From Hyphomicrobiales bacterium (GTDB lineage: Bacteria > Pseudomonadota > Alphaproteobacteria > Rhizobiales > Rhizobiaceae): a stretch of 64,000 nucleotides of DNA. The translations under genes and the position numbers were made by a program. The notes under the pieces were generated by a model, which was not told where the DNA came from, made no database searches, and saw nothing but the letters and a program-made list of their open reading frames with translations. Shown here in pieces: positions 1 to 64,000 of the stretch. The stretch covers positions 21,179-85,178 of the forward strand of contig UCNG01000009.1 in assembly GCA_900473915.1 (NCBI GenBank). The letters run 5' to 3'. Numbering within the stretch: the first letter of the stretch is position 1; the number at the start of each line of letters is the position of its first letter.

Positions 1-165
1 GAACTGCCGGGAGCGCTTCACCGCAATCTGGTCGCCTATGCGGAGGTGCTGGCCCGCGAAAGCGGCCAGCCGGTCGCCGATCCGGTGAGGCTGATCGTAC
101 CGATGCTGGAGCGGTTCATCGCTACGGATCGCGGCTTCGCAAAGGCACGGCGCACTTCCGGCTGA
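1..165 (+). CDS. DUF2274 family protein, C-terminal part (5' end outside window)
   Basis: The window opens inside a small reading frame of 55 codons ending at TGA 163-165. Its last residues (RLIVPMLERFIATDRGFAKA) are nearly the same as the end of the complete DUF2274 gene at 11586-11819, and the DNA is also closely similar there. DUF2274 genes normally sit directly after trbI at the end of Ti-type trb conjugation operons, so a conjugation module probably lies just left of the window. The function of the family is unknown to me. The 5' end is missing only because the window starts here. Confidence 0.8.
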   Translation, partial: ELPGALHRNLVAYAEVLARESGQPVADPVRLIVPMLERFIATDRGFAKARRTSG

Positions 166-376
166 CCCGCATCAGGACTGCGCCGTCGCCAGAAGACGGG
201 AACTTCGTCCACCGGTTTGACGATGAGAGTCCGTCCGCTGTCTCGCCGCGGCGGGCCAGCCTATGTTTGAAGGCGATCTGTTCAGTTCCTCCCCGCGTCA
301 GATCGCAGCTGGTGACAATAAAACAGCTGCTTCGGAGGAGAATCCGTTGCACCGAGACTCATCGTGCATCATTGTG

Positions 377-405
377 TTGCAGGAAAGCTGCAAATAGGCT
401 AAATG
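377..405 (+). promoter_or_regulatory. Candidate sigma-70 promoter of the methyltransferase/ATPase operon
   Basis: TTGCAG at 377-382 and TAAATG at 400-405 are 17 nt apart. If used, transcription would start near 412. The ATG at 403 would then be excluded as a start, which favours the ATG at 436 for the first gene. Only the spacing and partial consensus support this. Confidence 0.35.
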
Positions 406-435
406 GAACATAATAAGAACATAGTGGTGTCTCCC

Positions 436-669
436 ATGTCAGGAAAGCATAAAAAGTTTGGCCCGCGTCTCACGGTCAGTCTGACTGGCGGTGACTATGA
501 CGCTCTTTCGGCGCTCGCGGAGAAGGATGACGTGTCGGTGTCCTGGGTCGTGCGCCGTGCGATTGACGAATATCTCGAAAACCACCACCACGAGGTCGAG
601 CCGGCATTGCCGCTGCGCGTGCTTCAGAAGGCGGAGAGGTCGGCCCATCTGGCAGGCCACAAGCAATGA
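436..669 (+). CDS. Ribbon-helix-helix (CopG-like) DNA-binding protein, first gene of defence-like operon
   Basis: About 77 residues. A stretch reading RLTVSLTGGDYDALSALAE followed by SVSWVVRRAIDEYLE has the short beta strand plus two helices of a ribbon-helix-helix dimer. Such proteins bind operators as dimers or tetramers and often repress their own operon. The reading frame is also open from an ATG at 403, but a possible -10 box overlaps that codon, so 436 is preferred. The stop overlaps the next start as ATGA (666-669), so it is translationally coupled to the methyltransferase. It is probably the operon's own regulator; that role is inferred from position and fold. Confidence 0.75.
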   Translation: MSGKHKKFGPRLTVSLTGGDYDALSALAEKDDVSVSWVVRRAIDEYLENHHHEVEPALPLRVLQKAERSAHLAGHKQ

Positions 670-2540
670 TCGACGGGGGGAAGCCAGTGAAGCGCGCGAA
701 CGAATCGGAACACAGAACAACGGCAATGGCGCGGCCCGAGGTCAGCGTTCTGTATGAGCGCGCCCTGCCGGCAAAGCGCACAGGTCCTCTTTACGGCGCG
801 TTTCCGTACCCGACAAAGATCTCACCCGATGCGATCGCCCTCTATATCGCCTCCCATACAAAACCCGGCGACACCGTTTTCGACGGGTTTGCCGGTAGTG
901 GCACGACCGGCCTTGCAGCCCTGCTTTGCGAAAACCCTTCCGATGAACTCCGGGCCGAAGCGAAGCGGCTTGGGCTCAAGGTCGAGTGGGGCGCGCGCAA
1001 CGCCGTGCTCTACGAACTTGGTGCGCTCGGTGCTTTTGTCGGCAGAACGCTGACCAATCCGCCTGAACCCAAAGCCTTCCAGAAGGCCGCTGACCGCATC
1101 CTTCGCGACGCCGAACGCGACACCGGCTGGATGTACGAAGCGATTGATCCCGACGGCAAGAAGGGGGCGATCCGCCATGCCGTCTGGACCGACGTTTTGC
1201 GCTGCCCCGCCTGCCGGAGGCAAGCGACGCTATGGGATTCGTGCGTTTCGCTCGATCCGGCGCGTATCGACTCCGTGTTCCGGTGCCCGCGCTGCGCCCA
1301 TGAAGCCGCCTTTGATGAGGTGGAACGGCTTACCGAAACCGTCGCCGACGATGTTACGGGAGAAGATACTGAGCGCAGGGCGCGCAAAATTGCCCGCATT
1401 TACGGCGTCACCGGCAAGCAGCGATGGTCGCGTTCAGCGACGAAGGCCGATGTGGCGTTGCTGGACCGCATCGCGCGGGAGCCGATCCCGGATTGTGTGC
1501 CGAATGTCCTAATTCCGTGGGGTGATCTTTACCGTCGTGGCTACCATCAGGGCATCACGCACCTGCATCATTTCTACACGCGCCGGAATCTGATCGTGTT
1601 CGCCCGCCTGTGGAAATTGGCGGGAGCGTACGAAGGCAGCCTGCGCGATGCGCTGCGCTTCTGGCTGCTCAGTTACAACGCGTCGCATGCGACCGTGATG
1701 ACCCGCGTCGTCGCGAAGTCCGGGCAAAAGGATCTTGTGGTGACAAGCGCCCAGCCCGGCGTCCTCTATATCAGCGGGCTGCCGGTCGAGAAAAACCTCT
1801 TTGCCGGACTGAAACGCAAGCTCAAGACCATCGCGGAGGCATTCTCGGTTATCCATGGCCGTGCCGGCAAGGTCGAGGTCTACCGCAAGTCGAGCTGCGC
1901 GGTCGATTTGCCCGATGCCAGCATTGACTACGTTTTCACCGATCCGCCGTTCGGCGGAAATATCCCCTACGCCGAGATCAGCTTCATCAACGAAGCCTGG
2001 CTTGGAAGCTATACCGACCGCGCGGACGAGATCATTGTCAGCGAAAGTCAGCAAAAGACGATCACGCAGTATCAGGAGCTCCTGACTGCGGCCCTTTCCG
2101 AGGTCCATCGGATTCTCAAGCCGGACGGACAGGCGACCCTTGTCTTCCATTCCGCGTCGGCAGACGTGTGGAATGCGCTTCAGGCCGCCTACAGCGATGC
2201 CGGATTCAACGTCGAATGCGCCGGCGTGCTGGACAAGACGCAGGGCAGCTTCAAGCAGGTCACCACGGCGGGCGCAGTCCGTGGCGATCCGGTTCTGTTA
2301 CTTGGGAAAGAGCCGGCTGCCCAAGGCGCGGCAGACGAATGTGTCTGGATCGTCGCACAGCAGCTCAGTCAGGCGGCGCTGGGGCTCGATCCCTCCGAGC
2401 AGACTCCGCAGCGGCTTTATTCACGGCTTGTCAGCTATTTTCTGACCAGTCATCAAAAAGTGCCGCTCGACGCAGACGACTTCTATCGCTGGCACGATGC
2501 GCAGCAAACGGCGAAGGTAGCCGACTGTGCCGGGGCCTGA
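666..2540 (+). CDS. DNA methyltransferase with inserted zinc ribbon (MTase A)
   Basis: 624 residues. The SAM-binding motif FAGSGT lies at about 75-80, preceded by a PYPTKISPDAI stretch typical of amino-methyltransferases that act on DNA. The catalytic motif TDPPFGGN lies at about 425-432. Between them, Cys180, Cys183, Cys207 and Cys210 form two CPxC knuckles, a likely zinc ribbon. The motif order (SAM motif first, DPPF late) fits an N6-adenine or N4-cytosine methyltransferase with the target-recognition region in the middle. The start overlaps the stop of the RHH gene (ATGA); a GTG at 687 with a GGGGG-type ribosome-binding site is an alternative. It overlaps MTase B by 14 nt. No nuclease domain is visible in it. 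Confidence 0.85.
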   Translation: MIDGGKPVKRANESEHRTTAMARPEVSVLYERALPAKRTGPLYGAFPYPTKISPDAIALYIASHTKPGDTVFDGFAGSGTTGLAALLCENPSDELRAEAKRLGLKVEWGARNAVLYELGALGAFVGRTLTNPPEPKAFQKAADRILRDAERDTGWMYEAIDPDGKKGAIRHAVWTDVLRCPACRRQATLWDSCVSLDPARIDSVFRCPRCAHEAAFDEVERLTETVADDVTGEDTERRARKIARIYGVTGKQRWSRSATKADVALLDRIAREPIPDCVPNVLIPWGDLYRRGYHQGITHLHHFYTRRNLIVFARLWKLAGAYEGSLRDALRFWLLSYNASHATVMTRVVAKSGQKDLVVTSAQPGVLYISGLPVEKNLFAGLKRKLKTIAEAFSVIHGRAGKVEVYRKSSCAVDLPDASIDYVFTDPPFGGNIPYAEISFINEAWLGSYTDRADEIIVSESQQKTITQYQELLTAALSEVHRILKPDGQATLVFHSASADVWNALQAAYSDAGFNVECAGVLDKTQGSFKQVTTAGAVRGDPVLLLGKEPAAQGAADECVWIVAQQLSQAALGLDPSEQTPQRLYSRLVSYFLTSHQKVPLDADDFYRWHDAQQTAKVADCAGA

Positions 2541-4635
2541 TGCGCACGCACTGATCCGCGGCGAGGCACGCGCCTTTGAAGAGGCGCTGCCTTCTGCGCA
2601 GCGAAAGGACCTCGGCCAGTTTTTCACGGGCATTCTGCTCGGGCGCGTACTCGCGCATCTGGTCGTTGAGAGCGACACCAGGCGCATCCTCGACCCGATG
2701 GGGGGCAGCGGCGATCTGCTTGACGCGGCACACGAAGCCGCTGCCGCAAGCGATGTAACGCCGGAACGGCTGGACGCCATCGAGATCGACCAAGCGACTG
2801 CCGCGATGTGCAAGACGCGGCTTCAGCGCATTTGCAATGACACGGGCACCGCACCCCTTGTCCTTTGCGCCGATGCCTTCGAACCGGCCATCTATGATGC
2901 GTTGCCGGAAACCGGCTATGACCTTGTCATTACGAACCCGCCTTATGTTCGCTACCAGTCGCTCAACGGCCGGGCGGATAAAGTCCGGCTGGGACTTTCA
3001 TCGATAGCGAACCGGCGTCTCTCCGAGCCTTCCCGAAACGTCTGGAGGGCATTGGTCAACGGGTACTCGGGACTCGCCGACCTGTCCGTCCCGTCATGGC
3101 TTCTAGCCGCCCTGTTGGTCAGGCCCGGGGGGCGCCTTGCGCTTGTCGTACCGGCCACCTGGCGCTCGCGCGCCTATGCCGATGTTATCCGCTACCTGCT
3201 GCTGCGCTGCTTCCGGGTTGAACTGATCGTCGAGGATACACAGCCGGGCTGGTTTTCGGATGCGCTTGTGCGCACGCATCTTATCGTAGCCCGGCGCCTT
3301 CACGACGACGAAATCGCAGAACCCGTCAGCGCGCGCGGCCCTTTGCCGGCGGCCGTTTGGGCGCAGGTTGCGCCGGAGGCCGCGTCCTCCATGTCATTGG
3401 TCGGGCGTGCGTTTGCCGGAGAGCAGCCCGAGGCGGATTTCGCGGCATGGTGCTACGGCGGCGAGCGGCCCAACGTTACTGGCATCAGCGCCCGCTCGTT
3501 CTCTCTTGATGATGAATGGCACGCGCTGCGCGCCCAGGCCGTCGGGCGGCCCTGGATGGCGGCACTTGAGCAGGCCGGGCCGGACCTTCCCTTGTTCGGC
3601 CGAACCCAGACAACAGCCGTCCCTGTGCCCGAAGCGCTCCGGGACCTGCTGCCGGAATCGTTTGACGGGCAGGCACTGCGCACACTCGATGATGCCGGTA
3701 TTTGCGCGGGCCAGGGTTTGCGGACGGGCTGCAACCGGTTCTTTTACGTCAGGCTGGTCGAAGAGGCTGGCGGATCGCGCGCGATGATCGAGACCGATCC
3801 GGTGCTTGGCGCGCGTACGTTGCTTGTGCCGGCGGATGCCTTGCAGCCGGTCCTCCACCGGCAGGCTGATCTTGAGACGTGGCGCAGCGGGCGGCTGCCC
3901 GCCACGCGCGTTCTCGACCTACGCCGCTTGGTGCTGCCCGAGGATATGGATGCGGTACGCGCGGCCGCGAAGCCCCTTGCACTGAATGACGACGCGGTAC
4001 CGGCGCTCATGCCGGAGGAGCTCGCCGCCCATGTGCGGAAAGCCGGTAATACCTCAATCGGGAAGGGCGCAAATGCGCATACGGTTTCAAACCTGTCGGC
4101 GGTCCGAACGAATATCCGCCCGGCGCGGCGCGGGACGCTGCCGCGCTTCTGGTACATGCTCCCCGATTTCATGCCGCGCCACCTGCCGCAGGCATTTGTG
4201 CCGCGGATCATTCATACCGCGCCCTACGTCTACACGAATCGCGATCCGGCCATTCTTATCGATGCCAACTTCTCGACATTCTGGACCGAGGGAGAGACCT
4301 GGACTGCCGCCGGCCTGGCGGCTTTGCTGAACAGCGCATGGTGCCGCGCCGTCATGGAAGCGACGGGTACGCCGCTTGGCGGCGGCGCGCTGAAACTCGA
4401 AGCCGTTCATCTTCGCAAGATGGCTGTGCCGCATCTTGCACCGGCTGCGGTCGAAAGCCTCAATGCAGCCGGGCAATCAACGCCCGACCGCCGGGACGAG
4501 CGAACAATCGACCGGATCGTTCTTCGCGCGGTGCTGACCGGCAATCCCTCCGACTCTGAAATCGACGCCTTCGCAGAGCGCCTTGACGCGCGCCGTGCTG
4601 CACTAGGCGCAGCCCGCCAAAGAGGTGCAGCATGA
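2527..4635 (+). CDS. N6-adenine DNA methyltransferase, Eco57I-like (MTase B)
   Basis: 702 residues, GTG start inside the end of MTase A. The N-terminus has KDLGQFFT (about 28-34), the usual lead-in of gamma-class N6-adenine methyltransferases. The SAM motif DPMGGSGDLLDAA follows at about 56-68, and the catalytic NPPYVRYQ at about 137-144. The long C-terminal half has no motif I recognise and probably contains the target-recognition domain. No nuclease motif is visible. It overlaps MTase C by ATGA (4632-4635). It differs clearly from MTase A in motif order, so the two are not duplicates. Confidence 0.85.
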   Translation: MPGPDAHALIRGEARAFEEALPSAQRKDLGQFFTGILLGRVLAHLVVESDTRRILDPMGGSGDLLDAAHEAAAASDVTPERLDAIEIDQATAAMCKTRLQRICNDTGTAPLVLCADAFEPAIYDALPETGYDLVITNPPYVRYQSLNGRADKVRLGLSSIANRRLSEPSRNVWRALVNGYSGLADLSVPSWLLAALLVRPGGRLALVVPATWRSRAYADVIRYLLLRCFRVELIVEDTQPGWFSDALVRTHLIVARRLHDDEIAEPVSARGPLPAAVWAQVAPEAASSMSLVGRAFAGEQPEADFAAWCYGGERPNVTGISARSFSLDDEWHALRAQAVGRPWMAALEQAGPDLPLFGRTQTTAVPVPEALRDLLPESFDGQALRTLDDAGICAGQGLRTGCNRFFYVRLVEEAGGSRAMIETDPVLGARTLLVPADALQPVLHRQADLETWRSGRLPATRVLDLRRLVLPEDMDAVRAAAKPLALNDDAVPALMPEELAAHVRKAGNTSIGKGANAHTVSNLSAVRTNIRPARRGTLPRFWYMLPDFMPRHLPQAFVPRIIHTAPYVYTNRDPAILIDANFSTFWTEGETWTAAGLAALLNSAWCRAVMEATGTPLGGGALKLEAVHLRKMAVPHLAPAAVESLNAAGQSTPDRRDERTIDRIVLRAVLTGNPSDSEIDAFAERLDARRAALGAARQRGAA

Positions 4636-7600
4636 GTGCCGACGTGAACCAGGCCCGCGAAGCCATCCTGCGCTGCCGCGCGCTGCGGCAGAAAGGAGCC
4701 GTCGAGGCCGTGCTGCGCGGCGAGTTCCAGTCCTGGCTGCGCCGCATCTTTCCCGATGCCGGGGACGAACGCTGGATCAATCACTATGGCGAGGGCGCGG
4801 AGGCGCACGCCAAAGTCGGGGTTGCCGGCGGCGCCCTTGCCAACCGCTTCATCGACAATCTGATCGGCTCGACAACGATCGAGTACGAAGCAGACCTGCG
4901 TATTCCCGCGAAGCGTGAGGAAGGATTCGGGCAGGTCAAGGAACACGCGGCAGGGCTCATCCGCAGCGGCGTTCCGATATCCCAGGTGCGCGGCATCCTG
5001 TCCGACACGGTGGACTGGTACGCCTACGATGTTGTGCTCGATCCGGGCATTGAGCCCGGTGACTGTACCGTCGATGATATCGAGCTTGTCGAAGTCGAAG
5101 CGTTTGAGCCGGCGGCTGACGATGAGCCGACCGCCGAGCGGCTGACGCTTTTTCTCCGCCGGCATCTGGCCCGCGAGCAATCCCGTCCGCTGATCGCCGA
5201 CAACCTTGCCTTCGATCTTGGACTTGAGAGTCCGGCCTACAGGCGCAATGTCGATGCGCTTACCGGGCTGGTTCAGGCTGGCCGCGACGCCGATCCATCG
5301 ATTGCGCTTGCGACCGATCTCTGGTCTCATTTCGTTGATCATCTCGAAGGAGAAGGCGGTCCCTTTCGTATCGGCCCGTATGTTGACGAGGTTTATCTCA
5401 CGATCCTGGCACGTCTTCTGAGCGCCAATGCGCTTGCAGGGTCAGCCATCGTCAGTGACGACGATGAACTCCGGGCCATCTTGAACGGCTCCTTTTTTCA
5501 GAATGAGTACCAGCTCGATAACCTGGTTGAGAAAGATTACTTCGGCTGGATTGCGGAACCCGCCCATATTGCCGGATTCCTGCCGGTTGCCCGTGAAATC
5601 CAGCGCGATCTTTATGCCTACGATTTTGGCCGGCGGGCGGAAGAAGACCTTTTCGGCCGCCTGATGGCGCAGCTTGCGCGCCGCAGCCAGCGCAAGCTGC
5701 TCGGACAGGAATGGACGCCGTCATGGCTCGCGCGCCATCTGGCCGAGCGCTGTCTTGACGATCTTCCGGACGGTGAGGAACCCGAGATCGTCGATATGTG
5801 CTGCGGTTCCGGCGCGATCCTCGCCGAGGTGATCAAGGCGGTGAAAGCCCGCTATGGCTATGAGGATATCGCCCGTCTCGGCAGCGTCGCGACAGGCTTT
5901 GATATCGATCCGCTGGCCGTTGCGTTCGCCAAAACAACGTGGGTCATTACCCTCGCTGACGAAATCAACGGGGCGGGCGGCCCCGTCACGATCCCGATCT
6001 ATCACGCCGACTCCCTGTTCGCCGTCACACCGGTATCGGCATCGCTGCCGATGCTGGGCGAGAGCGAAAAGATCGATATCACGCTCGACGGTGAAACCAT
6101 CCAGTTGCCCGCGGGCCTTTTGCAGCCGGACCATCGCGAGCTGTTCGACGCGCTCATCGACTGGGCCTACGACGAAGCGCAGCAGTCCGGTGGCGTGCCG
6201 CCGACGGAAGATAATGCGCGGACCACGCTTGATACGGCGGCTGCCGCCTCCAACGTAACCCTGTCGCAAGACCTGCGGGAGGCTTCGGCTCAGGCCCTAC
6301 TGGCGCTTGCCCGGCGCATGAAAGAACTCGCTGACGCCGGGCGCAACGGCATCTGGGCTTTCATTCTGCGCAACACCTACAGGCCGGGCCTGCTCGCCGG
6401 ACGGTTCAATGGGCTTGTTTCCAATCCGCCGTGGCTCGCCATGAGCGCGCTTGCCGACAATCCCTACCGTGACCTGCTCTCGCGCCGCGCAGCTCTGTAT
6501 GGCGTGCGGCCCGCCGGGCAGTCTTTCCTCCATCTTGAATTGGGCACGACCCACCTGCTTCATGCCGTTGACCGGTATCTCAAGCCGGGCGCGGCGGTTG
6601 CGTGCCTTGTCCCCGGCACCATCCTGAACGGCAATCACCACGAGAAGTTTCGCCAGCGGGGCTATATCGCCAGCGACCGGCCGGTGGCGTTCAACGTCAC
6701 TGAAATCTGGCAGGTCGCTCCCGGCACCTTCAAATATCCGGGCGCGGCGCTCATCGGAAAGAAGGGTGCCGACATTGCCGCTGTGGACCATCCGGTCGGC
6801 GCGGGGGCGGTCGCACGACCGGATGATGTCGAGACGGTGGACTTTGCCATTCGTCAGATAGGCACGACCCGCACCGCATGGGTTCTTGAGAAAGGCGGGC
6901 TGCCGGCGGCGCCGGCCGGCGGCGACGAAGTCTCCCGGCAGGGCGCGGACATTATGCCCCGCAGCACAGTGTGCATCGAAATCCTCAATGACACCGGCAA
7001 CGAATACCGGGTTGATACGCCCGGACCCGGTTCGGAATGGGGCTTCACCCTCAAGCAGGCCAAAGAGTTCAAAGGCGAAAAGTTTCCCGGCTATGTCGCG
7101 CCGCGCTTTATCCACCGGATGGCGCAGTCGGAGAATCTGCTGCCCTTCGTCTTTGGATCGCACCGTGCACCGGTCGCCATTCCGGCCTGCCGGGATGGGA
7201 GCGGGGCGTGGCAGATTTACGAGCCTGCCGATATCCGGCGCATGGGTTTCACCCGCACCGCTCGCCGGTTCACGCAAATCAATGACAAGCTTGCGACTAT
7301 CGGTGACAGCACACTCGCCTACCGCATCGACTTTCGGCGCAAGCTTTCCATTCAGGATTTCGGCGACGACGGCTTTGTCGTGTTGTCCGGCGCCGGCGGC
7401 AAGCATATCTGCGCTGCCTGTTTACCCGTTGACGAGGCGGCGGCGCTCGTCATCGACCAGACCCTTTACTGGCAGGTTGTCGCGGAGGAAGACGATGCCT
7501 GGTTCAGGACTGGCTTCCTCAACAGCGCGGCTCTGACAGAAGCGATCCTGCCGTTCAATCCCGAGGGGGATTTCGGGCCGCGTCATATCCATACGCTCCC

Positions 7601-7886
7601 CTATCGCCTGATGCCGCCGTACGACGCCGCCGCCGACGACCACCGCGCCGTGGCCGCCGCCGCCCGTGTGGTTGCCGGCGAGGCGGCGGCTATCGTCGCG
7701 GCGGATGCCTATATCGGCGATCCGAATCGTTCGCTTCCGGTCCGGCGTAGGAAGCTGCGCGAGCAGCTCGCTGACAGCGAGAGCTTCCAGGAGCTGGACC
7801 GGCTTTGCGGTAAAATTCTTGGGGTCAATGTTGGGTTTGAGGGGGGTGAAACGCGCAATGAGCCATGCATTTTGGAGGAAATGTGA
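4632..7886 (+). CDS. Large DNA methyltransferase with nuclease-like N-terminal domain (MTase C, type IIG-like)
   Basis: 1084 residues. The SAM motif VDMCCGSGAILAEV (about 387-400) follows GQEWTP (about 359-364), and NPPW is at about 598-601, so the core is a gamma-type N6-adenine methyltransferase. The first 170 residues contain IEYEADL (about 83-89), then GFGQVKEH (about 99-105), then GILSDTVDWYAYDV (about 121-134). This spacing recalls the PD-(D/E)xK nuclease domain at the front of type IIG enzymes (ExK-dl, QlxxY, TDGxxWxxY), but the expected lysine in ExK is Glu here. It may therefore be an inactive or altered nuclease. That fold call is my inference. The gene ends 29 nt inside the ATPase gene. 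Confidence 0.8.
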   Translation: MSADVNQAREAILRCRALRQKGAVEAVLRGEFQSWLRRIFPDAGDERWINHYGEGAEAHAKVGVAGGALANRFIDNLIGSTTIEYEADLRIPAKREEGFGQVKEHAAGLIRSGVPISQVRGILSDTVDWYAYDVVLDPGIEPGDCTVDDIELVEVEAFEPAADDEPTAERLTLFLRRHLAREQSRPLIADNLAFDLGLESPAYRRNVDALTGLVQAGRDADPSIALATDLWSHFVDHLEGEGGPFRIGPYVDEVYLTILARLLSANALAGSAIVSDDDELRAILNGSFFQNEYQLDNLVEKDYFGWIAEPAHIAGFLPVAREIQRDLYAYDFGRRAEEDLFGRLMAQLARRSQRKLLGQEWTPSWLARHLAERCLDDLPDGEEPEIVDMCCGSGAILAEVIKAVKARYGYEDIARLGSVATGFDIDPLAVAFAKTTWVITLADEINGAGGPVTIPIYHADSLFAVTPVSASLPMLGESEKIDITLDGETIQLPAGLLQPDHRELFDALIDWAYDEAQQSGGVPPTEDNARTTLDTAAAASNVTLSQDLREASAQALLALARRMKELADAGRNGIWAFILRNTYRPGLLAGRFNGLVSNPPWLAMSALADNPYRDLLSRRAALYGVRPAGQSFLHLELGTTHLLHAVDRYLKPGAAVACLVPGTILNGNHHEKFRQRGYIASDRPVAFNVTEIWQVAPGTFKYPGAALIGKKGADIAAVDHPVGAGAVARPDDVETVDFAIRQIGTTRTAWVLEKGGLPAAPAGGDEVSRQGADIMPRSTVCIEILNDTGNEYRVDTPGPGSEWGFTLKQAKEFKGEKFPGYVAPRFIHRMAQSENLLPFVFGSHRAPVAIPACRDGSGAWQIYEPADIRRMGFTRTARRFTQINDKLATIGDSTLAYRIDFRRKLSIQDFGDDGFVVLSGAGGKHICAACLPVDEAAALVIDQTLYWQVVAEEDDAWFRTGFLNSAALTEAILPFNPEGDFGPRHIHTLPYRLMPPYDAAADDHRAVAAAARVVAGEAAAIVAADAYIGDPNRSLPVRRRKLREQLADSESFQELDRLCGKILGVNVGFEGGETRNEPCILEEM

Positions 7887-10680
7887 TTTCCAGGTCCACA
7901 CGCCGCGCGATCCGAATTGGGTCGGAAGCCGGCCGTTAGGGGCCGGCGACATCATCAAGGAAACAGGCGCAGAAGCCACGGCTGACGACGTAGATGCCGC
8001 CCGGATGCAATGGGCAAGCGAGTTTGTCGATCAGTGCATAGCCAAGGGTTTGCAGGCCGTTGCCATCACGGATCATCACGAGATGGTCATGGTGCCCTAC
8101 GTCCAGCAGGTGATCGCCGATCGAAAGAAGGCAGACCCGGCTTTTGACCTTTGGCTTTTTCCTGGCATGGAGCTGACCGCCAACAGCGGGAAGCAATGTC
8201 TTATAATCTTCGACGCCGCGCTTTCAGAGGATTGGAGACGGCAGGCCCAGGGCAAGCTCGGGATCATCTATGCTGACCTGGACGAGAAGGCGGCCAAGAG
8301 CCCGAAGGTGACTCAGCTTGCCGTAAATTATGCGGACATCGCCAAGGAACTTGATACGCTCGAAGGATTGCGCGGGCGCTATATCGTTCTCCCTAACGTC
8401 TCGCAGGGCAATAGTCACACCGTTCTGATTGACGGCGCGCACGGTGATTTCCGGCGCATGCCCTATGTTGGCGGTTATCTTGATCGAGGCCAGACGATAA
8501 AGACGCTTGGTCCCAAGAACCGGAAGCGCCTGTCCGGCACCGACAAAACATGGTCGGAACGTGAAGTCTACCCGCTGCCCAGCTCAGACAGCCGATCGGC
8601 TGATTACGCGGAGCTTGGTCAGAACAATACCTGGATCAAGCTGGCGGAACCGACAGCGGAGGCTATTCGACAGGCGTTTCTCGGTCACCAGTCGCGCATC
8701 TGCATCGAACCGCCGCAAATTCCCTCGCTCGTCGTTGCCGAGCTTGCCTTCGAGGGTTCGAGCATCCTGCAGGATACAATCCTGCCGCTTAGTCCGGAAC
8801 TCAATTCGATCATTGGCGGACGGGGCAGCGGTAAAAGCTCGCTTCTCGAATACTTGTCGTTCGGCCTCGGGCGAAGTTGCCACGATGCGCCACGAGATCA
8901 CTATTCCGGTACGGAGCGCTTGAGCGAGCTGGTAGACGACACTTTGGTATCAAAAGGCGGCCGCGTCACGCTGAAGATCGTCCAGGACAACGCACTTTTT
9001 ACGATCGAGCGCGGGCAGGCGAACGCCCACCAGCCCCAGGTCACCTATCCCAACGGTGATACGCAAACCGTAACGGTCAAAGAGCTGCGGGCACTCTTTC
9101 CAGCAGTCGTCTACAGTCAGGGCGAGCTTGCCGAAATTGGCAAGCAGGCCGGCAAAAAAGCGCAACTTTCGGACCTGCTTCAGTTTGTAAATCCGGAATA
9201 CAAGCGGGAGGATGATCGCCTTGCACAGGATATCGAAACCGCCAAAGCTGCGGTTAAGGCGGCGATCCAGAAGCTGGTTTCTCACTGGACTCTGCAAGCC
9301 AAACTGCGCCGGTTAAAAACCAACCGCGACTCGATCACGCAGCGCGTGCAGGCTCTTGAGAAAACGCTTCCGAAGCAATCGGACGAAGATCGGGCGATCG
9401 TCGCGTATTTCGACAAAGCCAATGACTTCGAGTTGAAGAGAATTCAGGCGTCCAAGCATGCCGATCAGATTCTGGACGAGCTAAACGCATGTGCAACAGA
9501 GCTACTAAACGAGCGCGACCTGAAATGCGAGCTGACTGGCGATCCTGAGGCCATTGAGCAGGCATATACAGATCTTTATGAGACCTTTAGCGCCGGTCTT
9601 AAGAAGCTACAGGACGAGCTCAAGGCCAGACGCGAAAGACTGACCGCAGCAGAAATGGACTGGACAGGAAAACTCCAGGAGGCACGAGAGGCGCGGGATG
9701 CGGTTCTGGAGAAGCTCAGCGAGCACAAGACCGTTACAGCGCAGATTATCAAGTTGCGCGAAGAGATATCAGACCTGACGAACCAGATGGGCGACCTGGA
9801 AGCGCAGCTAAAGGCGGCCGGCGATCCTGCTTCGGCCCTGCAGCAGGCAGTGGGCGTTCTGAAGGCGACTAACCGCCAGCGAGCAGAACGCACGCAGGAA
9901 TGGGCCAAGGAAATCGAAAGGCTTTCCAGCGGCAAGATCAAAGCCGCCGTCGATCCGAATGGCGATACATCGGAGATCGTCGATGCCATGGATATCGTGG
10001 CGAGCAAAACCGGATCACAGGAGGCGACCAGACTCAGAGCTCTTGAAGAGGCTTTGAGTGCTGATCCCGCACCGGATGTTGTGGATCGTCTGCGGACGGA
10101 CTGCCTCTCGCTTCTGTACTGGCGTCAGATTGGCTCCGCATCCGGGGAGGATCAGCCCAGATGCGCAGAGCTGATGAAGGTTTTGGGTGACACAGAGAAG
10201 ATCAGGGCGTCGTTGACCGAGCGCATTGATACGACGCGGGTTGAGGCAATCAGCACGGCTGTCGCCAAGCCGGAGATTGAGCTCTCCTATTGCGATGGCG
10301 ACCGGCAGATATCGTTCGAAAAGGCGTCTGAAGGCCAGAGAGCCGCTGCGCTGCTCTTCATGCTGCTGGAACAGCCCGGCGGGCCGCTGATTATCGACCA
10401 ACCTGAAGGCGACCTGGATAACAGGATCATTACTGACCTGACCGAAAAGCTCCACAACGCAAAACAGAATCGCCAGCTCATCTTCGTCAGTCACAATGCG
10501 AACATCGTCGTCAATGGCTCGTCTGAACTTGTGACTCACCTTGATATTGGCGACAACGGCGAGCGCAAAGTCGCTTGCGCCGGGGCCATCGACAAGCGGG
10601 AAATCTGCGAAGTGATCACGGCGACAATGGAAGGTGGTGAAAAGGCCTTTAAGGATCGACGGAATAAATATGGATACTAG
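7858..10680 (+). CDS. PHP-domain/SMC-like ATPase (TrlF-type)
   Basis: About 940 residues. The N-terminal PHP-like domain shows DFQVHTPRD (about 10-18), ITDHHE and PGMEL. The first histidine of the usual HxH metal pair is Gln. A Walker A GGRGSGKSS (about 320-328) follows, then a long charged helical region (about 440-700) that looks like coiled coil. After it come a signature-like SEGQRAAAL, a Walker B LIIDQPEGDLDN (about 843) and an H-loop FVSHNAN. This is the layout of SMC/RecN-type ATPases. The ATG at 7858 was chosen because it follows a GGGGGG box and keeps the PHP motif at the N-terminus; upstream ATGs lie deep inside MTase C. It is the last gene of the operon. Role in defence is inferred from partners; no helicase or classical endonuclease is present. 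Confidence 0.85.
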   Translation: MSHAFWRKCDFQVHTPRDPNWVGSRPLGAGDIIKETGAEATADDVDAARMQWASEFVDQCIAKGLQAVAITDHHEMVMVPYVQQVIADRKKADPAFDLWLFPGMELTANSGKQCLIIFDAALSEDWRRQAQGKLGIIYADLDEKAAKSPKVTQLAVNYADIAKELDTLEGLRGRYIVLPNVSQGNSHTVLIDGAHGDFRRMPYVGGYLDRGQTIKTLGPKNRKRLSGTDKTWSEREVYPLPSSDSRSADYAELGQNNTWIKLAEPTAEAIRQAFLGHQSRICIEPPQIPSLVVAELAFEGSSILQDTILPLSPELNSIIGGRGSGKSSLLEYLSFGLGRSCHDAPRDHYSGTERLSELVDDTLVSKGGRVTLKIVQDNALFTIERGQANAHQPQVTYPNGDTQTVTVKELRALFPAVVYSQGELAEIGKQAGKKAQLSDLLQFVNPEYKREDDRLAQDIETAKAAVKAAIQKLVSHWTLQAKLRRLKTNRDSITQRVQALEKTLPKQSDEDRAIVAYFDKANDFELKRIQASKHADQILDELNACATELLNERDLKCELTGDPEAIEQAYTDLYETFSAGLKKLQDELKARRERLTAAEMDWTGKLQEAREARDAVLEKLSEHKTVTAQIIKLREEISDLTNQMGDLEAQLKAAGDPASALQQAVGVLKATNRQRAERTQEWAKEIERLSSGKIKAAVDPNGDTSEIVDAMDIVASKTGSQEATRLRALEEALSADPAPDVVDRLRTDCLSLLYWRQIGSASGEDQPRCAELMKVLGDTEKIRASLTERIDTTRVEAISTAVAKPEIELSYCDGDRQISFEKASEGQRAAALLFMLLEQPGGPLIIDQPEGDLDNRIITDLTEKLHNAKQNRQLIFVSHNANIVVNGSSELVTHLDIGDNGERKVACAGAIDKREICEVITATMEGGEKAFKDRRNKYGY

Positions 10681-10732
10681 AGACAAGTATCTCTTCCGTT
10701 CGGATTATGCTGTTCAAATTGCGGCACGAAGG

Positions 10733-10769
10733 GAGTGTCGGTATCGGTAGTTGCGTGCCCCCGCAACCA
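10733..10769 (+). repeat. 37-nt direct repeat, left copy (putative attachment site junction)
   Basis: This 37-nt sequence recurs at 43628-43664 in the same orientation with 4 mismatches. Its last 13 nt (10757-10769, GCCCCCGCAACCA) equal the 3' end of the initiator tRNA of many bacteria, including CCA. The rest does not look like a tRNA. It lies just after the ATPase gene and just before the broken trbI. It is probably the junction between two integrated elements; that is inference. Confidence 0.55.
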
Positions 10770-11129
10770 GTTAGAACCAAAAACCATCAATGAATTCAAA
10801 CAGTTGGCTCATGGTTTTTGTTTTCCAAAAATTATCGTAACATATCGAAATCTCGTTTTATAAGCTATATCAATGCCTTAGCTAAAAAAGGTTCAAATCG
10901 GGGGTAACGAACCACGCAACCACATACAATTGTTATGGGTGAGACATTTTGATCTCGCCGGCCCATGATGCAACATGCCTGTTAACGACATCGCGCTGGA
11001 AATGGCCTCACCGCAGGGCGTTCCCGTGAGCGGTCCAGGCATAACCGCTTCAAATTGTAAGATGGCCTTGGGGAGGTCGGCATTCAGTCACGCCGCATCT
11101 TATTGCGACATATTCAAAACATCCCAATT
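10770..11129. other. AT-richer non-coding stretch between repeat and trbI remnant
   Basis: I see no convincing gene here. The part 10795-10930 is clearly richer in A and T than its surroundings and contains several T and A runs. A weak resemblance to the DLPGQVTAQ region of trbI can be imagined near 11060-11100, but the frame is broken and I do not call it. A frame open at 10975-11193 has no recognisable content and crosses into the trbI remnant in the wrong frame. Confidence 0.5.
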
Positions 11130-11620
11130 TATGACAGCCCAACCGGCCCGCTTATCCGGTTTCACAGGGAACGCGAATTCTCGGGCAATATGATGCCGGC
11201 GCGCAGTTCGGGCAGCGCCGCATCCTCCTCGTCTGGAACCGCCTGATCTTGCCCAATGGCCGCTCCATCGTGCTGGAACGCTAGCCGCGTGCTGACGCTT
11301 CCGGCTATACCGGGCTTGAGGATGGCGTCTATTACCATTGGTGGGCTCTGAGGAGGGAAGCCGGCCTGTCAACGCTGCTCGGCATCGGCACGGAACTAGC
11401 GACTGACTACGAGGACAGGCTGATCCGTGCCATCCGCGACGGGGTACAGGACGCCATCAATCAGGCCGGGCAGCAGATCGTCCAGTGCCAGTTGCAGGTC
11501 GCGCCGACGCTAACCATCCCGTAGGGCTTCCCGGTCAGGGTCATCGTGACGCGGGTTTTAGTCCTCGAACCATACAGGGCTGACCATGACAAAGCTGAAA
11601 CTCGGTCCTCTTGCCGATGA
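11130..11620 (+). pseudogene. trbI: trbI (VirB10-like) C-terminal remnant, broken
   Basis: Reading from about 11130 gives YDSPTGPLI, then a one-base frame change near 11155, then QGTRILGQYDAGAQFGQRR, LVWNRLILPNGRSIVLER, an in-frame TAG (11282-11284), GYTGLEDGVYYHWW, NQAGQQIV, APTLTIP, a second TAG (11522-11524) and GFPVRVIVTR. These are the conserved C-terminal blocks of TrbI, the VirB10-like scaffold of Ti-type conjugation machines. The N-terminal two thirds and all other trb genes are absent. The remnant's end overlaps the DUF2274 start, the usual arrangement. With one frameshift and two stops it cannot make a working protein. Confidence 0.85.
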
Positions 11621-11819
11621 CAAGCCGGTGAAAGTGGCGGTGGAATTGCCCGCGCAGCTCCACGGTGACCTCATCGACTACGGCGCTCTGTTGGCCGATA
11701 GAGGTGCGACCAGCGAGTCTGCCAGACTGATCGTGCCCTTGCTGAAGCGGTTCATCGCCACGGATCGCGGTTTCGCAAAGGCGCTGCGGCAGATTAACCA
11801 ATCAGATAGCGCCACTTGA
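11586..11819 (+). CDS. DUF2274 family protein (second copy)
   Basis: 77 residues starting MTKLKLGPLADDKPVKVAVE, which is the family's usual beginning, and ending KRFIATDRGFAKALRQ plus a short tail. The function is unknown; members follow trbI in conjugation operons. This copy is intact although trbI before it is broken. The C-terminal tail runs 26 nt into the 3' end of the converging flavin reductase gene, so the join between transfer module and cargo lies about here. The partial gene at 1-165 is its homologue. Confidence 0.75.
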   Translation: MTKLKLGPLADDKPVKVAVELPAQLHGDLIDYGALLADRGATSESARLIVPLLKRFIATDRGFAKALRQINQSDSAT

Positions 11820-12351
11820 CCATGCGTTCGCTCAGATCGATCATCTCGCCGTCGACGCTGAAGCGGCCGTCGCCCTGATGGTGGATCAGCCGCTTTTCTT
11901 GCCGTGTGTTATCCACCCATATGCGCTGGACCTCTAGCACGAGCAGATTATAGCGTTGCGACCATCCATCATCTACGATGCGGCATTCGAGATTGGCCCA
12001 GCATTCGCGCACCAGCGGCGCGTTCACGGTTTTTGCAGCGACGGGTGTGAGGCCGAAACGCTCGAATTTATCGAGCGTTTCGCCTGAACAATTACCGATA
12101 TCCACCACCTTTTCCGCCAGATCGACAGTCGGCACTGCCAGCACGCATTCACGGCTTTCCAAAAGCGCCTGATGGCTGTAATCCCATGGACCGATGATGG
12201 TGCCGACCAATGCCGGATCGTGGCTTATCATCATGTGAAAGCCCATGGTCATCAGGTTTGCGGGACCATCCGTCCCGCGCGTGGATACAAGCAGGATTGG
12301 GCCGGATTCGAGAATGCGATAGGCCTTTTCAGCCGGAAATTCGTCAAACAT
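11794..12351 (-). CDS. Flavin reductase-like (FMN-binding split-barrel) protein
   Basis: About 185 residues from the ATG at 12349-12351 (MFDEFPAEKAYRILE). Stretches such as GPILLVST, ANLMTMGFHMMIS and ECVLAVPTVDLAEKVVDIGNCSG match the flavin reductase-like/flavoredoxin family, which binds FMN and uses it for small redox reactions. The substrate cannot be told. A longer frame to 12393 exists, but the chosen ATG fits the family start. It may be co-transcribed with the SDR genes upstream (12420-14841), all on the minus strand. Confidence 0.8.
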   Translation of the reverse strand: MFDEFPAEKAYRILESGPILLVSTRGTDGPANLMTMGFHMMISHDPALVGTIIGPWDYSHQALLESRECVLAVPTVDLAEKVVDIGNCSGETLDKFERFGLTPVAAKTVNAPLVRECWANLECRIVDDGWSQRYNLLVLEVQRIWVDNTRQEKRLIHHQGDGRFSVDGEMIDLSERMVKWRYLIG

Positions 12352-12419
12352 GATACAGATCCATCGTGAATTTGATGGCCCGCCGCAAGCCATCCCTGCG
12401 GTGGGCCTTATTCATGCGG

Positions 12420-13274
12420 TTATGCGTCGAAGTCGGTGGCGTCTGACGCGCCGCGCCATGCATCGATGTTCTTACGCACGGCTTCCATCTTTTGTTCGGC
12501 CAGCATATTGGCGATCTTGCCCGCAAACAGATGCACACGCGGTTCGGCCACGCTTGCCGCCTGCAGGATCAGCGTTGCCACTTTCTCTGGATCGCCCGCC
12601 TGCTTGCCGTCCAGTTTATTGAGATGCAGATCGAGCGAAGCCTGAGCTTCAGTATAATCGTCGATGGAGCGCTTTGCTACGACGAGACTGTCCTTCGACA
12701 GGAAACCCGTGCGCACCGGTCCGGGATAGACGACGGTTGCCTTGATGCCGAGCTCTGCAAGTTCAGCGGCAAGGGTTTCGGTCAGGCCGGCAAGTGCGAA
12801 TTTGCTCGCGACATAACTGCCCCATCCGGCATAACCACCCTGAAAGCCGACGATGGACGCCACATTGAAGATATGGCCGCTACGCTGCCTGCGCAGATGT
12901 GGCAATGAATGGCGCAGCACATGCAGGGGCGCGAAGACGTTGACGTCGAAATTGCGGCGCAGTTCGGCGTCGCTCAGCGCCTCCACAGCGCCCTGTTGAC
13001 CATAGCCGGCATTGTTGACCACGCGGTCGATGCGACCGAAGGTGGCGATGGTCTTGTCGATGGCGGCTTTCACGCTTGCCTCGCTGACGAGATCGACTTC
13101 CAGTGCCAGAAATTGTGCGCTGTCTTCGCCAAATGCTTGCCGCAGGCTTTCGAGAGTGCGCGAGGTGGCGGCCACGCTATCGCCTTTGGCCATGGCCTGC
13201 CGCGCCAGAGACAGGCCGATGCCGCGCGCAGCCCCTGTGATGAACCAGACCCTGTTTTGAGTTTGTTGCTGCAT
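12420..13274 (-). CDS. Short-chain dehydrogenase/reductase (SDR 1)
   Basis: 284 residues. The NAD(P)-binding TGAARGIG lies near residue 13, NNAGYGQ near 90, and the catalytic Ser with YVASK (Tyr-x-x-x-Lys) near 155-160. It is a classical SDR oxidoreductase acting on alcohol or ketone groups in the cytosol; the substrate is unknown. The start has an AGGAG box 9 nt upstream. It is third in a minus-strand row of SDRs that diverges from an AraC-type regulator. Confidence 0.85.
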   Translation of the reverse strand: MQQQTQNRVWFITGAARGIGLSLARQAMAKGDSVAATSRTLESLRQAFGEDSAQFLALEVDLVSEASVKAAIDKTIATFGRIDRVVNNAGYGQQGAVEALSDAELRRNFDVNVFAPLHVLRHSLPHLRRQRSGHIFNVASIVGFQGGYAGWGSYVASKFALAGLTETLAAELAELGIKATVVYPGPVRTGFLSKDSLVVAKRSIDDYTEAQASLDLHLNKLDGKQAGDPEKVATLILQAASVAEPRVHLFAGKIANMLAEQKMEAVRKNIDAWRGASDATDFDA

Positions 13275-13303
13275 GAATGGATACTCCTGTTGTTGGTTGA
13301 TTA

Positions 13304-14074
13304 TTAAATGGCCACGCTCATCCCGCCATCGGCCATGACGATGGCTCCCACTATGTAGCTTGCGCGGTCCGAGGCGAGGAAAGTGACGACTTCAGCGATT
13401 TCCTCAGGGGAAGCAGCGCGGCCGATCGGTGCTTTTCGGCCATGTTCGGCAAGATAGGCGCGGCCATTTGGCTGGATTGCATTCGTGATATTGGTCACTG
13501 CATCACCTGAGCCGACCGCATTGACGCGGATGCCGTGGCCGATGGCCTCAAGCGCCAACGTGCGGGTGAGTTGCGCCAGCGCGCCCTTGGATGCCGCATA
13601 GGCGGCAATTCCGGGAAAGGACTGGAAGCAGGCATAGGAGCCGATATTGACGATTGCCCCGCGTCGGGCAGGCATCATCGCCTGCATGGCTTCGCGCGAA
13701 AACAGGAAGGCACCAGTTGTATTGACCGCAATAACCTGGTTCCACTCATCAAGGCTCATCTCGGCCAAGGGCCGGTTGATGATGATACCGGCATTGTTAA
13801 CCAGAATATCCAGCTGTCCGAATTCTGAAAGCGCTGTATCCACCGCACGTGCCGCGCTCTCTTCCTGCGCGACGTCAGCAACCAATGGCACGATGCCGTC
13901 GCGGGCGAGGACCTTGACATTATCGCCACGGCCGACCGCCACGATACATGCGCCTTGAGCGTGAAGAAGCTCGACTGTCGCAAGGCCGATACCGCTGGCG
14001 GCACCGGTGACGATAGCGACCTTGCCTGCAAAGGGCAGGTCGTGTTGGGGTGATGTTGTCATTGTCTGTGACAT
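13304..14074 (-). CDS. Short-chain dehydrogenase/reductase (SDR 2)
   Basis: 256 residues from the ATG at 14072-14074, which has AAGGA 6 nt upstream; a longer frame to 14107 would overlap the gene before it. TGAASGIG (Rossmann loop), NNAGIIINR, and YAASKGALAQLTRTLALE (catalytic Tyr and Lys) are all present, and the C-terminal VTFLASDRASYIVGAIVMADGG is typical of 3-oxoacyl-ACP reductase-like SDRs. The substrate is unknown. It lies 29 nt after the stop of SDR 3, so the two are almost certainly one transcript. Confidence 0.88.
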   Translation of the reverse strand: MSQTMTTSPQHDLPFAGKVAIVTGAASGIGLATVELLHAQGACIVAVGRGDNVKVLARDGIVPLVADVAQEESAARAVDTALSEFGQLDILVNNAGIIINRPLAEMSLDEWNQVIAVNTTGAFLFSREAMQAMMPARRGAIVNIGSYACFQSFPGIAAYAASKGALAQLTRTLALEAIGHGIRVNAVGSGDAVTNITNAIQPNGRAYLAEHGRKAPIGRAASPEEIAEVVTFLASDRASYIVGAIVMADGGMSVAI

Positions 14075-14103
14075 GATAGTCCTTGTCGATTGGGATTTGT
14101 CGC

Positions 14104-14841
14104 TCAAAAGGGGCTGGCAGTGGGACGCACGATGATTTCGCTGACATCCACATCGTCGGGTTGCGAGATCGCATAGGCGATTGCCTGCGCAACCGCCTGC
14201 GGGGGCAGGGCAACACGGCGAAACTCCAGCATGGCGGCGCGCGCCGTTTCATCGGTGATGTGATCCGCCAGTTCCGATTGCACGACACCGGGACTGATGA
14301 CGCTCACCCGAATCTGGTCGGTTTCCTGACGCAGACCATCTGAAATGGCGCGTACTGCAAACTTGCTTGCACAATAGACTGCGGCAGTGGGCGAGACGGC
14401 ATGGGCGCCGATTGAAGCGATGTTGATGATGTGCCCTTTGCCCTCTGCCTGCATGACCGGCAGGACGGCTGCAATGCCGTGCAGGACCCCCTTTATATTG
14501 ACGTCGATCATGCGGTTCCATTCATCGACTTTTAGCGCGGCAAAGGGGGAAAGCGGCATGACGCCGGCATTGTTGATCAGTACGTCGATTTGCCCATGCC
14601 GTTCGCGCGCGAAATCAACCATGCGCTGAAGGTCTTCAAGCCGTGTGACGTCGAGTTCCACGGTGTCAACCTGACGGCCTTCGGCTCGCAATTCTTTCTG
14701 CAATACTGCAAGACGTTCGGTGCGGCGCGCACCTATGACGAGATGATGGCCCATTCGGGCCAGATGGCGGGCGGTGGCTTCGCCAATGCCGCTGCTGGCA
14801 CCAGTCAAAAGAATGACTTTAGCATCTGGTGATATATCCAT
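14104..14841 (-). CDS. Short-chain dehydrogenase/reductase (SDR 3), first of its operon
   Basis: 245 residues with TGASSGIG near the N-terminus, NNAGVMPLSP in the middle and YCASKFAVRAISDGLRQE carrying the catalytic Tyr and Lys. It belongs to the YdfG-like SDRs that reduce small hydroxy acids or aldehydes; the true substrate is not visible. A strong AAGGAGG box precedes the ATG by 7 nt. It heads the SDR row and is transcribed divergently from the AraC-type gene at 15019, the likely activator. Confidence 0.88.
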   Translation of the reverse strand: MDISPDAKVILLTGASSGIGEATARHLARMGHHLVIGARRTERLAVLQKELRAEGRQVDTVELDVTRLEDLQRMVDFARERHGQIDVLINNAGVMPLSPFAALKVDEWNRMIDVNIKGVLHGIAAVLPVMQAEGKGHIINIASIGAHAVSPTAAVYCASKFAVRAISDGLRQETDQIRVSVISPGVVQSELADHITDETARAAMLEFRRVALPPQAVAQAIAYAISQPDDVDVSEIIVRPTASPF

Positions 14842-15018
14842 GTTTTTTCCTCCTTTCCCGCGGCAGTCGCATGCGACACCGCAGAGGGTGGTTGAACGAG
14901 AAAGAAGTTAGTTAGGCGGTGCGGAGCGAGCTAGACCAGGACCTCTTGCATTATTGCCTAAAACTATTTCTTTTGATGCCTATTGCAGATAATAGGCTTG
15001 TTATTGTATCCATTTTGT

Positions 15019-15987
15019 ATGGATAATCGGCACATAAATACGAGAGAATTCAAGTCGGATACCTCGCGGCAAGCCGAGATGGCGTCGCTGATCCGGCAGC
15101 TTGCTCCACATGAGGGTCATACGAAATCGCTGCTCGATGGCGTGCGCCTGATGCGGGCGGATCATCCGCTGGGCCGCACGCCGGTGCTTTATGAGCCCAG
15201 CATCGTGATCGTCTGTCAGGGGCACAAACGCGGCTATCTGGCCAATCAGGTCTATCATTACGATGCACAGCATTATCTGGTGCTTTCCGTCCCGCTGCCT
15301 TTCTCGACAGAGACGGAAGCCAGTCCCGAAGAGCCTTTGCTGGCTGTCTCCGTTCGTCTCGACATGACCGCCGTGGCCGATCTGATCATCGAGGTCGATC
15401 AACAGGCCACCAGTCCGGCAAGCCCGCCCGCCGGCATCGTTTCCACGCCATTGGACGCCACACTGGCCGATACGACGGTGCGGCTGCTTCGCGCATTGTG
15501 TTCGCCGCTGGAAGCAAGGGTGCTGGGGCCTGCCATCGTGCGGGAATTGTGTTTCCGCGTTCTGGTGGGCGGGCAGGGCGGTGCGATCCGGGCCGCCTTG
15601 GCAAGCCATGGCAATTTCGGCCGCATCGCGCGTGTTCTGCGGCGCATTCATAGCGATTACGTGCAGCAGCTCGATGTGAGCTCGCTGGCAAGTGAAGCAG
15701 GCCTTAGCACTCCCGCGTTCCATGCTCATTTCAAGGCGGTTACAGCAACTTCACCCATTCAATACATCAAGTCGGTTCGCCTGCATCAGGCGCGCCTTAT
15801 GATGATCCGTGACGATGTAACGGCTGCGGGCGCTGCGGCACGGGTCGGCTATGAAAGCGCGTCACAGTTCAACCGCGAGTTCAAACGGCTTTTCGGTCGC
15901 AGTCCCGGAGAAGAGGCGCGCGAAATGCGCTCCGCATTCGCGCTTATGGCACCCGCGCAACTGGAAGCCGTAGCGGCTACCCATTGA
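15019..15987 (+). CDS. AraC-family transcriptional regulator
   Basis: 322 residues from the ATG at 15019 (MDNRHINTREF); the frame is also open from a TTG at 14983. The N-terminal half (MRADHPLGRTPVLYEPS, VCQGHKRGYL, YLVLSVPLPF) matches the AraC N-terminal effector domain PF06719. The C-terminal half has two helix-turn-helix units, ending in SQFNREFKRLFGRSPG. Regulators with this N-terminus often control neighbouring oxidoreductase genes. The 177-nt gap to SDR 3 would hold both promoters. Confidence 0.88.
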   Translation: MDNRHINTREFKSDTSRQAEMASLIRQLAPHEGHTKSLLDGVRLMRADHPLGRTPVLYEPSIVIVCQGHKRGYLANQVYHYDAQHYLVLSVPLPFSTETEASPEEPLLAVSVRLDMTAVADLIIEVDQQATSPASPPAGIVSTPLDATLADTTVRLLRALCSPLEARVLGPAIVRELCFRVLVGGQGGAIRAALASHGNFGRIARVLRRIHSDYVQQLDVSSLASEAGLSTPAFHAHFKAVTATSPIQYIKSVRLHQARLMMIRDDVTAAGAAARVGYESASQFNREFKRLFGRSPGEEAREMRSAFALMAPAQLEAVAATH

Positions 15988-16014
15988 CCGAAAGATTCAG
16001 GCAGGCGGCGAAAG

Positions 16015-16644
16015 TCAGTCTATCTCTCCATCCAGGCACTGCCGCAGCAGTCCTGCGGCATACTGCGTGGTGGGAGGTGTTTTCGTGAACAATATCCGGT
16101 AGATCACCGGTGCCACGACCCGATCGAGCAGGGTTTCCGCGTCGGGCGGGGTTGCGCCTTGCCGGACACCGCGAGCAATGATGCTGGCGAGATTGCGCAG
16201 GATACATTCCGTGCATTGGCCCGCACGTTCGGTCGAGCTTCCGGCCAGCGCTTCGCGCAGCAACTCGCGTCCGGGGCCGGAACTCATTTCATCGACGAAT
16301 TGTTCAAGCCAAAGGTCAAGGTCGCTTTGCCAGTCACCGCTATCCGGCGGCAGGGCATCAGCCTGAAACTGCCGCACGGCGACATCGGCCAGCAATTGCG
16401 AAAGATCACCCCAACGGCGGTAGATGGTCGAGGGCGTGACGCCTGCGCGGGCCGCGATCATCGGCACGGTGATCTCGGATGCGGCCTTTTCCTGCCGCAG
16501 TGTTTCCACGGCTTCCAGAACGGCGGCCTGTATCCGCGCCGCGCGGCCTCCCGGTCGGCTGATTGGGGCAGGGGCTGTATCTGTTTGATCTCTCAAGGAC
16601 AATTCAAGGTCTTCCACGGTATGGGGTGACGCATCAAACGCCAC
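16015..16644 (-). CDS. TetR-family repressor
   Basis: 209 residues. The helix-turn-helix (EITVPMIAARAGVTPSTIYRRWG) spans about 58-80, and the C-terminal region resembles TetR_C domains of efflux repressors. The only start that fits is a GTG at 16642-16644, which lies inside the large palindrome 16641-16669. No ribosome-binding site is clear, so the true start may differ. It is divergent from the MFS transporter at 16722 and most likely represses it and itself. Confidence 0.85.
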   Translation of the reverse strand: MAFDASPHTVEDLELSLRDQTDTAPAPISRPGGRAARIQAAVLEAVETLRQEKAASEITVPMIAARAGVTPSTIYRRWGDLSQLLADVAVRQFQADALPPDSGDWQSDLDLWLEQFVDEMSSGPGRELLREALAGSSTERAGQCTECILRNLASIIARGVRQGATPPDAETLLDRVVAPVIYRILFTKTPPTTQYAAGLLRQCLDGEID

Positions 16645-16669
16645 TAACGCAAATAATTTGCTTTAGTGG
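16641..16669. promoter_or_regulatory. 29-bp near-perfect palindrome, operator for the TetR/MFS pair
   Basis: CCACTAAC GCAAAT A ATTTGC TTTAGTGG reads the same on both strands except at one symmetric pair and the centre. It lies between the divergent TetR and MFS genes. A second AT-rich GCAAAT-like half (CAATTTGC) follows at 16671-16678. TetR-type dimers bind such sites. Confidence 0.75.
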
Positions 16670-16721
16670 TCAATTTGCGCTACAAACGCAACAAATTCGC
16701 TTTTAGCATGGAATCGCTGAC

Positions 16722-17912
16722 ATGACCACCCTTTGTAACGAGACGCGGGGCGGGGCGGAAAGATCATCCGCCCTTGCTTTGCACGGTCTCACCATCATTC
16801 TGTTTTTCGCGGCATCGAGCATGACGACGCCGCTCTTTCCGCTTTATCAGGCAAGCTGGGGCATTTCGGCCTTTCTGATCAGCGTGATTTTCGCGGTCTA
16901 TGTCGGCACGCTGCTCGTCTCGCTGTTGTTTCTGGGAGTTCTGTCCAATCATTTTGGCCGACGGCCTGTCATCGTGGCGGCCCTCGCGGTGGAATGCGCA
17001 GCACTTGTCATGTTCCTCGCTGGGGACAGCGGAAGCTGGCTGGTGGCGGCGCGTCTGGTTCAGGGCTTTGCCACAGGCATCGCGACCACGGCGGTCGCGG
17101 CAGCGCTTCTGGATGTCGATCACAAGGCGGGCGCGGTGATCAACAGTCTGGCGCCTATGGTTGGCATGGCATTGGGCGCGATCGGGGCAGGTGTTCTGGT
17201 CCAGTTCGCGCCGTTGCCCTTGCGGCTGGTCTATGCGTTGACCTTGGGGCTTTCCCTGATCCAGATCCTGCGCACCTTGCTTTCAGCGGAGACTTTCCGG
17301 AATCGAACCAGCAAAGGCTTGTCCCTGCGGCCAAAGGTCGAGATTCCGACCGAGGTGCGGGGAATGTTTCTCCGCATCATCCCGCTGAATGTCGCCGTCT
17401 GGGGATTGGGCGCGCTGTTCCTGTCGCTGTTGCCCGGACTTCTGCATGAAATGGCGGCAGGACCGTCGATGGCGTGGCTGAGTGGCGCTGCGGTCGGAAT
17501 TCTGACACTGGCGGGTGCGGGGGCCGTCATGCTCTTCCGCGACCGTTCGGCTGCAAGCGCTCGCAACTGGGCCGGGCTGACGATTATTGCCGGAACCGGG
17601 ATCGTCCTGCTTGGTACGCTTTTTCACAGCCCTGTCTTGCTTCTGTTCGGTTCACTGCCGACCGGCATCGGCTTTGGCGCCGGGTTCCTTGGCGTATTGC
17701 GCGGTCTGGTGGCGCGTGCAAGGCCCGAAGAACGCGCCGGCCTGATCTCGTCCTTCTACATTGCCAGCTATCTGCCGAACGCGCTTCTGGCGATGATCGC
17801 CGGATATGCCGCAGGCCAGATCGGTGTTTTCGATACTGTGCTGGGGTTTGGAGCATTCATCATCCTTATGGCGGGTCTATCCCTGGCCATGAACGTGAAT
17901 GAGCCAAATTGA
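16722..17912 (+). CDS. MFS transporter
   Basis: 396 residues with about 12 hydrophobic segments. The GRRP stretch in the loop after the second segment (FLGVLSNHFGRRPVIVAAL) is the MFS motif A. Proteins of this size beside a TetR repressor are usually drug or metabolite exporters in the inner membrane driven by the proton gradient. The substrate cannot be deduced. The palindrome at 16641-16669 lies 53 nt upstream and probably controls it. It converges with the LysR gene that follows. Confidence 0.88.
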   Translation: MTTLCNETRGGAERSSALALHGLTIILFFAASSMTTPLFPLYQASWGISAFLISVIFAVYVGTLLVSLLFLGVLSNHFGRRPVIVAALAVECAALVMFLAGDSGSWLVAARLVQGFATGIATTAVAAALLDVDHKAGAVINSLAPMVGMALGAIGAGVLVQFAPLPLRLVYALTLGLSLIQILRTLLSAETFRNRTSKGLSLRPKVEIPTEVRGMFLRIIPLNVAVWGLGALFLSLLPGLLHEMAAGPSMAWLSGAAVGILTLAGAGAVMLFRDRSAASARNWAGLTIIAGTGIVLLGTLFHSPVLLLFGSLPTGIGFGAGFLGVLRGLVARARPEERAGLISSFYIASYLPNALLAMIAGYAAGQIGVFDTVLGFGAFIILMAGLSLAMNVNEPN

Positions 17913-17927
17913 GCGGTATGGCGCGGC

Positions 17928-18857
17928 CTAACTGAAAGAACGCCTCAGCCCCTCTATGAAACTGCGGGTGCGGATCGGAAGGTGACGCCGGCTGGGATAA
18001 ATTGCATGGATGGTGACTTCGTTCATTGCGGTCTCCGGCAGGATTTCCACCAGCTTGCCAAGCACGATGTCTTTTTCAACGATGAATGAAGGCAGAAGCG
18101 CGATCCCAAGGCCCGCGAGCGCGGCCACACGGATCGCGTCGCCGCTGTCAAAGCGAGCATAGCCATCACCATGGATCGTGACGGGCTGTCCGTCTTTGCC
18201 GGGCAGGCTCCATACCGTTGATGTCGCGCCTAATCCATAGACCAGCCGCTTGTGATGCGCCAGATCGGTAAGGCTGGCCGGTGTGCCATGTTTCCGGAGA
18301 TATTCTGGTGACGCATAGAGTCCAAGCCGCGTCCGGTCGATCACCTGCGTGATATACTGCCCGTTCGGCGCGGTCGCCCCGACCCGGATCGCAAGATCGA
18401 ACCCCTCCTCGACAAGATCGACCAACCGGTCGGTGAAGCTCACTTCAATGGCCAGATCGGGCGCGGTTTTGAGATAGGTTGCAAGGTAGGGAATGATTTT
18501 CGCCTTCCCGTAGCCTTCGGAGACCGTCAGGCGCAGTGTGCCGTGCGGTCGAAGCTGATCCTGACGAATGCTCGCCTCGGCTTCGGCAAGGTCTTCGAGC
18601 AGTTGCAGGCTACGGCGGTAGAATTCATGGCCTTCGGTGGTCAGGGACAGGCGACGAGTGGTGCGGTGGAACAGCCGAATCCCAAGATAGCTTTCCAGCC
18701 GCGCCAGCGCCTTTCCGGCCGCGGAGCGGGTTAGCCCAACGGCCTTTCCACCGCCGACAAAACTGCCAGCCTCGGCCACGGCAACAAAGATACGCAGCGC
18801 CCCGATATCGAGATCGGAAGCGGGAGGCAGGCGTTTCGCGATATTTCGGCTTTGCAT
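17928..18857 (-). CDS. LysR-family regulator
   Basis: 309 residues. The N-terminal winged helix-turn-helix (LRIFVAVAEAGSFVGGGKAV, then RSAAGKALARLE, FHRTTRRLSLT) is followed by the periplasmic-binding-protein-like effector domain with FDLAIRVGA and YLRKHGTP. It belongs to the common LysR group beside oxidoreductases and hydrolases. It is divergent from the esterase gene at 18927 with a gap of 69 nt, so it likely controls that gene. Confidence 0.9.
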   Translation of the reverse strand: MQSRNIAKRLPPASDLDIGALRIFVAVAEAGSFVGGGKAVGLTRSAAGKALARLESYLGIRLFHRTTRRLSLTTEGHEFYRRSLQLLEDLAEAEASIRQDQLRPHGTLRLTVSEGYGKAKIIPYLATYLKTAPDLAIEVSFTDRLVDLVEEGFDLAIRVGATAPNGQYITQVIDRTRLGLYASPEYLRKHGTPASLTDLAHHKRLVYGLGATSTVWSLPGKDGQPVTIHGDGYARFDSGDAIRVAALAGLGIALLPSFIVEKDIVLGKLVEILPETAMNEVTIHAIYPSRRHLPIRTRSFIEGLRRSFS

Positions 18858-18926
18858 TGGGGAAACCTGTTCGTCAATCGAAGGTCCATATTACCGATTG
18901 TCGAACACATTATGAAAGGTATTTAA

Positions 18927-19880
18927 ATGTCCTCCAAGAATACGCTTCCCGAAAATGCACAGGCGGCCCTTGATGGCTGGATCGCTGCTGCAGGCCCCGT
19001 GGTGGAAAAGATTTACGGTACATCGGAAGCGAGTTGGGCAAAAGTCCGCTCCGATTATATGAGAGGTCTTGGCCACCTGTTTCCCGCGCCGAAAGGCGTT
19101 TCTTATGGAACTACGACGCTGGATTCCATGCCGACGATGACGGCTGTTCCTGAAGGCTCGGAACCTCAACGGGTCTTGCTCTATATCCACGGTGGTGGCT
19201 ATGTTCATGGCGGCGTTGAAGGCTATCGCGGTTTGACCGGGCGGCTGGCAAAGGCCTTGAATGCGAAGATCTATGCACCCGAATATCGTCAGGCACCGGA
19301 ATTTCCGTTTCCAACCCCGATTGATGATGTGTTTGCCGCCTATCGCGCGATTCTCTCATCGGGCGTTGATCCGAAAAATCTCGTTCTTGCGGGCGATTCC
19401 GCTGGTGGCGCTATGGTCGTCACCATGATGCGCAAGGCCCGCAATGCGGGGATCGCATTGCCTGCGGCAGGTGTCGCCTTTTCGCCCTGGGCCAATCTGA
19501 CACATAGCGGGCGGTCAGCCACCGTGCGCGATGGGATTGATCCGCTTTGCAGCGTGGAATTTTTGAACAAGCTGGCGCGCATGTTCCTCGCCGGTGAATT
19601 GCCGACACATTCTGATGCCTCTCCAGTCTTCGCCGATGTTCACGATCTGGCACCAGTGCTGATCCAGATCGGTGAAAACGAGGTCATGCTTAGCGATGCG
19701 ATCCGTCTTGCGTCCAATCTGGGCGAGGCACGGGTGCGCACGTCGCTTGAAGTCTGGCCGGGCATGTTTCATGTCTGGCATCTGCTGGCCGGTGTCCTGC
19801 CTGAAGCGGATCAAGCGATCCTCGATGCCGTCCGGTTTCTTGATGATGCGCTGACTTCAAAGGCCCGTACAGGGCTTTAA
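18927..19880 (+). CDS. Alpha/beta hydrolase (hormone-sensitive lipase family esterase)
   Basis: 317 residues. The oxyanion-hole motif is HGGGYVHGG (about 88-96), and the nucleophile elbow is GDSAGGAM (about 157-164). The Asp (near DLAPVLIQIGENE) and His (FHVWH, about 292) complete the triad. This is the HSL/bacterial esterase group IV, which cleaves short-chain or aromatic esters in the cytosol. No signal peptide is visible. The last 24 nt overlap the end of the converging gene 19857-20255. Confidence 0.88.
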   Translation: MSSKNTLPENAQAALDGWIAAAGPVVEKIYGTSEASWAKVRSDYMRGLGHLFPAPKGVSYGTTTLDSMPTMTAVPEGSEPQRVLLYIHGGGYVHGGVEGYRGLTGRLAKALNAKIYAPEYRQAPEFPFPTPIDDVFAAYRAILSSGVDPKNLVLAGDSAGGAMVVTMMRKARNAGIALPAAGVAFSPWANLTHSGRSATVRDGIDPLCSVEFLNKLARMFLAGELPTHSDASPVFADVHDLAPVLIQIGENEVMLSDAIRLASNLGEARVRTSLEVWPGMFHVWHLLAGVLPEADQAILDAVRFLDDALTSKARTGL

Positions 19881-20255
19881 TCCGCGATTGGTGAAACATT
19901 TGGTAGCGCTGGCCATTCGACGGATTAGCTGCGGATTTTGCCGTGCATTCTTCGATACTTGAGCGCCTCGCCCTTGCCGATCAGACAGGTCCAGCGTCTT
20001 CAGCGCTTCGATGATCTCGTCATATGAGACGGCCTTATCGGTTCCAGGATAAAGGCGAAGGGCCGGACTGGAATCGATGGCAAAGATGTCGGATGCCCAC
20101 GACGCAAGAATGGCGCGTTTCTCGTCTATCTCGATATCGTCGGCTGCAAGAACGTCTCGGGGATGACCGAAATGTTGGACCGGATGATGCAGATGCTCGG
20201 CGCTAATTGCTGCTGTTTTCTCCGGAATCGAATTTTCCAATCTTTCCTTTCTCAT
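19857..20255 (-). CDS. Conserved protein with EKRAIL-type domain, behind groESL
   Basis: 132 residues. The middle contains FGHPRDVLAADDIEIDEKR, AILASWASDIFAIDS, ALRLYP and a YDEIIEALKTLD end. I recognise this as a rhizobial family without assigned function. The same pattern (EAKRAIL, WAWTEYLID, YEVEQALLALE) closes the NDUFS4-like protein at 39766-40530, so both carry one domain. The ATG at 20253-20255 has a GGGGGG box. It follows groEL and the 78-residue gene on the same strand, and the C-terminal 30 residues overlap the esterase gene and may be a run-on. Confidence 0.65.
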   Translation of the reverse strand: MRKERLENSIPEKTAAISAEHLHHPVQHFGHPRDVLAADDIEIDEKRAILASWASDIFAIDSSPALRLYPGTDKAVSYDEIIEALKTLDLSDRQGRGAQVSKNARQNPQLIRRMASATKCFTNRGLKPCTGL

Positions 20256-20311
20256 AGCTTGCCCCCCTTTGATGCCAGGCGGATGGTTTCGGTTGCATGT
20301 GGCGCAGGTCG

Positions 20312-20548
20312 TTAGTGCGCCCGGTGATCGAACACGCCTCGCGCGGCCTCGACCATTGTTTTTAGATGGCTCGGTTCGCGAACACCTTGCCTGTATAATT
20401 CCACAGTGATGGCCGCCATCCGCTCCGCTTCCTCAGTTTCCTTGGTAACTCCAGCTCTCGATCGAATGTCATCGAAAACCCTCTGACAGACAACAAGGTC
20501 TCTGGAATAGAGTGGTTGGGGTGAGCGCTTGATTGTAGTCTGAACCAT
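20312..20548 (-). CDS. Small conserved protein downstream of groEL
   Basis: 78 residues from the ATG at 20546-20548, which has GAGGAGA 5 nt upstream. The sequence (VVCQRVFDDIRSRAG, EAERMAAITVELYRQGV, LKTMVEAARG) looks helical and soluble. I do not recognise a named family. It lies 55 nt after the groEL stop on the same strand, behind a strong hairpin, so it is probably expressed at a lower level from the groESL transcript. Confidence 0.65.
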   Translation of the reverse strand: MVQTTIKRSPQPLYSRDLVVCQRVFDDIRSRAGVTKETEEAERMAAITVELYRQGVREPSHLKTMVEAARGVFDHRAH

Positions 20549-20566
20549 GTTTATCTCCTCATTGGA

Positions 20567-20591
20567 GGCTCGCCCCCAGCGGGGGCGAGCC
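20567..20591 (-). terminator. Strong GC hairpin after groEL (partial terminator or processing site)
   Basis: GGCTCGCCCCC and its exact complement are separated by 2-3 nt. On the minus strand no T run follows, so this is more likely an attenuating or mRNA-stabilising hairpin between groEL and the next small gene than a full terminator. Confidence 0.6.
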
Positions 20592-20603
20592 AAAGACAAT
20601 CGC

Positions 20604-22256
<1,653 letters not shown>

Positions 22257-22293
22257 CTATTTGACTGATGGGTTGGATTGACGGGTTATCGCC

Positions 22294-22608
22294 TCAGGCA
22301 GCTTTTTTCTGCTCTGCCTGGGTTTCGATGATGCCCATGACATCGCTTTCCTTCATGATCAGCAGGTCTTCGCCGTTGATCTTGATCTCGGTGCCGGACC
22401 ATTTGCCGAACAGGATGCGGTCGCCGGCCTTGACGTCGAGCGCCTGGATCTGGCCGGCATCGTTGCGCGCGCCGGGACCTACGGCGATGACTTCGCCTTC
22501 CTGCGGCTTTTCCTTGGCGGTGTCGGGAATGATGATGCCGCCCTTGGTCTTTTCTTCGGATTCGACCCGGCGGACGAGAATGCGATCATGAAGCGGTCGG
22601 AACGACAT
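22294..22608 (-). CDS. groS: Co-chaperonin GroES (10 kDa)
   Basis: 104 residues from the ATG at 22606-22608, start [15 protein letters not shown], preceded by GGAGG-type sequence. The mobile loop ([20 protein letters not shown]) and the GPGARN and [13 protein letters not shown] blocks are standard for GroES. It caps the GroEL ring. A frame open further upstream to 22683 is not used. A degenerate CIRCE lies about 150 nt upstream of the start, so HrcA control is likely. Confidence 0.97.
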
Positions 22609-22759
22609 GTTTTCCTCCGTTGAGCAAAAATGATGACGTTGTTCCCTCTGGCCGGACCGAATGATCGGTCCGGGCGGGTGCAAAACCTCAAGTCGAGCAT
22701 TTTGCGCAAAATGATCTGGTTTTGAGATTTTTCGATTTCAAGAGGGAGAAACGAAAAAA

Positions 22760-22786
22760 TTAGCACTCGTCTTCTGATGCTACTAA
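22760..22786 (-). promoter_or_regulatory. Degenerate CIRCE (HrcA operator) upstream of groESL
   Basis: TTAGCACTC at 22760-22768 is a perfect left arm. After a 9-nt spacer the right arm TGCTACTAA matches 5 of 9 positions of GAGTGCTAA. CIRCE elements bind the heat-shock repressor HrcA. One intact arm and one decayed arm suggest weakened control. Confidence 0.65.
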
Positions 22787-22890
22787 CATACTGGAAAGGA
22801 ACAATAAACGGCGCGCTTGCGTTTAAAAATCCGTTGATGGTCGTGAAATTTTGCGACACACTTCACAGTGTCATGAAACGGAGATGAAGC

Positions 22891-23163
22891 ATGCAATTCT
22901 CATCGGATCTGGAACGTCAGCTCAATGGCTACGGCCTCACCACCGCGCACATCCTCTATCGCATTCCTGATTTCGAATCCGTGCTGCAGACCTATGTCTG
23001 GCAGGACTACGATCTGGCACCCGATTTTCCTGAGATGCACAGGTTCCTGGATTTCTGGCAGTCCAGGCTTGAAGGCCCGCTCCATTCTGTCCGCTATACG
23101 CATCAGTGCTTGATCGGACCGAATGAATGGCGCCGCGTCGAAGGCGAGTTCAAGCTTCACTGA
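22891..23163 (+). CDS. usg: Usg family protein
   Basis: 90 residues matching the Usg family of alphaproteobacteria: LNGYGLTTAHILYRIPD, WQDYDLAPDFPEMHRFLDFW and HSVRYTH. The family was named for a gene beside trp genes; its function is not established. The length is normal and an AGATGAAGC stretch precedes the ATG. It is divergent from groESL and stands alone. Confidence 0.85.
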   Translation: MQFSSDLERQLNGYGLTTAHILYRIPDFESVLQTYVWQDYDLAPDFPEMHRFLDFWQSRLEGPLHSVRYTHQCLIGPNEWRRVEGEFKLH

Positions 23164-23677
23164 GGTCTTGAACAGAAATTTCCTCTATCCTAGCTTTTTC
23201 GTGACCGGGGCTTGATGAGATCGGTCAATATCCCACGTCTGTTCAGAGTGAAACCGGATAGGGAAGAGAAGATCAAAATCATCAAAGACTTCAGCATCAA
23301 GGAACGCGAAGAGGTCTTTGCCGCCGTCGCGCGTGTCCTGAGGGGACCGCTTGCGAGGCTTATGTCGAAGGCAACCGCCATTACACGCAGGCAGAGAACA
23401 CGCATAGTCATTCGACCGTTCTGCATGTTGGTAGTGCTGTAGCCGTACAAGGGAATGAACAATCTCACTAAAATTCAATGCAGGCCGAGGCATCGGTATT
23501 TCAGCTAAAATCGACGTTTCAGCAGGCAATGCTCCTGTAGACGCACGCTTTCCCACTTCGATCGGGTGTCTATTGGCAATTGGGAAATCGGGAAGATTGG
23601 TGCGTCGGTGGCTTCGGGAACAGATTTGCGGGCGACTGGTCACGTTGTGGTGAGCGATCCGCAAAAAATCTCTTTTA
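23164..23677. other. About 510 nt with no recognisable gene
   Basis: Several frames are open here on both strands (for instance 23212-23442 on plus, 23185-23688 on minus), but none shows a motif I recognise or a clear ribosome-binding site. A stretch near 23359-23420 reads AYVEGNRHYTQAENT in another frame, which might be the relic of a gene. I make no functional call. Confidence 0.4.
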
Positions 23678-23706
23678 TTGACGAACAAAACATGAACATG
23701 TATCTT
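23678..23706 (+). promoter_or_regulatory. Promoter of the radical SAM/udgX pair, near-leaderless
   Basis: TTGACG (23678-23683) and TATCTT (23701-23706) are separated by exactly 17 nt. The expected start of transcription, about 7 nt after the -10 box, coincides with the ATG at 23714. The mRNA would then have almost no 5' leader, and indeed no ribosome-binding site precedes that ATG. Confidence 0.7.
23683..23697. promoter_or_regulatory. LexA (SOS) box of alphaproteobacterial type
   Basis: GAAC, 7 nt, GAAC: a perfect match to the alphaproteobacterial LexA direct repeat GTTC-N7-GTTC read on the other strand. It sits in the spacer of the promoter at 23678-23706, where a repressor would block RNA polymerase. 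It implies induction by DNA damage. Confidence 0.8.
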
Positions 23707-23713
23707 CGCTCAT

Positions 23714-24946
23714 ATGGTGAAAAAGAGCCTTCAGGATAAACTTGCCATCCTATCGGATGCGGCAAAATACGATGCATCTTGTGCGTCAAGCGGTGGCGAG
23801 AAGCGCGATGCAAGCAAGGGCGGTGTCGGATCGTCGGGAGGAGCAGGGATTTGCCATGCTTACACTCCGGATGGGCGCTGTATCAGCCTGCTGAAAATTC
23901 TTATGACCAACTTCTGCATCTTCGACTGTGCCTATTGCATAAACCGGGTCAGCTCGAACGTGGAACGGGCGCGGTTCTCAGTCGAGGAAGTTGTCTCGCT
24001 CACGCTGGAATTTTATCGACGCAATTACATCGAGGGCCTGTTCTTGTCCTCGGGCATCATCAAGTCCCCCGACCAGACCATGTCCGATATGGTACGCATA
24101 GCGCGGACATTGCGGGAGGGTCACGGCTTCCGCGGCTATATCCATCTCAAGACGATTCCCGATGCAAGTCCGGACTTGATCCGGGAGGCCGGGCTTTGGG
24201 CTGATCGGCTATCGATTAATGTCGAATTGCCGGAGGACGCAAGTGTGCGCAAATTCGCTCCGGAAAAACGCCCTGAAACGATCCGTGGTGCGATGGCACA
24301 AGTGCGGCTGGAAGGCGAGGCGGCAAAAGATAAGACCCATACCGGGCGTAAGCCGCGCCGGTTTGCACCGGCCGGGCAAAGTACGCAGATGATCATCGGC
24401 GCGGATGGGGCAGACGATGTGACCATCCTCAAAATGTCGACACGGCTTTACAGTGGTTACAAGCTGCGACGGGTTTATTATTCAGCATTCTCCCCGATCC
24501 CGGACGCCTCCGCAGCTCTGCCCTTGATCCAGCCTCCTCTTCTGCGTGAACACCGCCTATATCAGGCAGATTGGCTTTTGCGTTTCTATGGGTTCACCGC
24601 CGAGGAAATCGCTACCGGCACGAAGGCTGGTCATCTTGATTTGGAACTGGACCCAAAACTTGCCTGGGCCATACAGCACCGTGGCCTATTCCCTCTGGAT
24701 GTAAACCGTGCAAGCCGTGAATTGCTGCTGCGTGTTCCTGGATTTGGCACCCGCACGGTGGATCGCATAATCGTTGCGCGCCAGAACGGCGGTTTAAGAT
24801 ACGAAGATCTGGTGCGGATAGGTGCCAACATGAACAAGGCACGCCCCTTTTTCATGGCACCTGGCTGGTCGCCGGGGCGGCTCATCGACAACGTCGATTT
24901 ACGCGCTCGATTTGCACCTCCCGCTGAGCAACTGCGGCTATTATGA
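23714..24946 (+). CDS. Putative DNA modification/repair radical SAM protein (UdgX partner)
   Basis: 410 residues. CIFDCAYC (about 75-82) is the CxxxCxxC motif for the 4Fe-4S cluster of radical SAM enzymes. The GLFLSSGI, GYIHLKTIP and MIIGADG stretches match the family that regularly sits beside the DUF4130/UdgX gene, and the C-terminal VPGFGTRTVDRIIVARQ is a helix-hairpin-helix for DNA contact. The exact reaction is not known. The start ATG has no ribosome-binding site and may be leaderless. Its stop overlaps the next start as ATGA, so the two are coupled. An SOS box controls the pair. Confidence 0.9.
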   Translation: MVKKSLQDKLAILSDAAKYDASCASSGGEKRDASKGGVGSSGGAGICHAYTPDGRCISLLKILMTNFCIFDCAYCINRVSSNVERARFSVEEVVSLTLEFYRRNYIEGLFLSSGIIKSPDQTMSDMVRIARTLREGHGFRGYIHLKTIPDASPDLIREAGLWADRLSINVELPEDASVRKFAPEKRPETIRGAMAQVRLEGEAAKDKTHTGRKPRRFAPAGQSTQMIIGADGADDVTILKMSTRLYSGYKLRRVYYSAFSPIPDASAALPLIQPPLLREHRLYQADWLLRFYGFTAEEIATGTKAGHLDLELDPKLAWAIQHRGLFPLDVNRASRELLLRVPGFGTRTVDRIIVARQNGGLRYEDLVRIGANMNKARPFFMAPGWSPGRLIDNVDLRARFAPPAEQLRLL

Positions 24947-26376
24947 TCTATTCCGTTAAACTACCCGACGGCGGCACCTTCGATGCGTGGCGTGAGATGG
25001 CGCGCATCGCGATATCACATGGTATCGAGCCAAATGATATCGATTGGATCGGAGCAGACGGATTGTTTGATGGGGCGTCGCTGCCCAATGCGCCTGGTGA
25101 GCATAAGGCAAGCGTTACGCAGGGGTTTTTGAAGCTTGCGCATTCGGTCATCTGGCATTCTAATCCGGAACGGTTCGGACTGCTCTATCAGGCGTTGTGG
25201 CGGCTTGACCGAAACGCGGGAGAACCTTTAAGCCATGCTGACCCGCTTGGGCGGCGGCTGCATCTCATGGCAAAATCGGTTGGTCGTGATATCCACAAGA
25301 TGCATGCTTTCGTACGGTTTCGCGAATTACCTGAGACTGGATTGCGTCGTCGCTTTGCTGCTTGGTTTGAGCCGGAGCATAATATAGTCGAGCCGGGTAG
25401 TTCCTTTTTCGCAAAGCGTTTCGCGGATATGGACTGGGTGATCGCCACGCCAAGGCTTACAGCTCGATTTGAAGCCGGCAGACTTAGCTACCATCCAGGC
25501 GGTTCACGCCCTGACTTATCGGAAGATGCCACCGAAACGCTTTGGGGCACCTATTTCGCGAACATCTTCAATCCGGCACGGGTAAAGTTGAATGCGATGC
25601 GCGCGGAAATGCCTAAGAAGTATTGGAAGAACCTACCCGAAACGCGCCTGATTCCAGATATGTTACGAGATGCCGAGTCGCGAGTGGAGCGAATGCGCGC
25701 GGCCGCAGAAACGTCACCAGCGGCTGGCGCAGTCGCGATTTCGACCCGTTATCGCGCTGCGATGCCGCAAACGCCCGAGTTCCCTCAGACAATGGTCGAA
25801 GCGCGAGCGGCTGCCGGACATTGTCGGCGATGTGGATTATGCGAGGCCGCAACCCAGACTGTTTGGGGTGAGGGGCCCGAAGACGCTGAGCTCATGATTG
25901 TAGGAGAACAGCCGGGTGATCGTGAGGATCTGGAAGGTCGACCGTTCGTAGGTCCGGCAGGTCACCTCTTGCGTGAAGCCATGGTTGCAGCAGGAGCAGA
26001 AGTCAGGCAGACATGGCTGACCAATGCAGTTAAGCACTTCAAGTTCATGCCGCGTGGCAAGCGCCGCCTGCATCAAAATCCTGACCGGCAGGAAATTCTG
26101 CATTGTCGCTGGTGGCTGGGGCTCGAATTGGCTTTCATCCGTCCACGCATGGTGGTTGCGTTGGGGGCCTCTGCGGCGTTGGCTCTGACGGATAACAACG
26201 CTCCTCTTACTTCGCGACGCGGTCAGGCTGAAATCGGGTTACATGGTGGACCGGTGCTGATCTCCTGGCATCCATCCTATATCTTGCGGTTAAACGACAG
26301 TGTCGCGAGAGAACGTGCAAGGCGTGAATTGATCGAAGATATAATCCAGGCCGCTCGCATGGGCGTATCTGTCTGA
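24943..26376 (+). CDS. udgX: DUF4130 - UdgX fusion, uracil-DNA binding/cross-linking protein
   Basis: 477 residues. The N-terminal half (WREMARIAISHGIEPNDIDW, then DKMHAFVRFRE-like and YFAKRFADMDW segments) is the DUF4130 domain. The C-terminal half is a family 4-like uracil-DNA glycosylase: GEQPGDREDLEGRPFVGPAG, then KRRLH (about 368-372), then SWHPSYILR. KRRLH matches the KRRIH loop of UdgX, whose His forms a covalent link with DNA after uracil is removed. Three Cys near CRRCGLCEA plus one more can hold a 4Fe-4S cluster. Translationally coupled to the radical SAM gene; DNA-damage induced by inference. Confidence 0.92.
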   Translation: MIYSVKLPDGGTFDAWREMARIAISHGIEPNDIDWIGADGLFDGASLPNAPGEHKASVTQGFLKLAHSVIWHSNPERFGLLYQALWRLDRNAGEPLSHADPLGRRLHLMAKSVGRDIHKMHAFVRFRELPETGLRRRFAAWFEPEHNIVEPGSSFFAKRFADMDWVIATPRLTARFEAGRLSYHPGGSRPDLSEDATETLWGTYFANIFNPARVKLNAMRAEMPKKYWKNLPETRLIPDMLRDAESRVERMRAAAETSPAAGAVAISTRYRAAMPQTPEFPQTMVEARAAAGHCRRCGLCEAATQTVWGEGPEDAELMIVGEQPGDREDLEGRPFVGPAGHLLREAMVAAGAEVRQTWLTNAVKHFKFMPRGKRRLHQNPDRQEILHCRWWLGLELAFIRPRMVVALGASAALALTDNNAPLTSRRGQAEIGLHGGPVLISWHPSYILRLNDSVARERARRELIEDIIQAARMGVSV

Positions 26377-26398
26377 TCCGTCAATGTTTCAGCTTCGA

Positions 26399-28012
26399 TC
26401 AGGAGAGATCAATAAAAGGAAGCCGCCGGCGCGTTCGGTGTGTTAGTTCACTGCCAGCAGTGGCCATTGCTGCTCCAATGTCGGCACTTGCCGTAATTCC
26501 CTGCACGAAAGGCTGGTCGTGCATCAGATACGGCAACGCGCCGAACGCAATCTTGCCACATCCAACGTCCGGTGCCAGCAAAGTGTAGTCGTCTGAGACC
26601 TCCGGAATATCCTCTCCGACCGAAACGAGTTGCCGGCGCAGTGACGGAAACGGCAAATCCTTCGTCTTGAGTGGCTTCTGGCCTCGGGCGTCGATGAACA
26701 CGTCGAATGTCCGTACTTCCGAGCCAATGGCGATGACGGTGTGATCCTTCCTTACCTCCATGTCGTAATCGTGCCCAAGTTCGAGGACGTCTATCAGGCC
26801 GGCCTTGCGCAGCGCCAGTAGCCTGCGGATCGATTCCGACGGGATTGCAGCATAGTTGTCGACGAAGACCTTGCAGAGTCCTGTATCGAACCGCTCGCGG
26901 TCCTCTTCATTGAGATGCGGGATAATCTCCTGCACGACCTCGTGCAGCCGAAGGATTGCATAGCGCCAGGGGACGGTATGCTTCTCCCGCTTGTTGCGCT
27001 CGACTTCTTTGAGATTGTATTCTGCCCAGCGGAACGCATCGTGGTTTTGGCGGTCGGCAAAGTAGGCGTCAGCGAAGCTGTCAGCGTCGAGCTTCGAAAG
27101 CGAAACACGCGCGCTCCAGGCCGGATCGGCGTCCTCGATTTCGCGCGCGACCAGGGCAAATATCCTGTCAAGCAAGCCACTCTCGCCAGTCTGGATCTCC
27201 CTGTTGATCGCCTGCTCCGTGGCAATCTGCAAGGGCTCGTAAGGGATCGGGCAATAAAAATCCGCTTCTGGCAGGATGCCAGAACGGGACATAAGCGTTA
27301 TCGCCAGACCTTTACTGTCCGGGTCAAGGTCGAAGCGCAGGCTTTCGTCTTCTTCCTCGATGAAGCTTCCATGTTGGGCAACGACCGCCATCGCTGCGTC
27401 GATGGCGCTGAGCGATGTGCCCATAATGCCCACTTTGCACGCTGGTATTCTGGCTTCGATCAGTCCAGACCAGGCGCTGGGAAAATAACTGCGCGTTGCT
27501 TCGTCGTCGTCGGGCCAGACGTGGCCGGTGGCGATGACGACGAGATCGAAGAGTTTCGAAACCAGCTTGCCATCAGACCAGAGCTTTACGCCATTGGCGG
27601 CGGCTTCGATATCCGTGACCTCGCAGGATTCATGCACTTCGACTTCAAAGCCTTTTCGACGCGCTACCTCGACAAGAGCCAGAAACTGATCCCGGAAATA
27701 TTCGCCCAGCAGAATGCGGGGCAGGAATTGTCGATCGTGAAGACCTTCCTTGTCGACCCGGTATCGAGCGAGACGCGTCTCGTCCTGCTCGTGCAGCCAG
27801 TCGAGATAGGTCGAGGTAATCGGCGGTATCTCGATGCTGGCGATGTTGGCAAGCATCATGCGGCTGTTCTCATCGTCATTATAAGGCATGCCTACGCCGG
27901 CTTCATCTTCCTTCTCGTAGATCGAGATGGAAATTGGCTCTGCGAATTTGAGCAGCGAAAAGAAAGTATAGATCCCGGTCGGACCGGTGCCGACGATAGC
28001 AATGTTCTTCAT
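26399..28012 (-). CDS. FAD/NAD(P)-binding protein (PF13454-like)
   Basis: 537 residues starting with an FAD-binding GTGPTGIYTFFSLLK. The acidic end of the second strand (YEKEDEAGVGMPY) and VIATGHVWP complete the nucleotide-binding core. It resembles the FAD-NAD(P)-binding family seen beside antibiotic or metabolite genes, and its substrate is unknown. It converges with udgX and is separated from katE (upstream on the same strand) by a GC hairpin at 28055-28075, so it may still receive read-through from katE. Confidence 0.82.
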   Translation of the reverse strand: MKNIAIVGTGPTGIYTFFSLLKFAEPISISIYEKEDEAGVGMPYNDDENSRMMLANIASIEIPPITSTYLDWLHEQDETRLARYRVDKEGLHDRQFLPRILLGEYFRDQFLALVEVARRKGFEVEVHESCEVTDIEAAANGVKLWSDGKLVSKLFDLVVIATGHVWPDDDEATRSYFPSAWSGLIEARIPACKVGIMGTSLSAIDAAMAVVAQHGSFIEEEDESLRFDLDPDSKGLAITLMSRSGILPEADFYCPIPYEPLQIATEQAINREIQTGESGLLDRIFALVAREIEDADPAWSARVSLSKLDADSFADAYFADRQNHDAFRWAEYNLKEVERNKREKHTVPWRYAILRLHEVVQEIIPHLNEEDRERFDTGLCKVFVDNYAAIPSESIRRLLALRKAGLIDVLELGHDYDMEVRKDHTVIAIGSEVRTFDVFIDARGQKPLKTKDLPFPSLRRQLVSVGEDIPEVSDDYTLLAPDVGCGKIAFGALPYLMHDQPFVQGITASADIGAAMATAGSELTHRTRRRLPFIDLS

Positions 28013-28054
28013 GGGCGATTACCAATTTCTCCACATTCCAATATGCGCGGTAAA

Positions 28055-28075
28055 CGGCCCGGCTGGGCCGGGCCG
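28055..28075 (-). terminator. GC hairpin between katE and the FAD protein gene
   Basis: CGGCCCGGC, a 3-nt loop and its complement; on the minus strand TTTACC follows. It may end most katE transcripts. Confidence 0.6.
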
Positions 28076-28125
28076 CTTGTGTTTGCACTTCGAACATCTC
28101 TTCACATCAGTTGTATGCTGCGAGA

Positions 28126-30240
28126 TCAGAGCTTGACGGTATCTTCACGCGCCCATAAGCGGAGCTTACGGCAAGACGTGACGAAATCGGTGGCCGCCCT
28201 TGCATTGTCGAGCGGGATCAGCCCTTCGTCCATTTCGGGCTCGATACCGGCCTTGGCAAGGAGTGGCATTGCGCCTGCGGTAAAGCCAATGAACTTGCAG
28301 TGGGCAAAAGCGTCTGCCACAAAGTCTCTTGCAGTGGACTCGCCGATAAGCCGGTTGGCCGCTTCTTCAGATAACACAAGGGCTACAGCATCAAACAATA
28401 CGGATGGACCGCCGTCAATCATATGGTCGGCCTCTATCCAGTCGCCGCTGGATGCTTCGAAACCTCCGACCGTCGGCGCAACCAGTTCCACCATCGCGCC
28501 TTCCTTCTCCGCGGCGTGCCGGATACCCTTGAGCACCTGCGCATCCGTGCCATTGGCGACAAGCACGCCGATCTTTCTGCCCTTGAAGCTGCCGGGTCCG
28601 TTCTCAATGATGCTGAGTGCAGGAGACGGAGCAAGATCGCCGCGCACGGGCACCATCGCATCCGCAGCCTTCGGCATCTTGCGGATGCCGAGCTTGCCGG
28701 CGACCGTTTCCGCAAGGTTGGCATCGATATTCAGCAGATGAGATACAACACGCTCGCGGATCACAGGTGTTTCCACCTTCGACAGTTCGAAGGTCAGCGC
28801 CATCGCAATATGTTTCTGTTCCACCGCGGTCTGGCTCAGATAGAACTGACGCGCCTGGCTGTAATGGTCGGCGAAGCTCTCCGGTCTAAGGCGAACTTTC
28901 TGTCCGTCTTCCTGCGCTGCAAACGACCGGAACCCGCGCCTGGGGTCGGGCCTCGGTCCTTCGCCCCAGGAATTAGGCTGGTAATTTGCTCGTCCGACAG
29001 GATTGCGCATCGCCATATGGCCGTCCTGCTGGAGATGGTGGAACGGACACTTCGGCGCATTGATCGGGATATGTGTGAAATTGGGGCTGCCCAGTCTTTT
29101 CAACTGCGTGTCGAGATAGGAGAAGTTGCGACCCTGCAGCAGGGGATCGTTGGAGAAGTCGATGCCGGGGGGGACGTTCTGCGTCATGAATGCGACCTGC
29201 TCGGTCTCGGCGAAGAAATTGTCCGGCATCCGATCCAGCACCAGACGCCCGACCGGGATCGGCTTGATGACTTCTTCCGGAATCAGCTTCGTCGGATCGA
29301 GCACATCGAAATCGAAACTGTCCGCGAAGTCCTGATCGAAGAGCTGCACGCACAGTTCCCATTCCGGAAAGTCGCCAGCTTGTATTGCAGTCCACAGATC
29401 GCGGCGATGGAAATCCGGATCCGCACCGTTGATTTTGATCGCCTCGTTCCAGACAACCGATTGGAGACCAAGCTTCGGCTTCCAGATGAATTTGACGAAA
29501 GTTGACTCATCCTTGGCATTCACGAAGCGGAAGGTGTGAACGCCGAACCCTTCCATGAAGCGGAAGGAGCGCGGGATGGCGCGGTCCGACATCACCCACA
29601 TGATCATATGCATGGATTCCGGCGTCAGGCTGATGAAGTCCCAGAAATTGTCATGGGCTGACTGGGCCTGCGGAAAAGCCCGGTCAGGCTCCTCCTTGAC
29701 GGCATGGACCATATCGGGAAACCGGATGGCGTCCTGGATGAAGAACACGGGAATGTTGTTGCCGACAATATCCCAGTTACCTTCCTTGGTATACATCTTG
29801 ACGGCGAAGCCGCGCACATCTCGGGCAAGGTCGAACGAACCCTTCGAACCGGCGACCGTGGAAAAACGGACGAAGGCTGGCGTCTTCTCGCCAACCCGTT
29901 GGAAAATGTCTGCGCGCGTATATTCGCTGAGTGACTTTGTCGTCTCGAAATAGCCATGCGCGCCGTAGCCCCGCGCATGAACCACGCGTTCGGGAATACG
30001 CTCATGGTCGAAGTGAAAGATTTTTTCCCGGAAATGAAAATCCTCAATCAGCGTAGGACCACGCTGGCCGATCTTCAACGTGTTGAGGTCGTCTGACACC
30101 GGCCCACCTTGGGCGGTCGTCATGGCCGGTGTCTTGTCGCCGGCAATCTGATGAAGATCTCCGCCTGGGCCGGCTTGGAGCTTTTGGTCATGAATCTTGA
30201 GTGATTTTTGCACATTTGCGGCTTTGTCGGTGGCTGACAT
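28126..30240 (-). CDS. katE: Monofunctional catalase, large-subunit type (KatE/HPII)
   Basis: 704 residues, the length of large-subunit catalases. The distal His is in [14 protein letters not shown], the Asn in [11 protein letters not shown], and the proximal heme Tyr in [10 protein letters not shown]. The C-terminal 150 residues ([31 protein letters not shown]) form the extra flavodoxin-like domain of this clade. It converts H2O2 to water and oxygen in the cytosol with heme. It lies after the DUF892 gene on the same strand, with a hairpin between them, fitting the common pairing of these two in stress loci. Confidence 0.96.
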
Positions 30241-30283
30241 AGCTGGCTCCCGTCCATTATGTGATCTCTATACAAATTGGAAA

Positions 30284-30301
30284 GGGTGCCGAGTGGCACC
30301 C
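30284..30301 (-). terminator. Hairpin between the DUF892 gene and katE
   Basis: GGGTGCC, 4-nt loop, GGCACCC. On the minus strand TTTCC follows, so it is a modest rho-independent terminator. Confidence 0.6.
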
Positions 30302-30312
30302 TTGCTTCATGA

Positions 30313-30810
30313 TCACGCAGCCTTGGCGCGTCGGTTAGCCGAAGCATCCGCAAGTTTCGTCAGATCGCTGTCCGTTCTGGACTCTTCCTGAAGCGTCTGA
30401 TCGAGAAGCTTCGCAGCATCGCTCAGGCCAAGTTCTTTTGCCCACCGCTTCAATGTGCCGTAGCGGGTGATTTCGTAGTGCTCGACCGCCTGCGCGGACG
30501 AAATCAGGCCGGCGTCGAGCGCCGCTGTATCCTTGAACTCCTCCATGATCTCCTCGCCTTCGGCGATGATCCCTTCGATCGCGTCACAGGTTTTGCCTCT
30601 CGCTGTCTTGCCCATGATCTCGAATACTTGGACAAGTCGTTCGACATGGCCTTCCGTCTCTTCGCGATGCTTCTCGAAAGCAGCCTTCAGGTCTTCCGAC
30701 TGCGCCGCACGTTTCATCTTCGGCAAAGCCTTCAGGATCTTGCGCTCAGCGTAATAGATGTCCTTGAGAGTGTCGTGGAACAGGTCTTCAAGGGTCTTTT
30801 CCTTTGCCAT
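30313..30810 (-). CDS. DUF892 ferritin-like protein (YciE/YciF family)
   Basis: 165 residues from the ATG at 30808-30810, preceded by GAGAGGAGA. FHDTLKDIYYAERKILKALPKM, HREETEGHVERLVQVF and AVEHYEITRYGTL carry the conserved Glu, Tyr and His that ligate the di-metal centre of this ferritin-like four-helix family. Members respond to osmotic, acid and oxidative stress; the biochemical role is unclear. The C-terminal RRAKAA is a basic tail. It stands directly upstream of katE on the same strand. Confidence 0.9.
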   Translation of the reverse strand: MAKEKTLEDLFHDTLKDIYYAERKILKALPKMKRAAQSEDLKAAFEKHREETEGHVERLVQVFEIMGKTARGKTCDAIEGIIAEGEEIMEEFKDTAALDAGLISSAQAVEHYEITRYGTLKRWAKELGLSDAAKLLDQTLQEESRTDSDLTKLADASANRRAKAA

Positions 30811-31190
30811 GGTACTTCTCCTCTCATGAATTGTCGGATCGATATTTGAAGCCCCGAAGGCCGCTAAGTTCGCGGAAAAATGTGAGAATTGGCCAGTGTT
30901 CCGGTTCAAAGCGGGCATCTTCACCCGTCTTTTAACGCAATGTGATAGCTTAAGTTCCGTGGCTGGGGCACACAGGGGGCTTGCTCGAAGGAAGATTACA
31001 GAGCAGATATTTATGATGCTGCTGTAAATGCTACAACTCGATGATCTTAAATAGACAATTCAGTATATAAGGACATCTGCCACCTTTGCTCCAAGATCTG
31101 GGCTGACAGATAAGTTAAAACACAGCCATGTCGAATGGACGAGCGCCGAAACGCGTTGTAGCTTTGAACGGAGCGTTTGATGGAGGGACA

Positions 31191-33067
31191 ATGCCGGAGC
31201 ACCTGTTCGCCCGGTTCAGTGAGGGACATGACGAATTCGCGAACCCGAGCGTCATGGTGGGGAATATCCGTGCCTTCGACTGGTCTCGATCGTCGGCAGG
31301 GCCGATCTACATGTGGCCAGAAGAACTCAAATCAGCCGTCCGACTGATTTTGCTCTCTGCTGCACCTATGGCAGTTCTGATTGGTCGCGAGGGCCTTGTG
31401 GTTCAGAATGATGCCCTGCAGGAGATGCTCGGTGAGCGCTATGCAACTGCACTCGGACAACCAATTACGAAAGCGTTGCCCGTCGCCGCCAGCTTTTTCC
31501 GTGATGCGATCAGTTCCTGTTACGATGGCAAAGGCGTGCGCTTTCGCGACCAGCCAGTCAAGTTGTTGCGCGGCCGGCAGTTGGAAACGGCCTGGTTCAG
31601 CCTCGCTTTGACGCCTATAGCCGACACCCGTGCCCACATCTATGGCGTTCTGGTGGTCGCCAGCGAAACGACCGAACGAATGCGGGCGCTCAAGGCGCTG
31701 GAGCGGTCGCAACAGCGGATGGAACTGGCACTTGATGCCGGTGGTATCGTAGGAACCTGGGATCTGGACGTTCGCAGTAACAGGGTAACCACGAGCGGCT
31801 CCTTTGCTGCCTTGTTTGGTGTATCCCAGGAGGAGTCACGGCGTGGCGTCAGGGTTGATATGCTGTCGACATCTGTTCACCCCCAGGATCGCGACCGGGT
31901 CTTTGAGGGTTTGCGTGCCGCAATCATGTCGGGTTCGGATTATCGCTGTCACTATCGCGCAGTAACCAGCAAAGGGACACCCGCTGGTTTATTGTTTCGG
32001 GGCGCCCTGTCTGCGACGACAGGGGACGGATCGTCCAGTTCGCAGGTGTTGTGATTGACACAACTGAGCAGAGCGAGATGGCGGCCGCCCTCGAACAGAG
32101 CAATCTTCGCTTCGACCTTCTGGCGGAATCCATACCCCAGATAATCTGGAGCGCGGATGCGGATGGACGGCACGATTATTTCAATGGACGGTGGACGGAA
32201 TTCACCGGCATCGCCCCGGAAAATATCCAGCCGACAACCTGGCAGGAACTCGTCCATCCTGACGACCGGGATCGGGTTGCCGAAACCTGGCAAGAGTGTC
32301 TGAAGACTGGCAAGACCTACGACATCGACTACCGCTTTCGTTATCATGACGGCAGCTATCGTTGGCTCTGGGTCGTTGCCCTTCCGCTCCGAAATGCAGA
32401 CGGCGAAATCATCCGCTGGTACGGGACGTCATCGGATATCGATGCGCCTAAGCAACTGGAAGAACAACGCGAGATGGTATCTCAGGAACTCGACCACCGG
32501 ATCAAGAATCTATTTGCATTGGTTAATGGGTTGATTGCCGTGTCTGTTCGTGAGCAGCCGGAACACCGGCCGCTTGCAGAAACCTTACGGGCCCGTCTGG
32601 ATGCCTTGCACCGGGCCCATGGGCTTATTCGCGCCGGGATTAAGCAGAACTCCGCTTCACTGCGAGGTTTGCCGGAACAATTGCTCACTTCCTACATGGG
32701 GGGAAGCAACAATCGAATCACTATTGATGGTCTGGACGTTACAATTGACGCGGGAGTGGCGACATCGGTTGCCCTGGTATTCCACGAACTGATCACCAAT
32801 GCCGCGAAATACGGGGCGTTGTCTCGGGCTGCGGGAGCCCTTCATGTCACGGTGAGCACGGACGGCGATCACCAGATTATCGAATGGAACGAGAAATTCG
32901 GCGGCGGCGTGAATGGCGAAGCCGGAGAGGGGTTTGGTTCGCGGCTCATCAAAACCATGGTTGAGGATCAACTCCGCGGACGAATAACCCGTGACCTGTT
33001 GACGAAGGGGCTGACGACACGCATCGCAATTCCGCGTTCGATCTTTGTTTCACCTGCTGGACAATAG
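31191..33067 (+). pseudogene. PAS-PAS-PAS HWE-type histidine kinase, frameshifted
   Basis: Two overlapping frames together make one protein. The first (ATG 31191 after GGAGGG, or 31128) holds two PAS-like domains and ends prematurely at 32054. The second continues the same protein, reading RWFIVSGRPVCDDRGRIVQF across the overlap, then a third PAS (WSADADGRHDYFNGRWTEF, VHPDDRDRV), the phospho-acceptor ELDHRIKNLFALV and the ATPase HELITNAAKYGAL of HWE kinases. One C missing from the CCC at 31980-31982 explains the break. A partial protein from an internal start (GTG near 32051) could still hold PAS plus kinase. Sequencing error is the main alternative. No response regulator gene is adjacent. 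Confidence 0.85.
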
Positions 33068-33322
33068 CTGAGCGCATCCCGACCGATTTTTGCTTCGTAT
33101 CCAATTCCCGTGTGTGGCCACTGGACGGTGGGCGCGGCCCCCTTGGAAATAAACCGCCTCGGAGGGAAACCATTGGATATTTAACTGAATGGCTTTGTAG
33201 TTTATGAGGAACCTGCGGTATTCTTCGGCTTGAGAATGACGAAACGGAGGAACGCGTCTACTCCGCAACCCTATAAATTGATGCCGTCCGCAAGTTGGGT
33301 GTCGTTGGAGGAGGCCTGCCGA

Positions 33323-33864
33323 TCACTTCATGGACCGGGGTGTATGGCCCAAAGTTCTTTTGAACGCCTGGGCGAACGCGCTATGTGAATGGTATCCGAC
33401 AGCTTCCGCCACCACCGCCACTCTCTCGCCCGCCCCGAGCATGCGCTGTGCGAGGATCATGCGCCATGTGGTCAGGTGGTCGAGCGGAGGTTGGCCCACG
33501 CGGCCGCCGCCGACAATCGACACCTCGTTTCCCTGGCCGAGTTGTACCAGATCCCCGCCCGGCGGCGCGTAGAGCGCTATGCCATCTGCGGGCTCGACAG
33601 CGGGATCGCTCGCCACCGTGTAGCGCGTGTCGCTCACTAGGGCGACGTCGCCCTGGGGCAGCGCTAATGGTGGCATGGCCGGAACAATCAGCCAGCCTTG
33701 TCCAAGGATGACCGCGACGACTTTCAACCGCGCCCGACCGTCGAACGAGAGCGCCCAGTTACCGGAGGCATCAAGGCCGTGGCGCGGATGTCCCGCGCGC
33801 TTAGCGCGCTCAAGACGCTGGAGAAGGGATCGGACATTGTTTCGGCGGATCGCGATATAAACAT
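33323..33864 (-). pseudogene. AraC/cupin_6 regulator, decayed
   Basis: Starting near MSDPFSSVLSALSARDIRATAL (ATG 33836 or 33864), a one-base loss near 33775 moves the frame, after which DASGNWALSFDGRARL continues as the family requires. The cupin part then jumps from EVSIVGGG straight to RVGQPPLDHLTTWRM, removing about 120 residues that include most of the first helix-turn-helix. The final AQAFKRTLGHTP is intact. With a frameshift and an internal deletion it should not work. It is divergent from the broken SDR that follows, as in working AraC/SDR pairs. Confidence 0.8.
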
Positions 33865-33934
33865 GGCTTTCCTAGCATAGATCATCCGCTGATCCGCACA
33901 TAGCAACAAGCTCGGAACATCATGGAGAATGCAC

Positions 33935-34387
33935 ATGCCTCTGGAGAACCAGGTCGTCGCAGTGACGGGTGCCTGACGCGGCATAGGTGGTGCGACTGCC
34001 ATCCATCTTGCTGCTCGCGGGGCAAAGCTCGTGCTTGGCGCTCGCAGCGCGGAGGAAATTGCGGCGGTCGTGGGCGAAATCGCTGCCACCGGGGATAAGG
34101 CCATTTACCGACCCACGGACGTGACCCGGCGGGCGGACATGGAGGGGCTGGGTCACTTGCCTGCGAGCGTTTCGGAAGGCTCGACGTCATCGTTCACAAT
34201 GCGGGTATAGGCCTCATCTCCCGTTTCGATGCGTTGCGCGTCGACGACTGGGACACGATAATCGACATTAATCTGAGGGGTGCCCTTTTCGGCATCGCCG
34301 CCGCGCTACCCGTCTTCCAGCGGCAGGGCGCTGGACATATCGTCAACATCATCTCGACCGCCGGGCTCAAGATCGTGCCGACCAAGC
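33935..34387 (+). pseudogene. Short-chain dehydrogenase, decayed and truncated
   Basis: The frame reads MPLENQVVAVTGA, then TGA (33974-33976) where Ser should stand, then RGIGGATAIHLAARGAKLVL. A frame change near 34157 leads to ACERFGRLDVIVHNAGIG and INLRGALFGIAAALPV. It stops short after GHIVNIISTAGLKIVPTKQ, before the catalytic YxxxK, where it runs into an oppositely oriented gene fragment. It cannot be active. Confidence 0.85.
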
Positions 34388-34488
34388 AGTTCCTCCGCTT
34401 TCGGCTGGGGCTTCGGAGCATCTTCATAGATCAGCACTTCGGGTCCGCCGAATGCGTGCAGGCGTATGGCTTGCATCATGTCGTTCAT
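34388..34488 (-). pseudogene. Quinone oxidoreductase (MDR family), N-terminal fragment
   Basis: The minus strand gives QAIRLHAFGGPEVLIYEDAP, the standard N-terminus of zinc-independent NADPH:quinone reductases, and then breaks off at about residue 35 where the SDR remnant begins. A deletion probably joined two formerly neighbouring genes head to head. Confidence 0.75.
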
Positions 34489-34579
34489 GGGGCTGTTTCC
34501 TCGGTCTATCTCGTTCCTTTCACATCTATTACGAAGATATGCAGTTGATTATAGGGGAAGCTGTCGGTTCAATAGTGCC

Positions 34580-35340
34580 ATGAAGGAACAAATGGCATTG
34601 GAGCGGTTGACCGGGCTCATCGCGTTCGCTGACGCTGACGCGAGAGGGACGCAGCCTGCATGAGCGCGCGCTTCGGCTGCTGCGCGATGCTGAAGAAATC
34701 GAGCAGATAGCGGCGAGCGCACGTTCAGAGCCCTCCGGCACGCTCCGAGTTACCGCGTCCTTGCCGATAGGCATTCACGTGATCGTGCCGGCACTGGCGG
34801 CATTCCGCAGGCGGACCTGCGCCTCAGCGACCGGATTGTCGATCTGGTGGAGGGGGGAATCGATGTCGCCATTCGCATCGGCGATCTTGCGGACTCGAAG
34901 CTGCTGTCGCGCCGGCTTGCTCCATACCAGGTATGCTGTTTTGCAACGCCCGACTATCTGGCGCTACGCGGGACGCCGGATAAGCCTGATCAACTCACCG
35001 ACCATGATACGGTCGCGCTTCGCTATCAGAGTTCCGGGCAGATCATGCGCTGGCCCTTTCTGATCGGAGGCCGCCTTCTGGAGATCACGCCAGCGTCGGG
35101 CATGACGGTCATGCAAGCAATGCACTGATTGCCGCTCTGGCAGCGGGCGTGGCATTGGAATGTGCGCAACATTCGTCACGGCACCTTATGTGACCCGCGG
35201 CGAACTGGTGCCGGTGCTCTCGGACTTTGCTGTCGAGCGCCATAATATTACGGCGCTGTGGCCAGAAAGCCGACGCGCAAATCCTGCTGTCCGCGCGTTT
35301 CACTCAATGCTTCAAGAGGCATTTGAGAAAAATGATTGAA
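34580..35340 (+). pseudogene. LysR-family regulator, decayed
   Basis: Pieces of a LysR protein appear in changing frames: [13 protein letters not shown], then a deletion of most of the helix-turn-helix, [77 protein letters not shown], and the end [17 protein letters not shown] to [10 protein letters not shown]. At least three frame changes plus the deletion are needed to join them, so it is dead. It may once have controlled the quinone reductase and SDR fragments beside it. Confidence 0.82.
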
Positions 35341-35699
35341 GCGGGAAAAGGCAGTCATTGGCGGCGGCAGATCTCGGACACGGATTGGCCCGACCAAGAT
35401 GGCTGGGAAAAAACGGATAGCCATGAGAACTATATCTACTCCATATCCCTCCATGGCACTTCAAATTAGTGCAATTGTCGCATTGCAAATTGGGATGGTT
35501 GTTTTGCCTGTCTGCTTTTGGCCGACGAAGCCATGAAGGCGGCCATGTCCAAGCGCGCCATGCTTCGGTGGTAGACCAGATTATCCGGCTCCTCCGGCTT
35601 TAGAGCACCTTCAGCACATTCCGACGCCTTGGGGCCGGTGGACATTCAGCCAGTAGACCGAGTTTGCCGCAAGCCCCTCTTCAAGCCCGATCTGCGGCA
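35341..35699. other. About 360 nt between dead LysR and ftsH, no gene seen
   Basis: A short frame at 35336-35536 lacks any recognisable content and a ribosome-binding site. The stretch lies downstream of both flanking genes and shows no clear terminator hairpin for ftsH. Confidence 0.4.
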
Positions 35700-37541
35700 T
35701 CAGACAGCGGCACTCGTGACTGATTCCTCGGGCTTGCCGACAAGCTCTTGTATTTCCAACCCGTCCAGGGTCTCCTTCTCCAGCAGGCGGCGGGCGGTGC
35801 GCTCGAGCTCGTCCCGGCGTTCCGCCAGCAGGCCGACGGTCCGCTCGAACGTCTCGTCGACGATCCGGCGCACCTCCTTGTCGACGGCGGCGGCCGTCTC
35901 GTCGGAATAGGTGCGTTCCTGCGGGCCATAGTAGGGCTGGTCGGTGGCGAGGAACGAGCGCCGGTCCTTCTCCAGTGCGATATGGCCGAGCCTCTCCGAC
36001 ATGCCGTAGCGTGTGACGATGGCACGGGCGATGTCGGTAACCTTGGCGAGGTCGTCCGCGGCGCCGGTGGACAGATGGCCGAACACGATCTTTTCCGCCG
36101 CGCGGCCGCCGAGGAGCACCGCCATCTTGTTCTCCAGTTCCTCCAGCGTCATCAGGAAACGGTCCTCCGTCGGCCGCTGGATGGTGTAGCCCAGCGCGCC
36201 GATACCGCGCGGGATGATCGAGACCTTGTGGACCGGATCGACGCCCGGCAGCGCCATGGCCACGAGCGCGTGGCCCATCTCGTGATAGGCGACGATCTCG
36301 CGCTCCTTCGGGTTGAGCAGCCGGTTGCGCTTTTCGAGACCCGCCACGATGCGCTCCACCGCATTGTTGAAATCCTCCATCGTCACCGCGCCGGCCTTGC
36401 GGCGGGTGGCAAGCAGCGTCGCCTCGTTGACGAGATTGGCGAGGTCCGCGCCGGTGAAGCCGGGGGTCAGCGCCGCGATCTTTTCCGGCTCGACGTCCGG
36501 CGCGAGCTTCGCCTTCTTCAGGTGCACGTTCAGGATCTGCACGCGGCCTTTTCTGTCCGGGCGGTCGACGAGAACCTGCCGGTCGAAGCGGCCGGCGCGC
36601 AGGAGCGCCGGGTCGAGGATTTCCGGCCGGTTCGTGGCGGCGAGCAGCACGAGGCCGGTCGAGGGATCGAAGCCGTCCAGTTCGACAAGGAGCTGGTTGA
36701 GCGTCTGCTCCTTCTCCTCGTGGCCGCCGGCCATGGGGCCGATGCCGCGGGCGCGACCGAGCGCGTCCAGCTCGTCGATGAAGATGATGGCCGGCGCCTT
36801 GGCCCGGGCCTGCTCGAAGAGGTCGCGCACGCGCGCTGCGCCGACGCCGACGAACATTTCCACGAACTCGGAGCCCGAGATGGAGAAGAACGGCACGCCG
36901 GCCTCGCCCGCCACGGCCCTTGCCAGCAGCGTCTTGCCGGTGCCCGGCGGGCCGACCAACAGCACGCCCTTTGGCATGCGCCCGCCCAGCCGGCCGTAGC
37001 CCTGCGGATCCTTGAGGAAGTCGACGATCTCCTTCAACTCGTCCTTGGCCTCGTCGACGCCGGCCACGTCCTTGAAGGTGACGCCGGTGTCGGACTGGAC
37101 GTAGACCTTCGCCTTCGACTTGCCGATCTGCATGAGCCCGCCGCCGATACCGCCCCCCATGCGCTTCAGCGCGAACATCCAGATGCCGACGATAAGGAGG
37201 ACGGGCACGATCCAGGACAGCAGGTCGCGCAGGAAGGTGCTTTCGATCTGCCCGGTGACCACCACGCCGCGCTCCTGAAGCTGACGTGCGAGGTCGGGCT
37301 CGACGCGGGTGGTGATGAACATTGGCCGGCCGTCGACCGGCTGCTTGAAGGTTCCCTGGATGAAGCGGTCGGATACCGCCACCTCCGCTATCCTGCCCTC
37401 GTCAAGGTAGGTCTCGAACTGGCTGTAGGGAATCTGCGTCACCTGGGTGGCGGTGGTGAAGAAATACTGGAACGCCATCAGGAGGAAGAAGGCGGCGATC
37501 CAGTACCAGATGTTGAACTGCGTTTTCTTGTTCATTTCCAT
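35700..37541 (-). CDS. ftsH: ATP-dependent membrane metalloprotease FtsH (accessory copy)
   Basis: 613 residues. Two membrane segments (about 10-27 and 109-126) flank the periplasmic domain. The AAA module has Walker A GPPGTGKT (about 198-205), Walker [12 protein letters not shown] and the second region of homology [19 protein letters not shown]-like stretch. The zinc site HEMGHA lies near 420, with the third ligand Asp in the [11 protein letters not shown] to AADDL region. It extracts and degrades membrane and cytosolic proteins. It is shorter than the usual housekeeping FtsH. It lies just behind degP on the same strand (16-nt gap), like ftsH copies in stress-tolerance islands. Confidence 0.95.
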
Positions 37542-37556
37542 TGTGGCCGCTCCCGG

Positions 37557-38936
37557 TTATCTCACGACCAGCAGAAGGCGGCCGCCATCGCGAAACAGTT
37601 CCAGCGCTAGGATGGCACGCTGGCGCGCGATCGCGCTGCGCAAATCAGCCAAGGAAGAAACAGGCGACCGGTTGACCGCAACGATCAAGTCGCCCGCTCG
37701 AAGGCCAGCACGCGCAGCCGGACTGCTCGGCGTGATGCTTTCAATCAAAATGCCTGGGGCGCCGGCTTGCCGCGCCTCGTTAACGGAAGCGGCGCGCATG
37801 TGCGCGCCATCGAGCGGGGTGCCGGATAGATCGGCGGATGCACCAGTTTCTGAAGCGATCTTGGCGCTGACGACCCGCTCGCTACTACCACGCTTGATTG
37901 TAAAGCTGATCGTGCTGCCGACTGGCGTGAGGCCGATGCGGTTTCTCAGGTCTGTCGCGCCCTGAACAGCACGCCCGCCGATCGCGGTGACCACATCGCC
38001 CACCTGCAAGCCGGCGCGCTGTGCCGGCGAGCCGGGCTCGATGCTGGCGATCACAGCTCCGCGCAGTTCGCCAAGCTTGAGCGCCTCCGCGATATCCGGC
38101 GTAAGGTCCTGGATACCGACGCCCAGCCTGCCGCGCCGCACTTCACCGTGTTCGATCAACTGCTTCATGACGGTTACGGCCATGTTACTAGGCACCGCGA
38201 AGCCGATGCCGATGTTGCCACCCGCAGGCGTAAGGATCGCCGTATTGATGCCGACTAGCGTGCCGTCTAGGGTCACCAGGGCACCGCCGGAATTGCCCGG
38301 ATTGATTGAGGCGTCAGTCTGAATGAAGTCCTCGTAGCCGTCATTGCTGATGCCGCTGCGACCGAGCGCGCTGACAATACCGGAGGTTACCGTTTGTCCC
38401 AGGCCGAAGGGGTTCCCGATCGCGACCACATAGTCGCCGACCTTGAGGCGATCCGAATCGCCGACCTCCAACGCGACGAGATTTCTGCTCTTGACCTTGA
38501 GCAGCGCGATGTCCGTTGCTTGATCGGAACCGACAAGCTCGGCACGCAGGCGTTGCCCGTCCTTCAGTGTGACCGTGATCGTGCGAGCATTGGCCACCAC
38601 GTGATGATTGGTCAGCACATGACCTTTGGCCGCGTCGACGATCACCCCGGAACCGGCGCTCATGCGCTGTTGCGGAGGCGGCGCATGCGGAAGATCAAAG
38701 AAGCGTCGGAAGTAAGGATCGTTGTAGAGTGGATTTGATGCCCCAGGTGTTTCTGAGACAACCGAGATGTTGACGACAGCCGGCGTCACCCGTTCCAGCA
38801 CGGGGGCAAGGGTGGGAAGCTCTCCCGCAACGCCCGGCACGGCCTGCCCGATTGTCGCGCACGGTAGCCCCGCGAAGGCGAGGATGGCGCATAATGTGAT
38901 GATGGGCGGACGCAGGGCTATGAGATTCCTGAACAT
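37557..38936 (-). CDS. degP: Periplasmic serine protease of the DegP/HtrA (Do) family
   Basis: About 459 residues from the ATG at 38934-38936, which has GGAGA upstream; a longer frame to 39164 overlaps the SPW gene and is not used. The first 30 residues look like a Sec signal peptide ending near GQA. The catalytic His is in TNHHVV, Asp in DIALLK and Ser in GNSGGA. Two PDZ domains follow (GRLGVGIQDLTP and GILIESITPSSPAARAGL regions). It acts as protease and chaperone on misfolded envelope proteins. It precedes ftsH in the operon. Confidence 0.94.
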   Translation of the reverse strand: MFRNLIALRPPIITLCAILAFAGLPCATIGQAVPGVAGELPTLAPVLERVTPAVVNISVVSETPGASNPLYNDPYFRRFFDLPHAPPPQQRMSAGSGVIVDAAKGHVLTNHHVVANARTITVTLKDGQRLRAELVGSDQATDIALLKVKSRNLVALEVGDSDRLKVGDYVVAIGNPFGLGQTVTSGIVSALGRSGISNDGYEDFIQTDASINPGNSGGALVTLDGTLVGINTAILTPAGGNIGIGFAVPSNMAVTVMKQLIEHGEVRRGRLGVGIQDLTPDIAEALKLGELRGAVIASIEPGSPAQRAGLQVGDVVTAIGGRAVQGATDLRNRIGLTPVGSTISFTIKRGSSERVVSAKIASETGASADLSGTPLDGAHMRAASVNEARQAGAPGILIESITPSSPAARAGLRAGDLIVAVNRSPVSSLADLRSAIARQRAILALELFRDGGRLLLVVR

Positions 38937-39007
38937 GAGCGATCTCCGTTTGGCCAGTCTGTTGGCTCCTCTGTTCCGCCTGAGGTTAGACGGAGAGTGC
39001 AAGAAAA

Positions 39008-39029
39008 TGGCCCGGCGCGTGCCGGGCCA
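39008..39029 (-). terminator. GC hairpin between the SPW gene and degP
   Basis: TGGCCCGGC, 4-nt loop, GCCGGGCCA. On the minus strand TTTTCTTGC follows, which fits a rho-independent terminator or attenuator ahead of degP. Confidence 0.65.
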
Positions 39030-39039
39030 CGTTGCAAAA

Positions 39040-39405
39040 TCATGCTGTCGATAGAGGTCGGTTTGTCGTGGACCACAGGCTGACCGCAGCGAGCACGGCG
39101 ACGACGAGGCCGGCGACCACATGCACCCACATCGCGGCTGGGAGGCCAGAGAAGCCCAGTGCACAAGGCGCGATTACGGACCAAAGGCCGAGCGCCACGT
39201 TGGTCCATTCCTCGACCTGATGGAATGTGTAGAGCGCAGCGACCGCGATCAGCGTCACGGCAGCACCGACGATCCAGGCATTCCATGCGGCATAGGTTTC
39301 AGCCGCATAGCCGAGATACCAGGGCGAGAGCAGAAGACCGAGACCGGCAATGATGTTGACGACATCGAAAGCCGCCCGCTTATCGGAAGACAAAGACTTC
39401 AGCAT
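39040..39405 (-). CDS. SPW repeat membrane protein
   Basis: 121 residues with four hydrophobic segments. Two repeats carry the family mark: GLGLLLSPWYLGYA near residue 22 and GLWSVIAPCALGFSG near 73, where the Ser-Pro-Trp is degenerate in the second. The function of SPW proteins is unknown; they sit in the inner membrane and are frequent beside stress genes. It lies between the omega-like gene and degP, all on the minus strand. Confidence 0.85.
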   Translation of the reverse strand: MLKSLSSDKRAAFDVVNIIAGLGLLLSPWYLGYAAETYAAWNAWIVGAAVTLIAVAALYTFHQVEEWTNVALGLWSVIAPCALGFSGLPAAMWVHVVAGLVVAVLAAVSLWSTTNRPLSTA

Positions 39406-39438
39406 CGTTCATTCCTCCGTGTCGGTTTGCTTGCATCT

Positions 39439-39756
39439 TCAATGAACGGTCTTTCGCGAACGGGAGGCGGGTGCGGCGGCGCTTCCGCCACCGCCATCGC
39501 GAAGCCTGGAAGCCGGATCGGGCGGAGGCAAAAGCTGCCTTTCATCTGCTCCAGGCAGAAACGGTGCGAGTTCATCCCGCGTGAACGCGCCCGCTGCGAT
39601 CTCGTGCAGGGCAAGATCGCCCACGCTGCGATCGACTGCGTCGAGCCTCGGTTCCGCGCCCCGGGCGAGCGCCCGGATGCGGGAGGCAGCGGCAAGCGTC
39701 AGCGCGAACCGGTTCGGCAGAACCTTCTGGCAATCGAAAACGACATGCGTATCCAT
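39439..39756 (-). CDS. RNA polymerase omega-like protein (RpoZ paralogue)
   Basis: 105 residues. VLPNRFALTLAAASRIRALARG near residues 12-33 and LALHEIAAGAFTRDEL near 48-63 match the core of the omega subunit (vpNRFeLvllAa.Ra, valrEIa). The N-terminus differs from RpoZ and the last 40 residues (GGGGSAAAPASRSRK) are a low-complexity tail. RpoZ binds the beta' subunit and helps assembly. A second omega in a stress island might retune RNA polymerase; that is speculation. It follows the NDUFS4-like gene by 9 nt, so both share one transcript. Confidence 0.75.
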   Translation of the reverse strand: MDTHVVFDCQKVLPNRFALTLAAASRIRALARGAEPRLDAVDRSVGDLALHEIAAGAFTRDELAPFLPGADERQLLPPPDPASRLRDGGGGSAAAPASRSRKTVH

Positions 39757-39765
39757 CGCTGCACC

Positions 39766-40530
39766 TCATGCTGCCTTTCGTGTGCCTGAATCATCCCGAT
39801 CATCCGCGAACTCGCGTTCAAGCGCGAGCAGCGCCTGCTCGACCTCGTAGAGGCGCGACGGCCGGTCGTTCTCGGGCATGCCTTCGTTGGTGGCCTGGTC
39901 GATCAGGTACTCGGTCCAGGCCCAGTTCATCAGGATCGCGCGCTTCGCTTCCAGCGTCAGCGTCGGATCGCTGATCACCTTCATGGGCGTCGTCCAGCTT
40001 TCAGGATCGGGCGGGTCGTTGCGGTTCGCCGCGCCGTCGAGCGCAAGCCCGTAGGTCTCCTGAAGGGCGGCGAGCCCGAGCCGGTCGAGGGTCGCGTCCG
40101 AGAAGGCGTGGGTTGATTTTCCTACATACGCCTGCTTCTCATCGGCGCGCTGGCTGCGGCCATTGCCTGTCTTCTGCCGGGGCGGTGTCTGGACCATATA
40201 GGTCAGACCCTGTCGCTCGGCATAGCGGATGGCCGATTGCAATGTCGGGAAGCTCAGCTCGACCTGGGTCAGCGTATCGTCGCCGCCCGTGTAGCCCATC
40301 AGCGGCTCAATGAAGGGCGCGGTGCGCCGCTCGAACACAAGTCGCCAGCCCTTCGTGCGGGCCTTGCCGGAGGTCGTCACCGCGCGGGACGGCTTGTAGA
40401 TACGCGCAACCGCGCCATCCGGGAAGACCGAGCGCCCCATCGAAAGGGGCTTGTGCCGGTTGTCGTTCGACGGCCACTCTTGCGGAATTGAATTTCCAGT
40501 TGATCTGTTGATCTTTCTCGTCATCTCCAT
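39766..40530 (-). CDS. NDUFS4-like (ETC complex I) domain fused to an EKRAIL-type domain
   Basis: 254 residues. The N-terminal part, ARIYKPSRAVTTSGKARTKG, PLMGYTGGDDTLTQVELSF and AIRYAERQGLTYMV, matches NDUFS4/ETC_C1, an accessory subunit of respiratory complex I. The C-terminal part from about residue 190 (DPTLTLEAKRAILMNWAWTE, LYEVEQALLALE) repeats the domain of the groEL-linked protein at 19857-20255. True NDUFS4 orthologues in alphaproteobacteria are about 100 residues and lack this tail. AGGGAGGG precedes the start. It lies upstream of the omega-like gene. Confidence 0.8.
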   Translation of the reverse strand: MEMTRKINRSTGNSIPQEWPSNDNRHKPLSMGRSVFPDGAVARIYKPSRAVTTSGKARTKGWRLVFERRTAPFIEPLMGYTGGDDTLTQVELSFPTLQSAIRYAERQGLTYMVQTPPRQKTGNGRSQRADEKQAYVGKSTHAFSDATLDRLGLAALQETYGLALDGAANRNDPPDPESWTTPMKVISDPTLTLEAKRAILMNWAWTEYLIDQATNEGMPENDRPSRLYEVEQALLALEREFADDRDDSGTRKAA

Positions 40531-40605
40531 TGTTCATCCCTCCCTCTCTAGCGAAGGATGCAGCCGACGGCGGCTAGATGGCCCGCCGCCGGCGCCTGCC
40601 ATGCG

Positions 40606-41115
40606 TCAACTCTTGATGGCGATGCGCTTCACCTGCGACTGCGCCTTTTCGCTCTTGGGCAAGGTCACGGTCAGCACGCCGTTTTTGAACCGCGCGTCGA
40701 CCTGGTCGTCCTTGACCTCGTAGCCGAGCGGGATGCGACGCTCGAAGCGGCCATAGAAGCGCTCGGAGAACTGTCGGTCCTTGTCCTCCGTCTCGGAGCG
40801 CTTCTCGCCCCGCAGCGTCAGCACGCCGTCGTCGAGCAGGACCTCAATGTCCTTCTCTTCGAGGCCCGGTACCTCAGCTGTTACCTTGATTTCCTTCTCG
40901 CCGTCGGAGATCTCCACGCTCGGCCAGCCGCCGCTGAAGGCGGAAGCTCCCACGAGAGAGGGCAGGTTGGAGCCGAAGCCGCGGAAGACGTCGTCGAACA
41001 GCCTGTTCACCTCGCGATGCAGCGAAAGGAACGGATCACGATCGCCATCGCGCAAAACACTGGGAACCTGATTGCCGTTGCTGCGGCCCCAGGGGATCAA
41101 ATCACGGACACTCAT
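40606..41115 (-). CDS. Small heat shock protein Hsp20 (copy 1)
   Basis: 169 residues from the ATG at 41113-41115, preceded by AGGAGAAG. The alpha-crystallin domain runs from PSVEISDGEKEIKVTAEVPG to the hallmark GVLTVTLPK near the end, with AxxxNGVLTV written ARFKNGVLTV. The long N-terminus (DPFLSLHREVNRLFDDVFRGF) is of the class seen in plant-like bacterial Hsp20s. It holds unfolded proteins without ATP. It is of a different subgroup from the other two copies here. Confidence 0.95.
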   Translation of the reverse strand: MSVRDLIPWGRSNGNQVPSVLRDGDRDPFLSLHREVNRLFDDVFRGFGSNLPSLVGASAFSGGWPSVEISDGEKEIKVTAEVPGLEEKDIEVLLDDGVLTLRGEKRSETEDKDRQFSERFYGRFERRIPLGYEVKDDQVDARFKNGVLTVTLPKSEKAQSQVKRIAIKS

Positions 41116-41160
41116 TGTTCTTCTCCTTTCTGTTCGTTCGATTGACAATGCTTTCCCGTC

Positions 41161-41183
41161 GGCGCCGGGAAGTGCCCGGCGCC
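41161..41183 (-). terminator. GC hairpin between two hsp20 genes
   Basis: GGCGCCGGG, 5-nt loop, CCCGGCGCC. On the minus strand it lies after copy 2 and before copy 1, with no long T run. Confidence 0.55.
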
Positions 41184-41211
41184 TTGCGCGAATTACGCTG
41201 AGAGAGCTAAC

Positions 41212-41688
41212 TCAGGCGGCCTGCTTGTCGGCCTCGATCTGCCTGGTCTCGACCTTGGGCAGCGCCTCGCCGGCCGCGATCTGGATCTTGCGCGGCTTCA
41301 TCTCTTCGGGAATCTCGCGCTTGAGATCAATCGTCAGCAGACCATTGACGAGGCTGGCGCCCACGACCTTCACGTGGTCGGCCAGTTCAAAGCGACGCTG
41401 GAATGTGCGCGCGGCAATTCCGCGATGCAGATACTGGCTGTTATCCTCGCCAGCCTTCTGACCGGATACAACGAGCATGTTCTGCTCCTGGGTGATGGTC
41501 AGTTCGTCCTGCGAGAAGCCGGCCACCGCCATGGTAATGCGGTAGTCGTCCTCGCCGGTCTTGGCTATGTCATAAGGCGGCCAGTTGTCGATGGTCTCGA
41601 CACGGCTCGCAGCTTCGAGCGCGTTCAGCATTCGGTCGAAGCCGATGCTCGACCGGAACAGGGGAGTAAAATCGAAAGTGGTTCTCAT
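41212..41688 (-). CDS. Small heat shock protein Hsp20, IbpA-like (copy 2)
   Basis: 158 residues from the ATG at 41686-41688, with AGGATGTGG upstream. FDFTPLFRSSIGFDRMLNAL at the start and NWPPYDIAKTGEDDYRITMA are hallmarks of the IbpA/HspA class of rhizobia. LVNGLLTIDLKREIPEE closes the alpha-crystallin domain. It is the upstream gene of the minus-strand row and probably its entry point. It is clearly homologous to copy 3 at 42351, which lies on the other strand. Confidence 0.95.
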   Translation of the reverse strand: MRTTFDFTPLFRSSIGFDRMLNALEAASRVETIDNWPPYDIAKTGEDDYRITMAVAGFSQDELTITQEQNMLVVSGQKAGEDNSQYLHRGIAARTFQRRFELADHVKVVGASLVNGLLTIDLKREIPEEMKPRKIQIAAGEALPKVETRQIEADKQAA

Positions 41689-41926
41689 AGCCACATCCTC
41701 CTTGTGAAGCAACATGGGTACAAGTTTCTATTTCCGTCGGCGATGTCATTCACCGTTCGACGGGCCAGACCCCGATGGGCGTCCGGCGACTGCGATTTAG
41801 GTTTGGCAATTTGCCTGTTCAAGAGGTTGCCGAGCGCACCGTGACACTTTTTTTCTGTGACCGCGCCGCTTATCTAATAGCCATGTGGATGATCGGAATA
41901 CCACCCGAAATGCAGGAGGTAACTAA

Positions 41927-42145
41927 ATGACGCTGGATGAAATTACTTCTGTCCTGGGCCCGGTAGACTCCAGTCTTGTTGCTGAAATCAACCGAACCGG
42001 CGCGTCAGCGGCTGAACTCGCCGAAGCTTGGGCCTGGTTTAATGCTGACGAAGCGTTGGTCAACGAGGGACGATCACTGCCGTCAGGAAGAGTCACAGAG
42101 CTTGTTGGAATACTGGAAGTGGCAGAATTGACCGAGGATACTTAA
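41927..42145 (+). CDS. Small conserved protein near hsp20 genes
   Basis: 72 residues: MTLDEITSVLGPVDSSLVAE, ASAAELAEAWAWFNADEALV, LPSGRVTELVGILE. A clear GGAGG box precedes the ATG. It is acidic and helical. I recall similar small proteins near heat-shock genes in rhizobia but no function. It is divergent from hsp20 copy 2 and about 200 nt ahead of copy 3. Confidence 0.7.
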   Translation: MTLDEITSVLGPVDSSLVAEINRTGASAAELAEAWAWFNADEALVNEGRSLPSGRVTELVGILEVAELTEDT

Positions 42146-42350
42146 GGAGGGAAGGGCGCCGGAAGTTGAAAATCTCCTTCGCGATCAGCGCTCGCTGTTT
42201 AACTGGGCTACGATGTTTTTATTCGGCGCCTTTGAATCCGGGAATCTCAAAACCAAATCAGTTGCCGCCAGTTGCTGAAGACAGGGCTGGTCTTGCCGGA
42301 GGCGCCGTCGAGCAGCGCGGCAGATACATCCATGTTGCTTCAAGAAGAAT

Positions 42351-42818
42351 ATGGCTATGGCGACATCTTACGATTTCTCTCCCCTCTGCCGGTCGAGCGT
42401 CGGCTTCGACCGGGTCTTCAATCTGCTGGAAAACGTTCAGCGCGCGCGATCCGTGAGCGACTGGCCGCCCTATGGCGTCGTGAAGACGGGAAACGACAGT
42501 TATCGTATCTCGGTCTCGGTCGCTGGATTTGCGCAGGACAATCTCGAGGTCACTTTCCAGTCGAACCTACTCTCCATAACCGGCAAGAAGCAGGAAGCAC
42601 CTGACGACAGCTACTTGCACCGCGGCATTATTGGCAGGCCGTTCGAACACCGCATCGAACTGGCCGATCATGTCAGGGTAGAAGCAGCTGAGCTGAGCAA
42701 CGGTTCGATGTCGATAAATCTCGTTCGCGAGATTCCGGAGACACTGAAGCCGCGCAAGATTGTCGTACAGGCCGCCCCTACTTCTCCGGTGCGAACCGAA
42801 GGGCAGAAGGCGGCTTGA
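42351..42818 (+). CDS. Small heat shock protein Hsp20, IbpA-like (copy 3)
   Basis: 155 residues. SYDFSPLCRSSVGFDRVFNL and DWPPYGVVKTGNDSYRISVS match copy 2 almost block by block, and LSNGSMSINLVREIPE closes the alpha-crystallin domain. The start at 42351 has only a weak AAGAAG box; an ATG at 42357 is the alternative. In the 205 nt before it I see no gene. It is the same class as copy 2 but has diverged, for instance Cys at the eleventh residue. Confidence 0.94.
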   Translation: MAMATSYDFSPLCRSSVGFDRVFNLLENVQRARSVSDWPPYGVVKTGNDSYRISVSVAGFAQDNLEVTFQSNLLSITGKKQEAPDDSYLHRGIIGRPFEHRIELADHVRVEAAELSNGSMSINLVREIPETLKPRKIVVQAAPTSPVRTEGQKAA

Positions 42819-42892
42819 TTAGCGTTACGATCAAGCATGGCATCGTGGTTATGGCGCCTATCAATATTCCTGGTTGAAAAAGGAGAGAGTCA

Positions 42893-43213
42893 ATGAAACC
42901 CGATATGTTCAAGCAGCCCGTTTCAGTTCTTGTCGGCCTAGGCTTTCCGACGCAAGTTCTCGGTGTGCTGGATGCCTATAAGTTTCTCATTGAATGGCCT
43001 GTTTCCTCTAGGGACGCAGCGCACTCGGTCGCGCTGAAGGCGTGTAGAGCCGCGTTGCGGGGTGAAATTGAAGCAGAGACAGCGCGCGCCCTCTTCACCG
43101 GCTTTGCTGAGAAACACGACCTTCTTGCGTCCGAAATTGACGCCGTCGCTGTATCCCGCATTCGGCGGGACAAAGATCCGCACGTGAGTTGCGACGGGGC
43201 GGATGTCACCTAA
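42893..43213 (+). CDS. DUF982 domain protein
   Basis: 106 residues: FKQPVSVLVGLGFPTQVLGV, DAYKFLIEWPVSSRDAAHSV, ALKACRAALRGEIEAETARA. This is the DUF982 pattern, frequent in Rhizobiales on plasmids and islands, with no known function. AAAGGAGAGAG precedes the ATG. It follows hsp20 copy 3 by 74 nt and is the last gene before the right-hand repeat. Confidence 0.82.
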   Translation: MKPDMFKQPVSVLVGLGFPTQVLGVLDAYKFLIEWPVSSRDAAHSVALKACRAALRGEIEAETARALFTGFAEKHDLLASEIDAVAVSRIRRDKDPHVSCDGADVT

Positions 43214-43627
43214 CGCGTTACAGCAGTTTGCCAACAAGGTGATACCTCTTGGCAGCCATTTTTACTTCAGAGCGTGCAGCTTTGGGAGTTAAGTGGCTTG
43301 GCATTCCGGTCGATGACGAGCGGTGGAACCGGGCAGCCTTAGGCCCCAACTTTTCCGCCGTCGTTTCGAAACCGACCCGTTCGTCAGGTGCAGGACGATG
43401 CAAATGTGCTCCATCATAGACTGTAGCGCTGAGCCCTCTGCTGATCCCATCGAGTGGTTGTGCGAAACATAGATGTTTTCCAGATATTCTTGTTTCTACC
43501 ACTCCGTTTGGCCAGAGGGGGGAGGCCTGACGTGAAACGTGCACATGAGTTCGGCGAGTTCCTATCTATCAGCCCTTCGGGGTAGGGGCGCTTTGTATAG
43601 TCACGGTCTCAGATTGCCACTTTTAGC
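43214..43627. other. About 410 nt at the right end of the accessory block, no gene seen
   Basis: A frame open on the minus strand (43218-43544) has no recognisable content. The stretch ends at the right-hand copy of the 37-nt repeat. This would be the non-coding end of the integrated element. Confidence 0.45.
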
Positions 43628-43664
43628 GAGTGTTGGTATCGGTGGATGCGAGCCCCCGCAACCA
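43628..43664 (+). repeat. 37-nt direct repeat, right copy (putative attR with tRNA 3' end)
   Basis: 33 of 37 nt equal the copy at 10733-10769, same orientation. The last 13 nt (43652-43664, GCCCCCGCAACCA) match the 3' end of bacterial initiator tRNA including CCA. Here, unlike the left copy, a real terminator hairpin follows (43672-43701), as expected for the original end of a tRNA gene. Core genes begin right after. A full tRNA is not present in the window. Confidence 0.6.
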
Positions 43665-43671
43665 ACGATCC

Positions 43672-43701
43672 AAAACCCCGTTGCCCACGCAGCGGGGTTT
43701 T
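43672..43701 (+). terminator. Rho-independent terminator just after the right repeat
   Basis: AAAACCCCG, 12-nt loop, CGGGGTTTT. It lies 7 nt after a sequence like a tRNA 3' end, so it may be the former terminator of that tRNA gene. Confidence 0.75.
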
Positions 43702-43804
43702 GGCGTTTCCGGAGCAAACATGACACCAGCGGATAACGGCCCCTTTCGCTGGGGTGAACCGGATCATAGCGACCAGACCCTGCGATAGTGCCACCGCTCG
43801 ATCC

Positions 43805-44422
43805 TCAGGTGAGCTTGGCCTTCACAAACACATCGTAGCGCGTGCTTTTCCCGAGTATCTGATGGGAAGGCTTGCGCAGCCCCGGCATGGGTTCGGCTCG
43901 CAATGGCCATTTCAACACCACGCGGTACTGCGCGGCCTCCAGCGCCACCTGCATCAGTTTTTCGGCGTCCGGATCGGTGCCGACGATCTCGCGGATCTGG
44001 CGCATTTCCTTCTTGACGAGTGCGCTGTTGCCGCGTGGAGGGTGCATTGGGTCAACCAGCACGACCTGCGGCTTCAATTCGGGCAGGAGGCGGCAGGAAT
44101 CGCCGTGCAGCAATGTCATGCGCCCGACGGTTTCCGCATAGCGATCGCCTTCAGCGCTTGCGCGCGCCAGTCCATCGGCTAGAAGACCATGCATCTTTTC
44201 GGAGCGTTCTATCAAGGTTACCTTGGCACCAAGCGATGCCAGCAAAAACGCATCCCGGCCAAGCCCTGCCGTCGCATCTATAATTTCCGGCATAACATCG
44301 CGCGTCAATCCGGCCGCCTTGGCTAGCGCCTGTCCGCGACCTTCGCCAGAGCGAAACCGGTGGCCGACGGCACCTCCGACGAAATCAACGACCAGTTCCG
44401 ACGTATCGATTTTCTGCGACAT
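43805..44422 (-). CDS. rsmJ: 16S rRNA (guanine-N2) methyltransferase RsmJ-like
   Basis: 205 residues. The SAM site is DATAGLGRDAFLLASLG (about 49-65), and VVLVDPMHPPR (about 120-130) holds the catalytic DPMxPxR of RsmJ (YhiQ). QKIDTSELVVDFVGGAVGHR at the start also fits. RsmJ methylates G1516 of 16S rRNA in E. coli. It lies 8 nt after the pseudouridine synthase gene, so both are RNA-modification genes of one operon. It is the first core gene after the accessory block. Confidence 0.9.
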   Translation of the reverse strand: MSQKIDTSELVVDFVGGAVGHRFRSGEGRGQALAKAAGLTRDVMPEIIDATAGLGRDAFLLASLGAKVTLIERSEKMHGLLADGLARASAEGDRYAETVGRMTLLHGDSCRLLPELKPQVVLVDPMHPPRGNSALVKKEMRQIREIVGTDPDAEKLMQVALEAAQYRVVLKWPLRAEPMPGLRKPSHQILGKSTRYDVFVKAKLT

Positions 44423-44430
44423 GGATGCTC

Positions 44431-45099
44431 TCAGAACGGACAGGGCGCGGTGAACGTCAAGGCGCTGCCATCGGGATGGCGGAAAGCCAGTTCTTCCGCA
44501 TGCAGCAGCAGACGGTCCGCAGCGGTCAGCGCTTCGCCTTCGGCATAGAATTCATCGCCGAGGATCACATGCCCCAGCGCCTTCATATGCACCCGCAGCT
44601 GGTGCGTACGGCCTGTCAGCGGACAAAGCCGCAGTCGGGTTGTGCGCTCGTCCCGGTCCAGAACCTGCCAGCGTGTCTGTGCGGGCTTACCGTGAGCGCG
44701 ATCGATACGATGCCGCGGCTTGTTGTCCGGATCGATTGCCAAGGGCAGGTCGATCAGTCCTTCGTCTTCCTCAATATGTCCCCAGACCACGGCTACATAG
44801 GATTTCTGCGTTGTCCGGCCCTCGAACTGTGAGGCGATGGCGGCATGCGCCTTGCGGTTGAGTGACATGAGAACAAGGCCAGATGTGTCCTTGTCGAGAC
44901 GGTTGATCATTTGAGCTTGTGGAAACTGCTTTTGAACTCGTGTCGCGAGACTATCCGCCAGCGCGGGGTGGCGTCCCGGTACAGACAACAAGCCGCTTGG
45001 CTTGTCCAGCACGAGAAACCCCTCATCGCGATGAAGAATCGAGACATAGGGTTCCAGCGGGGGATGATAGATGGGAGACACAGCGGATAACACACTCAT
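44431..45099 (-). CDS. rluA: RluA-family pseudouridine synthase
   Basis: 222 residues if the ATG at 45097-45099 is used; ATGs at 45114 and 45126 are alternatives. The catalytic Asp is in NRLDKDTSGL (about 84-93), and RTHQLRVHMKALGHVILGD near 175-193 is the second conserved block. No S4 domain is present, as in RluA itself, which modifies U746 of 23S rRNA and U32 of some tRNAs. That exact target is inferred from length and similarity. It precedes rsmJ. Confidence 0.88.
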   Translation of the reverse strand: MSVLSAVSPIYHPPLEPYVSILHRDEGFLVLDKPSGLLSVPGRHPALADSLATRVQKQFPQAQMINRLDKDTSGLVLMSLNRKAHAAIASQFEGRTTQKSYVAVVWGHIEEDEGLIDLPLAIDPDNKPRHRIDRAHGKPAQTRWQVLDRDERTTRLRLCPLTGRTHQLRVHMKALGHVILGDEFYAEGEALTAADRLLLHAEELAFRHPDGSALTFTAPCPF

Positions 45100-45206
45100 G
45101 ATCTCTTCTAGCATGTTTTTCGTCATGCGGAGAAGTTCGCGCTCATGTCTGCGACGGCAAATGACATGCTATCCACCGTCGGGTTGAACCAGTGCAGGGA
45201 AGCAAA

Positions 45207-45296
45207 TGGCGGAGAGGGAGGGATTCGAACCCCCGATGGAGTTGCCCCCATGCCGCATTTCGAGTGCGGTGCTTTCAACCACTCAGCCACCTCTCC
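45207..45296 (-). tRNA. tRNA-Ser (anticodon CGA)
   Basis: Read on the minus strand it begins GGAGAGGTGGCTGAGTGGT, and has a loop CTCGAAA between CCGCA and TGCGG, a long variable arm (CATGGGGGCAACTCCATC) and the T arm GGGTTCGAATCCC. The end is CTCTCC plus GCCA, so CCA is encoded. Acceptor and anticodon stems pair fully. It reads UCG codons. No sign of an integrated element is seen at this tRNA. Confidence 0.97.
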
Positions 45297-45435
45297 GCGT
45301 TGTGCAGCACTGAAAACGATCCTTGAAGAATCGCTCAGTAACAAGCATCAATAACGAATGCCGAGCGTGCAGCGGCTCAATAACGGGCCAGCGCCGATTA
45401 GACAAGAGCTAATTTGCATTCCGTTGTGAAAATTC

Positions 45436-45465
45436 TTGACTTTTCTGCCGCTTCGAACCTATAAG
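45436..45465 (+). promoter_or_regulatory. Promoter of rplU-rpmA
   Basis: TTGACT (45436-45441) and TATAAG (45460-45465) are 18 nt apart. The leader to the rplU start is about 175 nt, long enough for regulation by a ribosomal protein. Apart from this promoter I see nothing between the tRNA and rplU. Confidence 0.65.
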
Positions 45466-45646
45466 CACCAGACCTTGGGCGTGGGGTGATCCGCGCCTAT
45501 TGTTTTGATTGCAGATTTCGGGCTTTTCCGGGGCTGCGATCAAGGGCAAAAGCCCGCTCATCAACCGACTGATAAAAAGACGGCCCATCACTTCGACGCC
45601 AATGTCGCGGAATGAGAGCCGGACCGAACAACCGAAAGGACAACAA

Positions 45647-46075
45647 ATGTTCGCAGTCATCAAGACCGGTGGCAAGCAGTATCGCGTTGCCGCAAACGAC
45701 CTCATCAAGGTCGAAAAAGTTGCTGGCGAAGCCGGTGACATCGTAGAATTCGCAGAAGTCCTGATGGTCGGCACGACCATTGGCGCCCCGACCGTCGCCG
45801 GTGCCCTCGTCACCGCCGAAGTCGTCGAACAGGGCCGTGCCCGCAAGGTCATCGCGTTCAAGAAGCGTCGCCGTCAGAACTCGAAGCGCACCCGCGGTCA
45901 TCGTCAGGAACTGACGACCATCCGCATCTCGGAAATCCTCACCGACGGCGCAAAGCCTTCCAAGAAGGCCGCCGAGAAGAAGGCTCCGAAGGCAGACGCC
46001 GCTGAAGGCGAAGCCGCAAAGCCGAAGAAGGCAGCGCCCAAGAAGGCCGCAGCCAAGGCCGAGTCGGCTGAGTAA
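45647..46075 (+). CDS. rplU: Ribosomal protein L21
   Basis: 142 residues from the ATG at 45647, which has AAAGGA upstream; the frame opens earlier at 45509 but those codons are not part of L21. [20 protein letters not shown] is the standard start, and [17 protein letters not shown] the RNA-binding region. The C-terminal 40 residues are a Lys/Ala-rich extension common in Brucellaceae. It is a component of the 50S subunit and is coupled to rpmA, 25 nt downstream. Confidence 0.98.
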
Positions 46076-46100
46076 ACAGAGAGATTAAAGGAGAACACCA

Positions 46101-46370
46101 ATGGCACACAAAAAAGCTGGCGGTTCCTCGCGTAACGGTCGCGATTCAGAATCCAAACGCCTTGGCGTGAAGAAGTTCGGCGGCGAAGCTGTGCTCGCCG
46201 GCAACATCATCGTGCGCCAACGCGGCACGAAGTGGCATCCGGGCGCCAATGTCGGCCTCGGCAAGGACCACACGATTTTTGCAACCGTAAACGGCTCCGT
46301 GTCTTTCCGCACGAAAGCCAACGGTCGCACGTACGTGTCGGTTAACCCGATCGCGGAAGCAGCAGAGTAA
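46101..46370 (+). CDS. rpmA: Ribosomal protein L27
   Basis: 89 residues with [20 protein letters not shown] at the start and [12 protein letters not shown]-like core written [17 protein letters not shown]27 reaches the peptidyl transferase centre of the 50S subunit. The length is normal, AAAGGAG precedes the ATG and a strong terminator follows at 46440. Confidence 0.98.
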
Positions 46371-46439
46371 GCCGGGCACTCTTTAAAGCACCGGCGTCCC
46401 ATCGGACCCGGTGTAAATGGCAGCCTAGCCAAAAGATCG

Positions 46440-46474
46440 AAGGGAAGATGGGGCCACCCATCTTCCCTTTTTGC
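46440..46474 (+). terminator. Rho-independent terminator after rpmA
   Basis: AGGGAAGATGGG, short loop, CCCATCTTCCCT, then TTTTTG. Strong stem and T run. Confidence 0.88.
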
Positions 46475-46479
46475 ATTTG

Positions 46480-46526
46480 AGCGCATCTCGAAAAGTGTGA
46501 AGTGGTTTTCAAACAAGGTGCGCGTC
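46480..46526. repeat. Short dispersed repeat (Rhizobiales palindromic element)
   Basis: It shares CGAAAAGTGTGAAG, one variable base and GGTTTTC with the reverse complement of 61467-61513. The outer ends (GCGCATC, GGTGCGC) pair with each other. Such elements are frequent between genes in this order of bacteria. Confidence 0.6.
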
Positions 46527-46553
46527 AAATGAAACGCTCCGGAGGAACGAAAA

Positions 46554-47237
46554 ATGGTTGTCGAAGTTCTGGAAGAAGATTGTTACGACGCAAGCAGTAG
46601 CGAAAGAAGAGACAGTTACACCGATCTGTCGCCCGGCGCGGCAGGTGAAGCAGGCCCCGATCTGAGCGTAGATCTGGCCTACGAGTTGGATTGTCCCGTC
46701 CTCGTCACTGAAAGGCTGGTGCTGCGCCCGCCGCATGTCGAAGACGTGGATGCGATTTCCTATCTTGCCAATAACGCCCGCGTCTCCAGTATGCTTGCCC
46801 GTATGCCGCATCCATACACGCGTGAAAACGCCGTCGATTTTGTCGAACGCGTGCGAAAAGGCGAGATGGGCAATTGCATCTACGCCATCACGCAAGCGGA
46901 AACCGGCATCTTCATGGGCTGCTGCGGCATCCATGCGCATAAGCATGGTGAGGGGCTGGAAATCGGTTACTGGTTGGGCGAACCCTATTGGGGCCACGGC
47001 TTTGCCACCGAGGCCGCGCATGCGTTGATCGACCTGGCTTTCCGCGCAACGGAAATCGAGCGGCTGCATGTCTCGTGCCGCGCCAGCAATGGCGGCTCGC
47101 GCCGGGTGATCCACAAATGCGGGTTCCAGTTCAGCAGCATGGGCATGGCGGATTCGCTTGCCGCAGGCAATGTGCCGGTGGAGCGCTATGTTCTCGACCG
47201 CCGCACCTGGATCGGGCTGAGAAGCTGGCAGTCGTAA
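46554..47237 (+). CDS. GNAT family N-acetyltransferase (RimJ/RimL-like)
   Basis: 227 residues. LVTERLVLRPPHVEDVDAIS starts the acetyltransferase domain at about residue 51, EIGYWLGEPYWGHGFATEA holds the acetyl-CoA loop (WGHGFA in place of R/QxxGxG/A), and CRASNGGSRRVIHKCGF follows. It resembles RimJ/RimL-type N-terminal acetyltransferases. The first 45 residues are acidic and unrelated. A GGAGG box precedes the ATG. The position between rpmA and obg is fixed in Brucellaceae, but the substrate is unknown. Confidence 0.88.
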   Translation: MVVEVLEEDCYDASSSERRDSYTDLSPGAAGEAGPDLSVDLAYELDCPVLVTERLVLRPPHVEDVDAISYLANNARVSSMLARMPHPYTRENAVDFVERVRKGEMGNCIYAITQAETGIFMGCCGIHAHKHGEGLEIGYWLGEPYWGHGFATEAAHALIDLAFRATEIERLHVSCRASNGGSRRVIHKCGFQFSSMGMADSLAAGNVPVERYVLDRRTWIGLRSWQS

Positions 47238-47303
47238 GATAAGCAGCGGTCCTGCGTGAAGCCCTTCCGGCTTGCGCAGGACCGATAATCATCGGGGAAT
47301 GAA

Positions 47304-47855
47304 ATGATGGATACGCACGCAATCGCCCGCGACAGGATCGTGGTGCGCGCGCTCGAAAAGGGCGACCTGCACCGCTACCGGGCCATAAGACTAAGCGGTT
47401 TGCAACTTGCGCCGACGGCTTTCGGTTCGAGTTTCGAGGAAGAAAACGCCTATTCGGACAGCGTCTTCGCGCGCCGTCTGGAACAAGTGGACGGCAATGT
47501 GGTTTTCGGTGCCTTCGACGGTGAAAACCTGCTGGGAACGGCAGGCATGTTCCGCCATGATCGCAAGTCCGAGCGCCATCGCGGTACGCTCTGGGGCGTC
47601 TATGTGGCTCCCGAAGCGCGCGGGCTGGACCTCGGCAGGGCTCTGGTCGGCAAGGTCATCGACCACGCGGCCAACCATGTCGTCGTTCTGGATGCCAAGG
47701 TGGTCGCGACCAACGAAGCCGCCAAACGCGTCTATTATGCGCTTGGCTTCAAGACTTACGGCGTCGAACCCAAGTCGCTCTACGTTCACGGCCAGTATCT
47801 GGATCAGGAATTGATCTATATCGATTTCACCGATCCTGAACGGAACTCGAAATAG
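47304..47855 (+). CDS. GNAT family N-acetyltransferase
   Basis: 183 residues. RDRIVVRALEKGDLHRYRAI opens the fold, LWGVYVAPEARGLDLGRALV (about 98-117) is the acetyl-CoA loop with ARGLDLG, and ATNEAAKRVYYALGFKTYG closes it. It differs from the previous acetyltransferase and is not a recent duplicate. Substrate unknown. A terminator follows at 47860, so it ends the acetyltransferase transcript before obg. Confidence 0.88.
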   Translation: MMDTHAIARDRIVVRALEKGDLHRYRAIRLSGLQLAPTAFGSSFEEENAYSDSVFARRLEQVDGNVVFGAFDGENLLGTAGMFRHDRKSERHRGTLWGVYVAPEARGLDLGRALVGKVIDHAANHVVVLDAKVVATNEAAKRVYYALGFKTYGVEPKSLYVHGQYLDQELIYIDFTDPERNSK

Positions 47856-47859
47856 GCAT

Positions 47860-47896
47860 AAACCGGCTTCCTCGACTGTTTGCAGGAAGCCGGTTT
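47860..47896 (+). terminator. Rho-independent terminator before obg
   Basis: AAACCGGCTTCCT and AGGAAGCCGGTTTT pair across an 11-nt loop and end in a short T run. Confidence 0.85.
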
Positions 47897-47940
47897 TGCT
47901 GTAATTGCAACACACCACAGGCGGGCGCGCCCGCCTGTAA

Positions 47941-49032
<1,092 letters not shown>

Positions 49033-49072
49033 GCGTCGGATTTTATTTTGGATGCGGCGAGGGGGATGAAAC

Positions 49073-50209
49073 ATGCTGAAGAAACTGAAAGATTATCGCC
49101 GCATCGTTGTCAAAATCGGATCCGCCCTTCTGGTGGATCGCGCAAGCGGCCTCAAGCGCGACTGGCTGGAAAGCCTGGGGCAGGATATTGCAGCGCTGCA
49201 TCACGCAGGCGTCGAGGTGCTGGTGGTCTCGTCCGGTGCCATTGCACTTGGCCGCACGGTGCTCGGCCTGCCGAAGAAGGCGCTGAAGCTTGAGGAAAGC
49301 CAGGCTGCAGCCGCTGCCGGCCAGATCGCGCTCGCCAAGGCCTATGCCGATGTGCTTGGCGGTCATTCCATCCGTTCCGGCCAGATTCTTGTCACGCTTT
49401 CCGATACCGAGGAGCGCCGCCGCTATCTCAATGCGCGCGCGACCATCGAGACGCTGTTGAAGCTGAAGGCCGTGCCGGTCATCAACGAGAACGACACGGT
49501 GGCAACCACCGAAATCCGCTATGGCGACAATGACCGTCTGGCCGCGCGCGTGGCGACGATGATGGGCGCGGACCTTCTGGTCCTGCTGTCGGATATTGAC
49601 GGGCTTTATACGGCCCCGCCGCACAAGAACCCGGATGCGCAGTTTCTGCCATTGGTCGAAACCATCACGCCGCAGATCGAGGCCATGGCAGGCGCTGCGG
49701 CGTCGGAATTGTCGCGCGGCGGCATGAAGACCAAGCTCGACGCGGGCAAGATCGCCAATGCCGCCGGGACCGCGATGATCATCACCTCGGGCACGCGTTT
49801 CGGCCCGCTTTCGGCCATCGATCGCGGCGAGCGCGCAACGCTGTTCGAGCCGGCGCGCGCGCCGGTCAATGCGTGGAAGACGTGGATTTCCGGCAATCTG
49901 GAACCGGCTGGCCGGTTGACGGTGGATGCCGGTGCAGCCAAGGCGCTGAAATCCGGCAAGTCGCTGCTGCCTGCGGGCGTGAAGGAAATCGACGGTCAGT
50001 TCGAGCGCGGCGATACGGTTGCGGTGATGAACGAGGACGGGCGCGAGATCGCTCGCGGACTGATCGCCTACGATGCCGAGGATGCGCGCAAGATCGCAGG
50101 CCATAAAAGCGATGAGATCAGCGAAATTCTTGGCTATGATGCGCGCGCGGCGATGATCCATCGCAACGATCTGGTTGTGCGCGCGGCCAGCAATGCAGAA
50201 GCGGTGTAG
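49073..50209 (+). CDS. proB: Glutamate 5-kinase
   Basis: 378 residues. [11 protein letters not shown] (about 12-22) begins the amino-acid kinase fold, [20 protein letters not shown] (about 140-159) is the glutamate and ATP site, and SDIDGLY follows. The C-terminal 100 residues ([20 protein letters not shown]) form the PUA domain. It phosphorylates glutamate, the first step of proline synthesis, and is usually inhibited by proline. It lies 11 nt before proA. Confidence 0.96.
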
Positions 50210-50220
50210 GGGGAGAGGAC

Positions 50221-51504
50221 ATGCTGACCAAGGCAGATACGGCAAACGACATTGCTGCCGTGATGGCGGAGGTGGGGCGCAAGGCGCGCGCCGCCGCAGC
50301 CCCCCTTGCCATCGCCACCACCGAACAGAAGAACAGGGCGCTGATTGCCGCTGCCGACGCGCTGCTGGAAGCGCGGGCCGATATTCTGGAAGCCAACAGG
50401 CTTGATCTTGGCCATGCGGAAAAGAACGGCATGGCGGCATCCTTCATCGACCGGCTGACGCTGGATGACGGCCGGATCAAGGCCATTGCCGATGGTATCC
50501 GCGCCATCGCTGCCCTGCCTGATCCGGTGGGCGAAGTGATTGCCGAATGGGATCGTCCGAACGGCTTGCATATCGAGCGCGTGCGCACGCCGCTTGGCGT
50601 GATCGGCGTCATTTACGAAAGCCGTCCCAATGTAACCGCCGATGCCGGGGCGCTGTGCCTCAAGGCGGGCAATGCCGTCATCCTGCGCGGCGGCTCGGAT
50701 TCGGCGCATTCGTCGGCTGCCATTCACAAGGCGCTGGTCAGGGGGCTTGAAGCCGCCAACCTGCCTGCCGATGCGATCCAGATCGTGCCGGTGACGGACC
50801 GTGCCGCTGTCGGCGAAATGCTGAAAGGTCTTGGCGGCGCGATTGACGTGATCGTGCCGCGCGGCGGCAAAAGCCTTGTTGCGCGTGTCCAGTCGGAGGC
50901 GCGGGTGCCGGTCTTCGCGCATCTGGAAGGCATCTGCCATCTTTATATCGACAAGTCCGCCGATCTCGACATGGCGCGCAAGATTGCGCTCGACGCCAAG
51001 ATGCGGCGCACCGGCATTTGCGGTGCTGCGGAAACGCTGCTCGTGGATCGCGCCGCGGCTGCGACGCATCTCGCGCCGATCCTCGGTGATCTTGCCGCCA
51101 AGGGCTGCGAAATTCGCGGCAGCGAAGAGGTGAGGGCGCTCTATCCGGCGACAAAGCCTGCCACCGAAGAGGACTGGTCGACCGAATATCTCGATGCGAT
51201 CATTTCCGTTGCGCTGGTCGATGGCATTTCGAGCGCAATCGAACATATCAACCGCTATTCCTCGCATCATACGGAAGCGGTGGTCGCGGAAGATGCGGCA
51301 GCGGTTGCGCGGTTCTTCAACGAGATCGACTCGGCCATTCTCCTGCACAATGCCTCGACGCAATTTGCCGATGGCGGCGAGTTCGGCATGGGGGCGGAAA
51401 TCGGCATTGCCACCGGCAAGATGCATGCGCGCGGGCCGGTTGGCGTCGAGCAACTGACCTCCTTCAAATACCGCGTGCGCGGAAGCGGTCAGGTTCGTGG
51501 TTAG
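50221..51504 (+). CDS. proA: Gamma-glutamyl phosphate reductase
   Basis: 427 residues. [20 protein letters not shown] near 118 and [18 protein letters not shown] near 149 bind NADP and substrate, and the catalytic Cys is in [13 protein letters not shown] near 266. The end [20 protein letters not shown] is standard. It reduces gamma-glutamyl phosphate to glutamate semialdehyde, the second step of proline synthesis, using the product of ProB made next door. Confidence 0.96.
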
Positions 51505-51510
51505 TTTCGG

Positions 51511-52170
51511 ATGAAGTTCGGTTTCGGGCTTTCCGCATTGAAGGAAAAATATCCGGGTGTCAGTGCGCATTATCTGCGCATGCCCCATGTCGAAAAGGGC
51601 ATGGCGGTGGGGCTGTTCGGCGGCTCGTTCAACCCGCCGCATGGAGGCCATGCGCTGGTGGCGGAAATCGCCATAAGGCGGCTGAAGCTCGACCAGCTCT
51701 GGTGGATGGTGACGCCCGGCAATCCGCTGAAGGACAGTCGCGAACTGGCGCCGCTCGCCGACCGGCTGAAGCTGAGCGAGGCAGCGGCCAAAGACCCGCG
51801 CATCAAGGTGACGGCGCTGGAGGCGGCTTTCAATGTGCGCTACACGGCGGATACGCTGGCGCTCATCCGCGACGCCAATCCCGGCGTTCATTTCGTCTGG
51901 GTGATGGGGGCGGACAATCTCGCTTCCTTCCACCGCTGGCAGCGCTGGCGCGAGATTGCGCAGAATTTCCCGATTGCGGTTATCGACCGGCCGGGCTCGA
52001 CGCTCGCCTATCTGTCGTCACGCATGGCGCAGACATTTTCCGACAGCCGCATCGACGAACAATATGCGCCCATGCTGGCGCGGCGCACGCCCCCGGCCTG
52101 GACCTTCATCCATGGGCCGCGTTCGTCGCTGTCCTCCACCGCCATCCGCAAGACCCGTACCGTATCTTGA
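51511..52170 (+). CDS. nadD: Nicotinate-nucleotide adenylyltransferase
   Basis: 219 residues. GLFGGSFNPPHGGHALVAE (about 34-52) is the GxFxPxHxGH nucleotidyl-transfer motif, and SSTAIRKT at the end is the ISSTxIR motif. It joins nicotinate mononucleotide to AMP in NAD synthesis. The start at 51511, 6 nt after proA, gives about 30 residues before the motif; an ATG at 51601 (MAVGLFGG) would also be possible. The linkage nadD-rsfS-rlmH is widespread. Confidence 0.94.
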   Translation: MKFGFGLSALKEKYPGVSAHYLRMPHVEKGMAVGLFGGSFNPPHGGHALVAEIAIRRLKLDQLWWMVTPGNPLKDSRELAPLADRLKLSEAAAKDPRIKVTALEAAFNVRYTADTLALIRDANPGVHFVWVMGADNLASFHRWQRWREIAQNFPIAVIDRPGSTLAYLSSRMAQTFSDSRIDEQYAPMLARRTPPAWTFIHGPRSSLSSTAIRKTRTVS

Positions 52171-52253
52171 TGGTTTCCTGATAATTTCTGCAAGATATGC
52201 GTATGACGGGCAAAGAAACTGAAAAAGTGAACAGGTTGGAAAAGCTGTTACTC

Positions 52254-52283
52254 TTGAAACAAAACAGGGACTCTGCCTATTTT
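52254..52283 (+). promoter_or_regulatory. Candidate promoter for rsfS-rlmH
   Basis: TTGAAA (52254-52259) and TATTTT (52278-52283) are 18 nt apart in the 222-nt gap after nadD. The remainder of the gap is without features that I can see. Confidence 0.4.
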
Positions 52284-52392
52284 AGAGCGTGTGGTGCTTA
52301 CAACTGCCACACTGCGTTGTTCTGCTGAGAAAGGGAATACACTGAGAACAGCAATTGAGAAGAAGGCTCATCACGCGCCTTCAACGGTCAGG

Positions 52393-52764
52393 ATGGACGA
52401 GTCCAATCTCGTGTCCCAGACCTTCGACGCGGCCTTGGCCAGTCTCGAAAACTCCAAGGCGGAATCCATCATCCCCATCGACATTCGCGGAAGATCAACG
52501 ATCGGCGATTTTATGATCGTCGCGTCGGGTCGCTCGCATCGCCATGTGACGGCGGTTGCCGACCATCTCATGCAGGCCCTGCGTGAAGCAGGCTGCAAGG
52601 ACGTCAAGGTCGAAGGGCTCGAAAGCGGCGACTGGGTTTTGATCGATACGGGCGATATCATCGTTCATATCTTCCACCCGGAAATCCGCGAATTCTATAA
52701 TCTCGAAAAGATCTGGCTGGACGACGATTTCGACGCCGACAAGGCGCTGGGAACCGTTCACTGA
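52393..52764 (+). CDS. rsfS: Ribosomal silencing factor RsfS
   Basis: 123 residues from the ATG at 52393 (MDESNLVSQTFDAALASLEN); the frame is open from 52291, so an upstream non-ATG start is possible. DFMIVASGRSHRHVTAVADH, EGLESGDWVLIDTGDIIVHI and FYNLEKIWLDD are the conserved blocks. RsfS binds L14 on the 50S subunit and stops 30S joining when nutrients are short. It lies 51 nt before rlmH. Confidence 0.94.
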   Translation: MDESNLVSQTFDAALASLENSKAESIIPIDIRGRSTIGDFMIVASGRSHRHVTAVADHLMQALREAGCKDVKVEGLESGDWVLIDTGDIIVHIFHPEIREFYNLEKIWLDDDFDADKALGTVH

Positions 52765-52815
52765 CCTTCGAGCGAACCTTGCAGGCGGTGCGCTGCCTGC
52801 CCGATTGAGAGCGTC

Positions 52816-53298
52816 ATGCGTGTGAGTGTTTTTGCCGTGGGCCGAATGAAAGCCGGCCCCGAACGGGAACTGGTCGAGCGTTATTTCGACCGATTTTCGA
52901 AGGCTGGTCCGCCTTTGGGGCTGGAATTTGCCGGTGTGAGCGAAATTCCAGAAAGTCGGGGCCAGACGGCGGATCTGCGCAAGGCTGAAGAAGCCCAGCG
53001 CATCCACGAAGCGCTTGACAATGGTGCGGCGCTGATCCTCCTGGACGAGCGCGGCAAGGCGCTCGGATCGGAAGCTTTTGCGGATCGCATCGGGCGGATG
53101 CGGGACGACGGCAAGCGCCAGCTCATCGTCGCCATTGGCGGGCCGGACGGCCACGATCCGGCCTTGCGATCACGCGCCGATCTCGTTCTGGCGCTGGGCG
53201 AATTGACGTGGCCGCACCAGATCGCCCGTATCCTGATTGCCGAGCAGCTTTATCGCGCCGCCACCATTCTGGCAGGCCATCCCTATCATCGGTCGTGA
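52816..53298 (+). CDS. rlmH: 23S rRNA (pseudouridine1915-N3) methyltransferase
   Basis: 160 residues. LILLDERGKALGSEAFADRI and IVAIGGPDGHDPALRSRADL carry the SPOUT knot and SAM site, and the end LYRAATILAGHPYHRS is the standard RlmH C-terminus. It methylates pseudouridine 1915 in 23S rRNA of the 70S ribosome. It is the last gene of the run of ribosome and NAD genes; after it the strand and base composition change. Confidence 0.96.
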   Translation: MRVSVFAVGRMKAGPERELVERYFDRFSKAGPPLGLEFAGVSEIPESRGQTADLRKAEEAQRIHEALDNGAALILLDERGKALGSEAFADRIGRMRDDGKRQLIVAIGGPDGHDPALRSRADLVLALGELTWPHQIARILIAEQLYRAATILAGHPYHRS

Positions 53299-53320
53299 CC
53301 GTTTGGCGGAGAGCGATCAC

Positions 53321-53824
53321 TCAGGCAGGCTGATCTTTCTCGCCCGATGGGTTTTGATTCCTTGTGAAGGTATTTTTTACTCTTCTCGATAATATCAAAT
53401 ACGGGACAAGTAATAATGACGCCGAGTTTGATATAAATGAGCGCCTATCTATATATTGGCTATCCAGTATGAAGTGATACGATAATCCTATTAAGTTAAC
53501 TGTGACCATATTCAACATAACAACTTTAAGTATGAAGAATGCGAGAAGGGTATTTTTGGTTCTTACATCCCGTCTTATCGCTAAGTATAAAGAGGTCACC
53601 CCTAGAATTACAAGTATTGATTGCAATATAATTACGAAAATTATAGATAGTCCTAATAGTTTTTCGCTCTCATATATTTCGTTTATAATATCGGTGCTGT
53701 AAGCGTCCAGCGTATAAAATATATCAAGCGAGATAAATATTGTTGAGGAGATTACTGCTATGATCGGAAACAGCAGGAATCCACCAATTCCCACTGGTTC
53801 CTTTTTAAAGAAATCTATAAACAT
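53321..53824 (-). CDS. DUF2569-like membrane protein, AT-rich
   Basis: 167 residues with four hydrophobic segments (about 11-35, 59-81, 95-115, 134-150). PVGIGGFLLFPIIAVISSTI near the N-terminus is like the DUF2569 opening (P-x-GIGGWLLLP). Function unknown. The DNA here is strongly AT-rich, unlike the GC-rich genes around it, and the protein is rich in Ile, Asn and Lys. Together with its place between rlmH and envC, which are usually close neighbours in this group, this points to recent gain. It converges with rlmH. Confidence 0.72.
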   Translation of the reverse strand: MFIDFFKKEPVGIGGFLLFPIIAVISSTIFISLDIFYTLDAYSTDIINEIYESEKLLGLSIIFVIILQSILVILGVTSLYLAIRRDVRTKNTLLAFFILKVVMLNMVTVNLIGLSYHFILDSQYIDRRSFISNSASLLLVPYLILSRRVKNTFTRNQNPSGEKDQPA

Positions 53825-53865
53825 TGTCGTTCCTTGCCTGATTGTCAGGCTAGTCTAAATTTTTA

Positions 53866-53926
53866 AGAGCCTGTTCCAAAAGTCGCCATTTTCGCGTCGG
53901 TCTGCCGCTTTTTGATTCAGGCTCTA
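53866..53926. repeat. Inverted repeat, about 61 nt, near the AT-rich gene
   Basis: AGAGCCTG at 53866-53873 and CAGGCTCT at 53919-53926 are exact complements, and the inner part has further AAAAGTCG-like and CGCTTTTT-like partial pairing. It could be a terminator or a dispersed element at the border of the inserted block. Confidence 0.5.
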
Positions 53927-53947
53927 ATAGTTCTGGCAGGCTTATCA

Positions 53948-54478
53948 TCATTCTCGAAATGCGTAATGCAGGCGGACGCAGCCGCGGTCAAGCGTCTTCG
54001 CGCTGAGGAGAACGGGGCTTGCCTTGAAGCCGACAGCCGGAAACAGCGGTATGCCGCCGCCGATCAGTTCCGGCATGAGGTAAATCTCGATTTCATCCAG
54101 CGCCCCGCGTTCCAGAAACGCCATCTGCAACTGGCCGCCGCCAAGCATCCACACATCGCCATCGTCAAGCGCACGCAGTTCCGCGATCAGCGCATCGATA
54201 TCGTTGCGGATTTCGAGCGGCGCCTTCGGATTCTCGATGGGTCGCGAGGTGACGACAATACTTCTCTGGTCGCCATAAGCCCACGGCTCATCGCTCTGCG
54301 CGACGAAATCATAGGTCGCGCGGCCCATGACCACGGTGCGGATCGACTTGATGAAGCTGCGATAGTCATGCTCGCCCAGATCGGCGTCTCCATATTTGAA
54401 CAGCCAGTCGAGATTTCCGTTCTCCGCCGCAATGAAACCGTCGAGACTGGCGGCGATGTAGCCGACAATTTTCGCCAT
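53948..54478 (-). CDS. RibD C-terminal/dihydrofolate reductase-like protein
   Basis: 176 residues from the ATG at 54476-54478. KIVGYIAASLDGFIAAENGN is the usual opening, TVVMGRATYDFV and SIVVTSR bind NADPH, and WMLGGGQLQMAFLERGALDE is the conserved GGxxL block. These proteins reduce pteridine-like or related small substrates; the actual one is unknown. It is divergent from a TetR gene only 50 nt away, which probably represses it. Confidence 0.88.
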   Translation of the reverse strand: MAKIVGYIAASLDGFIAAENGNLDWLFKYGDADLGEHDYRSFIKSIRTVVMGRATYDFVAQSDEPWAYGDQRSIVVTSRPIENPKAPLEIRNDIDALIAELRALDDGDVWMLGGGQLQMAFLERGALDEIEIYLMPELIGGGIPLFPAVGFKASPVLLSAKTLDRGCVRLHYAFRE

Positions 54479-54498
54479 GATGAACTCTCCTGTTGATT

Positions 54499-54520
54499 TA
54501 TAAATGAACATACGTTTATA
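54499..54520. promoter_or_regulatory. Imperfect palindrome, candidate operator of the TetR/RibD pair
   Basis: TATAAA at 54499-54504 and TTTATA at 54515-54520 flank a 10-nt centre. It sits between divergent start codons, 50 nt apart. Confidence 0.5.
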
Positions 54521-54528
54521 TATTGTCC

Positions 54529-55113
54529 ATGGCAAGAACGAAATCCATATCCGATGAGGCGGTGCTCGACCGGTTGATGACAATGGTGTCGGAGGCTGGC
54601 CCTGAGGGCCTCACCTTCGCGCGGGCGGCGAAAGCTGCCGGGCTTTCTGCGGCCACACTGGTCCAGCGTTATGGCAACCGGGAAGCCATGCTTGAGGCGG
54701 TGCTGCTGCGGGCGTGGGACAGGCTCGATGCGGCAACGCGCGCAGCCGATGAAAATGCGGCCCCCGGCCCGCAGGGGGCTGTCGATCTGTTGATGGCGCT
54801 GATGCCATCCGATGCCGCTGAATATAATGCGACGGACGGGCTTCTGCTGCTGCGCGAGGATATTCGCAATCCGGTGCTGCGGGCGCGGGGCGCGGCATGG
54901 GGCGTCGATCTGGCCCATGCGCTCGGACGCAGGCTTTCAGGCGATGCGGAAAAAGCCGAACGGCTCGGCTGGCAGATGGCCAATATCTGGCAAGGCGCGC
55001 TTATATGGTGGGCGTTCAGGCGCTGCGAACCGCCGGAAACGGCCATCCGGCGCGCCCTGACAGAATGGCTGGAGACGGTCCGGTGTGCCGTTTCGCTCGA
55101 TCACCGTTCGTAA
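54529..55113 (+). CDS. TetR-family regulator
   Basis: 194 residues from the ATG at 54529; a TTG two codons earlier is also possible. The helix-turn-helix reads GLTFARAAKAAGLSAATLVQ then RYGNREAML. The C-terminal part, WQMANIWQGALIWWAFRR, is of the type found in repressors that sense small aromatic compounds. No clear ribosome-binding site. It most likely controls the divergent RibD-like gene and itself through the palindrome at 54499-54520. Confidence 0.88.
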   Translation: MARTKSISDEAVLDRLMTMVSEAGPEGLTFARAAKAAGLSAATLVQRYGNREAMLEAVLLRAWDRLDAATRAADENAAPGPQGAVDLLMALMPSDAAEYNATDGLLLLREDIRNPVLRARGAAWGVDLAHALGRRLSGDAEKAERLGWQMANIWQGALIWWAFRRCEPPETAIRRALTEWLETVRCAVSLDHRS

Positions 55114-55176
55114 CGCTTTTCATTTCCTCGACAAAAAGCGGCGCTGAAGCCGCTTCGCGCTTTTGCTGGAAAGGCT

Positions 55177-55809
55177 CTAATTCCGGTTTCCAAGCGCGAG
55201 ACGGCAGGCAAGTCCGGTGAAAACCGATGCAAGAAGGAATTGTGGCAGTCGGGGAAACCGGTTCATCGCGGAGAGGCGGGCACGAACATGGCTTCCCGCA
55301 ACAATGACGGTTCCGTTGACCAGGAAGCCGATTATGTTCAGGACGGTTGCCAGCAGGATCATTTGAAGGAGCACCGATCCGCCGGCGGGATCAACGAACT
55401 GCGGAAAAAGCGCCAGAACGAACAGCGCCATTTTGGGGTTGAGCAGATTTGTCGCCAGACCTTCGGTAAAAATCCGTTTGCCTGACAGTTTTTGCAACGG
55501 TGTCAATGAGGAGACGCTGGCTCCTTTTGACCGGATTGTCTTATAGGCGAGATAGAGCAGATAGGCGCAGCCAGCCCAACGAACGATTTCATAGGCAATG
55601 GGCACGGACAGAAACAGTTTTGACAGGCCAAGCCCGGCGGCGATGGCGTGGCAGTAGGTACCGGCTGCGATGCCTGCATAGGTTTGAAAGCCAGCAGATC
55701 GCCCCTGACTGACACTGCGGGAGGCGATGAGAAGCATGTCCGGTCCCGGCGTAGCGGTCAGCACCAGCGAGGCGGCGGCAAAGAGCATGAGGATGGAAAA
55801 GTCCGGCAT
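55177..55809 (-). CDS. LysE/RhtB family exporter
   Basis: 210 residues with five or six hydrophobic segments. ATPGPDMLLIASRSVSQGRSAG (about 19-40) is the family mark (PGP), and FTEGLATNLLNPKMALFVLA near 115-134 the second. Members export amino acids such as lysine, homoserine or threonine across the inner membrane. The substrate is not visible. GGAACTCC-like sequence precedes the ATG. It converges with the TetR gene and is divergent from envC. Confidence 0.9.
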   Translation of the reverse strand: MPDFSILMLFAAASLVLTATPGPDMLLIASRSVSQGRSAGFQTYAGIAAGTYCHAIAAGLGLSKLFLSVPIAYEIVRWAGCAYLLYLAYKTIRSKGASVSSLTPLQKLSGKRIFTEGLATNLLNPKMALFVLALFPQFVDPAGGSVLLQMILLATVLNIIGFLVNGTVIVAGSHVRARLSAMNRFPRLPQFLLASVFTGLACRLALGNRN

Positions 55810-55967
55810 GGGAGTTCCTTTTGGAAGTAAAGCCGGGATTCCTCTTTACCATAACCTCGCCCAATAACAACTGGCACCCGCTCCATGATTATGGTTGATG
55901 GTTCGTTAACGGGTTCGGGCTAGTTTCGGCTCTGAATTTAGCCTTGTTTCGTCCTGATAGAACACGA

Positions 55968-57287
55968 ATGTACCCTGTACGCCTTTTCAAAAGACCAAGA
56001 TTGCTTGCATCCGCGCGGGCTGGCCTTGTCGTGGCCGGGCTGTTCGCCTGCGCGCCGGTTCTTGCGCAGGACGCCTTGCAGCAGCAGCGCGATCAGGCGG
56101 CAAGCGACTATGAAAAGCTCAGCAACGAACTCACCGTCACCGGCGACAGGCTGAAACAGCTTGAGGACGAGGTGGCCGGGCTGAAGAAGGATCAGGCCAC
56201 CATTACCGCCGCGCTGATCCAGTCGGCCAAGACCGACAAGAAGCTGCAGCAGGATATTGCCGATATTGCCGACAAGCTGACCGCGCTGCGCGAGCAGGAA
56301 GACGGCATCCGCGCATCGCTCAGCGCACGGCGCGGCGTTCTGGCCGAAGTGCTGGCCGCGTTGCAGCGCATGGGGCTGAACCCGCCTCCCGCCATTCTGG
56401 TGCGGCCCGACGATGCGCTCGCCTCGGTGCGCAGCGCCGTGCTTCTTGGCGCCGTGGTGCCCGAAATGCGCGAGCAGGTGGAGGAGCTGACCGGCGATCT
56501 GAAAGACATGCAGCAGGTCACCGCTTCCATCGGCCAGGAGCAGGAAAAGCTGAAGACGACGCGCACGGTCCAGGCGGAAGAGCAGAAACGGCAATCACTT
56601 CTTCTTGAGGAGAAGAAGAAATTGCAGGCGCAATCGGAACAGGAAATCGAGGCGCAGCGCAAGCGTTCCGAAGAGCTTGCGGCCAAGGCAGGCAATCTGA
56701 AAGATCTCATCGACGGGCTCGACAAGCAGATGGCAGGCGTGCGCGATGCAGCCGAAGCGGCCCGCAAGGCGGAAGCCGATCGCCTTGCCGCAGCAAGGGA
56801 AAAGGCCGGGGAAGCCGCGCCCGATGACACGCATCTGCGCCCGCAGATCGATTTTGCCTCCTTGCAGGGCAAGCTTGCCTTGCCTGCGGCGGGCAAGACG
56901 GTGCGCCGCTACGGCGAAAGGGACGGCGTCGGCGGCTCCATGATGGGGCAGGTGGTCGAAACCTTGCCCTCTGCCACGATTACGTCACCTTCCGATGGCG
57001 TGATACTTTACGCGGGCACATTCCGTTCCTACGGGCAGCTCTTGATACTCGATGCAGGCAATGGATATCATGTCGTCATGGCTGGCATGGGGCGAATCGA
57101 CGTATCGCAAGGCCAATTTGTACTTGCGGGAGAGCCGGTCGGCGCAATGGGAGAAAAACTTCTCGCAAGTGTTGCACCGATAGAGGTGGGCAATGGCGCG
57201 CCATTGCTTTACATTGAATTTCGAAAGGATGGAAAACCCGTCGATCCCGCTCCGTGGTGGACCGAACGGCTTTCTGGAAGGACGTGA
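55968..57287 (+). CDS. envC: Murein hydrolase activator EnvC
   Basis: About 439 residues from the ATG at 55968. A signal peptide ends near CAPVLAQ (about 25). Two long coiled-coil stretches follow (about 30-110 and 160-270), then a LytM domain. In the LytM domain the zinc ligands are missing (LLYIEFRKDGKPVDP where HxH would be), as in EnvC, which activates amidases instead of cutting itself. It works at the division septum with periplasmic amidases. It lies 2 nt before ctpA, a linkage common in alphaproteobacteria. Confidence 0.92.
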   Translation: MYPVRLFKRPRLLASARAGLVVAGLFACAPVLAQDALQQQRDQAASDYEKLSNELTVTGDRLKQLEDEVAGLKKDQATITAALIQSAKTDKKLQQDIADIADKLTALREQEDGIRASLSARRGVLAEVLAALQRMGLNPPPAILVRPDDALASVRSAVLLGAVVPEMREQVEELTGDLKDMQQVTASIGQEQEKLKTTRTVQAEEQKRQSLLLEEKKKLQAQSEQEIEAQRKRSEELAAKAGNLKDLIDGLDKQMAGVRDAAEAARKAEADRLAAAREKAGEAAPDDTHLRPQIDFASLQGKLALPAAGKTVRRYGERDGVGGSMMGQVVETLPSATITSPSDGVILYAGTFRSYGQLLILDAGNGYHVVMAGMGRIDVSQGQFVLAGEPVGAMGEKLLASVAPIEVGNGAPLLYIEFRKDGKPVDPAPWWTERLSGRT

Positions 57288-57289
57288 AA

Positions 57290-58618
57290 ATGATGCGTAA
57301 ACTGTCGCTGCTGTTCGCCGGGGCCCTTCTGGGGGCGTCAGCCATGGTGATGGTCCAGGGCGCGCCGGCTTCCACTGCTTTCGCGGCAGGGAAAGATAGC
57401 GATGTCTACAAGGAACTGGCCCTTTTCGGCGATATTTTCGAGCGTGTGCGCGCACAATATGTGACGCCGCCCGACGACAAGAAGCTCACCGAAAGCGCGA
57501 TCAACGGCATGTTGACCTCGCTCGATCCGCATTCGTCCTATCTCAACCCGGAAGCCGCGCAGGACATGCGCGCGCAGACCAAGGGTGAGTTCGGCGGCCT
57601 GGGCATCGAAGTGACGATGGACAACGATCTCGTCAAGGTCATCGCGCCGATCGACGATACGCCCGCTTCCAAGGCCGGCGTGCTGGCAGGCGATCTCATC
57701 ACCAAGATCGACGGGCAGGAAGTGCGCGGGCTTTCGCTGAACGACGCCGTGGACAAGATGCGCGGCGAAGTGGGTTCGCAGATCGAGCTGACCATCCAGC
57801 GCGAAGGCGCTGACAAGCCGATCACGCTGAAGATCGCGCGCGCCGTCATCAAGGTGAAGGCCGTTCGCTACCGCGTCGAGAACGATGTGGGCTATCTGCG
57901 CGTCATCTCGTTTACCGAACAGACGTCCGACGACCTGAAGAAGGCGATCAAGGATATTCAGGACAAGATTCCGGGCGACAAGCTCAAGGGCTATGTTCTG
58001 GATCTTCGCCTCAATCCGGGCGGGCTGCTCGATCAGGCGGTCGCCGTGTCCGACGCCTTCCTCGACAAGGGCGAGGTGGTTTCGACCCGTGGCCGCGATC
58101 CGCAGGACGTGACCCGTTTCGATGCGCGCAAGGGCGACCTGACCGACGGCAAGCCGGTCATCGTTCTCATCAATGGCGGTTCGGCCAGCGCGTCGGAAAT
58201 CGTTGCCGGTGCGTTGCAGGATCATCGCCGCGCCACCGTGCTCGGCACGCAGTCCTTCGGCAAGGGCTCGGTGCAGACGATCATTCCGCTTGGCGAAAAT
58301 GGTTCGCTGCGCCTCACGACCGCGCTTTATTACACGCCGTCGGGCAAGTCGATCCAGGGCAAGGGCATCACGCCTGATATCAAGGTCGACCAGCCATTGC
58401 CGCCGGAACTGAAGGGTGAGGACGTCGTGCGCGGCGAATCCGAACTCAAGGGCCACATCAAGGGCAATGCCGAAGACGATAACGGCTCCGGTTCGTCGGC
58501 CTATGTCCCGGCTGAACCGAAGGACGATATTCAGCTCAATGAAGCCTTCAAGCTCCTGCGGGGCGAAGTGGCCAATGCCGCATTCCCGCCGGACCCGAAA
58601 AAGGGCGTGTTGAACTGA
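57290..58618 (+). CDS. ctpA: Carboxy-terminal processing protease, S41 family
   Basis: 442 residues from the first of two adjacent ATGs (57290). A signal peptide ends near AFAA. The PDZ domain (KGEFGGLGIEVTMDNDLVKV region) spans about 85-165. The catalytic Ser is in GGSASASEIVAG, and the Lys in QSFGKGSVQT. It cuts the C-termini of periplasmic proteins and affects cell-wall enzymes. The C-terminal 70 residues after GITPDIKVDQ are low in conservation. It is coupled to envC. Confidence 0.95.
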   Translation: MMRKLSLLFAGALLGASAMVMVQGAPASTAFAAGKDSDVYKELALFGDIFERVRAQYVTPPDDKKLTESAINGMLTSLDPHSSYLNPEAAQDMRAQTKGEFGGLGIEVTMDNDLVKVIAPIDDTPASKAGVLAGDLITKIDGQEVRGLSLNDAVDKMRGEVGSQIELTIQREGADKPITLKIARAVIKVKAVRYRVENDVGYLRVISFTEQTSDDLKKAIKDIQDKIPGDKLKGYVLDLRLNPGGLLDQAVAVSDAFLDKGEVVSTRGRDPQDVTRFDARKGDLTDGKPVIVLINGGSASASEIVAGALQDHRRATVLGTQSFGKGSVQTIIPLGENGSLRLTTALYYTPSGKSIQGKGITPDIKVDQPLPPELKGEDVVRGESELKGHIKGNAEDDNGSGSSAYVPAEPKDDIQLNEAFKLLRGEVANAAFPPDPKKGVLN

Positions 58619-58625
58619 TCGCTCC

Positions 58626-59843
58626 ATGCTTGACCTGAACAGCCCGTTAGGACTGGACAAGAAACCGCAAAAGCGCGGGGGCTTACGCTCCCGCGCTTTT
58701 CGTTCGTCCGTGAAGGGTCTGGCCATCGTCGCCGGGCTTTGCCTTTCCGGGGGCGCGGTGTTCGCCATCTGGCAGACCAATCAGGCCGGTTTCCGCAAGA
58801 CCGAAACCGCCGCTGTGGAACCGGCGCAAGCCGAAGCGCCCGCCGTCAAGCCAGAGGTGAAGCCTGCGACCGGCAACACGCCGCCGCCCGGCAGCGCATT
58901 GCGCGGAGCGAGCGGTCCGCCGGGACCGGCCATCATCAAGGTGACGCCGGACATGCCGCCCGGTATGCCAAATGTCGCTCCGGGTGCGGAAGGTAACGTG
59001 GTCGTGGTGCAGAACACGCATCGGTCCGGGCAGGACCAGCGCGTCGCCCATCTGCCGGAACCGGCGCTGGTCGAGCAGAGCCCGACCGGGCCGCTTCCCG
59101 TGCGCGGCGCGGATGGCCTGCGCCCGATGGATGCCTATGCGGTCGGCTGGTCCGGCGCGCGCGGGGCGCGGATCGCGCTTGTCATTGGCGGTCTCGGGCT
59201 GTCGCAGACCGGCAGCATGGAGGCGGTCGACAAGCTTCCGCCGGAAATCACGCTCGGATTTGCGCCGCAGGGCAACAGTTTGCAGCGCTGGATGCAGGCC
59301 GCACGGCAAAACGGTCATGAACTTGTGCTGCAATTGCCGATGGAGCCGTTCGATTATCCGCGCGTCAATCCCGGCCGCAATACGCTGACGGTGAATGACG
59401 GGGCCAGCCAGAATCAGGCTTCCCTGCTGTGGGCGCTGTCGCGCATGACCAATTATGCCGGAGTGATGAACTATATGGGTGCGCGTTTCACAGCCGAGAC
59501 GGAAGCCTTTTCACCGGTGCTGGGCGAGATCGGCAGGCGCGGCCTTTATTATCTGGATGACGGCACATCGGCGCGCAGCCAGGCCGACCGGATTGCCGAA
59601 AGCGACGCGGTGCCTTTCGCGGCGGCGGATGTGCTGATCGATGCGGCGCAGGAGCGCGGCGCAATCCTCGATCGTCTGGATGAGCTGGAACGGATAGCGC
59701 GCGCCAATGGCAGCGCCATCGGCACCGGCTCGGCCTTTGCCGTGACGGTGGATGCGGTTGCCGCATGGGCCAATGAGATCAAGAAGCGCGGCATTGAAAT
59801 CGTGCCGGTTTCGGCGCTGGTCCGCGATCCCGAACAGCAGTAG
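58626..59843 (+). CDS. Divergent polysaccharide deacetylase family protein
   Basis: 405 residues. A membrane anchor lies near residues 36-54 ([19 protein letters not shown]), followed by a Pro/Ala-rich linker to about 165. The domain starts [20 protein letters not shown] and continues with [33 protein letters not shown] and [10 protein letters not shown]. This is the YibQ-like divergent polysaccharide deacetylase family, often lacking one metal ligand; activity is not proven. It follows ctpA by 7 nt and precedes rppH, a conserved order. Confidence 0.88.
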
Positions 59844-59866
59844 ATTTTCATATCATGGAGAATGTC

Positions 59867-60391
59867 ATGTCGAAGCACAAAGGCCCTGTCGACCCGGAAA
59901 GCCTGCCTTACCGCCCCTGTGTCGGGCTGATGGTGCTGAACAAGGCCGGTCTGGTCTGGGCTGGCCGGCGCATCGTCATCCCCGGCGACGAGATGGACGG
60001 TGCGACGCAGCTCTGGCAGATGCCGCAGGGCGGCATCGACAAGGGCGAGGAGCCGGTCGAGGCGGCCATCCGCGAGCTTTATGAGGAAACCGGCATGAAG
60101 TCGGTCTCGCTGCTCGAAGAGGCGTCGGACTGGATCAATTACGACCTGCCGCCGCATCTGGTCGGCGTGGCGCTCAAGGGCAAGTATCGCGGCCAGACGC
60201 AAAAGTGGTTTGCCTATCGTTTCGAGGGCGACGAAAGCGAAATCGCCATCAACCCGCCGCCCGGCGGCCATACCGCCGAATTCGACCGCTGGGAATGGAA
60301 GCCGATGGTTGAGCTGCCGGGGCTGATCGTGCCCTTCAAACGCAAGGTTTACGAGGACGTGGTTGCTGCTTTCCGGCATCTCGTGGCCTGA
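59867..60391 (+). CDS. rppH: RNA pyrophosphohydrolase RppH
   Basis: 174 residues from the ATG at 59867, preceded by TGGAGA; an ATG at 59855 is the alternative. The Nudix box [20 protein letters not shown] (then TGM) spans about 51-73. [15 protein letters not shown] and [20 protein letters not shown] are typical. It removes pyrophosphate from mRNA 5' ends and starts mRNA decay; in related bacteria it is linked to invasion. It is the last gene of the envC row. Confidence 0.94.
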
Positions 60392-60493
60392 TTTAACGGG
60401 GGAGGTGTTCGTGCCCCCTTGTGCCTTCCGCGAACATATAGTCAACTCGCATCAGGCGCGCCGGACGGCGCGTTTTGAGAGGGAGAAAAACGC

Positions 60494-60748
60494 ATGGATG
60501 TTGGAAGTCTTCTCGTATTTCTTTTTGTGGGTCTTATCGCTGGCTGGCTGGCAGGCAAGGTCGTGCAGGGCGGCGGTTTCGGCCTGATCGGCAATATTAT
60601 CGTCGGCGTGATTGGCGCTTTCTTTGCGGGCTGGCTGCTGCCGCGTCTCGGATTTTCTGTCGGCGGAGGGATTATCGCCGCAATCGTCAACGCTTTTATC
60701 GGCGCGGCCATCCTGCTTGTTATCCTGCGCATCATCAAACGCGCCTGA
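60494..60748 (+). CDS. GlsB/YeaQ/YmgE family membrane protein
   Basis: 84 residues with three hydrophobic segments. LIAGWLAGKVVQGGGFGLIG, NIIVGVIGAFFAGWLL and GGGIIAAIVNAFIGAAILL are the family blocks (often called transglycosylase-associated). It is a general stress membrane protein of unknown action. GAGGGAG precedes the ATG. A terminator follows at 60773. Confidence 0.92.
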   Translation: MDVGSLLVFLFVGLIAGWLAGKVVQGGGFGLIGNIIVGVIGAFFAGWLLPRLGFSVGGGIIAAIVNAFIGAAILLVILRIIKRA

Positions 60749-60772
60749 CCTGCAAATATTTCTCTGAACAGG

Positions 60773-60800
60773 CCCGGCTTCCCGAAAGCCGGGTTTCTTC
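60773..60800 (+). terminator. Rho-independent terminator after the GlsB-like gene
   Basis: CCCGGCTT, 4-nt loop, AAAGCCGGG, then TTTCTTC. Confidence 0.8.
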
Positions 60801-60818
60801 ATTGCGAAGTTCAATCAG

Positions 60819-61463
60819 ATGACACCGAATTCCAAACTGTCGCTCGGGCTGATTCTCACCGCATCGGCCGGTTTCGTCGATGCGATTGCCTTCCTGCAGC
60901 TTGGCGGTTTTTTCGCGTCCTTCATGAGCGGCAACACGACCCAGCTCGGCACCGCGCTGGCCGGACAGCCGGGGCCGCAGGGCGCGGTGCTGGTGTGGTT
61001 TCCGGCCATCCTGATCGTGCTGTTTTTCGCCGGAGCATTCTTCGGCACGCTGACGGTGCGCGCCCATGGACGCCGGGGCAGCCTTTATGTGATGGCGAGC
61101 GTCGTGGCGATATTGCTGCTGGTCGGCGTGCTGCGGCGGGAGGGCGCGCTGCTTATCCAGCCGGTGCTGCTGCTTGCCGCCGCCATGGGCGCGCAGAATG
61201 CGGCGGTGCAGCCGATAGGCGCGGCGCGTCTTGGCGTGACCTATGTGACCGGCACGCTCTTCAACGCCGCCGCCGATCTTGCCTGTTCGCTGCGCGGCGA
61301 AACGCCGAAATGGCGCTGGCTCCAGCATGTGGCCGTGTGGCTTTCCCTGATGCTTGGCGCTGTCGGCGGCGGTCTTGGGCACTATTTCATCGGCCTCGAC
61401 GCGCTGTTCGTTCCGGCTGCGATGATTGTGGGCGTCATGGTCGCCTATATACGGCTCAATTGA
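60819..61463 (+). CDS. DUF1275 (YoaK) family membrane protein
   Basis: 214 residues with six hydrophobic segments. SAGFVDAIAFLQLGGFFASF followed by MSGNTTQLG (about 13-42) is the family mark. Members are inner-membrane proteins with no proved substrate. No ribosome-binding site stronger than AAGTTCAATCAG is seen. It stands alone between a terminator and a dispersed repeat. Confidence 0.9.
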   Translation: MTPNSKLSLGLILTASAGFVDAIAFLQLGGFFASFMSGNTTQLGTALAGQPGPQGAVLVWFPAILIVLFFAGAFFGTLTVRAHGRRGSLYVMASVVAILLLVGVLRREGALLIQPVLLLAAAMGAQNAAVQPIGAARLGVTYVTGTLFNAAADLACSLRGETPKWRWLQHVAVWLSLMLGAVGGGLGHYFIGLDALFVPAAMIVGVMVAYIRLN

Positions 61464-61466
61464 TTT

Positions 61467-61513
61467 AGCATGATCTGATCCGAAAACCGCTTCACACTTT
61501 TCGGGATCATGCT
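61467..61513. repeat. Short dispersed palindromic repeat
   Basis: AGCATGATC and GATCATGCT are exact complements at the ends, and the centre shares CGAAAAGTGTGAAG on the reverse strand with 46480-46526. It could also act as a bidirectional terminator, since it lies between converging genes and has A/T runs inside. Confidence 0.65.
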
Positions 61514-62394
61514 CAGCTGAAAAGCGATTTTTCGCTTTCCACTAGTTCGGAAATCAGGGCCGAAACCGCCGTCACGCGCCGCAATGTGCGAGCGGATTCG
61601 TGATAGGCGAGCCAATAGGCGCGGCGGATCACGCGGTCAGGCAGGACGGGGACAAGGTCAGGATCGGCGCGGGCGATGAAGGCGTGAAGAATGCCGATGC
61701 CCGCACCGGCGCGCACGGCCTCGACCTGTCCCAGAGCGCTCGACACTTCAAAAGCCGGTTTCCAGTCGCGGGAAATTTCCGGCGCATAGGCGAGCGACGG
61801 ATTGATGACCAGATCCTCCACATAGCCGATCAGCCGGTGCCGGGCGAGGTCCTCCGGGCTTTCCGGCGTGCCGTTTTCTGCCAGATAGCGCCGATGCGCA
61901 TAGAGGCCCAGCGTGTAATCGACGAGCCTGCGCGCAATCAGCCTGCCTTGTTCCGGACGTTCGACCGTGATGGCGATATCCGCCTCGCGGCGCGACAGCG
62001 AAAAGGAGCGCGGCACAGGCACAAGCTGGATGGTGAGGTCCGGATATTTCTGGGTCAGCCGCGCCAGCCGGGGCGCCAGGAAATTGACGCCGAACCCGTC
62101 CGGGGCGCCGATGCGCACCGTGCCCGACACGGCAATGTCCGCATTGCCGACATGGGCGCGGGCGGCAAGCATTTCCGCCTCCATGCGCTCGGCGGCAAGC
62201 AGAAATTCCTCGCCCGCCTGCGTCAGCGTCGAGCCATTGGTGCGGCGCGTCAGAAGCGTGGTGGAGAGCGCCGTTTCAAGCGCCGTCAGCCGCCGCGCGA
62301 CGGTGGTGTGGTTGAGGCCAAGCCGTTTGGCCGCTCCAAGAATCTGGCCAGAGCGGGCGACGGCCAGAAAAATGCGAATATCGTCCCAGTTCAT
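61513..62394 (-). CDS. LysR-family regulator, probable regulator of mmsA
   Basis: 293 residues. MNWDDIRIFLAVARSGQILG and AAKRLGLNHTTVARRLTALE form the winged helix-turn-helix, and FSLSRREADIAITVERPEQG belongs to the effector domain. It is of the group that sits beside aldehyde dehydrogenases. It is divergent from mmsA with a 134-nt gap, a common arrangement for LysR control, so mmsA is the likely target. Confidence 0.9.
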   Translation of the reverse strand: MNWDDIRIFLAVARSGQILGAAKRLGLNHTTVARRLTALETALSTTLLTRRTNGSTLTQAGEEFLLAAERMEAEMLAARAHVGNADIAVSGTVRIGAPDGFGVNFLAPRLARLTQKYPDLTIQLVPVPRSFSLSRREADIAITVERPEQGRLIARRLVDYTLGLYAHRRYLAENGTPESPEDLARHRLIGYVEDLVINPSLAYAPEISRDWKPAFEVSSALGQVEAVRAGAGIGILHAFIARADPDLVPVLPDRVIRRAYWLAYHESARTLRRVTAVSALISELVESEKSLFS

Positions 62395-62528
62395 GGCGGC
62401 ACACTAGCATAAAAATGCACAACGGATACGCTTTTCAGCGCCTTGCAATCATGAATTTGCAGAGTCAAGATGGCGGCAACGATGGGGGCTTGCAGGCTCT
62501 TCAAAGCGATCATCAGGGAGGTTCTTCG

Positions 62529-64000
62529 ATGCGCAATATCGGACATTTCATCGGCGGCAAGCATGTGGCAGGCAAGAGCGGCCGCACGGCGGACGTCTTC
62601 CAGCCGCTCGACGGCTCGGTGCAGGGCAAGGTGGCGCTCGCCACCAAGGAAGAAGTGCGCGTGGCGGTCGAAAACGCCAAGGCGGCACAGCCGGCCTGGG
62701 CCGCGACCAACCCGCAGCGCCGTGTTCGCATCCTGCGCAAGTTCATCGAACTGGTCGAGGCCGAATATGACAGCCTGGCCGAACTCCTGGCCCGCGAACA
62801 CGGCAAGACCATCGCCGACGCCAAGGGCGACATCCAGCGCGGCCTCGAAGTGGTGGAAGTCTGCCTCGGTGCGGCGCATATGCTGAAAGGTGAGTTCACC
62901 GACAATGCGGGCACGGGCATCGACACCTATTCCATGCGCCAGCCGCTCGGCGTCGTGGCAGGCATCACCCCGTTCAACTTCCCGGCCATGATCCCGCTGT
63001 GGAAGGCCGGCCCGGCGATTGCCTGCGGCAATGCCTTCATCCTGAAGCCGTCCGAGCGCGATCCGGGCGTGCCGATGCGCCTTGCCGAACTGTTCATGGA
63101 AGCCGGTCTTCCGGCAGGCATTTTCAACGTCGTCAACGGTGACAAGGAATCGGTCGACGCGCTGCTCGATGATCCCGACGTGCAGGCCATCGGCTTTGTC
63201 GGCTCCACGCCGATTGCGCAATATATCTATGGCCGCGGCTGTTCGAACGGCAAGCGCGTGCAGTGCTTCGGCGGCGCGAAGAACCATCTTCTCATCATGC
63301 CGGATGCCGACATGGACCAGACCGTCGACGCGCTGATCGGCGCAGGCTACGGTTCGGCTGGCGAGCGCTGCATGGCGATCTCGGTTGCGGTTCCGGTCGG
63401 TGAAGACACCGCCAACCGCCTGATGGAAAAGCTGATCCCGCGCGTCGAAGCGCTGAAGATCGGCACCTCCACCGACAATTCCGCCGATTACGGCCCGCTG
63501 GTCACCAAGGCAGCGCTCGACCGCGTGCGCGGCTATGTCGATCTCGGTGTGGAAGAAGGCGCGAAGCTGGTCGTCGATGGCCGTAACTTCAAGATGCAGG
63601 GCTATGAAGACGGCTTCTACATGGGCGGCTGCCTGTTCGACCACGTGACGCCCGACATGCGCATCTACAAGGAAGAAATTTTTGGCCCCGTCCTCTCGGT
63701 CGTGCGCGCCAAGAATTACGAGGAAGCGCTGGCCCTGCCGAACGACCATGAATATGGCAACGGCGTTGCGATCTTCACCCGTGACGGCGATGCGGCCCGC
63801 GATTTCGCCAGCCGCGTACAGGTCGGCATGGTCGGCATCAACGTGCCAATCCCGGTTCCGATCGCTTACTACACCTTCGGCGGCTGGAAGGCTTCCGGCT
63901 TCGGCGATCTCAACCAGCATGGCCCGGACGCATTCCGCTTCTACACCAAGACCAAGACCGTCACTTCTCGTTGGCCGTCCGGGGTTAAGGATGGGGCAGA
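62529..64000 (+). CDS. mmsA: CoA-acylating methylmalonate-semialdehyde dehydrogenase (3' end outside window)
   Basis: The frame runs from the ATG at 62529 (GGGAGG upstream) to the window end, 490 codons; the full protein is about 498. MRNIGHFIGGKHVAGKSGRT is the usual opening. PFNFPAMIPLWKAGPAIACG and GFVGSTPIAQYIYGRG bind NAD, and the catalytic Cys is in GSAGERCMAISVAV. It converts methylmalonate or malonate semialdehyde to propionyl- or acetyl-CoA in valine and inositol breakdown. The last visible residues (SRWPSGVKDGA) show that only a few codons are missing. Confidence 0.96.
   Translation, partial: MRNIGHFIGGKHVAGKSGRTADVFQPLDGSVQGKVALATKEEVRVAVENAKAAQPAWAATNPQRRVRILRKFIELVEAEYDSLAELLAREHGKTIADAKGDIQRGLEVVEVCLGAAHMLKGEFTDNAGTGIDTYSMRQPLGVVAGITPFNFPAMIPLWKAGPAIACGNAFILKPSERDPGVPMRLAELFMEAGLPAGIFNVVNGDKESVDALLDDPDVQAIGFVGSTPIAQYIYGRGCSNGKRVQCFGGAKNHLLIMPDADMDQTVDALIGAGYGSAGERCMAISVAVPVGEDTANRLMEKLIPRVEALKIGTSTDNSADYGPLVTKAALDRVRGYVDLGVEEGAKLVVDGRNFKMQGYEDGFYMGGCLFDHVTPDMRIYKEEIFGPVLSVVRAKNYEEALALPNDHEYGNGVAIFTRDGDAARDFASRVQVGMVGINVPIPVPIAYYTFGGWKASGFGDLNQHGPDAFRFYTKTKTVTSRWPSGVKDGA

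Follow-up and report, generated by a model that had tools for sequence, protein, structure and literature searches.

A mobile set of three unlike DNA methyltransferases, one with a predicted Type IIG-like architecture, followed by an apparently exchangeable TrlF-family ATPase gene

We analyzed a 64,000-nt stretch of a Hyphomicrobiales contig (UCNG01000009.1; hereafter, the window), in which three unlike methyltransferase genes, here called M1, M2, and M3, lie between a small regulator gene and an ATPase gene. Sequence comparison across related loci indicates that the conserved core is M1–M2–M3, often preceded by a small regulator, and that the ATPase looks like an exchangeable add-on outside this core. 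The triad probably forms an immune system, so far little studied, that is directed against foreign DNA; the literature that we searched, which covered few subscription papers, held no recognizable description of or name for the M1–M2–M3 set. A BREX-3-like and a Type IIG-like enzyme are combined here in a single small operon on mobile DNA, which by record titles occurs in about 11 phyla and is also present in Escherichia coli.

At the window locus, five same-strand genes follow one another with successive overlaps of 4, 14, 4, and 29 nt (Table 1), and these overlaps, as well as the gene families proposed in an earlier, sequence-only reading of this DNA, agree with the ORFs and with the Pfam/NCBIfam matches. 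For the ribbon-helix-helix (RHH) gene, the ORF tool gave a start at 403; several relatives start at the residue coded at 436. By visual reading, about 25 of 42 rows show a small DNA-binding-type ORF ahead of M1, and the RHH protein may act as an autoregulator, in a C-protein-like role.

Table 1. Features of the operon in the window (positions of the window; all coordinates inclusive)
Feature	Coordinates	Strand	Evidence
RHH regulator	436..669	+	Pfam RHH_1, E 2e-7
M1, alpha-class DNA methyltransferase (motif I, Zn-finger insert, DPPF)	666..2540	+	Pfam N6_N4_Mtase, 1.1e-14; 4-nt overlap with RHH
Four-cysteine Zn-finger in M1 insert	1203..1295	+	Invariant alignment columns
M2, gamma-class putative N6-adenine methyltransferase	2527..4635	+	Pfam N6_Mtase, 2.8e-8; Eco57I, 6.2e-7; 14-nt overlap with M1
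M3, Type IIG-like protein	4632..7886	+	Pfam N6_Mtase, 1.1e-5; AF2 model; 4-nt overlap with M2
PD-(D/E)XK-type nuclease-like domain of M3, residues 1–160	4632..5111	+	E57, D75, E84-x-E86, Q101
TrlF-family PHP/SMC-like ATPase	7858 (ATG)..10680	+	SMC_N, 7.6e-11; NCBIfam TrlF_fam_ATP; 29-nt overlap with M3

To assess how far this arrangement is conserved, genomes were scanned with two M3 peptide patterns, by which 44 of 109 stretches were confirmed; since the scan relied on M3 patterns, it is M3-dependent and not a census. Among the loci of 43 M3 relatives, M2 was present in 43/43 and M1 in 40/43, with constant order and strand, and the three loci without M1 were contigs starting inside M2. Flanks of up to 10 kb per side, often shorter, were examined; M3 frames reached a stop in 41/43 loci, and the DNA behind M3 measured at least 500 bp in 38/43 loci, at least 3 kb in 34, and at least 9.5 kb in 30. 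Because the three-gene order is repeated in 40/43 loci, the arrangement exceeds chance. The M1, M2, and M3 distance matrices were also correlated (r = 0.960, 0.961, and 0.947, compared to at most 0.258 in 2,000 permutations; 34 rows, i.e., the window and 33 loci), and at one locus, M1 and M2 are fused into a single 1,324-aa ORF. Together, the kept order and the correlated distances bear out the earlier proposal that three unlike methyltransferases form a set. Inside the near clade, the target-recognition regions were not hypervariable, which is unusual for restriction systems.

Alignment and phylogeny place M1 as sister to the Type 3 BREX methyltransferase BrxXI/PglXI. It matched the PADLOC PglXI model with an E value of 3.3e-133 over positions 111–697 of 919, i.e., it is alignable along most of its length, and in the M1 tree, 42 triad rows split at 100/100 support from 10 relatives (three sequences from BREX-3 loci, one from locus L091, and six viral sequences whose context was unchecked). 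D426-P-P-F429 and the cysteines C180, C183, C207, and C210 were invariant in an alignment of 39 sequences, so that the Zn-ribbon suspected earlier stands. Like BrxXI (PMC12839542), M1 carries an insert with four cysteines between its motif I and DPPF. In contrast, the last ~220 residues of the PglXI model have no counterpart in M1, model positions after 697 of 919 being unmatched; in BrxXI, the C-terminal region consists of three helix-turn-helix domains, according to the same 2026 BREX survey, which also describes the Zn-finger insert as having no homologs outside BREX systems (PMC12839542). M1, which is found outside BREX, may be a candidate for such a homolog. M2, in turn, showed a profile match to M.BseCI (E 3.5e-16), its N137-P-P139 motif was invariant in an alignment of 38 sequences, and its C-terminal part is a putative target-recognition region.

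The predicted architecture of M3 resembles that of a Type IIG restriction enzyme. Its AF2 model (mean pLDDT 84.5) resembled MmeI, DrdV, BpuSI, BrxX, and CamA in a structure search, and the predicted order of a nuclease-like domain, a helical linker, a gamma-class methyltransferase, and a target-recognition region, all in one chain, is that of the Type IIG/IIL enzymes BpuSI, DrdV, and MmeI. DrdV aligned to M3 residues 4–1064 with an rmsd of 12.9–14.9, indicating that the domains are shifted. The nuclease-like front proposed in the sequence-only reading is backed by a PD-(D/E)XK-type motif and by the predicted fold, including that of the domain alone, although Foldseek by itself did not recognize the N-terminal domain. 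Residues E57, D75, E84, and E86 were invariant in 36 sequences with 31–83% identity to the window, while the NPPW methyltransferase motif was replaced by NTPW in 4 of 36 rows. The nuclease-like motif is E-x-E where E-x-K is classical (one solitary relative has E-x-K), so the domain is possibly inactive or unusual; E-x-E active sites do occur in nucleases, e.g., BamHI, and the invariance of the acidic residues is not what would be expected of a dead domain. In addition to this motif, M3 differs from Type IIG enzymes, which act alone or with one additional methyltransferase, in its two linked partners, with M2 in every locus and M1 in all but three.

We also analyzed the fifth gene. The window ATPase is a TrlF member (NCBIfam NF045780, TrlF_fam_ATP: 459.5 bits, cut-off 350, model positions 5–944 of 944) that is also related to the anti-phage Ppl, under the Ppl cut-off; its PHP match in Pfam was below threshold. 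By tblastn, a TrlF ATPase was found in 0/43 triad loci (38 with at least 500 bp behind M3, 34 with at least 3 kb), 0/4 E. coli triad loci, and 0/6 triad viral contigs. Conversely, TrlF relatives occurred in 38/398 genomes of the phylum, and a search of these genomes with the M2 model, which had no positive control, gave no match. This is an outcome that the earlier reading had named beforehand as counting against its proposal, here as far as the ATPase is concerned. Of the self-contained five-gene system proposed there, the three methyltransferases persist as one unit, but the ATPase as a conserved, integral effector is not supported, and the five-gene unit was drawn wrongly.

The slot behind M3 varies in content. 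A close same-strand gene was present in 17 loci, 9 of which were tested, with strong PADLOC matches in 6; 26/43 loci had none within 100 bp (a few of these contigs end there). Slot genes included Gabija, PDC-S06, and PLD genes, with TrlF in the window. On two plasmids, TrlF directly followed a methyltransferase gene together with a gene for a helicase or restriction subunit R (a pair that we read as type III Mod-Res). Elsewhere, it came directly after a restriction endonuclease gene, after HsdM-HsdS at L097, and after the BREX-3-like methyltransferase at L091, and one 1,916-aa ORF combined a restriction-endonuclease-like front, under the family cut-off, with a full TrlF end. The downstream neighbor of TrlF belonged to one family in 12/20 TrlF loci, Schlafen-type in the member tested. 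The published TRL locus, as described in PMC7554251, is a three-gene operon, trlR-trlF-trlG, whereas the window ATPase lies behind a methyltransferase triad; the same paper reports two annotated type I methyltransferase subunit genes between trlR and trlF on the Yersinia plasmid pYR3.

The triad travels on mobile carriers. In E. coli, 4/5,426 genomes held it in a DNA search with locus L025, whose reach ends at roughly 65% identity, and at 4/4 loci it was a standalone three-gene cassette beside an integrase at tRNA-Leu. One triad was plasmid-borne, and six IMG/VR contigs carried it, the M2 and M3 queries retrieving the identical six (the search starting from M2 covered viral contigs only). A DUF2274 gene lies upstream of the triad in the window, and a TrbL gene upstream of that at L006.

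We then compared the triad with other known systems. The sequence-only reading had noted that the partners known from BREX, DISARM, and type I systems are absent and had taken the operon to be self-contained. The E. coli cassettes, in which no PglZ, BrxC, or BrxF, no DrmA, DrmB, or DrmC, and no HsdS or HsdR was annotated, agree that such partners are not needed. The BREX type 3 methyltransferase core was matched by M1, as a sister clade, and a PglZ domain was found in 6/32 triad genomes searched, in three of the six in 519- to 521-aa frames. Neither the DISARM helicase DrmA, DrmB, or the PLD protein DrmC was among the matches listed for the five window proteins (for M1 in PADLOC, the best 25 of 33), and HsdS and HsdR were not found among the window proteins. 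Among the window proteins, in which alone MADS genes were sought, M1, M2, and M3 matched mad2 and the ATPase matched mad3 (best E 1e-16), but the MAD2 score was only 25.5 bits, compared to a cut-off of 720.

We favor, with reasonable but by no means full confidence, a compact mobile restriction-modification (R-M)-like system made up of the regulator, M1, M2, and M3, with TrlF as a separate back-up gene. M3 would join a nuclease-like domain, an adenine methyltransferase, and target recognition within a single polypeptide, after the manner of Type IIG enzymes; BREX-3-like M1 and M.BseCI-like M2 would supply extra methyl marks. Complete marking would protect host DNA, and unmarked DNA would be cut or blocked via M3. 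A probable role of the upstream regulator is to delay expression, or to keep it balanced, as the element enters a new cell, and TrlF in the variable slot may serve as a back-up, acting if restriction is inhibited; PrrC is known to guard a type IC R-M system in this way (PMC12707154). A further-reaching version, which we put forward tentatively and would not bet on, is a distinct immunity class in which an obligate three-methyltransferase complex both recognizes and sets three different methyl marks, the nuclease domain of M3 cuts only DNA without the full combination, and plug-in back-ups (TrlF, PrrC-like, Gabija, and PLD) fire on phage inhibition. Since natural E. coli isolates carry the triad in a cassette otherwise without annotated genes, the need for three marks and the guard role of the slot are testable in a laboratory strain.

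The original proposal of one five-gene system, with the PHP-SMC ATPase as effector on DNA lacking M1–M3 methylation, draws on the 29-nt M3/ATPase overlap and on TrlF standing directly behind R-M or BREX genes elsewhere, together with the 1,916-aa ORF and the pYR3 arrangement; given that TrlF was found in no related, E. coli, or viral triad locus within the flanks examined, and that most TrlF loci share a downstream family of their own, we consider it improbable. The triad persists without the ATPase, and the locus is better read as an R-M-like core to whose 3′ end a back-up gene has docked than as a single five-gene machine. Somewhat less improbable, yet still unlikely, is that the triad only modifies DNA, shielding a mobile element from host restriction or altering expression, with a dead M3 nuclease domain: its carriage (integrase/tRNA-Leu, plasmid, viral contigs, DUF2274, and TrbL), the E-x-E motif, and the 26/43 loci without a same-strand gene near M3 all speak for this, whereas the invariant acidic residues would be unexpected in a dead domain, and the upstream regulators and the Gabija or PDC-S06 neighbors suit a restriction locus better. 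We likewise give little credence to a BREX-like exclusion without cleavage, in which an M1–M3 complex would recognize a site and block replication with the help of host proteins. M1 is sister to BREX-3 BrxXI, the predicted M3 fold also resembles BrxX, and co-inheritance and the M1–M2 fusion suggest a complex, but 26/32 triad genomes had no PglZ match, the core has no ATPase or helicase, and the BrxX alignment covers M3 only from approximately residue 186, past the nuclease-like domain.

Returning to the viral sequences, the M1 query retrieved 19 loci, including five of the known triad contigs; the sixth begins inside M1. Ten were M1 relatives at 28–34% identity without M2 or M3, one match (L139) spanned only 43 residues, and one contig end (L133) carried a partial M1 and M2. 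At two further loci (L124 and L127), M1 is followed by ~50 residues of M2 and M3 is absent; these two loci look decayed.

The sequence-only reading had described five overlapping genes, and the overlaps claimed for them (4, 14, 4 and 29 nt) are exact on the ORF coordinates. Protein families in the window were assigned via Pfam, NCBIfam and PADLOC. The three methyltransferases, M1 (alpha class, with a zinc-finger insert), M2 (gamma class) and M3 (Type IIG-like, with a predicted nuclease-like front), reached no NCBIfam cut-off, nor did their E. coli counterparts (one strain), and NCBIfam thus holds no system name for the set. The window genes also lack the membership of BREX, DISARM or type I systems.

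Features of the window and their positions
Feature	Coordinates	Remark
DUF2274 gene, 3' part	1-165	window starts within gene; Pfam E 3.9e-22
RHH regulator	436-669	
M1	666-2540	
M2	2527-4635	
M3	4632-7886	
TrlF-family ATPase	7858-10680	

To find relatives, an M3 alignment was used to scan 84,980 species genomes, which yielded 43 M3 loci (identity 32-83%). When all five window proteins were compared with these loci by tblastn, M3 being the query that defined them, M2 was present in 43/43 and M1 in 40/43; the contigs of the three loci without M1 (L020, L033, L045) begin inside M2. Related loci keep the order M1-M2-M3 on one strand, with a PLD-cluster gene between M2 and M3 in L027, broken reading frames in L026, L029 and L033, and an M3 frame ending close to the contig end in L047. 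A Hymenobacter plasmid, from another phylum, carries M1 (49%, frameshifted), M2 (35%) and M3 (40%) in the same order, without TrlF. By record titles, many of them of MAGs, the triad spans about 11 phyla (Pseudomonadota, Bacteroidota, Bacillota, Actinomycetota, Acidobacteriota, Chloroflexota, Nitrospinota, Verrucomicrobiota, Desulfobacterota, BRC1 and Bacteriovoracales). M1, M2 and M3 could be compared in 34 rows common to all three alignments, the window plus 33 loci; their pairwise distances correlated at 0.960, 0.961 and 0.947, against a permutation maximum of 0.258 (n=2,000). The three genes have therefore descended jointly. In a BRC1 MAG (L030:5998-9972), M1 and M2 form a single open frame of 1,324 aa. 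Barring an assembly error, this may be a natural fusion, which would point to a joint M1-M2 protein.

A small ORF of DNA-binding type was read ahead of M1 in about 25 of 42 rows (the window, 39 other loci and two E. coli). Pfam confirmed it in two, the window RHH and a helix-turn-helix protein in L032; the beta/gamma-type small ORFs of L044 and L025 had no Pfam match, and no small regulator ORF was seen ahead of M1 in either E. coli row.

TrlF, the PHP/SMC-like ATPase, was found by tblastn in 0/43 M3 loci. The sequence-only reading, sound in its observation, had interpreted all five genes as one self-contained anti-phage or anti-plasmid system, an interpretation that is supported in part. In 17/43 loci an ORF of 90 aa or more, on the same strand, lay within 100 bp behind M3; the contigs of L029 and L045 break off within M3, and that of L047 does so 38 bp past a premature stop. 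Where occupied, this slot holds Gabija GajA+GajB (L007), an SMC-like ATPase after a small ORF (L009), PDC-S06 (L010; L035 and L041, plus weaker PrrC matches), an AAA_13 piece grouped with the PDC-S06 loci (L040), PDC-S53 (L042), PDC-S68 (L043), PLD-cluster proteins (L011 and L046, Pfam being run on L046), DUF4238 (L012), ordinary genes (a recombinase in L020, a tRNA synthetase in L033) or genes without an assigned type (L014, L015, L021, L034). PADLOC, run on nine slot loci, gave strong matches in six, weak ones in two and none in one. L007 and L009 differ in their slot genes despite 98% M3 identity. The window TrlF fits an occupant of this variable slot. Two large proteins (1,045 and 2,016 aa) lie directly 3' of M3 in a Bacteroidales MAG (L021:6651-15828), and the 1,045-aa protein had no Pfam match.

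We also surveyed TrlF itself, which was matched at E<=1e-30 in 38/398 genomes of the phylum, 27 of the 38 above the family cut-off. Upstream genes were typed in 12 of 20 neighbourhoods, and R-M- or BREX-like genes were found in two, namely HsdM-HsdS (L097) and a BREX-3-type methyltransferase (L091). The others had a ResIII-type helicase and a T5orf172 protein (L102), an SMC-like protein (L096), a RecD-like protein (L105), a Fic-type protein (L090), a TPR/NACHT protein (L106), metabolic, tRNA-synthetase or transporter genes (L093, L100, L101, L104), or an ORF without a Pfam match (L094). Among eight plasmid records, restriction-type genes lay directly ahead of TrlF in those of Agrobacterium, Sphingobium MI1205 and Novosphingobium MBES04. 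TrlF came after hypothetical or IS genes in two Bradyrhizobium records and one of Paracoccus, and after a gene annotated repA in TomTYG74. The Novosphingobium PP1Y plasmid (L050:6043-11793) has a 1,916-aa ORF, possibly a natural fusion, joining a full TrlF end to a restriction-endonuclease-like front that scored 192 bits against a family cut-off of 800. Thus, TrlF is a recurrent, non-exclusive companion of R-M systems. One downstream family, of Schlafen/RecG-C type in the one member tested, was common to 12/20 neighbourhoods; the window has no such gene past 10680. The BREX-3-like locus L091:214-17685 encodes a BrxC-like protein, a BrxXI-type methyltransferase and a DrmD-like helicase, with TrlF and one further gene inserted directly after the methyltransferase.

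A restriction-modification-like core with exchangeable back-up genes is the simplest account: methylation by M1, M2 and M3 would mark self, the predicted front domain of M3 would attack DNA without marks, and the exchangeable genes behind M3 would act as back-up. PrrC is such a back-up for a type IC system (PMC12707154), and a similar role has been proposed for BREX auxiliary effectors (PMC12839542). The predicted architecture of M3 is like that of a Type IIG enzyme, but two linked methyltransferases accompany it; some M3 rows read NTPW. Two features count against the restriction-modification-like account: the nuclease-like motif of M3 is E-x-E, and within the near clade the target-recognition regions lack hypervariability, which may reflect a conserved target. 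A Salinibacter plasmid (L002:7379-10525) carries a solitary M3-like protein with the classical E-x-K motif, possibly an ancestor type of M3.

In E. coli, a match was found in 4/5,426 complete genomes. Each of the four has an integrase next to tRNA-Leu, and nothing but M1, M2 and M3 is annotated from there to the nearest feature on the far side, which is a small AlpA-type/HTH regulator in strains W284 and CD09 and IS debris, with a broken integrase, in N1420 and AF16. The site is similar to the hotspot of P4-like satellites that lies between psu and int (PMC9122126), although the E. coli loci have no annotated psu.

To the right of the window operon lie what read as housekeeping genes, and plasmid matches of this DNA are mostly rhizobial. 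DUF2274 genes commonly neighbour Trb conjugation genes, and TrbL lies upstream of the triad in a near relative (L006), so a conjugative element may carry the triad as cargo. The triad also occurs on six IMG/VR contigs, one cut within M1, the same six being returned by the M2 and M3 queries. Two viral contigs (L124:322-2287, L127:8001-9966) have an M1 match of almost full length, but of M2 only the first 56 residues come after it and M3 is absent; these are apparently decayed triads.
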